From Neelides folsomi (Eukaryota > Arthropoda > Collembola > Neelipleona > Neelidae), in assembly GCA_034687125.1 (NCBI GenBank), contig JAQGBZ010000038.1, positions 186,001 to 250,000 on the forward strand: 64,000 nt of DNA. The letters are read 5' to 3'. Under the pieces are notes generated by a model that had not been told where the DNA came from, did no database searches, and worked only from the letters and a program-made list of their open reading frames with translations. A program made the position numbers and the translations under genes. Positions 1 through 64,000 of this stretch are shown here, in pieces (positions within the stretch are counted from its first letter, which is position 1; every line of letters starts with the position of its first letter).

Positions 1-247
1 GCGGATTTATATGCAAGAATCATCTAACATGTAATAAATTATGCCTCCAGTTTGGGGTATTATGAGAAAATTACATCTTTATCACGTGCTTAAATATAGA
101 AGCATGTTTTATGATTCAGCGGGAGTGGAAATCATAAAACATGCCTCGATATTTTAACATGTGATCAAAGTTATGTAATTTTCTCATAATACCCCATGCT
201 ATAGAAATTTTTTTACATGTTAGGTAAACACCCGCATGTAAATCCGC
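1..247. mobile_element. Fold-back MITE (long inverted repeat)
   Basis: The two ends are inverted copies: gcggattta at 1 pairs with taaatccgc ending at 247. Pairing continues inward through 'ggggtattatgagaaaatta' (about 54-74) against its complement near 175-195, and 'gcatgttttatgatt' (about 103-117) against its complement near 135-149. Almost the whole element could fold into one hairpin with no coding capacity. Its outer left edge may lie before the window, so no target-site duplication can be tested. Confidence 0.75.
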
Positions 248-1486
248 TCTCTAAATCAGAGATAACCTTGTACATATTTATAAATACAAATAGTTACGTA
301 GTTAGATACCTCATAAGTTCTATGTATCATATTATAAATATGTAGGTAAAGAAAGCTTTCAAAATATATAAACAGTATTATCATTATCAATCCGTATTGT
401 CCATTGGGAAATTGAGAAATAGTTGAGTGAAGTCAGGAAGAATAAAGTTCTTGCATTCTTCTCCCTAAGCCCTTAAATCCAATGAACATATATCTCAAGA
501 ATCAGTGGAGAATTTGGGGATGAATAAACTAATCCCTGTGAGACTCAAATCGGAATTTCCCCAACTTTCTTCCATGCACTATATTTTATTAGGAGCCGAA
601 TTTGTCAATTGACTCGATCTTCTTTCGACAGAGGCGTGACGACGGAGAGCCTTCCTCTACTCAAAATCCGATCGATCTTACCCTTTCTCCCATTCAATGA
701 AAATTTCAAACCCAATTCTTGAATATTTTAAGAAAACCGCAAATTCTTTAAGACAAAGTAGGGACAAAGTTTCACTGTCTTTTTCACAACTTCGCACTAA
801 TTCCAAAGCTCCTTCAGATTTAAACCAACTTCATTAAATCAAAGGCACACTTTTATGTTTACAGAATATTTGGGATCCTTCTTAAATACTCTAAACTCCA
901 AAGGAGAATTTGAAACTTGTTTAATTTATTATTAATGCCCACTAGTGCAAACTGTGTACAGAGTGCAAGCTTTTTCGTTTTTTAACGTTTTCAGATTGTT
1001 AGGAGGAAATTAAATAAAAAGAAAAGCAACTAAACCATATTATCTAATACGTACCTTTAATATTTATGCTGCTTAATGCTTAATTGAATTTTTGCAGTTC
1101 AAGATTACTTTAGATTAAATAATTCGATATAAGGATTAACTCAATTTATAAAGATTTCTTAAGAATACGTATGTACATAAGTGAGTATATTAAGTACTCT
1201 ACAAAAATATTCATTCATAGTAGGCACTTAGCTTTTGTTGCTTTTTGTTAATATGCAAAGCTTATTATAATAGGTTTATAAAGAGCTTATATTTTTATTC
1301 TAATAATGCCTATATGGTATTGTATGTATGCATTAAGAAAATTGTATGGTATTATAATATGTATAAGTAATATGCAAGAAATGTTTTGAAAGGGAAATTT
1401 CTTTTGTTAAAAGCTCTAGGGTACATTTAAGCAGTAACAAGTCGTTGTTATTCATTCATTGGATTTAATATTATTTCAAATTTCAG
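248..1486. other. Non-coding 5' flank of the transporter gene
   Basis: No exon or RNA gene could be supported. The stretch is AT-rich, with a less AT-rich patch near 590-690. It presumably holds the promoter and any 5' leader exon of the SLC7A14-like gene, but no core promoter element was recognised. Confidence 0.5.
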
Positions 1487-1608
1487 AATCATGGAAGCGC
1501 TTTTATTGAAGACCACGGGTATTTGGTTGGTAGTGAAAGTGAAAGTTCCCTTCCATTGAAATTGGAAAAAAGGAGCAAGCTAAAGGAGATTAAAGAAAGG
1601 CTGCAAGA
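1487..1608 (+). promoter_or_regulatory. Probable 5' leader part of exon 1, with a short upstream ORF
   Basis: A good 3' splice site (pyrimidine-rich tract ending ttcag) lies just before 1487, so the coding exon probably begins here with about 122 nt of leader. The leader contains an ATG at 1491 that opens a 22-codon frame ending in TGA at 1557-1559, before the main ATG at 1609. A different frame stays open across the leader but ends in a TGA overlapping the main ATG. Human SLC7A14 has about the same N-terminal length as the model starting at 1609, which argues against an upstream start. Confidence 0.4.
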
Positions 1609-4600
1609 ATGAAATTCAAGCTCGCCGAATATCTTCCATCGAACAGAGAAGGCTTAAAGCAAGAAGCTCTCATTCTTTTTAATAAATTGATTCGGACCAA
1701 GAACCCGGCTTCGTTACAAGAAGATCCTATCCACGAACGTCACGGTTCGCTTCAAGTGAGTTTTCCTTTATTTAACCATTTTCCAGTTATGTGGCTTGAA
1801 TTCTAATCTTAATCGTCCAATAGTTTTGAATTAGGAAAAAAAATACTATTTTTTATACTTCGAATTCTTACTAGGATAATAGAACACTTCAACACTAGTC
1901 GTAAATCATAACTTCACAACAATAGAAAAATATGCTATGATATTAGAATTACGATCCGAATCTAGAATAGCAATTTATTTCTGCTCCATAGCACAGTAGG
2001 AGTATTCCACTGATACAAAATAATACACTTTTTTGGTTTCTTATTATTACACATTGTATTCCTAAAAGCTCGCAATATTTAAAGGATCCGGATATACTAA
2101 GCTCGCAAATAATGTAATAATTTTTTAGTACACAATACAGATAGCTATGATGTAAGTATGTACAGATAGTTGTTTTACAATAACGTAATGTTATCAGTTA
2201 CATATCATAACATTCAATAACATAAAGATAAAATATGCAATATTGGTAGATGTCTATGAAATCCATCGTTTAATGTATGAATTTACATAGATTGACATTG
2301 CATAAGAGGTTCAAGAAGTGCAGTGACCTGTTTATAATGGAAAATAAAATGAAGATTAACTTAATAGGAAACGATCAATTGAATTCCATCATCTGCCACT
2401 CTTCAACTCAAGTTTGATGGTTTTGAAGAGCTTTTGCTTCTGACAATTCAATTCCTCTGTTAATTATTCCCCCACTTTAAATAATTGGTCCATTGTTGAA
2501 TTTATTCCATGAAAGAATTCACGAGTAGAAAACTTTTCTCAGAGTTTATAGTTTGAAGTCAGGAAAAAATGAGAAAGGCTGGATTCTTCCAGTTAATCAA
2601 AGTTATATACGTAAGGAAGCAGATGCTCATCGCGTCTTCTCCAGAAAAGAGGAATAAATGAGCCAATAACGTCAAAAGATCGATAAGGTTTGAATTGAGA
2701 TGAGAAAATTCCCAATTTTTTTGAATTTACGCATAAAGCGTCGAGATCAGTTGGTGAAAGTCGACTCACTCAGGTCTACTCGGGGCATTTTATTTGATCA
2801 AATCAGATTTTTATGGGAAGAAGGAGGCTATAAATTTTCTCTTTATATTGACATTATAAAAGAAGTGAGAATGTAATAATCTCAAATACTCCATCGATCG
2901 TTTTTGAATTTAAATGAAGAGTAAACTTTTATTTTTGTCAGTTTACATTTTATACAGAGGTATTATTCTGTTCTTTTGGAGGTATTCTTATTCATGTCCA
3001 TATTTTCTGGCTAGTGTGGCTAGGAAAAGTCTACTTACTTATTTATAAAATATTTGTATTATTATTAAAAATACTTAAAATCTAATCAATTTTTTATTTT
3101 CAAAATAAACCAAATTGCATTCATTCATACCCCAAAAGAATAAATGAATCTTGAAAAAGATGAAATGTTAAATGAATAAAATACGTTAAATATTATATTT
3201 TTTACACTTATAAAATATGTATATTATAAAATTATAATAAAGAAAAAGTTGCTTTACCAATATAAATACACTACAGGTAGTCATTTAATTTATTGATATT
3301 GCTTCAAGTTTTAAGCATCTCGTTTTGCATTGTTTGCATAATTTATAAGACTTTGAAACTTAAACAAGTAGTTGAGTTAATCAATAAAATGTATTAGGTC
3401 TTATCAACTCATTACATGTATTTTATTCATTTCATTGGGATAGGTATACACATTTTAAGGATATAAGTAATTGCGTCCACACATTTTAAAAAAATTAAAC
3501 TGAAAATGGAAGTGAACAAAATATAACCATAATTCCAATTTTAAGAGAATTTAAGATGATAAAAAAATAAATGGAAGTGGTAAGCTGATCGACGTCCCAT
3601 TTATTCTCAGAAAAAAGAAAGTTATGAATATTGTCAAAAGTAGGGGAAATATTAAATTGGATAAAATTATCATCGTTTTTCACCCATTTTTTATCCGTAA
3701 CACAATTTCTGACATAACCCAACCTTGAAAATCTTGAAAATCTGTATAATATATTTATAAAAAGTTATTTCAACCGTTGTACATGTTTCTTGTCGCTTCT
3801 TATATAAAAAGTTTTCTAAAATTTATAAAAAAGATATTATTCATTTTAATATTACAATAGAGACATCAAATGTCATGTATTCTAATTCTAACAATTCTAC
3901 CTATTTGTACTTACAAAATAAAAGAATATATGATGGCATTAAGACCTATGAGCAGTTGATGTTTTATTATTATTAAACGATGTTCTTAGCATTGATGTTA
4001 CTGACACTAATTTCTCCGTTAAAAACCTCTGCCCATCTATATTTATAAAGTGCACCAAATTAATGTCTAGTTTTTATTATATTCTGTTTTGTTTTTACTA
4101 GAAATGCCTTACTACATTGGATTTAACATCTTTGGGAGTTGGAAGCTGCGTGGGAACCGGGATGTATTTGGTTTCGGGTCTTGTGGTAAGATTTTGTTAA
4201 TAACAATAACAAACGGTTAAACATTAAATTATCCTGCCCAAAGTAAATTTGAGCTAGCAGTGAACTTTGGTCGTAATGCTCAAGTAGTTCTGTTTATTAA
4301 TTGATATTTCATATTTATGAAAATAAAATAAAATGGCTTTAGGCGAAGACGAAAGCAGGTCCAGCAGTTATTTTCAGTTTCATCATTGCGGCATGTGCAT
4401 CGATTTTCTCTGGTAAGTTGGCGAAGGAAAGCCCTCGCTCACATTTTGCCATTTTATTAAAACCATGAATGAAACTCGTTGATGAAATTCATTCAGTTCC
4501 TCTTCTTTTCTTCTATTATTATACCAAATTGTAGTATTATGTACGAATATTCGAATATTTCCCCCCTTGACATTTTTATTGAATTCGAATATGCATTGTA

Positions 4601-7600
4601 TGTATTATATTTCTAAAAATATTTCCACAACTTAAATTAAACTGAGGGTAATTTAAATGTTTTAATAACTTGCTATTGTACAAAATATTAATTCTCAATA
4701 CGTTTCTCAATTTAGATCAAACCTTTAGTAAAAGTTAGGTAATGCAACCATTCTCAATGAAATTACTGTCAAAAATTATAGTTCAAATGAGTTCAGATGA
4801 CCTTACATTATAATAACTTCTAATAAGAAATAATAAATGATTCAACATGAAACTTTTGACAGTTCAATATCATTAAAACACCGACTACAGTTACAATATA
4901 CATATTATGTAATTTATCAAGACTTGTATCTAACCCACTTTGAAATATCTATTTACAGATAATAACACTCGTTGTAAGAGTAAATATTTGTAGTAAAAGA
5001 TAAAGTATTATATTTACATTCATAAATAGTTTGGATGCAATTTTGAGATTTCTGAACATTTGCCTTTAAACATTGAATATTACCAACATTTTCAATTTAA
5101 AGTTGTCATTTTAACTATGTATTACAGTTCAATGAATATAAACTCATTGAAAATTTCCTTCTAATTCTAACAACCCAGATATCTACCCTCGAAGACTCAT
5201 TAAGAGTAAAATGTAAATCGGACTTTAGCCTTTAGCCATATATTTTTCAGTTAATTTGGAGATTCTTCTCATTTTTTGTTAAAAACATGAAAATTCTTAC
5301 AATTTGTTTATTTGAAACACTATTTTGCAGAAATAAATTTTTAGTTTACTTTACAATTTTATCCTTTTTGATGCCATAAATTGTAAGAATTATGCTAATT
5401 GTACAGGGGCTTGCTATGCTGAGTTTGGAGTTCGAGTTCCACACACGACAGGGTCGGCTTATATGTACAGCTACGTGACTGTCGGAGAGTTTATAGGTCA
5501 ATCCCTAAACCATTATAAATACTTATAGCAACACCGTCTATACTTGTTCATTATTTCATCCTGGTCCTCATGTGGGAAAGTGTTCAATAATTTTAAAACG
5601 ATGTTATGATGAAGTGAGATGATAAGGGATAATAACCTCTCTCTTCTTTAGCCTTTGTCATTGGATGGAACATGGTGCTCGAGTATTTAATAGGAACATC
5701 AGCATGTGCGTGTGCCCTCAGTGCTTGTTTTGATGCCATAAGCAGTGGAGCGATCACAACGAAACTCTCAGACACAATTGGAACTTTTCACGGTTAGTTA
5801 TTTTAGTAATATTCAACGACACTTAATTTTAATTGGATTATGTCATCCTTCTCAACTACCAGAAATTATTTAATAAACTTTAACTTTGAATATTTAATAT
5901 TTTATTTTCACTAATGCTCTTCCTCTCTTTCTCTACTTTCACTAACAGAGAAAGCATGTTGTATTAAATATTAAATTTAGCTCCATCATTGTCAGTTTAC
6001 CACTTATAAGATAAAAGAAACAAAGCTAATATGTCAACCGTTATGTAAACACATAAAGTGGTTTTGTTTTTCATTTCAAATCAACGATTCTTTGTATTTG
6101 CTTGAGTAATTAATTACAAAGAAATGAAAGTAAATTAATTCACCACTGTGAAGTTCATTCGGCCGTGAGCCCCATTTGATCTCACTTCCCCTCATTTAAA
6201 ATGAAAATGGTTAATGAGTTAATGAAGAGTGAAAAGGTTTTTTTTCTGGAACCAGGTCGACCTCCGGATGTGCTCGCATTCGGAATAACTCTCCTCATGA
6301 TGGTCGTTCTCATCGCAGGAGTTCAGAAGTCGCTTCTTTTCAATAATGTGCTAAACGCAATCAACTTTGCCACATGGGTCTTTGTGATGACGGCAGGGCT
6401 TTTCTACGTAGATTTCTCAAATTGGACCGACTATGGCGGCTTCCTTCCTTTCGGCTGGTCAGGGGTAGGAGCTCTTTTGATCTTTAGCTTTTACATAAAA
6501 GTATACTTATTTTGACTACACAAGAGAGTTAAACTAAATTATGTACGGCTGATTTTTTTTATTTAATATTTAAATAGGTCTTGACCGGAGCAGCAACGTG
6601 TTTCTACGCCTTCATTGGATTCGACATCATTGCAACAACTGGAGAAGAGGCCAAAGATCCAAAAAAGTCAATTCCCTTGGCCATTGCTTCAAGTCTTGTT
6701 ATTATTCTCGTGGCGTACGTCACGTCTTCAATGATGCTCACACTCGTTGGTACGACACATATTCTGCCCCACATATCTATTCTCAATTCCCATGATAAAT
6801 ATATCAAAAAACCCACCACAAAAAGGTTTTATCTCCTACAATTGATTAATTGTCACTATTTTTCAAGTCCTACAATAATTGATTAATATTTATTTTGATA
6901 TACTATGTAATACAATACATCGCGGAGCTAAACTGATGAAAAAATAGGACGTTTTAATTAATTTTAATTAAATTTAGTTCCCTACGATGAAGTGGTGGAA
7001 AAGTCAGCTCTTGTCGAGATGTTTGGTCAAGTCGGGGCGACTAAATGCCAATTTATTGTGGCCATTGGTGCTTTGGCTGGCCTCACCGTCTCCATGTTTG
7101 GATCGATGTTTCCCATGCCGCGGATCGTGTACGCCATGGCAAAGGACGGCCTTATTTTTCAGTAAGAATACTTAAATCTTGAAAAGAAAGAGAAGATGAA
7201 AGAGGAGAAAGTCTCGGAGAAACCTCAATTACTTCCCCCTTAACTTTCTTTCATGAGGGACAGATTAAAGAAAGACATTTTTGTCAACTCAGGTGGCTGT
7301 CAGAAGTTTGGAACGTAACTGGAACACCTGCTGTTGCGACGTTGTGTTTAGGATCCTTGGCGGCTCTTTCATCACTCGTTATCCAACTTGAAGTCCTCGT
7401 CGAAATGATGTCTATAGGTAAGTACTTTACTCAAACCAAAACATAATTTAAAAACTTTTCCTTATGGGATAAAAGGAAACGCTATCAGGTCCCAAATACA
7501 CGTTTAATTACATCTCATATATTGATAAAGTATTAAAGGTCTTTTAGCTTGATCCCCTATAATTTCTTTAATAAAACACATGATTTCTTATTACATGACC

Positions 7601-9315
7601 TCTTAAGCAAGGGGGTGATAAAGTGGAGGAAATAATTGAATTTTAATTATTAAGGAACCTTGTTGGCGTACACACTGGTTTCTACTTGCGTACTGCTCCT
7701 GCGATATCAACCCACGTCAACGAATCTCATGGATCTTTTACCGGAATCCCTTAGAACGCCGTTACCCGGGAGTCCTGTAGCCGGGACGCCGATGGGAACA
7801 ACTCCAACGAAGGAATACGCTCATTCTCTCTTCGCTCCAAACTCAGGTCACGATCCGTATCGGGGATTTTCGAACGGGCCTTCGTCCCAGGCAAGGCTGA
7901 GCCTCTCTCTCGGAGTGGGTCAGAACTTCCAGAATTCGGGAGGACCCGGCGGTCCCGTCCTCATCCGGAAGGTCACACGCACCTCGCCCGACTCCGACGA
8001 CACAGACACAATTGGAGACAATGAGGCGGACGACGCTTTCCTCATGGCTGACAGAAATGAGTCACGCTATTATGGCTCAGTGCACTCCTCGTCTCCCAGG
8101 ATGAGCAAATGGGAAACTCAAATGAGGTTCATTAGCTTTCACTTCCCTTTCATTTTATGAACCAAGGAAGAATACCCTTTTCAATATTATACAATATTAC
8201 ATAACATCCATAACATAATTATAAAGTTCACTAGCAATGATAATATGGTTAGATGATTTTATAAAGTTAATGAGTAGTATTAGTATGAAACTCGTTAGAA
8301 TATTCATTGGAGTTCAATTGTTCAAAGAATATTATTCTATGAGCACTTGAGCACCATTGAAAATTCAATTAATTATTTAATTAGTAATTACATTCCTATT
8401 TATGTAATGTACATATATTAATGATTTTTTTGTTTTTCAGAGTTTTTCAATATTTGTGCCCTAAGCTTCTTCCTTGGAGAGATCCAGGGCCATGCACTGA
8501 AGAGACTGGGAGGCTTGTTACGAAACTTGCCGGAGTTCTTTTCCTCCTCATTATCATTTTTGACTTAATTCTTGCTGTTTCCGTCGGAAGTACCGGATTT
8601 GCTGGAAGTCTTTCTACTTTTCTCCTCGTTACTCTTTTTTCGGCTATTATAGCCATCTTACTGATTATTTCAAGAAAACCTCAGAACAAGTTCGTATAAT
8701 TATCAATTAAATTATTCACAATTTAGGCATTTTCTTCAGGAACAGTTTTTTAAAAATTTACCATCAGGCTTCCCGATAAACTCATAGAACTGTGTTATAA
8801 TTGCATATTGTTATATAATTATGGGAATAACAAAAGTTCCGTGAATATATTGGGAAACCTGGTATACTCGTTTTATATGACATTAAGCAACCATGAATTT
8901 TAATAATATTGATAAAAATGGTCTTTCCTTTATTTTATAGCAAACAGCTTCTTTTTATGACTCCAGCTCTCCCATTTGTCCCAGCGATAGCTGTGATGGT
9001 AAACTTCTATTTAATACTGAAGCTCTCCTGGCTAACCCTGGTCAGATTCACTATTTGGATGACTTTGGGTAAATTTCTCTCCATTATTAAATATTCAAAT
9101 ATTATGATTAAAAACATTAATTTTTATTTTCGATATTATTAAATAATTTCTTTGCAGGTTTGATTATGTACTTTAAATATGGGATCAAAAACAGCACTTT
9201 GGCATTGCACGAAGGTTCGGCAATAGAATTAACCGTAGCAGGAAGAAGCCCGTCTGCTGATTCAATAACTGGCTATAGAACAACATCTCTTATGACTACT
9301 CACACTCCTAGATGA
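1609..9315 (+). CDS. SLC7A14: SLC7A14-like cationic amino acid transporter family protein (13 exons)
   Basis: Exons: 1609-1755, 4102-4185, 4344-4412, 5407-5496, 5652-5792, 6256-6464, 6578-6749, 6978-7161, 7293-7417, 7655-8126, 8441-8689, 8941-9068, 9158-9315 (stop TGA). All introns read GT-AG and phases agree; the model is about 742 residues, close to human SLC7A14 (771) and longer than typical CATs. Diagnostic stretches are [56 protein letters not shown] (in exons 2, 4 and 7) and [20 protein letters not shown]. The multi-pass APC-fold domain is interrupted by a Pro/Ser/Asp-rich cytosolic loop encoded by exon 10. The family is known as a lysosomal/vesicular CAT relative in vertebrate nervous tissue and retina; substrate here is inferred only. 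Oddity: exon 3 is one base short for its frame (see findings), so either an assembly error or a disabled gene. Confidence 0.9.
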
Positions 9316-11698
9316 AAGATATAACGATTGTCAACATAATCTGTGTTAGTAAATTAGATACAAGTAATAGATAATTTTAGAAAATAGTTACTAAAAACAT
9401 AAAATACGAATGAACATACATAATACCATATTTATAGTTATTTAAGGGTAAATATCAATATTTTTGACTTTACCTCGAGTTTAACTGATAATAATTTTAT
9501 TAATTAGATATGTTGCCGATTACTAAATTGGCTTTTCATTTTTATGAGTACTAAATATTTTATTTTTTAAATAAATATGATAAATTATAATATTATGTAT
9601 ATCGTATCTTGTATGTACTCATAATTGAATGCTCTCCATTATACGAGTATTATTTATAATTATTAAGTATGTAATATACATTGTATATACATGAATATTC
9701 ATTGTACAAATCCTCATCAAAATAATACATTTAATACATTCATTGTATTTAATTCTATAAAATATAAATAAATACTAATAGAATCAGGTAAGCTTTTTAA
9801 AATCTTACTTATTGTAATTTTATTTACAATTAGTGGATAGTATAAACTACAATAAAATTAGGGTTTATTCAATAAAAATGTTTTAAAAAACTAATTGATA
9901 AATCAAATCAAAATAGCTTAAAAATTTAAATTAAGCTTTTATCATAATCATAAGACTAAATTCAAAATATTATTATATACAAAATCCTGAACAAATTTTC
10001 AATTACCTATTAGATTTTATCCAAAAGATAAAGTTTTTGTTATAAATTGATAATCATTCATTTTAAGAATGCAATTTTCATTATATTAAAAAGGAAATGA
10101 TTTTAGAAGATTAGGATTTCAAAGACAAAAAAAGTTAATTACACTTTTTTTCCCAAATCTAGATCTAAAAACTGTATAAAATGATTGTGAAAATAACAAC
10201 GAATATCATGTTTAAATTTTTTAAAGTACTGAAATTGATTAAAATATGTAGGTACTAAATTTTATTAAACTGATATTAAAATTAAGAACATTTTTTAAAG
10301 GGAATCTTAAATGTTCTTTAATCGAAATAAATCTAGTAATTTGCGCGTTACAATGTTTAAAAGTAATATGTAATGCATAATCAGCAACTGTTAAATACAA
10401 AGACAATTATATTTAATAAATGTTACTAGTTCTATTTAAGTTGAAAGATTTAATTATTACTTGTTAAAGATTGAAATAATTTATTGATCATGAGAAGAAT
10501 ATGAAGATATGGTGCTCATCAATGCAAAACGATAAACGATATACCATAAGCAAAGATAGCTTAGAGTACACTTAAATTAAAACAATATAAGGGTACACTA
10601 ATGGCAAATGTTCAGTCTACAATTTGTCTTGTATGGTTATATCATTTTCCATACAACTCTTGTGTAACAATAATTTTTAACAAAGTTTCAATGTAATTAT
10701 TTATTATTGTTTTTCATACGTGTAGGTATAAATATTATTAATATTAAATATAATCATATCAATATACAAATATATATTATGAAATTATGATCTTCAATTC
10801 ATAATACTAAATATGTTAACATACACTTACCTGTACATAATATGTATATAATATCACAAATAAGTAAGTATGTTAACAGAATTAACATGCCTGTTTTTGT
10901 TCCCAAGATGGGTACCCATAAAAATGTTCTTTGCATATTATATTGACACGTTGATTATTTAGGAAATAATACCTATTAAATTTCTTACATCTGTGATAAA
11001 TACTTTAATTTGTGAAATTGTTCAATTTTAATAAACTATCTGTATTTAATATTAATTGAAAAATTAGCTTATAGAAGCATATCTACAATATACAATACTT
11101 AATTGTGAATATTAAAATAATCATAATAATAGAGCTTTTAATTGTTAAAAATTTAATTTTTTGACTCACAATAATACATTGTATATGTAGGTATATGCTA
11201 ATAACATATAAATTATAATCATTCAAAATTCGTTTAGACAATATTCTAGATTTCTCATGAAGTAATATAGTTAAAATAAATTGTAATAATTTAAATATTT
11301 ATTCGGTTTATAAACGTGTTTACGTAATTTTAATATTAAGTAATTACTGTTAGATGGATAATTATCTTAAATACTTAAATAATTATACGTATAACATAAA
11401 TACACATGCATGATGCATAGCGATAATATAGTTAAATACCTAGTTAGTACAGATATAATACCTGTGTATAATAAAAACAAATGAGGATAGTGATTGAGTG
11501 ATCAAAAGTAAATGTTGAGACTAGAAGAATCTTGATTTATTATGACTAAATATTTAGAATTAAAATACTACTGGTTCTAACTATCTGTACATAAATATAA
11601 AGACATGTAATAAAAATGATTAGAGATGAAGATATGAGCAAATACTAACTCCAAGCAAATTATTATCACGATACAATATCACTTACATATAGGATATA
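9316..11698. other. 3' UTR and AT-rich intergenic DNA
   Basis: After the transporter stop codon the DNA is extremely AT-rich, with no exon-like open frame, RNA gene or clear repeat. The first several hundred bases are probably 3' UTR. Confidence 0.5.
9767..9772 (+). other. Candidate polyadenylation signal of the SLC7A14-like gene
   Basis: AATAAA about 450 nt after the stop codon; another AATAAA lies at 9570-9575. In DNA this AT-rich such hexamers are common, so which one is used cannot be told from sequence. Confidence 0.3.
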
Positions 11699-12261
11699 CA
11701 AGGTGGCCTAGCGTTAACTGAGTATTTTTGATCATCCCTAACTTTTTTATTTTAACACAATTTTCTCTAGATTATCATTATTTGTTCAATGCATCAGACA
11801 ACTAAAATAATAATCTCAATATGTGATTGCAGCCCCATTTACTTCAATACAGCGTTTCAAACAACCTTTGGAAGCTTAAGCTATTTTACATAAAGCTTAA
11901 AGAAGCGGACATTTCACTGAACGCTTTGACAATTCCAACTATGAGCTCCACAAGGGTTAATGGAATTTTGTAGACATTGTTCTTTACATAATCCCAAAAG
12001 AAAAAATCGAGTGGTTGGGGATGGGATTGTCCAAGCGTTCAGTGAAATACCCATTGCTATGTGTGTAAATGAACTTGGGAGGCTGTCGAAGGTCCTTTTC
12101 AACGTTGCGCTGAAGCTAATGGTGCTCAAACCACAAATTAAGATTAATTTTCTAGTTGTATGATACATTGAGCATATAATGATATTCTTTGAGAAAATTC
12201 AGGTAAAAAATAAAAAAGTTAGGGATGATCAAAAATACTCAGTTAGCGCTGGGTCACCCGA
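11699..12261 (-). mobile_element. Mariner-like element relic with 50-bp terminal inverted repeats
   Basis: The ends are inverted copies of about 50 bp sharing 'aactgagtatttttgatcat' (left about 11715-11734; complement at right about 12227-12246), and TA dinucleotides flank both sides (11697-11698 and 12262-12263), as expected for Tc1/mariner insertion. Read on the minus strand, 12035-11886 encodes a fragment with PLDFFFWDYVKNNVYKIP. This matches the C-terminal part of mariner transposases around the third catalytic Asp (the P-x-x-P-L-D-F-F-x-W block). Upstream and downstream of it the frame is broken, and most of the transposase is deleted, so this is a non-autonomous remnant. Confidence 0.8.
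11886..12035 (-). pseudogene. Mariner transposase C-terminal fragment
   Basis: An open stretch of about 49 codons on the minus strand, with the PLDFFFW and YVKNNVYKIP blocks typical of the region around the last catalytic Asp of mariner transposases. The N-terminal helix-turn-helix and the first two catalytic Asp regions are absent, and it lacks its own start. It lies within the terminal repeats of the 11699-12261 element. Confidence 0.65.
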
Positions 12262-15200
12262 TACTTATAGTATAGTACATAAAATATACATATACTTATA
12301 GTTAGAGTACATTAAAACTAATCAGATTTTAGTAAAAACAAAATGGTGAAATGAAACGAGGAGTAAACACAATTGGTAAAAGATGATTATTCACCTCCTA
12401 AGAAATTTTCACTGATCATCATTTTTATGATTTTTCGTTGGTCATCAAAAGAAGCCTTCAAATAGCACACTTGAGAATTTCCCATCATTTTCAAAATTGT
12501 TGAATTTATTTTTGGTGTTTGTTGGAGATTTTCAGAACGTGCGTATTTGAAATTCTCTGTTTGAAATGTGGGTTTAAATTTCCATTAGTTAAAAACTTTC
12601 CTTGGACTTTCTCTTGAATGTGCACAATGTTGCGTGAGAAAAAGTGAGTTTTTAAACCATAAATGAATATAGGAATCACGTAAATTTTCATTTGAAAAGG
12701 ACTTTGGGTTGAATAGAAATTAACCAGAACGTCTCCCGAGTGTAGAAAGGGCGAAAAGCTTTTAGCTAATTTGACCTGACTAATGTGAGTGAGGAAGCCG
12801 ACGGGTTTTTAACCTTCCAAAGTTGGGGTTTATTCAGGCGAGATTCATTTCAATTCATATTATGCCTCAAGGGCTTCCTTTCTCACAGCATAGGAAATAA
12901 TTAAATCAGAGAGATTCTAATTAAATAAGAAAGCTCCCCATCTATCTTCTTACACCTTAATATGGAGAAAGTGTATTAAGGGAGACGCTCCTCTTCATCT
13001 TCCCCCAATTCCCACTTCTGCCATTCTCCCTTCACATCCTATACATAATTCTCATTTGCAAGAGAGCGAGGGAACGGCGCCATTCACCCGCCCACATAAT
13101 CGCCTCCGTCCTTTTCACTTACCCTTAAATATTTTCTCTCAAGTGAGACACTCCATGTATTTCACCCGAAATAAATTAAGGAGCTCAAGGAGGCTTTTGG
13201 CTCAAATTGAGAAATTTCGGCTTTAGTGAGCAAAGACAATGATGAGAAAGGAGTCCATGAAGGCTGTGAGGTTGAACAAAGACAATTTACTTTCGTCACA
13301 GTTGTCTTAGGGTGCCGGAGGTGATAGGAATGAAGTGCCTTGTTGTGAACTCCCAACGACTTTCTCTCTTATGTAGTTTTCGAGACGTCCGGGGGTGAGA
13401 TAAGGTTTCTAATGGCTCGTTTAGATGAGAGAACTCCTTTCAACCTTCACTATTGAAGAAAGGGGAATTTGACAAACAACTGTCAATTAGCTCCCTGACC
13501 TCCTTGGGTTTCTCCCCTTTCCACTGAAATGAAAGAAGATTGGGAGAGAGTCAGGTTTTGCCTTTGAGCAAAGACTCTCCAGATTATCTTTCACAACTGA
13601 TGGAAAATGTCTTCGAGCCTGTTTGTCTACCTCTTCCTTTCACACTTTCTTTGGGTATATTTTACTCAATTTTATCTCCTATTTTCTTCACTCGCTTTTG
13701 CCTTCAACTTTGAGGGTTTATTTGAACAACCCAAGTATCAAAGCAAGAACCAAATGCTCTTTGAATCTCGAGACTCATAAGATTCACAGTATATTAAATA
13801 ATAACAAAGTCGTAAATGAAGAGTACTTTATGCTTAAAATTATTAATGAACTGTAAATAATGCAATAATAGCACGTTTTGTTTTAAGAGAATTAAATGCA
13901 TTATACAGATTTATTACACACGATTAAATTTCTTAAAGTATGCACAATTTTTATAATAATAATGGTAAGACCTTGGGTTTTTTTTAAATATTTTACATAC
14001 TAGTATAGGCTGCGTGAGCACATTAAAATATTTGTTTCATTCATAGGATCCATACAATGGTATTCTATTTATACACTTTGTTTCATCTGGAATCTGGAAT
14101 TTGTGACGCTATTTGGTTAAAATTGATGTGAATTTATCGTTATGAGTTAGTAGTTTATGTATTGATATATGAAGTATTTATAGCTTATATAAATACCACA
14201 CACATAATATGTAAAGTATCATTTGTATTTTTATTGGTTTACATTTTAAAAAGTAATACAAACAGAATAGTTTTATTATGCATGTGTTTATCAATAAAAA
14301 TAATTTTATGATTTTTTTCTCTTTCTTTTGGAGAAAGTATGCGGTGTTTGATTGGCAATGAATAGTGATTTTTATTTTAATAAGAATTAACTTAACGAGG
14401 TATTACTGATAGGCGTGATAGGTATTTACATAATTTAATAATAGATATATTATTTAGGTACAACTGAAGTAATATTATTTATTTTGTATTATTTATCTTA
14501 CTAAAATATTTATCATAAACGTTACTACTTATTTGTTGATTATGAATAAATAGACATTATACTGTATTAATAAATAATGATTCTATGTATAATATGTACA
14601 TAATTAATATAAGATGATAAATTATGCATCATAATGCAAAATTTAAATCAAGTACCTTTGTAATATTAATATCATGTATGTATGATATTTGATATTTAAC
14701 TTCAACAATGGTTTCATAAACTTTCACCTCGTAAATAACTAATTAAATGTAAGAGTATGTATAATGCATAATTATGATTTACATCTTCGTATACACTGTT
14801 GTGAGCTCTACTCCACTAACATTAAGTTTAATTTGATAAAGTGTTATTAAAATATTTAGAAATTCATAAATTTAATATGATATCTCAATATTTGTTAGCT
14901 ATTCAATATATTTTTGTTTGTTTTTAATTTTCGTGAAAGTGTACATTTTCTCTCGGCCAGATTTAAGTTGTCGCTAATGTAGCTATTTTATAACTTGATT
15001 ACAAATGAGTATTAAGGTATCATCTATAGAAGAATTTTTCATATATTCAAGTTATCTCTACATTTAATTATTTGCATATTCAATATCATCTACCTACATG
15101 AATATTTTAATTAAGGAAGTGTGCATTCATCTGTACATTCAATGATTATTATGTAACGAGACAATTGCCAAAATACAATTGACTACCTAGATCTAAAAAT

Positions 15201-16190
15201 TTAACTATCATAATTTATGTATAGGGTTTTCAACTTTCAATATTCATCAAGGGACATGCCTACATGTTTTAAAAGTTTAACAAGATATTTTTATAAATGG
15301 GTAATTTGGTAAATAAATTAGACTTTACAATGAGTATGACTATGAATATACCTAATATGTGCTTAGCGTTATGCATAGGTATTAGTATTCGAATAAATAG
15401 GTATAATAAAATGGTAAATATCAACTTTGGTATTTGGTTATGTTATTTGTTATTAATTATTATTTAAGTAGGTATTTGTGTATGTACGTAGGTAAGTATT
15501 ATATTAAATTGAAGAGTATTTGATGACTAGCCAGCTGTTGACAAATATAAAAATATTTGAATAATTAGTGTATATACATATAATGGTGAGTTCAAAAATA
15601 ATTTAAACATATGTTTTAGGTATTAAGTAAAATTAATTTTCATACATTACATAACACACTTTATATAATATAATCTCTTTTCTTCACCATTTCACTATGA
15701 ATCCATTATCATCAAACTCTTGCAATTTTGGAATCATGAAAAGAATAAAGCAGATTCATAAATAACAACATATTGAAAGTTATTGAGGCTCAAACCTTTG
15801 CATTTACATCTTCCTACAATTTATGTAAATTTTAACATTTAATTATCTTATCATACATTCTGAATTAGTGATTTGATAAAATTCATTCATGCATTACTAA
15901 ATATACCCAAATTCATATAAAGTAATCATAAACCCAAATCTGATAATAGAAATTACTGAATCTATCCATGCATCGCTATTTTCTCTTCCATTCATTATTC
16001 AGTTAAGCTTGCTTAATCAAAACAACTCTCTTGTTATGCTCATTATGAAATATTGACTTAATCATTAATGGAATGTTGCAATGACTTGAGGTGACAGGAA
16101 AGCCGCGCACAACGAGGAATGTTTGAAATCCAAAGAATTAATTAAATATTGTGTAAATAATAAACTCATATTCACTATTTACATAAGTAT
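12262..16190. other. Intergenic DNA between the transporter and the receptor
   Basis: No gene supported. 12700-13600 is less AT-rich than its surroundings and contains small open frames on both strands, but none shows splice-bounded, family-like sequence. The part nearest 16190 is presumably 3' UTR of the minus-strand receptor. Confidence 0.45.
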
Positions 16191-19100
16191 TTAGACAGTT
16201 TCTGGAACATCCCACGTGAGTAGTTGGAGACTTGCACTTTTGGCCATTTCAGACCCAGCCCCGTAGTTAACACTGCCAGTTTGGCGAGAAAATGACCGGG
16301 TGTACAATTTTAGCACCTGGCAGTTACAGGTGACAGAGAGGGCAATGAAAATCCCCTGGAGTGCCGAACCAACAGCAAAAATGACCTCTGCAAATTTCCA
16401 CCCAAGAAGGTCCGACGCAGCTCCAGACATCAACACGAGGCCAATAAAAACAATAATTCTCACAAAGAGAAGAAGTTGAAGTCTTCGCCTTCGTGTTTGC
16501 TTCTCCTGTGCCTACAAATAACAAGAGGGTTGGTTAATTGAACTTCATGCTCCACATGTTCATCTCAACAAGTACTTTCTTTTATCTCATTGGCAAAATC
16601 AATTTATTGCTTCCCAAATTGCTTCCGACACTCCAAGAGTTAATTTTCTGAAGGGAAGAACTAGAGACCAATTTGACGAAATGAACCTCCGTCCCATTTA
16701 TTGCTCCACGACTTTACCGTGAGAAGTAAATGATGCAGAGCGGATGTAACTTTGGAGGAAAGTTGGGTCATATAATATAACTACGAGGTATAATGCAAAT
16801 GGATGGGATCAAAGGATTGATTTAATGGGCTGGATCATTCTGCTATGTAGAAAGTCTAAAAATCGAGAGAAGGGTATATTATAGAAAATTTTTATACTGT
16901 CTCCTTATACTCATCCATATAAGTTTGACAATAGTTAATATAAATATAGTAAAAGAGATTGAAAAGTATGAGAAAATATAGCGATGGTATTACTATGCAA
17001 TCTGGATGGGAAAATGTATAAGAGAATGAACTCGTGGCTAAAACACTATAAGGATAAGTCTTGACAATTCGTCGAACATTATCTTCAATGTATGGACTGA
17101 GAATGGAAGGAATGGTGATGGGACGGGTGGACAAGAGAGTCTCGTTGAAGCGTCCAAAGTGCAATCAATAAACGATTCTCATCTCATCAAATGAAAACTC
17201 GATTATTTGGTCAGATGGGAAAGTAAACAATGAGGAAGGAGAGGAGAGCGGTTCGGGAAGGGATATCCCTGGGAATGACAATAGACGGGGAAAAGGAAGG
17301 AAATGGAATTGCCCTCCTCGAAAAAAGATCTTGAGCCCAAACCTGAGAGATTCTCTCCTCCTTCGCTGATCCTTGAGATCATTAGCTTCTCCAACTCCCT
17401 TTCTCTCGAGGGACTTGGCTCAATCCAAGAAATGTATTCTACTGAATCTTAATCCCTCCGACAGTATAAAATTTCAAATGAAGACTCCTATTCCCGATAA
17501 TATGGATTTATGCATGAACCTTTCGATTCTCCCATTTGAGGAGTTTATTTATTCAACACAAAAAATGTACCAATAAATGCTGGAAATAAATTATTGTAAA
17601 TGCAAATTTTGCAAACCATGTAGACTATTGTATTGCTCATACAATATACATATTAAATTACATAAGAATAATAAATAAAGCTAGAGTTAATAGAAAATAT
17701 AAATATAGTATTATTTTCTATTAACAATGATATTAATAAAATATTTTGATGAAAATGCTTGGATTTATCATTAGTTCAATATTTGATGTAGTTTGATCCT
17801 TTATATGTAATTTATCTCCTCAAATCCTCTTCCTTCCTAATTGCCAAGATATAGAGGTTTATTTATGCATTACTCAATGTCCATTTATCTGGGATCAGTC
17901 AGTAAGAATATTGTATGAAACCTCCATGATCAAAAAACAATGCTTTACGGCGCAATATGTTTTCCAATTCCTCATTCATTTTCTCATAATCGAATTAATT
18001 CAGCTATCCCATCAAAAGATTGGATTTATAGTTTGGATGGAGAAGAAATTGGATTTTTGGGGTTCTCATTGTTCGACTTGAGTGATTCATCAGGAGGAAT
18101 TGAAGAGAAAAGTTTTGATTAATCCACCCAACCCCTTTCAGAACAACGACGGCGAGATTCCAATTTATTGAAATAAAAACTATTCCTTGGAAAAATTCCG
18201 TATGAATGATAAGAGAAATTGAACCTGGAAAAGTAATAATAAAAAGAATGGCAAAAGCCAAGTTTTTTCATTACACCTTCCTTTGTATTTTCCCACTCAG
18301 GCGGCAGTGAATGTAATGGTTTAGGGATGCCTTCATGTTTTTCTTATTTAACATTTAATATTTCAGCCTTTCCTCTTATCCTCAAAATTCCCACTTTAGA
18401 ATCTACCTCTTCTATTAATATTAAATAAGACCTCTTGAGTTCCCTTACATGCCTAATGATAAGTACCCAAGTAAATCCTTTATTTATTAAATGCATCATC
18501 TTTTACTCATGGGTCACTTATACAGAGTAGCTCAAAAAGTAGATAATGACATCCATATTTGTAAATAAGAGAACGAATTGAACGTTTAAAGTTGAACGCT
18601 TGACGTTAAGACCTTTTGAAAGGGACTGGAAATACTTAAGGAATTTCCTCAAGGCCGACCTTCATAGAACATATAACTAGCAATTGATTTTTCTGGCCAG
18701 CGCAATTGGCAGTTTTCCCTATCAGTTTGGCTATAATAGAAAGAGTCTCGTGAGAGTATATAAATCGAAGGATTTCATTTTCATTCCCCTTCTCATCCCA
18801 ATAGAGCCATAAAGTGTGAGACGTGGTCGGGGTGTGGGTAATGTGTCCGGAGCCATGTCATCATTCTTCCCGCACATGGAGAGGCCATTAAATTCTACAC
18901 ACTTACAATTTTGATCTCTCCTGCTCAAGCCTCGGGTATAGTGGATGCACAAGATATGAAATGGCATTATTAGCGTATAATCCAACGTGGTATAAATATT
19001 ATGTGGCTTATTACATGCAAAAACTACCAGATTACATGAGTTGGAGTAAAATTACTATTAGGATTAAAAATCCATTTTAAGGTCCTGATAAATTCCTTGC

Positions 19101-22100
19101 CACTTTGAATGAATGAATTTTAATTTTATTCGGAACATTTGTTATGAAAGAGTTTTACAATTTATCATGACATTCCAATCTTAAAATATATTTGTTTGAG
19201 GTCGTAAATATGGGAAATTGAATAAGGAAAGTTAATAAAAATGAAAAATACCTTTCTTGTTGGAGCCAAAGCTCCTGCCCACCGGATTGCAATGGCGCCT
19301 CGAACAACGTAATAAATCGTGATGGCAAGAATGACCCAATAAGGAAGGAGAAAGGAGAAGAAATAGGATTCACTTGATGGAAACCAGCAATTTTTTGCTC
19401 GAAGGGCTGCTGCAGCACTTTCACCAACACCCACAAGGTCCACCTAGTAAAAATATAATCCATATAAATATTATTATAGGTAATTGAGATTGCAATTAAG
19501 AAATGGAATATTTGTCTTCATGGTGGATTCAATGACAATTAAACAAAATTGAGGGCTGTTATATAATAGACGGTTCTCTTGTCCTCATCGGTTCTCTTAT
19601 GGTTAGATTAGTAATATTACGAGTATATCAGTAGTATACATTTAGTATAATATACTAAATGGGTTTGCAATTTAAAACGAGGTATCTCAAAATTTTAAAT
19701 CGTTACTTAAGTTATATTTAAATTGAATTTTAGAAAAATTTAATTAATAGTTATTCGGATACTAAACCAAATATGAGCTTAATGAGTTAATTGCGGATCT
19801 GTACAAATTACAAAATGCGATACTCTTTGTTTAGCTCTTGATGAGAAAAATTTTAATTTTCACATCTTTTATTTCCTATTCTCATCCTTTTTAACACATG
19901 TTAAATATTCAACTATTAAATTAATCAAATGGTTTTCCAACGTTTAATGAGTACATAGGGTTAAAGATAAATGTAAATCCTATAAATATGCATGTTCTAA
20001 AAGATTGGCAAATTGATCATAATTGGGTTTAAACGCATCATTAAATTGCTGTACTATCATAGTATTTAATAAAAATATAACTTTAGTAAAATTCAAATCG
20101 TTAGTAACTGAAAATAAATTTTAATTTTGAGATACCCCTTTTTAAATTGCAAACCCACATATCTTTATCTTCATATCTCCGTGATACCATGCCTTTTATT
20201 ATATTGACCAAGACTTGCAAAAGATTATCTGAATAGAAATTTAGACGTGGGAGAAATGGTCAATAAAAAGATACTCAAGTACTACTATATACTACCTAAA
20301 TCTAATATTCCCAATAATATGTATGATATGGTATATGATAATGCACCTATATTTATATACGAAACAATTTCAAAATATGTTTACTAGTGTAGTAACAAAA
20401 GGATTGAAGTATTTTTCCTAACCAGAAATTCTAAGAATGAAACATTCTTCATAATGATCGAATATGATAAGGAAAAGGTTTGATGTTCGAAAAATACACA
20501 AATAATAATAATATTGGCATTTCTCTAGATGCTTTGATGTTTTTACATATTTGCTGGGCTCTGATCTTCAAAATTATATAATGTTTCTAACATCTAACAT
20601 GAAATGGAGTATAAATAAGTTAAACTTTTGCGTATTTGATTTATATAAATGCCTCTATATTCAACAATTACAATTTTATTTGTGTAGCTCCAACACGAAT
20701 CTGCTATTTTATATTCAAGTAAAAAATAATATAATATGTACTTATTATTATAGTCTCATTTAACATATTCGCCAACAATTTTGATTCGTATTATAAGTAT
20801 GCATATAAATACTCTTTGTCAGAAGGAATTATGGGGTTTCTTTTATTCTGTTTTAACCTTGAAAAGTTGCAAGTGATTCACAATTACAATATTTCATGCA
20901 TTTTTAGTATAAAATAGTAAAGGACTGCAATGTAATATCTGACTTTGGGACGTTCTATTGCTTAACCTTTGTGCAACTTCAAATTTAGATGGAATATTTT
21001 CTCCCATTTTCCAGTCAAAGAATGAATCAAAGGGTCTTTTAAATTGCAAGGTTCCTTTTGTGAGTTTATTGATGTGGAGAATGAGCATGTTCAATTTGCC
21101 GTAAAATAATCTTATCCCTCTAATTCAAAGTCTTGAACAGTAAGTAAGGTCTATTTGAGAAAATCGATTTCTCTTCCAACGAGAAATTTAAATGAGTTAA
21201 ATGTTTGCTGAGTCAGCTGACTTTCAATCAGACTTCCAGCTTTCACATTGGCCTCAAGACCTTTTCCTCATTAAGCCATTGCGCCTTAATATCCAAATTC
21301 TCATCATTCAGACTACTGCACATTTGCAGTAGTCTCTTTAGTGAATTCACTTGATGTTCAAAAATTCTGATAAAGATTTCTTCAATTTATTTTAAATTCG
21401 CTAAAAAGTTTGAGTGGGCATAAATTTGCAAAAAAGGATTCAAACTTATTTCATTGAGTAAAGTAACAAGTAGATATAAGTAAAGTTGAAAGCCTGAAAG
21501 AATGAAAGTTAGAAGATCAAATAACAAAGCAGGAAAAATGTTTCACCTGAATGAGAATCGCAATGCCCAGAAGTAGAAGTGGAACTCCCCAGCCAAGAAT
21601 GGAATATTTGCAGAAGCTTCTGGCAAGTGAAGGTGGAGGAGCGTCGATAAGTCCACATTGAGTTTTGACACTTCGATAAAGATCATGAGTAGCAGCAAGG
21701 AGCCAGCAAACAACCGTCAATCGAGAATAATGTAGAGCCAAAGCCAGACTCAAACAAAGATCAGTTGCCTAAAATTCCAAGTTGTATTATATAGTAAATG
21801 TTTAGTTGATTTCAGATCAAATATTTTTATATCATTTGTATTCAATGGGCAAAGCAAGTAAAATAGTATAAGCTATCTTTTTATTAGAGAGGAAACTTTT
21901 ATAGATTTGCTAAAAATTGTTAAGACAAAATATCAACAAGGATAATTTAGAGTTGTAAGGTATGTTTGTAGAGTAGACGTATTTATTGCCACTGGCTAAT
22001 CCTATTTGTAATCATTACATATGATGTAAGAGAGAAAGACATATCCCCAATGTATGTTTCCTCTCCTTCCAAAAATCCCATTTTTTCATCCGTAAAATTC

Positions 22101-25100
22101 AACAAATTAAAGCACACAGACAATAGTTATATATACAAAGCTGGAGAGCTTTGAGCTTTTGAGGGGCTTAAGAAACTTTCGTCGAATCAATCAAGTGTTA
22201 GTGTCTGTCTCGAAGGTGGGAAAGACTAATAGAATAATACTCCTGCACATGTGGTCGCATTCTCACAAGGGAGAAGCCAAAGGGAGCATCGAAACCTCTG
22301 GAGAAGGAAAATCAAGAAAATCTTTTCTGTAAGGAAGGATAATACGGACAGTTTCCACTTTAACTCCCCTTTCTCTTCCTTCCTCTTTACAAGGATCAGA
22401 TGAGACAGCGAGGAGCCTTCAACATTTAAATGGGAATCCTCCAAGTGAGTTGCTAAATCAATTCTCCAGTGAAACCCATTAATCACAATTTGTTCGAGAG
22501 AAATATATAATGAAAATCCATTTGGTTCAAAGTTTCTTAATTGCTCTCCTTCTTTCATTCATTGTGCAAATATTTTAAAATTCTAATGATCCGATTCGAT
22601 TCAGATTCAGATTTTATTATTATCAAATAATGAACTATTTATTAAGAATGGTTTGTAGCCATTAAATGGATCGATTTTGCATTAAGTCGCAAAGAAAGGA
22701 AGAAAGTGCAAATGGCATCATTAAGGTTAAGGGTTTATATCACAATTTTTTAACATCAGCTTTTATAATATGCAAATGGTTTAGTAAAACTTGAACAATT
22801 TATTTAATGACTTTCCATTGAGGTTCATTGAATGAACTGGGAAAAATAAGAAATTACTTTAGCGAAGATCGAGAATCTCGTTTGGATTGTTTACTGAGCC
22901 TTATAAAAAGGATGTTAAGAATCAAAAGCCGTAAACCTTTGAACACTAACACAGAATTACTGATGAACTGAAATTGGAAACAAAAGAAAACTTATTTGCA
23001 TAATTTGCTCTTCTTGATGTAAAAGTTTTCTATGAGACTTAAGCCTATTTTCTTAACGTGACTAATCTTCCCTACAACAATGAGGTAAATTCTAAACGAC
23101 TTAAGCTCAAACTTTCTTTGGGGGAAACATTCAATGTTTATTTCCTCTATTTAAATTCACTTCTTGACTTAATTCTACATTACTTATATATTTGTATGTG
23201 CGAATTTATAAAAGTGGAAATAAAAGTAGGAATGAATTTTAAAAATGTAATAAAATTTTTATCATCTAAAACATTTGATTTTTCAATTAAATTGAATTTG
23301 TCATGATATTTGCGAATGGTAATGAATTATATTTGCCATTCATTCAATTTAACCTTTACATCATTTTGCTTAATAATACCAAAGTCAAAATTAGATCTGA
23401 ACAACTGAACAATAATTATTGCAAAGGATCAAAGAGACTGAACATCGCAAATGCCTAATTGAAAGTTAACGAGAAACTGTTCATTTATTCGAGAACATGC
23501 GAGGAATACACGCAGCACGTTTAATTTTCAATTTTAATGATTTTCTCATTTGGATGAATAAGCTCAATTTTCCTTAATTTTGGGTTCTGTGGGAAGAATT
23601 GGATGAAGGGTGATCTTTTGCCTGACTTTCGAAGCCCTCGAACGAATCAAGAAGTCGATGTCGAAAGCTAGTGTGGAATGCTGACAAGAGCTCATTCGAC
23701 TCAATGAGATTCCGAGTCTCGACAAAAGCTTCATCAATTTTCATATAATGAAAGACAGGCAGTTCAGAGGTTTCCTAATAAATCCTATATGAATCTACAG
23801 ATATAATATCTCGTACATAACTATGGCATATTTTTATGGCATAGGCATATCGACAGCCAAAATGTTCCTAAAATACGTATTTTAACTTCATACCTAATAT
23901 ATTCTTATAATACTAGTACGAGATATATCTTCGACGAGTTTGTACTTTGTACATTACTAAATATACATAAATACTAATTTTTCCAAATAAAATTTTTAAT
24001 TATGAATTAAATAATTATCTACTTAATTAATTCAGTTTGGTGTTTAATCTCGTGCATATTTTGGTAATAATTATTAATTTTTGACCAATAATAAAAATCA
24101 TAAGACTTTGTTGAAAATAAACTTGGGATCTTTTCCCGAGAAAAATTGGCGAAATGAGAAATATTCGCCTTTTTTGACTTCCGAGAGCTGGAGGAAATTG
24201 GAGAAATAAGTATGCAGAAGAGTTGAGCCTTATTATTACGTTCGTCTCTCTTGTAGTAGGATTCCGGGTCGTTCCTCATCCTCACATTCATTTCTTTTAT
24301 TGAAGATCCCTTTCAGGTTTCAGGATTCCCCTTATTGTCTGTGCAAACACAGAAGAGGTCCCTTTGACTCTCAATTCCTTACGGCCATCCTATTCACATT
24401 CTCCTTCCAATGCATTATGGATGATTTTATGAAGAAACTACCTTCATTTTCTCTACATTAAATATTTACTCATCAAAATGAGAAGTTCGGATTTGGAATC
24501 GAGATTAACTTTTCCAAAGTTTTCAATGGGCTGTTGCTTCTTTGAAAAAGAAATTTATTCTTTTTTTCCTATTTATTCACTCAAAGCCTTCTTCGGTTCA
24601 AACGGAATGTAAATGAGGGAAATAAGAAGGAGTAAACTCATCTTGGAGAGGGAAATGAAGAATAAAGGAAAGAAGAATGGGAAGATTTTCTATTTTATTG
24701 TACGTGGAGATAAAGCAAGATTTGAGCGTAGATTCAATCTCATCACGATGAGGACTTTTCTTATACTTTCCACCTTTCCTTTTATTGTGAAAGTTTATTA
24801 TCCTTATCTCTCTCTCTCTTGCACAAGGGTGGATAAATACAATATAGCTACCATTCATACAAGTACATACAAATGTACTTAGGTATTACCTCCTGAGAAT
24901 TGAGAACACAATACTTAAATACAAGGACAGCTATCTACATGTGTGCAATAAATATATTTGAAAGAGCAAGTACAGGATCAATATGCATTATTGGACGAGA
25001 TTCTCGAACCTGAACTCCCCCGGCTCCAACAACGAAGAGAAGTTGGGTGAGAAAGAGTGAGGCCAATAAATTCATTAAAGTTGTTCCAGCCACGCTTCGG

Positions 25101-28100
25101 AGATCCGAGAATAAACTGAAACAAAGAAAACAATTTGATTTATTACCTCATAATAGTTTACTTTATTACTCCCTTATCACCCCTCCAATACATTTTCATT
25201 AATGCCAAAAGGGAATTAAGTGGGGAATGTATGTAGGTGGGGAGAAGATCAATTTTTGGCAATTGAGGTTCAACTCTAAATCCAGATTCATTTATATCAT
25301 TCATTTTCCACCATTGGGATTGAGAAATTGAGATTTGATCCCTCGAGGTTGAACTTAAAAAATTTGTCCTTCTTAAGATTAATTGCAAAACTTGGAATTT
25401 AATTACTTCACTTCAATTTCTGAGGAAGAATCTGGAAGTGATTCCAAGTTTAACTCGTTTGATTCTGAGGTTTCATCATTAAACCTTTTAATGATTTGTT
25501 TCTCTAAAGTTGGAATTGTTCGTGGGAAGTTCAGTGTGCTCCGCAGTTTGGATTTCAAAGGTCTTCTTTGGAAATTATAATTTCCCCTCTTCACAGATTT
25601 CCTTTGTTAACATAGACCTTGCATGAATAGGTATTCTGTAACATTATTGTTAATTCAAACTTGTAAGTACATTTCATAGAACAAACAAAGAGTTTTGTTT
25701 CTTCATAAGAATACCAAACTTTGTTCAACATTGGATTTAATTCATCCACCCTCCTTGTCGCTCTTTTTACAAATTTTACTACATTATTATTACCTAACTT
25801 TCCCGACTCCCAATAAAAGAGGAAAAATATTACAACCCAACTTTGGTCATTAAAAGGTGATGAAATTGAGGGAAAAGTTTTTGACAGTCGTCGTCCTTCC
25901 AATCTCATAAAGTTACGGGGCTTGTCCTTCAACTCAACAGCGAAGTCACTCAATTTTCAAGTTATTTGGATTTTTGAGAGATTGATGATTAACTCGTTAA
26001 AAGATTCTCACGTATTCATCATTCGCATTGATCATTTGTTTCGATCCAAATGTCGCCTTTACTTCGCTCCATAGAAAGTGCATAAAAGGGTTTCTTGTGC
26101 TTTACTGCTGAATGGTTTATCTTATAATTATCATAAGTAAAAATTTTCATCTTTATTGAGAATTTTTACATTATGCCTTGTATTTTTGCAAAAAAATACA
26201 GTTTGTTAATAGAAAGACAATGATAATATGTATTTATGTAAATTATGTAATACTGTTATATCAGTAATAACAGTAATCGTATTACAGAAGCTATTAGATT
26301 CTCGCATACCCAGTATTCAGCTTCCCAAGGAAAAAAGTAGCAATTTCTATCATGTACAAATAAATGTCAATCCACTCACATCATGCGATGTCAATTCCCG
26401 TTAACATGCATGGCTCAAATAGAATTACAAATAAGCGAACCTGGTAAATTTTTGATTCTGACGTAGTACAACCTTTGTGCTGACTATGAAGAACTTATGC
26501 CTAAATTGTATTCACAGCCTCAATAGAGCATCGTGAATTAACAAAACTGCCAGTAAGAAAAATTGCTCAAATTATCTTTCATTGGATAATTAGTTTGTTA
26601 GTGTTTTTTGACAAACTATGAAAATCTCAAAATTAATTGCATGTAAAAATAACGGCCAGAAAAATGAATTTTGCTTAGGATGAAGTTTCTCTCTCAGGCC
26701 TTGAGAGAGAAAAGTTGTAGATTTAAATTGGTTCCAATCTAAAATTAATTTAAAAATTTTCAATACTTTTCAGGGTCTCAGGATTGGAAAAGTTTGTTGA
26801 GAAGGAGGGCGGAGAGAAAAGAGAGGTTTATTAACAATCGGATCTTGGTTTCATTAGAATGACTTTGAGAAAGGTTTTATTGAACTAGGAGCAAGTTGGA
26901 TTTGAGAACTTCCTTATTTCTTCTCTCAGCAAATTCCGCGGGAGTCAGAGGCCTATTTACCTATGCATAGTTGGAGAAAGCGTTTGCATGTTCCTTTAAA
27001 ATAAGTTTCTCGCCTCAATTCCCAAATTCGAGGAGATGAGTTTCTCCCAATAGAGCCCTTTCCCAGGAGAAGTCGGGTGGAGAGATAGGCGAGGAAGTTG
27101 GGCTGAATTTGGACAAGGGACTCAATTCAAGAAACGAATTCAAATCTTCAAGGCGAAAATGGTCAGCCAAGTGAACCATGATGCTAATTCTCAAAAAGTG
27201 GAACACCGAGGCTTCATATCTCTCCGACTTGTTTGATTCATCCAGGAATTATTCTCCCTCTCTCAACATGACCTGCTTAAAGGATACGCAAATACGCAGT
27301 TAGCCTTTTCCTCATTCTTCACACTCCTCTTCGGCCTGTCAACTAAACTTTGAGGTTTCCTCTGCTATTTTTTCCTTACGACGGCTCTCCTTTTATTTAT
27401 GATGTACGAGGAAATCATTTTAAAGAGAATTCCAAAAGTTCACTTTCTTTCCTATTTTCCACACATAAGCCCTTAAATTCCATCTCTGCATTCCGGGTTT
27501 CTGAATATCAACACACATGGAACCCCCGAGGCACATGTCTTTGAATGGAAAATTTTTAAATGGAAATTAAACACACAGAGCAGTACATTGTTATATTAGC
27601 CGTTATTATTTTCCTCTTTCCTACATAGTAAGTAATGCAGCTGTTTTCTTCTATGTACTCAAGTTTTGTCAAATATTTACCCAAACTCCTATACGGGTCA
27701 TTCTGTTATCTTTGTGAAATGAGACATTGGGATTGGTCACGTGGTGCTCGTCTAAAATGCATGGGATTTTCTTATAACACAAAAACGGCAGCCCGTAGGG
27801 TCCAAATGTGAATGTGATATGAAAGATATCCAAAAAACAATTCAAAAAACTTTGATTTTGGATCCTACCTAGTGCCGTTTTTTAACTAGCTAATTGTTTT
27901 TAAATTAATGAATAGGGATGCGAAATATATTAACGGAACCCTGTGCGCGGATTTTAAGTTTTGGAAAAATATGCGACATTGTCGGAGTTTTTTTATTTTA
28001 CAAAGATAACAGAATGACCCATACGTTACTGATCTTTTTTTTTAATTTCAAACGGAAAATAATCATACAAGCGAGAGCATAAAATATTTAAAAATTAATC

Positions 28101-31100
28101 ATGGTAAAAGTTCTTTGCAAACATATAACTCATCTCGTCTCTTTGTATTATCCAAGAAAAATATAAAATACTATCATTTTTATTGACGACTACGCAATTC
28201 GTTCATTCGACTTTTAATGAGTCTACAAAATCTTCACGGCGTTGGGACAAAAAACGCCATAATTTTTTTTAATGAAAATTCTAAGAGGACTTCGAATTTT
28301 ACTTTGCAAATTATTTCTATTTTATTACTTCCATCTGGCCTTGTCTTAAAGTTAGATATCTCGCCCAGGGAAAGAATTTATCTTATTTTATTATAGGCAT
28401 GTAAGTAAGTTACGTTGTTCCATAAAGATTTAACACCGCACTTTGGTAAAGGAAATACGAAGTGTAGGCTTTCATAATATCAGAGTCTTTTCATTTCCAG
28501 TGCAATGAGGGAGATATGTATATTGTAACGTGGAATTTAATACAACTCCGGAGCATTGTTATTGTTCATGTTCATAGGATTTTCAGGACATTGAGGAGTT
28601 TTCCCGAGAAGAAATGTTGGCTCACATGACTTGGCTTTCCGAAACTTCTGTTTCTCTTTTGATATGGACGGGAGATTAAAAGAAGGGAGTTTCATGTCAT
28701 CACCACAAAAGATCGGGTGAAGCAGGAAAGTTGATGGGTTGAAATAGGCCACTTCTTATTTTATGCTCCCTTTCTTGAACTGGCGATGAGACTTGGACCA
28801 TTATTTCATCGCGTCTCATTCACCCTGTGCATTTATATAGCTCTGAACTGCCGCTCAAAACCCCTTTCCCTTCTCTTCTTCACAACCAGACCTTCAAGTC
28901 CTCGGGTTGTTTCAAATGGGTTTGAAAATGAAATTCGTGCTGACGAGGATGCTCCCATTGTCTGCTTTGTCACAAAAACAGCTCTTGGAACTTCCTTTTC
29001 AACACTCCTTTGATTTCTCTTTAATTTCAACTTTCACTTTGTTCCTCCCGAAAGACCTCTCTTTGCTTTCCTTTGTAGTTAGTAGGATAAATAAGTCGAC
29101 AAAACTATCACACAAATTCTTTTCAACCTTTGTTGGATGGTTTTAAGTAAAAGTAATATTAATTTAATTCCTAATATTCCATTAAACTAAATTAATTATC
29201 TTTAATTTTAGTTTCGTTTGTTCTAAACGCTTAATGTAATATTATGTTTTTTAAATGGAAAATAAAATGGTAGTATTTTGAAGTAAATTACCTTAGACAA
29301 AACCATTAACTATCTGTTATATAAAATATAAGTCCTATGGTTCGGTTTCAACTTATGGGATCATTAAAATGGTTGTGAAACTCGATAAGAAAGGACAAAC
29401 CTTATAATTGAAAACCTCAAAAACAACTCTAATTGAGAGAAGAATGGGGAAAATATGACCAAATAAATTGAGCCCTGACTCCAATTTCATAAATGATTAG
29501 TTTCAATGAAGTTCCCCAACTGGTTTTGACAATAAGAGAGAAAAGAAATTTTCAATACCTCGAGTGTCACTTCTCGTTGTCCAAATAATACTTTATTTCC
29601 ATCCTATGGTGTAAAAGTGAAAAGTTCTTTCATTGTGATGATGACAAGGAAACTTGATGTGAGAAATGGTTGGTTGTGGAAGAGAACGAGGCCGAGGATT
29701 TGAACTTATCATTTCCGTTGTAGAGGAAAGTGAAGCTGGGGAAGTCTCCTCTAAATCACTCTTTTCAGTCCCTATCCGCTCTCGCACCATCCCGATCTCC
29801 AAAGTTCCTATTTAGGGGAACCCACGCAAGAGAAGTCCGGAAAACGCTGTCCGAGATCCCTTTCCTTATACATGCTCCGAGAGTATCATTATATTTCCTT
29901 TTAACTTCCACAACACCTGTGTCCGTTTTACCTTATCAACCCTAGTTCCCCGGTTGGAAGTTTGAAAAGGATCCCAAGGACTTAAGTGAAGAGGCCGATA
30001 AATTTCTCGTTATGATTGAGGGATTACGAACTTTGCAACTTTGAAGAAAAATACTTTTAATGGATCCTTAAATCTTTTCAACCCTCTTATTAAATGGGAA
30101 CTTCAGCTCTGAAACCAATACATTTAAGGAAGATAAATACAGAAAACGGAACCCCACGTTGTGGTTTGTGGGTTAACTTTTATATTAAATATTGGATAAT
30201 TTTAAATGTCCAAACTTTTGTCCATATATTTCACATCTTATCTTTCACCATTTCACCTCTGCTCTGGGGAATCTACAATCTTTGTAATACAACTAACCAT
30301 AAATATGTAACATTGGAAAATGAAGATATAAAATGTCATTTTGATGTTAGTTTTTTAAATTCAAGAGCCCGGAAATCGTCGAAATGAACCGCGAAGGATA
30401 AATGAAATAAAAATATTACCCCTCGAGTTTTTCTCCCATTTGCAGGGCCCTTCTATTGATGTTTTCAACTCAATGGTCTTTGTGAAGGTTTAAAGAAATG
30501 TTGGGTTGAAAAAATAAATTGAAGGAAACGTGTTCTTTTAGATGAATTCATGAGGCAACTCACAACGAGGTCACGTAGCATTGACAGGCTTTTCCTATTA
30601 CTTTTACATCAAGTGACATTGACAGCTTTCTTTTCATTAATGTTCAAATACTCTTCGATGACAAGAGCCTGAATTCATTTAACACTAAAACTTTCTATAT
30701 ATTTCTGTATAAAAACAATGTAAACATTAGAAAGACATTCTTTACCCCTCTTTTCTGCAATATGGAAGTTGCAAAACTTTCATTGCGTGACAAAAATTGA
30801 TTAATGCTATGAAGTTCAAAGTTGCAATTAATTTTTCCAAAGTATGAATTATAGGGTAAAAATGCAACAAAAGCCTGAACGTATTATTAAATAGTAGGTG
30901 GATAAGTTAAAAAGTAATATGTAACAATGTATCATTGACTTCATCACTTTCGTGTCTCACGTATCCGCATAATGAGCTTCTGACTTCAAAACGGCCTCGA
31001 AAGCTTCTCATTTATCATTCATGCACAAAATAACATTTTGCCCATTAAATAATATTTGATGAATAAATAGTTAGTGAAAATTAATTATTCGTTATAAATA

Positions 31101-34100
31101 TCAAAGTAGAATGTGGCAGTGGGAAAAGAAGATTAACTGTGACAATACAACACTTAAAAAGAGATTAATCATTCTCAGTTCACAATTCACAAATGTGAAT
31201 TGAAGGCTTAAAGACTCGACATTCAATTTGGAAAATGATTTAAGCATCATTGATCTTTTCACCAAGTCGATGAAATTTTGGTCCAAAGAGATAGTCCCAG
31301 ACTGAAGTGTTTAATTGAAAGCAAATTTAGAATCTCCCTGGAACTTATAGCCATTAGCAATGCTTCCATTTGCTCAGTCGTACAATGAAAATATATATTC
31401 TACTTGTCATCCCTCGAGAATGGTTTGAAGTGATAAAGTTAAGCCTATAGTTTCCAACCTATACATTTTACTTTGCTGGGCCGAGTAACTTTCTAATCTC
31501 TAATCTTAAGTTAAAGGAGGGTTAAGCCTCTCCCTTGCCAAAAGAGATAACAGAGACTTTTCCATCTCTATTTTTCTTCTTGGGATTCCCTCTCGTGTAT
31601 TGAGTTCATCTTAAAAAATGATGGTTCTTAACGATGAGCACTATAAAGTTAATTAACACATTTCTCCTTTAGATTCTGAGCGTTCCTTTGCAATTTGAAA
31701 CTTTATTTCTCTTCATCCTTAAGTACTCTTTAACATTTCTTTTAAAGATCTTTTTCCTCGATTTAAATACTAATTGCTTGCTTATAGCCCATTTAGCTTA
31801 ATTATATGGGCCTATAATGGCAAATGACTACACAAGATAAGACTTAGCTTGTAATTGTTAAAGAAAGGAGGAATTGATATATTTTATATTGGATGTACTG
31901 TAATATACCAAAATAATGAAGCTGCATTTAATCTGACAGATGATTCAATTTTCTTGTAAGTATTATTGAATTTGAGTACATTGAGACATAAAAGCTATAC
32001 TCCTCCGGTTCATATGTATTGGCACAATTCATTCGGCTTTTTACCTTCCTTTTCCAATGAATTGTGCCAATACATATGAACCGGAGGAGTACATCTATAC
32101 TTATAATCTTTTACTCATATACTAAAAGTCGCCTGTATATATATAAATCTTATTTCCTAACTTTAATCGAACTGTCAGAGGAAAAGAGTTGTCTAATATA
32201 ATTGTGCTCAACATGGGAAATGTTCCTAACTTTAGAACAAATTCTCAATTCTTGCAAATTTTCTTTAATGAAATTCCCTATAATGTACGCAGTTGGAGAT
32301 TGGACATTAATTCCAAATGAAGCGAAATGAAAGCCATCATAATCTTCTCTGAATATAATCTGAATAAAAAGAGCAAAAGATTTTAATTTTCTAAAACCAT
32401 AATTGTAGCCCAGCGTGTAATTGTCTAAAAGCACATAAAAGCATCAGGTAATATCAGCATTAATGAAATGAGCTCTTTGTAAATTAAAACAGAACCCGAT
32501 TCATCCCACTCCATTAAAATTCGCATATTAAGGTTAAACCGGATAGTTACGACCTCCGTGAGTGTTCCAAGTGGGCCTGGCAGCATTTCTGTCAAGGACA
32601 ATTGCGGAAGGACTTTGTAATATCATTAAGGCGAGTTTAAGCAGGATGAAAGTTTGGAAAGTGCGGTTAAGAAGGGAAAGCTGGTGGAGGAAAATTCCCA
32701 TTATAATTTTTTAGATCCGAGCGAAGGGCACACTGAGGGTGGTGGGAAGATGAATGGAAGAGCTCTGCGGCTTATCTCGGGTTGACTCCTAGTTAGCTCG
32801 GGGACTCCGCTTGATTGGAAGATTTCTCCGAGATACACACACACATGGGCGAGAGGACTTTTCCATTGCCACATGACAAGCTTCAGGTTGGAACGGAGGC
32901 GATGGGGAAGTTTGGAATGCCGCTGGGACAAATGCTGTGGCATCCGACACTAAAAGAAAAATTACCCTCTCACTCCGCCACTGATCCCTTAATATCTCAA
33001 CTTGGGGCTGAAGAGGAAAATAAAGCAGGCTAAATACCTCCCTTAACTTCAAATTACCTTCTCACAGTTTACAAATACCCATATTGTATGTAAATATTGA
33101 TCCTCTGATTTGAATCTCCATGCATTAGTATCGCATCACTGAATCAATATGGGCGATCTTTCGCTTCTAGGGTTTCATTCAAATTGGGAAAAATCCAATA
33201 GCTTTTCTTCTCCACGTTGGGTGAATATTTTAATTTAAAATCAAACTTATTTATTGCACATATTGAGACTAACTTTTACCAAGTTTAGAGACTAGATAAA
33301 GAAACTTAAATAGGTACATAATATGTACCTATGTCTATGTATGTTATACTACATATACGAGGGCTGAGTTTAATCAACTTATACCCCCATATATAGTATA
33401 CGTAATATTATTATGTATAAAAATATCTGTATGGTATTTCTAATTAAAAAATGAAGATTGGATTAAATGAATCGTGAGTAAATATTCTAGCTTAGCAAAA
33501 GACAGCATGGATTTGGATTCATAAATGCACAGGATGTGAAAGGGACGACACGTTTAAAATGAATTGAAGGATGATTTGAGAGAGATGGAAGGATTGTGGA
33601 AGTGGAAGTATAGGAAATTAAGCATTGGGCGTTTCTCCTATGATGGCGCTGTGTTGAAAAGCGTATTTTTCCCTTTCACATCCTGTGCATTTATTTCGCG
33701 CAAAGCGCCTTTCCAAAATCTGTCACAAAATCGGTTGCCACGTCCGACCTGAGATAGTTAGGACCACCAATTTTTTGGTGAATTTTCTTCATATTATAGT
33801 TAACAAAAATAAATTGTGACTAGCTTCCTATGTCCGGCTGGGGGGCTAATATCCCGGGGGTATAAGTTGATTAAACTCAGCCCTCGTATATGTAGTGTAC
33901 GTATGGAACTTATATAGGTATTTATGCATTCACATTCACTTATTTTGGAATGAGATTTAACTCTTTTGTACGAATCCAAATCCATGCTGTCTTTTGCTAA
34001 GCTAGAATATTTACTCACGATTCATTTAATCCAATCTTCATTTTTTAATTAGAAATACCATACAGATATTTTTATACATAATAATATTACGTATACTATA

Positions 34101-37100
34101 TATGAAAAATATCTACATAAGTTAAGTATCGTAATACTAATATGTAAGTGTGTAATACTAATATATAGTACCGTATTGTATGTACATTAATATACATTTT
34201 TTTTATATTTCTACATTTAAGTTAGTGAAAAATGAATCGATTTCAAGAGAAAGAAAAACTTTTCCGAATAATCAGTTCTTATTTCAGCTAATTAAATCGG
34301 ACGAAAAAGAAATTTGCATAATTACCTCTAGGGACTAATAAGAATTTTCCAATTTGCCTCCTACTTTTTAAACTTTCTGAACGTATTAAGCATTTGGGAA
34401 AGGAATTTACATTTTACATTCTAACATGTGGGGCAATATCCATGTATATTTTATAAGATCCTTGAATTTTACTACGCCCTTTTTAAATATTTGTGTTTAT
34501 CCAACTTTAAACATTACCGAGATATTTGATCTTACAATTAAAATCACATTATTACGGGTTTGTGCTAAGATAGCATGAAATTACAAGGAACAAACTTTTC
34601 CACTTTTCTTTTAAAAGAATATCAAGCCCTTGAGCATAAACATAAAAGAAACCAAATTTGAAATTTCACCAAGATATTTTTAAAAGTTTTAACATCCACC
34701 TTTGACCAGTCTACCAATTATTCATAAGGCTAAAACAGGCATTTTGATATACACTTTTTGTATACCTTACAAGTATTACGCGTTACTTTGAGAGAATTAC
34801 GAAGGACACATTTCTTGAATTTTAAAATAGGAAGTGACAGAAATAAATAAAAGAAAACTTGAAGTGAAGGATTTATGCTTTTAAAGTCAAGAAAGGGTTT
34901 TATAGACCTACAATATTTAAGCTTTCGGGGAATCGGGTTCACAACAAAGATTTAAACTTGTCTAACTTTCTGGAAAACCTGAACTGCGGGAGTTATTTAA
35001 CAATCGTTTTTTTACATTTTACTTCATTTCCTTTAGTTTTCACTTCAAGAGTTATTAGGATATGAGAAGAACCCAGAAAAACCGAATATACGGATAATAG
35101 ATAATGTATAAGGATTTATATAAAAGAAAAAATGTCCAGAGTGCAGATACCTTTAAGTGTATAGAATTGAATATAAGTATTTTTGTATAAGGATATATGA
35201 ATTGAATATATGAGGATGAAGATAAGAATACAAAGGTTAAATCTTTTTCTTTCACTCCGATGCATTTCGAAGTCTCAGCCAAATTTTTACATATACCATA
35301 TGTAGCTCCAAGTTATTTTATCATGCATTTATGTAGGTGAAATAAAATGTGAGAGCATTAGAATAAGAAAGGAATGGAGTTTCACCATCCCAAAACCAAA
35401 GGTTCCAAGATAAACTTTGGAGTTTGAGAGAAGAATAACTGGGGCCCTTTACCTTCCTCCCTTTAAGTCAATTCCTCTTATCTTCTATTGAACGAAAATG
35501 GCTATCGGCTTAAACACATGTTTCTTATAAATTCCCTTCAATATATTATGTTTCCCACTTTAACCCGAGAGGTGTTTTCTTTGAATTGCCAACCTTCCTA
35601 AAAGTGATAGATCATTCTTTCGCTTCACTTGCATACTTAAAGCTTTTCAATTTATATCTTTGGGTGATGTATAGCATGTACACTGATATGTGTATGAATG
35701 TATCAAAGGTTGAGGGGAAAAGAAGTTAATTATTCCAGTACAACGCCCATTCCACATTAATCTTATTTATGAATCATTATATAAATATTTCCGAATAAAT
35801 GAACTGTTCAAATCTTGCTTAAGTAATTTTAATGTCGCAATTTAATAATTAAACTTAAATAAATCACAAACAAATGTTTTATATAATGCGGTTTGAGACT
35901 CATTTGGTGCATAAATCTTTGGTATTAAGTTATCATGCCTTATTAAGTATATGGTTGAAGTTTTTGAATAATAATAATAAACGATGGAAAAGTTTAAATG
36001 GTAAATGTTAAAATAATATTCAATATAGGATTTCTGGAATCCCCCACCACATCCAATAAAAAGTTCAAAGAATTGGCATTAAAGAACAATAGTGGTAATA
36101 TTTAGGTTGACTGCGTCCCTGAAGAGGAAGCATACTATAATAATGCGAAGAAGAAATAATAAAGCCAAGTGTGAAAATGCCGCTGGAGAGAGCAGATTGA
36201 GACCTGGAAAAATAACCAAGAGAGATGAAAGTAGCTGAAGATGAAACAACTTTTCCCCCCAACTTCCCAACTCAACTCGAGAAAGTCGAGAAGGTATTGC
36301 ATCCACAAGGTAGATAAAAATGAAGAGTTGTGTGGATCGCCTCATTTTATTTCTCTCCTCATCGACTGGGAGAAAACTCTGTTTGCAGATTTGTATTTCT
36401 TTAAAGGGAGAAGGTGAGTTTAGTAAATCCATCTGCTCTTCCAACTTCATGGAAAAAGGAAATAAATAGTTATTCAAAGAAGAACCATTTTACCCTTTTT
36501 ATAAACTCCATTTTATATGAATATCTTATAGGACGATCTTCCACTCCGATCGTATATAACTGACTGACTTTGAGTACTTAATCTTTCACAGAGATGGAAA
36601 TTCGTGTCTCTGCCTATCAAAACATTTATTTAGGCTTCACCCTTGGAATATTCACTTTTGAGGAATATAAAATATGCCTATGTCAAGTATGTAAGTTGGA
36701 AATAAGATAGGAAAGTATTTGGGAAATATGGGGAATATATGAGACATTTGCTGGTATTTGGATTTGAACACGTTGGAATATTAAATATAAAAGGATGAAA
36801 AACCATCTGAGTCAGTCAGAAGCTTCTTTCATCCGTCTCTTTTGATCTCTCAATCAACTTCTATTCACTCACACTTCTAAGAATGACGATATTTATGCCC
36901 ATAGATAATATGATGGAAAATTTTTGATCTTCAGAGATCCAAAATTATAAACTTCGTAGAGGTATTAGTTTAATGTGTGGGATGGTTAGTATACTAAATA
37001 AGTTGCTGTTTTAATAAGTTGCCTATTTTAGTGATGATGTGATGAATGTATTTTATATTTATCATTCTGCTAAATGAAATGTTTGATAATGTAATTTCTT

Positions 37101-40100
37101 AAAGGGCAATTTTTTGAGTTAGATCAATGGATGAAATTATTCCATTATCAAGTTTCCAAACTTTGAATCATGATTGAATTTCAAGGGTTGAATTTATAAA
37201 TTTTAATTTTAGAAGTTTCAAGCCATGAACTCGTTTTTATTGGTTTTTTCCTAAAAAGTCTAACCATATCCATTATGCTCTACAAAAGGAAAAGTAGTTT
37301 AAATCCTATTATCACTTTGCAACACATTTTTATAACTTGTGTTGATTTTATAGCTACCAAAAGGGAAAAAAAGCAAAGAGAAGAAAATGGCAAACTTAAT
37401 TTCTTCTTCTTCGACATTATAATGAAATGAAGTGAACTTTTTGAATTGATCATAAAAGTGAATAAGGCGGTTATGTAGAATCCAATAAAATATGTAACCT
37501 TTTAAAGTAGGCACCATTCTGGTTTTGACACTTTAAAATTCAGACGCGAAAGTGATTCTTAAAAGCTTTCTTTATTAGATTTTCCCCTCATTTTAGGCAA
37601 CAAAAATACCAGATGACGCTTGAAAGACAGGGCTCTTCAGATGCGAACTCATCTTCAGATTTTGCAATTTCATAAATTCATTTCGAAAGTTTAGAATACA
37701 TACCAGATAAATATTAATACGTAACATACGATACATAAAAGGCATTTAAGATGGTTAGAAATATATACGCAAGCCTTTAAATTTTGTAGGTGTCTTATTG
37801 TATATGAGAATAATGAATATAATTAACACACATATAAATAATATTTCTCAAGTTGTGGAAGTGCAGACAGCTCCCTACTTCAAGCTTCATTGTCTAATTG
37901 GGAATTATTTCTGAGAACTGAGATAATTCCCTAACAGAAACGTTTTTTGGTTTTCCATCGAATACTTACTATTTACATAGCCTGAATTCCTAATTTGTCG
38001 TGTGTACAATATATGTTAATATCATTCTTAATAGAATACAAAAATTCAATTGTGACAGTTGAGAAAAATTAGGTGATTGAAACACTCAACAGTTTCAACT
38101 TATATTTTAAAACTCGCAAACAATGATTAAATAAAAATTTGGATATCAAGGCGTCAATTTGCGAAATTTTTTCATCTATTGTAATTCCAATGTCAAACTT
38201 TCATAAGAAACGCTGTCTGAATTCAGTCCATTGATATTTGATTATTGATAAAACATTAGCTTCGTATCCAACATGCTAAAATATTAAACTCATCATAAAA
38301 GCAGTATAGATAAAATTCATATTAAGGTAAAATACATTTGATGTCCTCGAATTTGCTTGTTCTTTCACTAATGCCTCGGTATGCCTATTGAAAGCATCAA
38401 TCATTTTATTTCTCCGACACGGAAAGATTTAATATTTGAAATGAACACTCTCTGGGCTCATATCCACTTATCCACTTCGTGCCTATTCAAGCTTTCATCT
38501 TTGCTAATAAACATCGAATTTCAGTTACGAGGAAAGTTCCCCCTTCACACACGAATCCGCCCATCAAGGCAATTTAATTTATGTAAATGCTAACTACATG
38601 CGTACTTGAATCTCAACAAGAGCACTTTACATGCTACCAAATATTCAACCAACTTTGGTTTTGCCATAAAGATAAATTTCACAGCACGAATAAATATAGC
38701 TTTATTTTTAGCGATTGAATAAATTGCCCACAATTTCTGGTTTCCATTTTATCGAAAAGTCATTAGCTGGGAAAGTTGTGAAAATTTTATACAAGAAGTG
38801 CCCTTGGGAGATTACTTCCACTTTTTCCTATTAAGGCCTTCCTCTATATTAATGGCATTATGCCGAGATGAGCTCTAAATTAAAAATTTCTAAGTTTGAA
38901 AACTTCCTAATTGAATTATACAATGGAACTTCCAGGCTTTGGTTTTATAGTATTATTTATCTTAATTTTTATAATGTTTATACTTCACCCACGCAAGCGG
39001 TTGCGATATAAAATTTTCTAATTACATGTATTTCCATATTTGTAGTATGTACATGTATTTCTGTATTCTGTATTTTCGTATTCATAATTCATTGAATTTA
39101 AAGTAAAAATGAATAAATTCACCTTAAAGTGAAATAATGCCCAAATGTGGGACATAAAGTTTTATTAAGTTGAATTTAAATACATGGCTTTAAAAAAGAA
39201 TGCAATTTTCACAAAGAGTCTTTGAAGGATAATATTATAAGTTAAAGGGAAAAAGTGACATCAAAGAACACTATTAAGTTGCATTAATTTAATGTGATTA
39301 AGATCCTTGGGAGCCCGGGAGAGGAAACCACTCACTCTGCCCTTAGATGAACCAGAAAGGCCGTTTTATTATGAGAGACCTTCTGGCAAAGTCTGAAACA
39401 AATGGTTCAGTTCAAAGGCAAAGGGCTATTAAGCGTAATGCGATGTAAAATGGTTGGAGACTCATATGAAAGAGAAGGACAGCTCTGTCAAGCATTATCT
39501 TTGTCATCAAAGGAATACCGGGCGATAAATTAAGGTTGAAATAACCATGAATTCAAATCATTTGATTAAAACTTTACTCATTTTATTCCATTAATTGAAT
39601 AGCATTGAGAAAATTGGGACACTGAATTGAAAAGGGTATTCTATTTTGACAAAATTATCCACCTCCAATGGGAAAATTCACTAAAATAAAAAGGATCCTT
39701 TACCCTTTTATTTAAACTACAGATGTAGATATGTATGGCATATTGGTATTGGATATTAATACATCGTAAAAAGGTAGGGTTAGTAAATACAATGCTTCAT
39801 GTAAATAAATATATTATGAATTATGTACTAATACTACCCGAGCAAGTATGTGTTGGCCAAATGAGTTGGCTCGCCTACCCTCCTCTCATTTCATCCCTTT
39901 ACTAGCGAATCTTTAAAGAATAGGAAAGGAAGGTAGGTAAGCGAACCAACTCATTTGGCCAACACATACTTGCTCGGGTAGTAAATACCAATGGTACAAT
40001 ACGATACTATTTTTGTGCAAAGGGGTTATGGAAAAATAAGGAATAAAGTAAAATATATTTTTGTTTTTTCTACGAATCCGGCCTTATGTCTCATTTCGGA

Positions 40101-43100
40101 AAAGTTTTTTGTTAGTAGATCCGGAGGAAACACATTAGTTAATACTTTTAAATGGAACTGGAGGATTTATTTTACTTAAATTTAATCTCTTGTCCTAAGT
40201 ACGCATATGAACATAAAGCCATACCAATGATACTTATTTGTTTATGATGAACATAAGTATAACTATTAATTGTAATTACTTGGGTTAAAACCTACCAAAT
40301 AGAAACTTATATGATATATATGTTATACTCCAATTCCATACATTAAACACGCATACGATAAAAGATGCAGGAAACCAAAAAGGGTCCAGACTTCGTCTTG
40401 CTTACAAATTGTTAAACCTCAGTTGTAGAGGAAGGAAGCGGGCGGCCGAATTAATTTCCGAGCCATGAAATTTATTTAAGGGTTAAAGAGCTCAATCCCT
40501 CTGAAGAATTAAAACCAAAGGTCTTTCCAATTTTATACAAGAAAAGATACAAGAAAAGTCTCATGAAAATCAAGTTAATTCACTAGCTTCTCCACAATGC
40601 TGGTCCATATATGACAAAGCGAATCATTTAATTATCAAAAGGCTCCTCGGGAAATTATCATGAAAACTTTCCCGAAACTTCATCAAATTTTAATGTCGCG
40701 GCGGAGTTTAAGAACCGAAGCATTAACGATAGACAAACTCATACAACTTTCCCCGATCCGTCCTATAAATAACACAAGTGGGAAGTGGAAATTGTCTTCG
40801 ACACATCCATAAACATTTCAGAGATAAGAAATATAATATGAAGGTGTATCCAAGAGTGTATATATGAACAATTGGAATCTCTTCTCACCGGAACCATAAG
40901 TTTTTAATCAGGGTTATCTATGCCTATCAAAGAGTTATGGAACTGTGGGAAGTTGGTGATGATAAGAAACACCCGAACAACAAACCCAAGAGAAATGAGT
41001 TATGCCAGCGAGGAAACGATGAGCGCTTAGAAAGGCCATAAGGAGAGGAGATGCATAATACATATTACATAATTTATTTGGAACTTTCTTCACATCCCTG
41101 GCGCTTTTATCCTCTTGGAAAAATTTGATACAATTTTCCGGATGAGCTGAAGGGACCGGAGCAAAGCTCCATTATTCATCATAATAGCATTTTTAATATA
41201 TTGTCTATTACATGGGGAGGAATATGAATAAGGGAGAATTTCCTAATTTTAACCCGGGGCCTCCTCGTCTCGTGTACCAATTTCGCACCGTCTTCAACTT
41301 GTGAATATGAATGAGGGAAACGGTCTTCTTTCTCCCAACAAGGACCTTGCCGATTCAAGGAGACCCGAGCGGGAATTTGCCCCTGGCTTTCCATCGTTTT
41401 ATGAGTCACATTTCGGCATTTATCCTCTTCTTTATACTGAATATGGCAGTCACCAGGCATATCGTTCTCAAACCCATCCGTTCAAAACCGAGGACTCAAA
41501 TTTTATATTTCTTTATTACTTGTCCTACTTAATCGGTCTCTTGGGTTCATCACAAATCTCTGAGAAAGTCGATTTCAAATCCAATAAAATCCCGTCCTGC
41601 TTTCTCATCACATTGCTTCAGAAGAAAATTCCTCTTTTATAAATACCAAGTGCCATTGCGTTATCACACAGCTCGGATTATCTCTTTACGTAAACAATCC
41701 ATGTGCTCAGAATTACTCAAAGCCAGCTTCAAAGAAGAGCTTACACGCGTCTCATAATATTTTTATAAAATCATTACATTGCTGCTTCCTACTCACGAAA
41801 TAGAGTATATTGTATATTTAACAGATGGTCAATCAAAGACCCAATTTCCAAGCTTTGAAATGACGATAGAATGATGCTTCATATCATATTTTTATTATGA
41901 ACAAATATTCAATCCCTCGTTGAATTTATTATTATAAACTAACTACCTAATATACATAGATTTTTAAAATATACCTGTATAGTATTTGTGTTTGAGATAT
42001 TAAAGTATATGGTAAAATACAAAATATGTACTTATGAAAATTGGAAATAATATTCCACTGTAAGTCATCAGTCATCATCAAAGATGCTACTGCTTATTAT
42101 AAACTCTAATAACACTAGCGTAGAATTCAAAATTTCAATAAGTTTAGTGTTTGCAAAATCATGAATTTTCGCCAACATCTCTCAGTTGAAGCCACAGTGT
42201 CACATCTTCACGTTACACCCATAACGTTTAAAATCTTTTAAGACTTTTATTCACATTCAGTAAAATTTCAGCATTTTATTTTTGATCCCTGGAACATTAA
42301 TTAAATATTTATGATGAATTCAACTGTATGATCAATGATAACCACTTTATGTACTCCTCCGGTTCATATGTATTGACACAATTCATTCGGCTTTTTACCT
42401 TCCTTTTCCTTGGCTCGGCTTTTGAGTGCAGAGTTCATTTTTAATTAATCTGGCACTTGTATTATTTAAAAACTTTATTTTAATCAAGTTAATTAATTCT
42501 TCTGGTGTTTTTTTACCTTTTCCCATTTATAAAAGATAATTGTGAGGAATCACAAGGAAAAGAGAAAATGAGAGGAAGGTAGGCCGAGCCGTGCCAATAC
42601 ATATGAACCGGAGGAGTAAATGTAAAAAATTAGCTAATCCGGTGACTATCTTTTACATACATATTGGGAAATGTATTAATATCAATTTTTTATTTAAGCT
42701 TGCAATACCTCCCAGCATTTTAATTTTCCAATAAATTTTAATTCCGAGTTCGTCGGCTGTAAAGTATTAAACGCGAACAAGCTTTCCGAATTTAAAATTT
42801 CCCATTTGAAAATACCTTGAGACTTATTCTAACGATTCATATGCAAATATCCTAATATCTCTGAATTGATCCCATCTGGAAGTGAATAAAATTGCCATCA
42901 GTAAGCACGGACACACATAAATTCCATTTGTGCTTAAAATTCAAATATGAATTTGTCTCGTAAAAACATTTTGCATATATTTCCATATAATGTAAATATG
43001 TTGAACGAATCACACGTGTTTAACATTAGTTCTGTTTTGGTTCCAGTTTCAAGGAAGGATTCCCATTTAAGTAGATTACGTCCGATAATTCCTTTACTAT

Positions 43101-43812
43101 AGCTCAGCTGCAAAACCCTTTTTCTTTCAATTCCAATGCTCACCATGTAAATTGTATTGTACTCTGAGGTATTCTAAAACTAATTCTTATTATGAGTACA
43201 ATGCGTAAAAGCATAAATGCATTAGTAGTTTGACCCAGCTTCCGTGTAGGGCTTTACTACTTACCTAACCATACAAAAGCATTAGGAGAAATGTAACTTG
43301 GGGAAGCATAAATTAAGTCTAAAATGATGAAATTCCAATAAATCATGTTATAATTTGGAGCAATAAAGTTTTGAAATTTATGTACTTACAAGATGTTAAT
43401 TAGAATTTAGTATTGTCAGTTTTGTTAGCGAGTCATTACAGTATTTTCAATGCAAAGCGCACAGTGAACAAATTTATTTTTGTCAGTCGATTGGATGGAA
43501 ATAGACTTCTTAAATAATATGAAGAGACGAGTTTTTTGACAATAAAAGGAAATGGATTTCCCGTACGAGAATGATTGATGAACTCCCGAGGACGGGCATT
43601 AGGGAAACGTGAATTGAATGTCAAATGAAATGTATGGACTGGAACTGTGGTCACCTGTAAGTGATGAAGGCGAAGACGAGCCCAACGAGCGAGAGAGACG
43701 AACCGAGGACGACAGCAAGAGAGAGCATTCCTTCTTCCGTTAGGATTTCCATATCATCGGTTGAAGAGTTGTCGAGCGTGGCGTGTACGCGAGCCGTATA
43801 CCAATTGTCCAT
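16191..43812 (-). CDS. Class B-like (methuselah/adhesion type) 7TM receptor, short N-terminus, 5 exons
   Basis: Minus-strand exons in order: 43812-43655 (ATG), 25115-25010, 21768-21547, 19443-19252, 16511-16191 (TAA); lengths sum to 999 nt, 332 residues, with phases in agreement. Seven hydrophobic segments follow. TM1 is preceded by only about 28 residues with one NSS glycosylation site; TM2 has SDLRSVAGTTLMNLLASLFL; TM3 has HYSRLTVVCWLLAATHDLY; TM4 has YSILGWGVPLLLL; the loop before TM5 has NCWF; TM7 has ALQGIFIALSV. The GWGxP, CW and LQG motifs fit the secretin-like superfamily, nearest in flavour to methuselah or adhesion receptors. An in-frame TAA lies just upstream of the ATG with no AG between, so the start is likely real and there is no GPS/GAIN or Mth ectodomain. 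Ligand unknown. The donor after exon 2 (GTTCGA) is weak. Confidence 0.78.
16512..19251 (-). other. Intron 4 of the receptor gene
   Basis: A 2.7-kb intron with no supported exon, RNA gene or clear inverted repeat. Open frames around 17000-17600 and 18000-18260 look like chance frames in less AT-rich DNA. Confidence 0.6.
19444..21546 (-). other. Intron 3 of the receptor gene
   Basis: A 2.1-kb intron. It contains the inverted-repeat element at 19661-20156 and a small perfect hairpin at 21311-21334 (gactactgca, 4-nt loop, complement). Nothing else was recognised. Confidence 0.6.
19661..20156. mobile_element. Non-autonomous TIR element in the receptor intron
   Basis: The left end gggtttgcaatttaaaa and the right end ttttaaattgcaaaccc are inverted copies. 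Similarity continues inward through 'ggtatctcaaaatt' and, less well, to about 90 bp. The interior is AT-rich with no transposase. No clear target-site duplication flanks it, so the superfamily is unassigned. Confidence 0.65.
21769..25009 (-). other. Intron 2 of the receptor gene
   Basis: A 3.2-kb intron between the TM2 and TM3 exons. No exon-like frame, RNA gene or convincing transposon end was found. Confidence 0.6.
27695..28020. mobile_element. MITE with 21-bp TIRs and ATAC duplication
   Basis: gggtcattctgttatctttg at the left end is matched by its exact complement at the right end. Both ends are flanked by atac (27691-27694 and 28021-28024), a plausible 4-bp target-site duplication. The 280-bp interior encodes nothing recognisable. 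Superfamily not assigned. Confidence 0.75.
31998..32091. mobile_element. Short MITE, deletion copy of the 42352 family
   Basis: Perfect 36-bp inverted ends beginning tactcctccggttcatatgt enclose about 22 bp. The terminal TA on each side fits TA target duplication. It shares ends plus the inner 'ttcggctttttaccttcctt' with the longer copy at 42352-42618 and looks like an internally deleted derivative. Confidence 0.8.
33349..34103. repeat. Scrambled set of perfect inverted repeats (order A-B-C-C'-A'-B')
   Basis: Three exact inverted pairs: A 33349-33388 with A' 33856-33895 (40 bp); B 33389-33520 with B' 33972-34103 (132 bp); C 33521-33545 with C' 33670-33694 (25 bp). A, B and C are contiguous on the left, but on the right the order is C', A', B', not the C', B', A' of a simple palindrome. 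A carries a mariner-like end (tacgagggctgagtttaatc). The small open frames inside are not gene-like. Perfect identity suggests a recent origin or gene conversion. Confidence 0.85.
39832..39983. mobile_element. 152-bp MITE with long TIRs
   Basis: Inverted ends begin tactacccgagcaagtatgt and run about 43 bp inward (through ttggccaaatgagttgg), with an imperfect continuation. Terminal TA on both sides fits a Tc1/mariner-type target duplication. No coding capacity. Confidence 0.8.
42352..42618. mobile_element. 267-bp MITE, fuller copy of the 31998 family
   Basis: Left end tactcctccggttcatatgt and right end acatatgaaccggaggagta are inverted copies. Next inside, 'aaggaaaa' and 'ggctcggc' blocks also recur in inverted form. 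Terminal TA on both sides. No transposase fragment. Confidence 0.8.
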
Positions 43813-45875
43813 GACGTTAATTTAGTTTTTCCGAAATTGAAGTGCCTTCGGCCGCTCCCCGTCCCGCCAATCAAAAGGAAGTAATTAAATGTGCTTGGTG
43901 ATGGAGGGTCACGTCAAAATGAATCCCCAGCCGCCAAAAAGAATATTTTGAGACTGCTGTGGAAGTTCAAAGGAGTTCCGGGTCTCGAAATTCGAAATTC
44001 TGGTGGTCAATAATGAAATGAAGATTAGTCTCCTCGACCACCTCCGGAGTATTTGGAGCGGAAATAAGTTATTTCTAAAGTCAATATAATACCGAGTCCT
44101 CCAAGGCACATAAAAGCTTTATTTTGCCAACTTTCCACTCCATCCCTAAATACTCCACCACTCACTCGAGCAAATATCTTCGCACAACCCAAATCTCCTT
44201 ATTGCCTTCAATTCCTTTTCTATTCCTTGTTCAATTTTCCATAGCCCTCGAATCTGTAAGTCATAATAATGAGGCGACTGAGGAGGTATAAGTAGGAGCT
44301 TAAAACCTCATTTTTTAGATTCAACTCGAGATATTCTGTGGGCTCTTTGGCATGCTAAAGATTTGAATCCGGATACGAAGGATTTCCTATCACGCGACCG
44401 CACGTCGTCTATGCGGGGAGAAATTTCAAAATCCCTTGAATTCTTCGCTCATTCGAATTATTCTAATAGAAGCTTCCAACGTTCCAACAGTCATGGAGAA
44501 GAAATGAAATTAATCAATCTTTTCTACGATAAGCCTGCGATTTCCCAAACTGACTGTATGAGCGAATGAGAGCAAAGAAATGTACGGTTATTGGTATTCT
44601 CCTCTGATCCAATGCTTTACATTGACTTAAAAATTAAACATATGAATAACGAATAGCAATTTAATATAAAAAATAGTCAAATAAAGGAAAATTTGCTACC
44701 TATACACGATAATTTATGTATCGGGAACTTTGATATTGTGTAGCATGGGATAATGTTTAAAGCACTACCTGTAGTCTCTACATAGGTAGTGGTAGTCACA
44801 AAAATAAGGAATATATAAAGATTATGCCTTCAATTTACTCATTTTTTTACTTTGTCCACACAATTTTTTCAGGAATTGAAGATTGAGATTCTAGAAATCC
44901 TTTTCCTTGCCTTAACCCAATAACTTTCTCTCGCCGTTCACCAAGTTGATTGATTGACTCGGTTTCCAGACTTAAAACTAGGTTTTGAACAAGAATGAAA
45001 GGAAAAATCCATCTAATGAATCCTCGCTCCCATTCCATTCGACTCTTATGATTAATTCAGTAATTTAAGTTCCTTTAAACGAATGTGGCTTAGGTAATTT
45101 GACCAAGCAAGCATAGCTCTATCCACTCACCTAGAGTCGAAGTCGGTGGAGGAGTATAGGTGCAATTCGGGCTAAGTGCTTACACTTTTGCCGCTCGAGC
45201 AAAACTATTTCGCCCTTCTCGGTTCTCCCTCTTTTATATACCAAATGGTTCGAATCAGCTTCCTCTCCATCCAATGGAGAAAGGAAGGAGCTACCCGAAG
45301 AGAGAAAGTCAAAACGCCGGATTCGATGAAAGCGAGTTTCTCTCATCATTGCGGGACCAACCTGGGGAATCGGACCATGAATTCTCTTATGCAGAATTTT
45401 ACCTCATATATCAAAGTTAATTTTAATTCTACTACGGGTATATTACAGATTAGTATAAAACATTACAAGCTTCAAATAAAAAAGGTAGACCCATATGGCT
45501 GAGGTCATAAAGAATACTGTAAGGTTCCAAGCAATTGGAATTCTGAAACTTTAAGTTTGAATAAAAATCCAAATATCTTAAAACAGAATTCACAAGGAAA
45601 ATTTACATACTAAATGTATATCATACTAATGTAGAAAGCTTTAAAATGTATAGTTAAGTATAGTTCCTATTATTAAATAGAACAAATATTTTTAAATGAG
45701 TACTCGTTACTCGTTATTCGTACATTTACTTAATTCTTAAACATGTAGTTATAAAAACTCAAGGTCCTTGTTGGAAAATGATATATTATGAAATAACTGA
45801 CCTGTGTAATAATTCAAGAATACGGGTGGAAAGATTTTTAATAGCTTTCAAAGTTTATTTACCTAAGCGTACCAT

Positions 45876-45969
45876 ATAAGTTGATAGTTGACGTTAAGAG
45901 TTGAATGTTCAAGATGCTTAAATAATGTATTAAATATTCCTACTTGTCAAAGCCCAAATGAGTAAATGT
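45876..45969 (+). repeat. Direct repeat, copy 1
   Basis: Shares 'ataagttgatagttg', 'aagagttgaatgttcaagat' and 'cccaaatgag' in the same order with 46341-46435, with a few substitutions and single-base gaps. No terminal inverted repeats were seen, so the element type is unknown. Confidence 0.7.
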
Positions 45970-46340
45970 CGAAAAAGTGAGGTTTTTGATCTAAATAAGT
46001 TAATAAATTCTTAATATTAAATGCACATTTTTAATTTATTTATTTTTAATATACATTTTTATAGTGAGGTCGAGAGGTAACGATTATAAAAGTTATACGT
46101 CAGAATATTATTATATTTACATCCTAATTGGGATTTGAAAACTTGAATTATCTTTAGCATGTTTCTTCAACAGTATTGTTGCAGCTTGGAAAAAATTTGT
46201 TTTGATAAATGTGGGTTTGTAAATGAAAAAATAAAATTAGAATGATATGATGAACAAGATTTCAATCTTGGTTTAACTCGAGGTCAAGGAGTCACGAACG
46301 TATAAATTAATGATCATGATGAGGGAAAACAATTGTCTGG

Positions 46341-46435
46341 ATAAGTTGATAGTTGGCGTGAAGAGTTGAATGTTCAAGATGCTAAAATAATGTATTAAAA
46401 ATATATACTTGTCAAGGCCCAAATGAGTTAAATGT
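46341..46435 (+). repeat. Direct repeat, copy 2
   Basis: Second copy of the 45876-45969 unit, 465 bp away, with the same orientation and roughly 90% identity by eye. It lies about 120 bp beyond the 3' end of the U2 gene. Confidence 0.7.
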
Positions 46436-46550
46436 AAAGCGAATTTAAAAAAAAAATTAATTTGTAATTTGTAAAATAAATTTAGAAAATTTTTTTAAGA
46501 ATTTTTTTCTTGTTCATTCTTTAAAAAAATTTTATCTTTATTTGAGTATA

Positions 46551-46737
46551 TTGGGCCGATTCCTGCGGTACTGCAATACAGGTTCAACCCGTGGTGTGGG
46601 AGAGGCAAGCCTCAGGTCCACTCCGAATTCCAAAAATCAGGTTTAATCTACAGATGCTCCAATGGAGCAATACCAGAGATTAAGCTGATAAGAACAGATA
46701 CTACACTTTGATCTTAGCCAAAAGGCCGAGAAGCGAT
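46551..46737 (-). ncRNA. U2: U2 spliceosomal snRNA
   Basis: The minus strand starts ATCGCTTCTCGGCCTTTTGG and continues through CTAAGATCAAAGTGTAGTAT, the universally conserved U2 5' region. This includes the branch-point-recognition element GTAGTA and the start of stem IIa. An Sm-site-like ATTTTTGG follows the second conserved block, then 3' stems ending near CGGCCCAA, as in insect U2. The length, about 187 nt, fits the family. U2 pairs with the intron branch point in the spliceosome. The gene looks intact, with no deletion in the conserved 5' half. The exact 3' end (46551-46553) is inferred from family length. Confidence 0.95.
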
Positions 46738-48380
46738 ACTTTGCAGCTCTTCTGTTCACTCCCTTATGTATAATACAACTTATTTTATACATGGCCCCAG
46801 ACCCAAATCATAATATTCCCAAAAAATTCAGAAATTTGATTTTTAATGTATATTTTTATGTAATAAAATGTTATTTTCTCTTCCAGATTTTGCATTTCAA
46901 TTTTTTAAAGTCATTAGTTAAAGAGGTTTATTTAATATAATAATTGAAGATGAGACAAAATTCCAAAAACGACCTTTAGGTCTAGTATTCAAACATGAGG
47001 CAAAATGAGACAATCGTACTACAATAAAAGAATTTGTATGCTTTCATCTCGATTTATAACGAAAAAATGGTCTATTCAAAAATTTAAGAATATAGAAATT
47101 AATTCAATATTTTTAGATGAATATTCTTTAAATTAATTTAATATGTTGAAATGTTATATGAAAATACCATATCAAGTGTCCAATTAAGATTATTTTTCTT
47201 ATAAAGTGATGTATAGAGAATAAAATTGCCATTAGACAGAAAAATCGATTGATAATTAAATTAGTTATGATAGGTAAAAAATCCGGCCTCAACGCTGGCT
47301 CATATGGTATATAGTAACAACAATACAATAGAAGTAAATAACTATATTAATCAAGATAACTGTTTTATTAAATTTATGAATTAAATATTAAAGAATTATA
47401 TTTTACTTCAACAATTAGCAAAGAATTTATTTATTTTACTATTAATATATTTATTTTTACAATGAAAATTTAATAAAAATATTTCAACAAATTTAGAACT
47501 TAATCATTTTGGTGAAATTTTCTTCATTTAAAAAATTATTATAATATTGATAACGTTAATGATACAAGATTTGACATGTATTAGGGAATTAACAATATGA
47601 ATCAATTTGACTCGCGAGATCAATTTTATTTTTTACCATTACTAGAGATTTGCCAAATTAGTCAATTATTTAATTTATTATTATGATGTTATAATTAAAC
47701 TTATCACAAATATTGGGGCAAAATGAGTAATGTAATTTTGAAGACCAATACATATTGCGACTCATTATCTTTGTACTTTCAAAAAACGTTGAAATTTTCT
47801 CAAACATTTAATTTTGTTAATTAAGGAAGCTTTTATAATTAATAAAATAACAAATTAAGTCTTTATTTCAATATGAATAAGATTGAGTTGTCATTAAAGA
47901 GTATACAGAATAGAAATTTATTTAAAAAACGGAAAGACAACATATTCAACCACAGTAATGTTAAATACAAGAAACTGGTAAATTAACAAGAAGCCTAAGT
48001 GAAAAAAACATTACTATCATTAAAACATATTAAAAGATACGCTTCATAAATTAAAAATAATTTGAATCTCTAGAAACGCTTAAATAAAATTGATCTCACG
48101 AGTCAAATTGATTCATATTGTTAATTCCCATATATATTTATATACTAAACACTTATAATTTTATTTCAAAAACATGCCTTGATAACAATGTTAGCATTTT
48201 TAATTTTAATATACTATTAACAATTAAATGGAATTTTTGAATTCCATCACATTTAATACATAATTTTTGTATTCAATTATTAAAGTTACTCTCGTAAAAA
48301 TTTCATTTACATATGACAGAAATTATGATTAAATTTAGACTTATTTAAATATTAAATTTTATTGGTATGTTTAAATAAAT
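46738..48380. other. U2 upstream flank and intergenic DNA
   Basis: Immediately above 46737 lies the U2 promoter region, where arthropod snRNA genes carry a proximal element around -50; I could not assign it by eye. The remainder is very AT-rich and contains the inverted-repeat element at 47584-48129. No gene seen. Confidence 0.45.
47584..48129. mobile_element. Non-autonomous TIR element, 546 bp
   Basis: gggaattaacaatatgaatc at the left end and its complement at the right end begin inverted repeats of about 48 bp with few mismatches, with weaker pairing farther in (ctagagatt). The interior is AT-rich and non-coding. No clear target duplication. Confidence 0.7.
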
Positions 48381-48385
48381 TTATT
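48380..48385 (-). other. AATAAA overlapping the AT-hook gene stop codon
   Basis: On the minus strand the TAA stop lies within GAATAAAT, and a second AATAAA falls at 48363-48358, 17 nt farther on. One of these could be the polyadenylation signal; the second gives a more plausible, very short 3' UTR. Confidence 0.35.
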
Positions 48386-49945
48386 CGGTTGTTGCAACGG
48401 ACACAGGAGATACCGCAGAAGAACACATATTTGGTTCGACCGTGTTCGAGGCTACTTTGATGACATCGGCAGAATTATTTTCAATGTTCTTCTCTTTTGC
48501 AACTGTTAAGCTTGCACTTTCCTTTTCTTTGACACTCGCATCTACATTATTTGCTTTTGATGGTTCAACTGATATTGCAGAAATTATATCTGCTTTCGTA
48601 TCATTTTTTCCCTGACTTTCTTCTTTAATAGGTGGTTCTATATTGGGTGTTGATTTCTCTTCCTAGAAGTTGAGAGACAAACATTATTTTTTTAATTTCA
48701 ATTGAAATATTTTAATTCTAATTTTAAAATAATTAGTAATGTAGGTAATCATTTATTATTAAACTCAATAATAGGACCTTTTTAACTGCTTCAACATTGT
48801 TAGGCTTAATTTCTGGAACTTCTTTCTTCGAAGGCGCAATTGTATTTTCATTCGGAGTGGGTGTTTTTTCCTTTGGTTTATCTTCATTCTCTGTTATAAC
48901 CTCTTCTGGGTCTTTATTCTTTTCAGGCTCATCAATTTCCATTTCAGCATCCACATCACATTCTTCTTCTGCCACTTTTGTCTTTTTGGGCCTTCCTCTA
49001 CCTCTTCCTTTAGCCGAAGTTTTAGGGGTTGAGATTTTTGGAGCATCATTTTTTGGTTTTGTTTTGGATTTGTCAACTGAATTTGAGTTAGCTGAAGAAC
49101 CAGAGTGCCTTACTCGTTTTACAGGAGGTGGCGTTATAATTGGTGTCCCTCTTGTTGAAGAGCGAGTTCTTCTCTTTCCTTCATCATTCCCTTCATCATG
49201 CCCCATTTCCTATTAAAAAGTTATAGTATTATAATTTATATATAATTTTGACATTAAAATTAAAAGAATTAATTTTCAATCACTTTAAGTAATGCTTTTC
49301 CTTCTTGCACATCCTTCATAATTCGAGAAATTTTTGGACGGCCTGCGCTTCTTTTCTGAATTTTTGGTTCAGCCTCTGCAACATTATCCTAAATGATAAA
49401 AAATATTAATAAATTTTTTATTTCATTAAAAATAAAAACTTTGGGATTAATTTAAAAGTCAAAATCTTATACTGTAAAATATATTAAAGAACTAATTGTA
49501 TGTTTGAAGATTGTATAGGAAAGAGGTGGAGAGATGTGATGTGGCGGGAATCGGCCACATGATAAGCATGAACTTGATCGTAGAGCATAAGAAAGACGCT
49601 CTTCTAAAGTAGCTCTTTTCCTATCATTTATTAGCTGTCTATTGTGTCCATGCGCGAAGCTATGATCTTCCTCATTTGCATCTTATATTTGTCAGCGTCT
49701 CTTAATAATATGGAACTCTAATGGATGAATCTCTCCAAAATAAATGAGAAATGTTTTAGAAATATATAATCCTGTTAAAACAGATATTTTAAAAGTTTGT
49801 ATAAAATTGGAGGTTCTAAACGAACAAATTCTCAATGCTTGCATCTCCTGAGACCAACTTGGTTTAACAAGATTTAACACATAATTACCTTATCATTCGA
49901 CTCGACAGGAGCTTCAACAGGCAAATCAACTTTCTCCTCTGACAT
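48381..49945 (-). CDS. AT-hook chromatin protein (HMGA/D1-like), 4 exons
   Basis: Minus-strand exons: 49945-49889 (ATG), 49388-49284, 49209-48778, 48662-48381 (TAA); all phase 0, 876 nt, 291 residues. The protein is low-complexity and highly charged. Two AT-hook cores are visible: RSAGRPKISR (GRP near residue 35) and AKGRGRGRPKKTK (GRP near 126), plus a basic patch KRRTRSSTRG near 66-74. The second half is acidic and Lys/Pro/Ser/Thr-rich. AT-hooks bind the minor groove of AT-rich DNA, so a nuclear architectural role is likely. No other domain (PWWP, HMG box) is seen. The donor of exon 3 (GTCCTA) is weak. The exact family name is not recognised. Confidence 0.82.
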
Positions 49946-51313
49946 GTTGCCGGGGTCGAATAGGAATTATTGAATTATTTGAATAAATAATCTGAAAAGC
50001 AGCTTGAGACGGCGGCTGGCTTCTCCAAAGCTCTCACTCTCTTCGAAGAGAACGCGGTCGGTTCGAAAGGCCGCTGTAGAGAGGAGAAGAGTTAGCAAAT
50101 ACGGGCCAAGCTTCTCGCATTACACCCCACGGCACAAATCTTCGGCTTTGCTCCTCGAACCCTCTCGATTTATCCACATACATTTTCTATGATGTCGCAG
50201 CATCAAGTACTATCCAACAACAAAAAGGTTTGCGCGATCCCTCGTCTAACATTAAATAAAAGGGAGTGCAAACATTTCTGCTGTTGGTTGGTAGACCCTA
50301 CCTATCTCTTGATGAAATAAGGGTTTGACATGCCGTAATCGAGGAGGCTAGCTTTGGGATTTAAGCATGATACTCTTTGCGTTGAATTTAATACAAGTGA
50401 ACCACTCACTATTTATTTTATGTATTATGTTCGCTTAATTATCTTAAATGTAAGTTTATAAAGGAATTCAAACTATTTTAGCAATGCCGGATGAGTCCGT
50501 ATGAGTTAAATATTAATTTTAATATTTTTTACGCCATATAATGTATCAAGTATCAATTGAATGTAATAATTGAGAGATTCCACGATGGATATTTTATATT
50601 TAAAATGATAATGAACACAGTTTACGTATTTATTTAGCAAAAATTAATCACTGTATATAATACAAATTGCGAATACTTGTTCGTTTAATTATAGATATAA
50701 GGAATTTAGTTGTATTTTTAATTAAATACTTATATAATATAATGATGTAGCATGAAGCTATTTCACTGTGCTACCTACAGAACAGAGAATTGGCTCTGTA
50801 TATATTTATCCATTTGACAAAAAGAGAGGATAATAAATATATAGCATGTTTAGTTTATATTGTTAATACCTAGTTGTTTTTGCTTTAGTTTTGAGAAATA
50901 TTAGAAATAAAAGTATAAATACTATGTATACCTATATAGACAAGATGGTTTACCGTATTTGCTACTTCTGAGTTAAATGGCTAAGATACTAGTGTAGTTT
51001 AGGTATTTATTGAAGTACCATACATAGGTACATAAATTTTATTTATATCGTTTTTTGTCCATTTTGAATATTCATACTATATTGTTGCAGGTGATTTTTA
51101 CTTATATGATTGATAGATTGTTCATCAAACAAATCTGCAGATTGTTATTAGGTAATAGTTACGTGTATGATGATCATGATTTATAATTATTTTAATTTTC
51201 TAGCACTGAGTAGATATATTCAATATTATTTAAATTAAAATCTAGGAATTCTTTGGGTATGGCCTATCTTAAATTAAGTACGTAAGTAGATGTCTATTTG
51301 AAAGAATATTAAC
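49946..51313. other. AT-hook gene promoter and collagen gene 3' flank
   Basis: 49946-50200 is less AT-rich and is the likely promoter/5' UTR of the AT-hook gene. Below the collagen stop (51314) the AT-rich DNA is probably its 3' UTR; a candidate AATAAA on the minus strand lies at 51011-51006. No further gene seen. Confidence 0.45.
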
Positions 51314-53773
51314 TCATTGGTCTACATTTTTACAGTAATTTTCGCTAGAGTTATAGCAGACGGCGCATCTTGATACTTTTGAACTCATCTTTGTTCCTAC
51401 TAGAATAGCATTCCGTGGTTTTATAAATTGATCGTCTTGATGTGTGACTGTTAACCAAAACGCGAGGTTGTATTCAGAGTATGAACAAGTTCCTTCAATT
51501 CCGTCACATCTTAAACATTTTAAAAAATCAAAATTTAATTAAACATTCAATATTAATACCAAATATACTGCCCAATAAGTCCATTCATTTGAGTGTTAAA
51601 GTGAAAAACATGATTTTTTGGAAATCATTAGTTTATTCACGTATTATGTAATCTCTATTTAGTCGAATACATTCTTCCCATTTCCATTTAAGTTCCCTGA
51701 TCCCCCTTTTACTTTATTAAATGCGTCTTAAAGATAAACTAATTATAAAATTATCGTATCTCATCATTTAGCATTTTCATATACAATATACATAGATGAA
51801 TGGACTTTTTGGGCAGTATATTAATATTATATGGAAATTTTAATAGTATTTATTATAGAGTATAAATATAATGAAATTCTTAAATAAGTTGGATACATAA
51901 CTTTAAAATCTTACTCGACAAACGGATTTTTGTGAAATTCTCTTAAGCAAGAGCCAGGAGATCCCAACGACTGTCCTCCACCTCTTCCACCATCTCCAGC
52001 ATACTGTGAAAATAACCATGTATTTGAGAAAACATAAACAAAGACCGAGTTGTTAGATGAGAGCTGCCTCAAATCTCAGTCACATCAAAAGTTCAAACTC
52101 AAACTTATTTTTGACATCGCATGCCTGATAGGTAAGAATTACGTTGATGCTTAAATGAGTGTAAACGAACCATTGCAAAACTGAATCCATTCCACATGAG
52201 GTCCCAACCGTCGGGACACTTTGGATGTTTAATGTTTTGGCTGTGAATTGTCAGGACTTTAGATGGAACTTGACAAACAGAACATCTAATTCAAGAGATT
52301 TTAAAAAGTTATTTAACTTGTAATTGCCCAAGATGAATGGTTTTAATTTATGAACCTTGAAATTTGGTTGATCGTGGTATCTCCTGGATCGCTGGTGGAA
52401 AGCCAAACAGAAGTGGCATTAGAAGCCGCATATCTGCAATTTTCCCTATCACAGGTGATGGTTGGCAAGTACGTGTACTTTTCAACACAGGACCCAGAAC
52501 CTCCGAGGTCTTGGTTATGAGTCTGAACATAATTCTCTTGTTTCTGCTCCATTGACAGGAGCGAATAGCCGCTCCATAACTTTTCTCCCAATGGGCATTC
52601 TGGAACTAGGGTTGACTGACTGTGAATAACAACAATTTCTACACTCCCAGTTCCAACTGTTGAATTCCCTTCTGTTTCGAGGATGCAATTACCCTTTAAT
52701 AACAAAATTAAATTTTATTATGATTAAAACAGAAGTTATTTTAATAAATTACCGGGGGGCCAGCCCTCCCTGGAATTCCACTCAACCCTGGAAATCCTGG
52801 ATTACCGTCTCTCCCATTCAAACCTATGAGTATACAAGTATTACATTTTTATAAATAAGTAATACATATATTTTTACATAATACAGATAGTTAAATTTAC
52901 AAGTCAAATATAGACATTATCTGTAGTTTGTTTTGTTACATGTACAATAACTCTACCTGGAAGGCCCTCAAATCCAGGAAGTCCATCTAATCCTTTAAGC
53001 CCTGGAGGTCCCATATCTCCTTTAGGACCAGCGGGACCTGGTGGTCCAATTGGTCCATCTTGACCTCGATCTCCTCGTGGACCAGGGATTAATGTTTCAA
53101 CGACTTTCTCTTCTGAAAAATGTTAAAGAAATTAGGGCGGATCTTTTAGTTCTCAAAAAAATTTGCATGATTGATATCCTTCACTTCAACATAACTAATA
53201 GTTTACTTTAAAATGCTGTCCATTGGGCCTAAAATAGGATAGTGTTAATTAGAAAATGGATTGGCAAAATGTACCGGAAGACGCCTTCGATGAAGGATTG
53301 GAAGAAGATGTTGGATCCTCAAGGGATATCTTCATCGACTTTCCCTCTTGAGAATGCGGACATTTACAACCTGGTGACAGATGAGATTTATGTATTTATT
53401 ATACTTTTTTTTAAGTATTGTGGCGGAGAAAAGTTCGAGTCTGGAAAGGAAATGTCTTTTGTCAAGAGACATGAAGGGCGCCGCTTCCTTACCCAAATCT
53501 ATTTGTCGGAATTGAAGGAAGAGATAGACGAGTAAAATGAAGAAGATGATTTGAGAAATGGCGATAAGGGATATGAAGATCTTGAACGCCCGTGACATTC
53601 CCATCTGTGCCCCGCGTCCCTTCTCCGTCTGTGAAACATTCTTTTAAATATTTCCTCAAAAGACTCATTTGTCACATTGTCACCTGAAGAGGAACTACTT
53701 TGTTATTTTTGTCGACAAGTGGGAGAATTTCTTTTGGTGAGTTTCCAGATCCTCTCCTGTTTGCATTCTCCAT
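51314..53773 (-). CDS. Type II membrane short-chain collagen with collagen-IV NC1 domain, 8 exons
   Basis: Minus-strand exons: 53773-53684 (ATG), 53628-53493, 53112-52957, 52823-52753, 52693-52356, 52285-52171, 52003-51915, 51509-51314 (TGA); 1191 nt, 396 residues, phases consistent. Residues 1-45 are a polar, basic cytosolic tail; about 46-68 are hydrophobic ([20 protein letters not shown]), with no signal-peptide layout. Residues 86-151 are 22 uninterrupted Gly-X-Y triplets. About 153-390 is a complete NC1: two C4 repeats, each with the P-x-C-P, G-S-C, xC..xC and R-C-x-V-C cysteines ([53 protein letters not shown]). NC1 drives trimerisation in basement-membrane collagen IV. The very short helix resembles invertebrate spongin-like short-chain collagens; the membrane anchor is unexpected. 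An in-frame TAG above the ATG supports the start. Confidence 0.88.
51563..51821. mobile_element. MITE inside the last intron of the collagen gene
   Basis: Inverted 26-bp ends: atatactgcccaataagtcc at the left and its near-exact complement at the right, with one mismatch. TA-rich flanks fit a TA target site. It occupies most of the 405-bp intron 51510-51914 without touching the splice signals. Confidence 0.7.
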
Positions 53774-56733
53774 TTCAAAATATTTAAATGAGCCTATCTA
53801 TCTTGTCCTTATTCAAAACTTAACAGAGACACTTCCAAAGGGTTTTAAAAGCTATTAAAAGGTTATTCGAACAAATTCCACAATTCGCCTCTCCAATTCA
53901 GAACCAATGTTTTATTTGAATAAGAATGAAGGCGCTAAATACTTTAACGTGTGAAATACTTTATCGTCGTGATGATCTGTTGATTTTTAAACAAGACAAC
54001 GAGCCAAGCTGACCTCAAATGACAAAAACTTGAACCTATTTTCTAACTAATGTTGTTGTTGAGAAGTTTAATAGGCGTGGAAAATCGAATGTGAGCCAGA
54101 GTCATCGGATTAATTTCACTGTGTGAACGCAATGAGGAATGAGATATTTTGCTGTCACAATGGAAAAAGGCAAAGCCATGATTGTGGATATGATCTAACT
54201 CGAGGAGAATTCAGGAGCATTAATTTTTCAATAATATGTGAATATGTCTATAATAAATGCCTATCTCATCTGGGTGACGAAGGGGGAGATAACACGAGAC
54301 CTTTCAAACCACAGCCTTTTCCAAAAGAGCCCACTTTATTCGATTACACTCCTAACATGATCGTTATATAGTATTTATAGCTATGTATATTAGAAAGTTC
54401 AATTCTATGTATGTAGTTATATGTAAAGAGATAAATATTTATGTGGGTCTCTCAATTCTCACTGTTTCGATTCTCCAACTGTAGGGTGAACGTTGTTGGG
54501 TTTTTGGCTCCGCAAAGTAGCCAAAAGATCTTTTCTGTATTCAACTGACACGGAGAATTATGGTTGTAATATGTAGAGATTTAATAGGCCGAACAGAAGG
54601 GATGATTAAGAGGAGCTTCTGAATGAACCACAGTGACTCTTTGGAAGATGAAGAACTCAACTAGGAAGAGCTCCTCGTCGCCAACCAGACTCCCCACAGC
54701 GAACAGGCTATAATGTGTGTGTCTGTGTACTTATGATAATCACCGTGGTTATTATATTTGTTGTGTCTGTCTTAAGTCATAGGTGTAATCACCCCTCGTG
54801 TGTCAAGATAGGGCTGTTGAATAAAGAGCTAAAAAGGGTTTTCTCCGACCCAGCCCTGTTCAGGAAATTTCGCTGAGGATAAGTAAACATACCGAGATGA
54901 CTTTAACTCTTTATGACTCTGAGCTTGAAAATCCATTCTAATAAGTATTATCCCTCATTTATATTGGGGAATATCATACATGACTTTGTAAGGTATTGAA
55001 CGAGGTGTGTGGAGTAGTAGTTGTACACACGGGGGGATTGGAAGGCTTGTTTAGTAATAAGGGTGAATAAATGACTTGGCATTTCACCTCTTTTAATAAG
55101 GGGGAAACTCTGGCTTGACACCTACATCCTCGTTCCTCGGCATGAATCCGAAAGGCGAGCCACGTTTTCTCTATTTGGTCAGCAGAGAAGTCTAATTTGT
55201 CCAAAGATCTCGTCCAATGTTTGTGTATGGAAATATCGCCTTCATCGTTCGACTACCAATGAGTTTTTATTTTTATTATTACCTCTGATCTGATTAGCGG
55301 TCCCAAGGAAGGAACTTTGTGTTATTGATGGTTTTGAGTGTCTGGAGAGTTCTTGAAATGCTTTTTCACTTGCATATTCTCAACACACAAAGGTCACTTT
55401 TGTATATATAGGTTATTGTATTTATATACAGGGTATTCTTGTAGAGTATTCTTATACACGACGAGAAACAACCGTATACTAATAATAATGATGTAATGAT
55501 CAAACTTAACGAGATAAATTGAGAGTACTTAATGTTAGATGAATGAATTAACAAGAGAGATTTATCTTCTATTTATTCTAGAGAGGTCAAAGTTTTTTCG
55601 AATTTGGAGTTCTCGTTGAATTGAGCAAGATCCGGAGAATCCGGCCTTGTCGGCACCCGGCGTCAAGTGTCAATGGAACTACTTTCATGCCTTCCTTTTT
55701 ATGAGTCCGTTTGGTGGTGATGTGATGAGAGACGGGGAGAATCCAAGATCCCCAAATCCTTTTCCGCCCTCGGGGCTCTGGAAGAGTCTAGGCAAATTCC
55801 CAAAATTTATCTTATTTATGTTAACTCGGGCCCACTTCGATTGTTACACTTATGGTGAGGTTCCCTACTGAGATCAGATGAACGTATGAGTGTGGTATGC
55901 TTTGGGGCAGCTATTTATAGTGGGAGTCAACTCATTTTTCCGGAGCTTTTCCGCCCTTCATTACACACGTTTGTAGAGGAATTGAAGGTATGTTTATAGG
56001 AATGAGTCTTATTTCGGATTGATCGTCTCGGCTCATCTTCCTTCCCTTTAATTTAACACGTAGCCAATTAAGAAGTACACTTTTCTCATTTTTACACTTT
56101 ATCTGCAAGCTTCGGTTCAATTTCCAGTCCAAGGTGACCCAAATGCTGAGCATTCCGATTCCCATTGCAATTACAAGTCTCGAGTTAAATTAATTTAAAA
56201 GGAAAGCATGGAAGGAATATGTGGGGTAGAAAGAAACCCACGGAATAAATCAGGATCCATTAAGAAGTTTACTTTATAATAAGATTAACAAGTAAGGAAT
56301 GCAGACTTCTCTATTTAATACTAACACTAACAAATCCGAATGTGTTAAAAATACAAAATCAAATATAAATTGAACCCTCCTAGGTTATGGACTTTGGTTT
56401 TTGAATTAACTACACACTACAGTTGTCGTTGAGTTTAATGCTTAATATGCGTTTTGATTTAATTACATAATTTATTAACCAAACAATTTAATTACCTATA
56501 TGATAATATGAAATAATTAAAAGATTAAAATTAATCTTTTTAAAATTAATAGCTGAAATTGAAATGTTGATTCATTTTTTTATTTATGTAAGTTGTGTAC
56601 ACGAAGCAATGCAAGAAGAAACTCCTTAAGAGTTAGAAAACGGGGAAGAGAAAGAACCCGAGTTTTTGGTTGCGTAATATATCGTCTCAATAATAATTAA
56701 TCAAAGTTAAGTACTGGAGGCGGAAAAACTCAC
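53774..56733. other. Upstream of the collagen gene; no gene supported
   Basis: Mixed base composition with small open frames on both strands (for example 54974-55204 and 55932-56165, minus), none resembling a known family. The first part presumably holds the collagen promoter. Confidence 0.4.
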
Positions 56734-56807
56734 CTCTTCATCAAATAGAGCTACGAACATGACTGGCATTCTTCCACTGAATCTGCCTTCACTGGAACTC
56801 ACGAAAA
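56734..56807 (-). CDS. Orphan candidate exon (74 nt)
   Basis: The minus strand shows a pyrimidine-rich acceptor (CTGTTTTTTAAG), an open frame reading FVSSSEGRFSGRMPVMFVAL and then FDEE, and a consensus donor GTGAGT: phase 1 in, phase 0 out. The composition looks protein-like in otherwise AT-rich DNA. I could not link it in frame to the collagen gene below it; it might be a 5' exon of that gene, part of an unrecognised gene, or chance. Family unknown. Confidence 0.25.
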
Positions 56808-57164
56808 CTTAAAAAACAGGCTACTTTGAAATATGCATACTTCCTTATGTACATCATTATGTACATGTTCAAATAAGAAGTTCATTCATACTGTCAATGC
56901 ATTCTTATTAGCATGAGACCAATATGAGATCGTGAGATCATGAATGTTCAGTTTCCTATATTTTAATTTTTTTCATATTCGAACTCTGCTCCGGTTTTCT
57001 ACCTTCGTCATCAATCTTTATCGCACCCTACTGCGTTTGGGATCTCGAATTAGGGCCGTAAAAGTGAATGGCTTGAAATTATTTAAAGTAAACATTGAAT
57101 TTCCAAATTAATGTATCAGCATGATCGCCGATCGCATTCCCACACTTACGATATTCATCATAAT

Positions 57165-57587
57165 TAGAGACCGGACATATATTCCCTATAAAACACTAAA
57201 ATATGTAGGCAATATTCCGTTAAAAAATAGCGAAATATGCAAAATATGTAATATGAAAATTTCGAGGAAAAATTAGGTTTTTATAAAGAAAAAAATTGAA
57301 TAAACCCAATTGAATTTAATAAGCAACTTAAATTACTTACGTAAGTTTTTTGACCCATTATATATACTCAAACCTAGAAACCCCTAAAATATTCTTTATA
57401 TTCCTTAACGACATAAAATGTTCTTTAATATTCCGCCATATTCCCCAATATTCCCTAACAAGCCCAAATATTCTCTAACAACATAGTCTAAAGATTCCTT
57501 ATTTTGGCCAATACGGACGCTTCCAAAGTTTCAGGCGATGTTCCTCAAAGATAAAAAATACGTCAAAACATAAAAGTCCGGTCTCTA
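57165..57587. mobile_element. Non-autonomous hAT element with 8-bp target duplication
   Basis: Terminal inverted repeats tagagaccggac (57165-57176) and gtccggtctcta (57576-57587). The flanking atcataat is duplicated exactly at 57157-57164 and 57588-57595. An 8-bp duplication with short TAGAG-type ends is the hAT signature. The interior has no transposase and includes AT-rich 'aatattcc' runs. Confidence 0.85.
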
Positions 57588-57842
57588 ATCATAATAACAT
57601 CGCAATTTAGTCTATCATGTATCAATGCATAAACTACTTTGTGCGTATTTAGATTTATGGGTTCAAAATTATGTCAATAGTTCATTGAGGGTCAAAGTCA
57701 AAAAAAATTCTTCGCTTCTCACACGTAAAATTGCAGCAATTTTTACAGACACTACTATTACATAATTATGTATGTAATTGTATACAACATACACAAAGTT
57801 TCAAAAATAGTATTGAACATGTTAAATATTCGTTCGTTCGAA

Positions 57843-57953
57843 CTCTTGACATCCCGCGTTTTAGAACAGCATTTAGATTAACATATTTACAATCTATAGT
57901 AATTAAAGTTATGTCAATCTAAATGCTGTTCCTAAAACGCGGGATGTTAAGAG
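57843..57953. mobile_element. Fold-back hairpin, probable tiny MITE
   Basis: Arms of about 43 nt: ctcttgacatcccgcgtttt at the left, complemented at 57911-57953 with two mismatches and a one-base gap, and a 26-nt loop. No coding capacity. It could be a MITE or a structured transcript. Confidence 0.7.
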
Positions 57954-58051
57954 CTTAAACGACGCGAGAGTATATTGTAAGGTAAATCTACTAAACATGT
58001 ATTTAGGCACATTGATGTATATTAATTGTAAGTGTAGCTTTTAAAATAATG

Positions 58052-58057
58052 TTTATT
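58052..58057 (-). other. Candidate polyadenylation signal, glucan-binding-like gene
   Basis: AATAAA on the minus strand, about 80 nt beyond the TAA stop at 58138-58136, at a plausible distance for a short 3' UTR. Confidence 0.45.
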
Positions 58058-58135
58058 CAATGCTTTAACAATTTGATTTTTATGATTAATATTATGAATC
58101 AGAGTTTTAAGAAAACGGGGTTTTAAAAAGCAAGT

Positions 58136-61080
58136 TTATACCGTGGTGTCTAAAGCCCTAACTCTGATATAGTCAATCTGAAGAGCTGAGCCATCGTCGT
58201 CCCAAGAAGGTTCCCAAAGATGTCTTTTCTCCCAAAAGTTTTTTGCTGCCTATAGAAAAATGCTGTTTAATTAAAGTAAAATAATGTGATAATAACCATT
58301 ATACATACTTATGGGTAAAATAGGTATAATAAATAACTATTATAGTACAATCGGTAACCCAAATACAGATTATGTATTTATTACACAAAAAGGTTCTTTT
58401 AATCTGTTTGAACCGTATAATCTTTTATAAAAATAACTAACAATAAGTATGTAACATGTAGGTAAGAAAGTATAATAGGTAGTCAATATTTTCGTACTTT
58501 TGGGTCATTGTTAGACCATGGCTTTGGATAAGGGCCAGTATAGACATCAGGGAAAAAACCGCTGTAAGATAAATTCTTGTAAGTTGAAGCGTTGGAGAAT
58601 TTATTTTGACATGTTTACCTTGTTCCTCCTACAAAAAAGTCGACTAGTTAATTAGTGATTAGTGTCGGATTATGAAGTTTATATTCGTATTATTTTTATC
58701 TTTTATCATTGTTAGAAAATTACCTGCAGCAAGACCAATAAGGAAGCTGAACTGCGAAATACAAATAATTTAATAAAATGCATTAGATTATAAAAAATAC
58801 ATTTAATTAATATTGCACATACTCGGTTTTGATTTCTGTCTATACATAAATATTATAATAACCTAAAATGCTTGAATCCCTTAATTTAATTATGTATTAC
58901 CTCTTGATCGAATGGTGCTACAGTTTTGTCTTTTGAATTCCACCAAGGGTTAGGATATGTACCGCTCTCTTCAACCCATTCCTCATATAAAGATGAATAA
59001 TTAGAGGGAGCATTTACAATAACTTCGTCATCAATCTTCACGATTATTTTTCCTTCAAAGTGTTTTAAAAATTAAACATTTTATATTAATTTTTAATAAC
59101 AATGTTTATTATTAAATTATCGTAAACTTTTCATTATAATATCCAGTCTGTACATATGTAATTTAAGAAAATAATTTAATATGTATAATCTCTCTTCATA
59201 TATCATAAGTATGGAATGGAATTTAAACCTGGAGTCCACTCTACAGTGTAAAGATGAAATTCCCGATCAAAGCCTTCATCTTGGAGTGTGTTCTTGCAGG
59301 AGAAAATAGCCTTTTCACGGAGCATTGTGCCGTATCGGATATCAGGACAATTACGCTCAGATCCAACGTTGAGCCCATTCATATTGAACAGCTTTCTGTT
59401 CCCACGAATATCAACGAGATGCATTTGGCCGGATAATAACCCACTTTTACCGTAAAAATAAGATTTTGGCTGGAGAGAAATCACTATTAAAAGAATAAAA
59501 ATTTTATCTTGGACTTTTATTTTATTTGTACTAACATTAAGTTTTTAAGTAGATAAATGTGAAAATAAATTAGAAGAATATTTTATATTATACTTGGTTC
59601 GAGCCAATCTCCACTAGGCATTTTAGCTGTAATAAATATTTTACTTACAATTAATTTGGAAAGGTATATGAAATGGAAAGTAGTAATTATGGAAAGTTAT
59701 AATTATTATTAATACCTTTAATTTCAACAATTCCATATTTAAAACTGAAAGATCTTTCAGTAGTGATCAAAGCTGACATAACCGGCTATTTAATAAAGAG
59801 TAAATATCATGCTTAAATTTACTTTATGTATTTATTTTTCAAAATACTTACATGGATAATATTATCTTCGTGACCTTAAAAAATAAAAACCAAATATCAT
59901 TGTAGTATTATTTAAAATGATATTTTAATATTTTTTAATATTTGACATAATAAAAACGTATAATTTTTACCGCTCTTCCAACAGAAATGGTTTGGAGTGG
60001 ACTTATCTACACTTTGGCACCTGTAAATTATATACTTACATATAGTTTAAAATAAAGGCATAAAACCAGCAATATGTTACTAATTGCATTAATACAAATA
60101 AACTTGGCAATTTAATTCAATTATTAGTAGAGTACAAAAAATCATTACTCTTTATTTGGAGTTACGCCGAAGAAAAGAGTTCCATTATAAATGAATTCTT
60201 CCCCATATTTATCAGAAGTGTAAGTTGCCTTTAAAAACAATTTTCCATCTCTTACAAAACTATTTGATCGGCTATTGACTGCAAAATGAAATTTCGATTC
60301 CTGCAAGTAGATAATTGCCCAAAATTCACTTTCGCTACCATTATGAAATTATTGTACTAAATGTATATAATGTAATTGTTTTAGGCTCTCATACAGAAAT
60401 TCCAATTGTGTGCTTCCAAGTGGTGTTTATAATATTCTCAGAAGAATCGAAATTAAAATTGTCAAATTCTTCATAGAAAATATGAGCCCCTGGTTGTACA
60501 TTTTTTCCATTGACTGTTGTCACAGATAGCTCGGGCGAGGAAGACAAGCTTGCTTCGTATATTGTCCTCGGTGTCGTACTAGAATATATTGTTGAACTTG
60601 TGGGTTCTAATTGAGTTTGTGCACTTTGGGCCGAATGTGAATTTTGACTTTCACCATTCTTTTCACTTCCTATGTAAAAGATATTTAATGTTAAAGCCGT
60701 TAAACGTAATTTAAGCAAATTATGTATACCATTATTTACGTAATATACTTAGAATAAAACTTTACCTTTAATTTCGCTTGGATTGGAATTATTGGAAAAT
60801 GCAAAAATGAGTGATACAATGAACAGAATTAGCAAAAGAAAAATCACCAGAACAAATAGTATCAAAATAATTTTTTTGAGCGCTGCTGAATTTGATGGCA
60901 AAACGTCAAATCTTGATTTTGTTGAAACAAGCCGGGAATCCTGACACATTAAAATTTATTTATAATTTTAAGACAAATTATTATTGTATTTGTACTAACG
61001 TGTGAAATGTTTGATAGTGATCCGCTTTCGGTGTCCATTAAAGCATAACTATCTGATGACGATTTTAAAATGCCCGTCAT
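58136..61080 (-). CDS. Membrane-anchored beta-1,3-glucan-binding-protein-like (GH16), 14 exons
   Basis: Minus-strand exons: 61080-61000 (ATG), 60940-60766, 60669-60395, 60300-60149, 60020-59971, 59874-59852, 59785-59716, 59626-59594, 59483-59229, 59052-58901, 58752-58725, 58628-58619, 58561-58498, 58249-58136 (TAA); 1482 nt, 493 residues, all phases agree. A cytosolic tail (1-48) precedes one span (about 51-75, IILILFVLVIFLLLILFIVS), then a Ser/Thr-rich stalk, then a GH16 domain from about residue 140: FYEEFDNFNF, TWKHTIGIS, SNSFVRDGKLFLKATYTSDK, AKMPSGDWLEP, EWTPG, GGTSGFFPD and QIDYIRVRAL. These match arthropod GNBP/LGBP. Where active GH16 enzymes have E-x-D-x-x-E, this reads GQMHLVDIRGN (Q306, H308, D311), so hydrolysis is unlikely. 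No N-terminal glucan-binding (CBM39) domain is seen. I infer a cell-surface glucan recognition role. Known GNBPs are secreted or lipid-anchored, so the type II anchor is unusual. Confidence 0.88.
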
Positions 61081-61152
61081 TTTGAAAATACTATTTTCAC
61101 TTTCCTTATTTTTTAACAATGTGAGAATTTCTATTTGTTTTCCAATTCCCAA

Positions 61153-62384
61153 ACTGCTAAAGTTGCTTGTGATTGTGACGATGAAAGTTCACTATTGATA
61201 GCGTGATATGTCGTTTTCTTAATAAAATGCCGAAAAAATTTGTTTAGAGGAAAAATGCTGATCAATGGTTTAATGAGATTATAGGACAAATTAAACCATT
61301 AAATCAATTGGATTTTAACATTAACAACTCATTAACTTAAAAAAGCTTCAATATCATTTAAAGATGATGAAAATGAACATGACAAGATGACAATATCAAA
61401 CTAAGCTTAAGACTTGTGTTTAAAAGAAAGATAAAAGTGAAGGCTTCGTAAAAACCAGAGTTCAGAAATAGTACTAGAATCCACTGCTATACTTATTAAT
61501 TTACTCAATTTCATAGTTTTCTATAAGAATATTTAATGTATAGATATGTATAATAATAATTAGGTTAGGTATGATATTTCTGTATCTACTAAGTACATTT
61601 TATTTCGTAAGACATTCTTATAATTAAAGTAATATATTACATAAATTGAATGTATATTGTCTATGTTATCATATTTATTTTATAGGTTTATAATATCAGC
61701 ATATAATATACTTTACTGCTTAGTATATGTAAAGTTAGATATTGCACTATGCTTAAATCGTATTTGAGTCAAAGGTCTCAAAATCTCACATTGATATGTA
61801 GAGTGTAATATACCAAATGATCCATTAAATTAATCTAAACTAGTATTTTTTTATTATTAAACCAGCTTGGCTATCCACAATTAATACAGGATCGTGAAAT
61901 TACCAATCAATACCAATCTTTTTAGAATGAGTTTAAGATTAATAAATGTACAATGAAGTACACACTCTATAATTCTACATGATACTTATACATTAGATCT
62001 ACATACCATATTTACAATTCATTACAGAGCAGAGTAGCAACAATGATTTTGCATTAAAGAGATAAGCTATTATTACAGGTTGTAGGAAAGGTAATAGTGA
62101 GTATAATATAGGCGGATAAATAATAGTGGAATATTAATAGTGAGAAATATCATAGTTGTTCCAAAAAAATATTGAGAATATATATAGTGAAGATTATTAA
62201 TAGTCAGATTTATGATAGTTCTTATGAAATATAGTACAATAAATATAGTGGTGTAAAAAATATCAATTATATTTTATTCAACTGTCATAAAACAAAGTAA
62301 AATATGAATAAAAACTTAAAATTATAGATAAGTAATTAGTAAAATAATCATTAAAAATATTTAATCCTAATTCAATCAACAAAA
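61153..62384. other. AT-rich intergenic DNA
   Basis: Upstream of the glucan-binding-like gene; its promoter should lie near 61100-61300. The rest is AT-rich with no gene. From 62090 to 62260 a loose series of 'atagtg'-like words recurs about every 10-30 nt. Confidence 0.45.
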
Positions 62385-63200
62385 TCGATAACATTTGATA
62401 ACATGCGATGCCTTTGATGTAGTCAATAGAAGGCCGTTTTCCAAAATCAGACACAACTCTTAAGTATCAGACTTAAATTCTGAATGGCTTCGAAAATATT
62501 ATCATATGCATTTTTATTACTATTTGACATTAATACATAAATTATTGGAAGAACAATTCCATTTTGGGTTCCATGGATAACATAAAATTGTTTGAATAAT
62601 TGTGGCGATGACTTAAAGGTTCCATCTGCGAACCAATGCTCACAACGACCCAAAAATTTTAAGTTATTTCTCGTTGAAAATATAATTTCCAACGAAAATT
62701 CCTTTCAGGAATATATATTTTCTCATAGAATATAGTGTCATATAGAAGAAATTCTTTTCCATTTTGGGTCATTTTATAAATATCTGAAATTTCAAGTTCG
62801 GATAATATTTTAGGATTTCTTGGAAAATGTGCACTTCTAGTAGCTCGAACTGTTCGTTTTAAAGATGCTGTTTTTGGCAATATTGCTGCAACTCCATCAG
62901 TTAAATTCTGTGAAACTGAAGCAATAGTAGATTTGGTTGAATCCGTTGTAGCTATGGCCTTTTCTTTAATCTTTCCATTTATTTCAAGAGTGTCTATTTG
63001 TATTGGGTCCGGAAGATGATTGTGATTATCAGAGTGATGAGATACATCATTATTTATTGTGTAACACCCTTCCCTTGCATTTGTCTCTTTCTTTCGCCTG
63101 CCACTTTGTACAACGCCAAATCTTTTTATCATTAGCTTCTTTTGATTCAAAGATAAAAGTAAATCCTTCAAATACAAGAGTGGGGGGGTGTGTTTGATAT
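62385..63200 (-). pseudogene. MULE transposase relic with FLYWCH-like finger
   Basis: Read on the minus strand in three or more frames. About 63178-63053 gives LVFEGFTFIFESK, then IWRCTKWQAKERDKCKGRV; after a frameshift near 63055 the next frame gives DNHNHLPDP. Together they form a FLYWCH-type Cys2His2 finger. That second frame ends near 62660. From about 62692, after another frameshift, comes the start of the MULE catalytic domain: HWFADGTFKSSPQLFKQFYV (first catalytic Asp in ADGTF) and PIIYVLMSN. A stop and shift near 62455 precede VVSDFGKRPSIDYIKGIACY, the usual second-Asp region. The C-terminal part is missing. Not functional. No terminal repeats were identified. Confidence 0.75.
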
Positions 63201-64000
63201 ACCAAAATGACCGTTGTAACTCCGTTCCAAAAATGACAGCCCGTTTTTTTGATCCGACCCTCCGTCTTTGAGAAATCAACGATAATGTGGGTTTTTGGGA
63301 TGGGCGGGAAAAAAGACTTTTGAAATATTTTAAAAAAGTTGGCAAGTTTTTGAGTTTGACATACGTTCATAGGGAAACGTTTTTGCAAATTCTTTCCCTC
63401 TCTTGCCTGATTCTTTATGATTAAAAAAATTGTGTGCGGCTCCGGGCCCATAATGTACCAGGAGCGGATTGTTCCTGTCCGCCCCGACCTTCTGGCTCGG
63501 GTAATACCCGAATCGGGTGGCAAATGCCAAACTCTGTGACATTGTCATGATCTTAAGAGGTTTGTAATATTAATTAAGCCCACACTATTGTAATAAGAGC
63601 TAAATGTCGACGGATTACCTAAATACACTGATATTTTATAACTAAAGACCAGCAAAGAGCACGTCTTCCGACGGTTTCGTAACTTCTACCCATTGTATGT
63701 CCTGGCCCGAAATCTGTCTGGGGGGTGTGATTTTAAAAGTATCCTGGTCGGGGGACACATATCCTACGGTTTGTACCATTTAATAGTTTATCAACCGGTC
63801 GGGAGACTGGCCGATTGCTGATATTTAATGTAATATAACAATGTAGGTATTAATAGAAAATTACCTTTAAATAATTATTTCGAGCAAATGTTATTTTCAA
63901 ATTAAAACTTGAGTTTGTAATCAATTACACAATTAAAATATGAATACTGATGGAGTTGTTTGCAAAGCAAAATGAATGTTTGAGTCCTTTGGGTAAAATG
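63201..64000. other. Window end, possible further transposon debris
   Basis: 63200-63540 has overlapping open frames on the minus strand and GC-rich patches unlike the surrounding AT-rich DNA, perhaps belonging to the MULE-type relic. 63600-63830 is also GC-richer. No protein family was recognised. Confidence 0.35.

What the first reader, a model, noticed from the sequence alone, without database searches (positions are those of the whole stretch)
51314..53773. Type II membrane mini-collagen with a full collagen-IV NC1 domain
Seen: eight phase-consistent exons give 396 residues: cytosolic tail, single hydrophobic span, 22 unbroken Gly-X-Y triplets and two C4 repeats with all twelve expected cysteines. 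Known: NC1 domains cap long collagen IV chains, and invertebrate spongin-like short-chain collagens pair a short helix with an NC1-like domain; as I recall that family was reported missing from well-studied ecdysozoans. Inference: a membrane-tethered NC1 trimer on an arthropod cell surface could act as an adhesion receptor or matrix nucleator, an architecture I do not know from the literature.
Basis: partly seen in the sequence, partly recalled or inferred. Interest (0 to 1): 0.82.

Follow-up and report, generated by a model that had tools for sequence, protein, structure and literature searches.

The report
Membrane-tethered collagen IV NC1 protein
An arthropod gene appears to encode a short collagen anchored in the cell membrane whose outer end is the trimer-forming head of basement-membrane collagen IV, but without most residues that head normally uses to link into a network, so it looks like a cell-surface protein rather than a matrix building block.

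Summary
On the minus strand, 53773-51314, eight GT-AG exons with consistent phases give 396 residues: an N-terminal tail, one strong hydrophobic span, 22 uninterrupted Gly-X-Y triplets and a complete tandem C4 (NC1) domain with all 12 canonical cysteines and both HSQ motifs. The NC1 is collagen IV type, 40-45% identical to five collagen IV NC1s, not spongin type, which is reported to lack HSQ. New here: residues that join two NC1 trimers head to head are gone (Arg76, Asp78, Arg179, the Met93 loop, Lys211), and an N-glycosylation sequon sits at Asn77 in the interface loop. Best reading: a type II membrane homotrimer, built like ectodysplasin or gliomedin, carrying a network-incompetent NC1 head as cell-surface ligand or adhesion module. 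The same assembly holds a full-length collagen IV gene and a second odd, apparently damaged NC1 gene (signal peptide, coiled coil, no collagen helix). Novelty: new variant of a known kind.

The parts
53684..53773 (-). exon 1: start codon and first 30 residues of the N-terminal (cytosolic) tail
   Evidence: model; in-frame stops upstream of the ATG
53493..53628 (-). exon 2: rest of tail, internal Met39/Met41, hydrophobic span (residues 47-68), donor GTAAGG phase 1
   Evidence: Kyte-Doolittle 2.68; the only ATG with a hydrophobic N-terminus and a phase-1 donor found between 53113 and 59000 with the thresholds
52957..53112 (-). exon 3: juxtamembrane [10 protein letters not shown] and 14 Gly-X-Y triplets, with RGD at residues 88-90
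   Evidence: Pfam Collagen 1.9e-9
52753..52823 (-). exon 4: 8 further Gly-X-Y triplets
52356..52693 (-). exon 5: Cys154, most of first C4 repeat, shortened Met93 loop, sequon at the Asn77 equivalent (residue 243)
   Evidence: Pfam C4 1.6e-22
52171..52285 (-). exon 6: end of first C4 repeat and start of second (second HSQ motif)
51915..52003 (-). exon 7: second C4 repeat, middle part
51314..51509 (-). exon 8: second C4 repeat, end, tail with Cys391, stop codon
51568..51816 (.). inverted-repeat element (21-base terminal repeats) inside intron 7; not part of the coding gene
   Evidence: 2 matches in opposite orientation, 0.00 expected in 100 shuffles

Best explanation
The gene encodes a type II membrane collagen with a collagen-IV-type NC1 head. 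Shown by sequence: a hydrophobic span without a plausible signal-peptidase site, 22 Gly-X-Y triplets, a complete NC1, and loss of most residues known to act in NC1 hexamer assembly. Inferred: the span acts as a signal anchor (N in, C out). Three NC1 domains fold and trimerise. The 22-triplet helix (about 19 nm) zips from the NC1 back towards the membrane, opposite to MACIT collagens, which nucleate at a coiled coil and fold from N to C. The head then stands off the cell as a trimeric ligand or adhesion module, not as a node of the basement-membrane network, because the head-to-head docking face is changed and probably glycosylated. Without a furin motif near the membrane it is likely to stay tethered.
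For: Gene model and phases. No other hydrophobic first exon with a phase-1 donor up to 59000 (one other hydrophobic ATG, at 57852, has no such donor). Exon 3's open frame has no Met ahead of its collagen repeat, so it needs an upstream exon. Signal-peptidase (-3,-1) candidates lie inside the span (after 53 and 55) or 14 residues beyond its end (after 82). NC1 matches solved collagen IV NC1s, best single chain E 2.9e-56, 12 of 12 cysteines. In alpha1 numbering the window reads 64T 66D 76S 78A 175E 179E 187Y 189L, 93 deleted, 211V; the full-length chain of the same genome keeps R76, D78, E175 and K211. Residue roles from passages of PMC6527180 and PMC13098435. No RX[KR]R motif. The juxtamembrane stretch shows no heptad signal (646 of 2000 shuffles reach it). 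The NC1 branch is long, 4.16 changes per column, which fits release from scaffold constraint.
Against: No transcript, protein or ortholog was available, so the exon 2 to exon 3 join rests on splice signals and phase; three donors elsewhere in the model are weak. Both Drosophila chains also differ at 64, 66, 187 and 189, and Vkg has N76 and H179, yet Drosophila NC1 forms hexamers with help from divalent cations, and an R76A mutant chain is still built into basement membranes (PMC10694668 passages), so loss of chloride residues does not prove loss of docking. The full-length chain C373 itself has Q179, T187 and T189, and its Met93 column reads T with a Met on either side. Ligand and partner are unknown. 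No structure or topology prediction was run.
Confidence: 0.6

Rival explanations
1. Membrane-tethered anchor or nucleator for the basement membrane: the NC1 head docks head to head on collagen IV NC1 trimers and ties cells to the network.
For: NC1 fold and E175 retained; a full-length collagen IV chain exists in the same genome; Drosophila hexamers include a chain (Vkg) without chloride switch or ring residues.
Against: Both sulfilimine partners lost, R76/D78/R179 lost, N-glycosylation sequon in the 74-78 interface loop.
Confidence: 0.15
2. Secreted short-chain collagen: the hydrophobic segment is a cleaved signal peptide, or an unseen signal-peptide exon replaces exons 1-2.
For: Internal Met39/Met41 would give a short n-region; one (-3,-1) match after residue 53; a paralog on contig C586 starts with an ordinary-looking signal peptide.
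Against: The span is 22 residues long and continues 15 residues past that site; no other hydrophobic phase-1 first exon up to 59000. A first exon further upstream, or split over exons, was not excluded.
Confidence: 0.12
3. An arthropod member of the spongin short-chain collagen family that acquired a membrane anchor.
For: Short helix plus NC1 is the family's architecture (PMC5395295 section 11).
Against: HSQ present twice and all 12 collagen IV cysteines present; spongins are reported without HSQ and without four of these cysteines. No spongin sequence could be fetched, so no tree with them was made.
Confidence: 0.06
4. Decaying collagen IV fragment without function.
For: Long branch; another NC1 locus of this genome, C586, carries an in-frame stop and a phase conflict.
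Against: All 396 codons open, all seven introns GT-AG, 22 of 22 triplets and 12 of 12 cysteines kept.
Confidence: 0.07

Closest known systems
Collagen IV alpha chains (NC1/C4 domain, PF01413)
   Same: Complete tandem C4 domain, 12 cysteines, both HSQ motifs, 40-45% identity
   Different: Only 22 triplets, a membrane span at the N-terminus, and most hexamer residues lost
Spongin short-chain collagens
   Same: Short collagen helix followed by an NC1-type domain
   Different: Spongins are reported without HSQ and with a different cysteine set; that section mentions no membrane span
MACIT collagens (XIII, XXIII, XXV, COL-99)
   Same: Type II membrane collagens with a short cytosolic tail
   Different: MACITs have several interrupted collagen domains, furin sites and coiled coils; here one uninterrupted helix, no RX[KR]R motif and a C-terminal collagen-IV NC1
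Ectodysplasin A, colmedins (gliomedin, UNC-122), class A scavenger receptors
   Same: Type II membrane proteins with one or two collagen domains and some other functional motif (PMC7848082 passages)
   Different: Their ectodomain motifs (TNF-like, olfactomedin; SRCR or lectin from recall) are unrelated to NC1 (recalled)

Membership tests
Collagen IV alpha chain | Tandem C4 NC1 domain with 12 cysteines and two HSQ motifs | tested here: met
Collagen IV alpha chain | Long interrupted triple helix (feature recalled) | tested here: not met
   22 uninterrupted triplets in the model
Collagen IV alpha chain | Chloride switch Arg76, Asp/Glu78, Glu175 | tested here: not met
   S, A, E; definition from PMC6527180 passages. 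Not universal: Drosophila alpha2 is reported to lack it
Collagen IV alpha chain | Sulfilimine pair Met93 and Lys211 | tested here: not met
   Loop shortened, no Met in it; Val at 211; residues from PMC13098435 passages
Spongin short-chain collagen | Short collagen helix joined to NC1-type domain | tested here: met
Spongin short-chain collagen | NC1 without HSQ motifs and lacking four collagen IV cysteines | tested here: not met
   Two HSQ and 12 cysteines; definition from PMC5395295 section 11
MACIT | Type II membrane topology | tested here: inconclusive
   Hydrophobic span with no good cleavage site; no topology predictor or experiment
MACIT | Several collagen domains with interruptions and furin site near the membrane | tested here: not met
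   One collagen domain; no RX[KR]R motif and the only RXXR, RGDR at 88, is inside the helix
Type II membrane collagen-like proteins (ectodysplasin/colmedin style) | Membrane span, short collagen domain, C-terminal functional domain | tested here: met
   met as an architecture of the sequence model only, topology itself unproved
Any of these | Trimeric, uncleaved, cell-surface protein | not testable with these tools
   Needs protein experiments

The most novel reading that the evidence does not exclude
A previously undescribed class of type II membrane collagen in which the collagen IV NC1 trimer has been released from network assembly and serves as a tethered cell-surface ligand or receptor head, one of several NC1 redeployments in this arthropod, since a second gene puts NC1 on a coiled-coil stalk without any collagen helix.
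Probability: 0.42. Interest if true: 0.68.

Novelty: new variant of a known kind. Interest (0 to 1): 0.52.

Why it matters
NC1 is best known as the network-forming node of collagen IV. A membrane-bound NC1 that has lost its hexamer residues would separate the trimer-forming role from the network-forming role and show that the domain can be reused as a cell-surface head, much as TNF-like and olfactomedin domains are. It also bears on the statement that short-chain NC1 collagens are missing from ecdysozoans.

Tried and rejected
Spongin membership: rejected on HSQ and cysteine content. MACIT membership: rejected on domain layout. Alternative signal-peptide first exon up to 59000: not found with the thresholds. 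Relatives in public contigs: none confirmed by tblastn in viral contigs (21 pattern matches) or prokaryote genome contigs (38 pattern matches); these collections are not animal collections, so this says nothing about animals. Species identification: a COX1 gene is on contig C742 but no named animal reference set was at hand. NC1 tree with 10 rows: placement of the window gene unresolved, 0 of 7 inner branches starred, and the program warns about the long window branch. Structure prediction was not called: the spliced protein is not read letter for letter from contiguous window DNA, and a lone exon 5 would be of little use. C698 (E 0.005, below cut-off) was set aside as a cysteine-rich protein unlike NC1 (by eye).

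Papers searched for the architecture: 20 of 20 listed; 2 of 2; 20 of 25; 0 found; 19 of 19; 2 of 2; 5 of 5; of these I saw titles and abstract starts. (20 of 45 listed) was on NC1 hexamers. Read as passages: PMC4678570, PMC6527180, PMC13098435, PMC10694668, PMC7848082, PMC5560861, PMC12549020; PMC5395295 as passages plus section 11. Aouacheria 2006 was not read, only seen as cited in PMC5395295.

Full report
What is there. The finding lies on the minus strand. Eight exons (53773-53684, 53628-53493, 53112-52957, 52823-52753, 52693-52356, 52285-52171, 52003-51915, 51509-51314), all seven introns GT-AG and the phases consistent, give 1191 nt and 396 residues. I set the boundaries by eye; three donors (gtgaca, gttcat, gttcgt) are weak. 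Two in-frame stops lie within the 60 bases before the ATG. Exon 3's open frame has no Met ahead of its collagen repeat, so an upstream exon is required. Between 53113 and 59000 the only ATG with a hydrophobic N-terminus and a phase-1 donor, at the thresholds used, is the membrane exon itself, scored from Met39 or Met41; one other hydrophobic ATG, at 57852, has no such donor. The gene could start at Met1 or at Met39; the span is included either way.

More than chance. Pfam matches on exon ORFs are C4 1.6e-22 and Collagen 1.9e-9, both over cut-off. A C4 search of the window's assembly gave 10 matches at E up to 10; 9 are over cut-off and lie at three loci: this gene, contig C373 and contig C586. 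The tenth, on C698, is below cut-off. The longest unspliced Gly-X-Y run in the window is 15 triplets (14 before the splice site), against at most 4 in 50 mononucleotide shuffles. After splicing, the run is 22.

Membrane span. Residues 47-65 average 2.68 on the Kyte-Doolittle scale, and the hydrophobic stretch runs from 47 to 68. R43 and K46 precede it; R71, D74, E76 and E77 follow, which favours N-inside orientation. Signal-peptidase (-3,-1) candidates, by a permissive rule of my own, occur after residues 53 and 55, inside the span, and after 82, 14 residues beyond it. I read this as an uncleaved signal anchor; no dedicated topology predictor was available.

NC1 type. The domain matches 13 distinct PDB sequences at E up to 0.001, all named as collagen IV chains or NC1 constructs. 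It is 40-45% identical to five NC1s: alpha1 (6mpx), alpha2 (1m3d), Drosophila Cg25C and Vkg, and the full-length chain on C373. All 12 cysteines are invariant across 5 aligned rows. Both HSQ motifs are present. Fidler et al. 2017 report that spongins share seven cysteines with collagen IV, lack four of its cysteines and have no HSQ motif (PMC5395295 section 11). So the domain is of collagen IV type although the short-helix layout is spongin-like.

Loss of network residues. Pedchenko et al. 2019 define the chloride switch as at least Arg76, Asp/Glu78 and Glu175, group 1 by Arg/Lys179, and group 2 by Phe/Tyr64, Asn66, Arg76 and Tyr/His189 (PMC6527180 passages). Counting along the alpha1 row, the window protein has S76, A78, E175, E179, T64, D66, Y187 and L189. 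The sulfilimine pair is Met93 and Hyl211 (PMC13098435 passages): the loop holding Met93 is nine residues shorter than in alpha1 and contains no Met, and position 211 is Val. Asn77 begins an N-A-T sequon (residue 243) in the 74-78 loop that coordinates chloride at the trimer-trimer interface. The full-length chain on C373 keeps R76, D78, E175 and K211; it has Q179, T187 and T189, and its Met93 column reads T with a Met on either side. Against a simple reading: both Drosophila chains differ from vertebrate chains at 64, 66, 187 and 189, Vkg lacks switch and ring residues, and Drosophila hexamers still form with divalent cations (PMC10694668 passages). Loss of docking is therefore likely, not shown.

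How it probably works. Shown: architecture and lost residues. Inferred: three chains meet through their NC1 domains, the helix (22 x 3 residues, about 19 nm at a recalled rise of 0.286 nm per residue) closes towards the membrane, and the NC1 trimer is displayed as a ligand or adhesion head. MACITs fold the other way, N to C, after pairing by coiled coils (PMC7848082 passages); here the juxtamembrane stretch shows no heptad signal (646 of 2000 shuffles reach it). Two extra cysteines, C154 right after the helix and C391 in the tail, could lock the trimer (inference). There is no RX[KR]R furin-type motif. An RGD sits in the first triplets (residues 88-90), but RGD inside a triple helix is usually hidden (recalled).

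Relatives in the same genome. C373 carries a long collagen IV gene: Gly-X-Y matches from about 43.9 to 49.3 kb and NC1 in one open frame. C586 carries, in phase up to the first NC1 exon, a signal-peptide-like exon, two exons with a heptad pattern (9 of 11 a/d positions hydrophobic, 0 of 2000 shuffles reach the score) and an NC1; no Gly-X-Y run of four or more was found in its 10 kb. Its NC1 has an in-frame TGA where relatives have Trp and a phase conflict at one splice junction, so it may be a pseudogene or contain sequence errors. The window gene and C586 share a phase-2 intron at ISR|C that C373 lacks, and C586 is the window's nearest row by identity, 47% over 211 columns; by path length in the tree the nearest is alpha2. 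The tree of 10 NC1s has no starred branch and the window branch is very long (4.16), so ancestry is unresolved.

Limits. The assembly is unnamed and seems incomplete: 12 of 14 expected proteasome loci and 6 of 9 expected chaperonin loci were seen (expected numbers recalled, loci counted by contig, exon-by-exon search that can miss genes). The absence of a second full-length collagen IV chain therefore means little. No animal sequence collection could be searched, so orthologs, and with them conservation of the anchor, are unknown. No expression data were available.

Literature. Seven searches of the held open-access library listed no paper whose title or abstract start describes a membrane-anchored NC1 collagen; most subscription papers are not in that library. 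Type II collagen-like proteins named in PMC7848082 (passages) are MACITs, ectodysplasin A, colmedins and class A scavenger receptors. Ministeria vibrans has a C4-C4 collagen (PMC5560861 passages), so the domain is older than animals.

Verdict. An intact gene model with an architecture I did not find described. It is best filed as a new variant: a collagen-IV-type NC1 on a type II membrane stalk, probably no longer able to build networks. Interest is moderate because membrane tethering and expression rest on one gene model.

Noticed in passing
L041 (G000:C586) about 1563-3276, + strand: Second unusual NC1 gene: signal-peptide-like exon, heptad coiled-coil exons and NC1 without any collagen helix; the NC1 has an in-frame TGA and a splice phase conflict, so it may be a pseudogene or contain sequence errors.
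   Followed up: partly
L043 (G000:C373:41000-50999), minus strand: Full-length collagen IV chain with NC1 in one exon and a 38-residue C-terminal extension after the last cysteine pair, with several prolines and acidic residues.
   Followed up: partly
window 51568-51816: Inverted-repeat element of about 250 bases with 21-base terminal repeats inside intron 7, probably a small DNA transposon; not counted genome-wide.
   Followed up: partly
window 59206-59544 and 60392-60748, minus strand: Open frames that look by eye like a beta-1,3-glucan-binding (GH16-like) protein upstream of the collagen gene; no Pfam match at E 0.01.
   Followed up: partly
window 6180-6512, + strand: Open frame that looks by eye like part of a cationic amino acid transporter; no Pfam match at E 0.01.
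   Followed up: partly
L051 1501-2841 (G000:C742:3610-4950, minus strand): Mitochondrial COX1, open under invertebrate mitochondrial code 5; could name the species if compared with barcodes.
   Followed up: no
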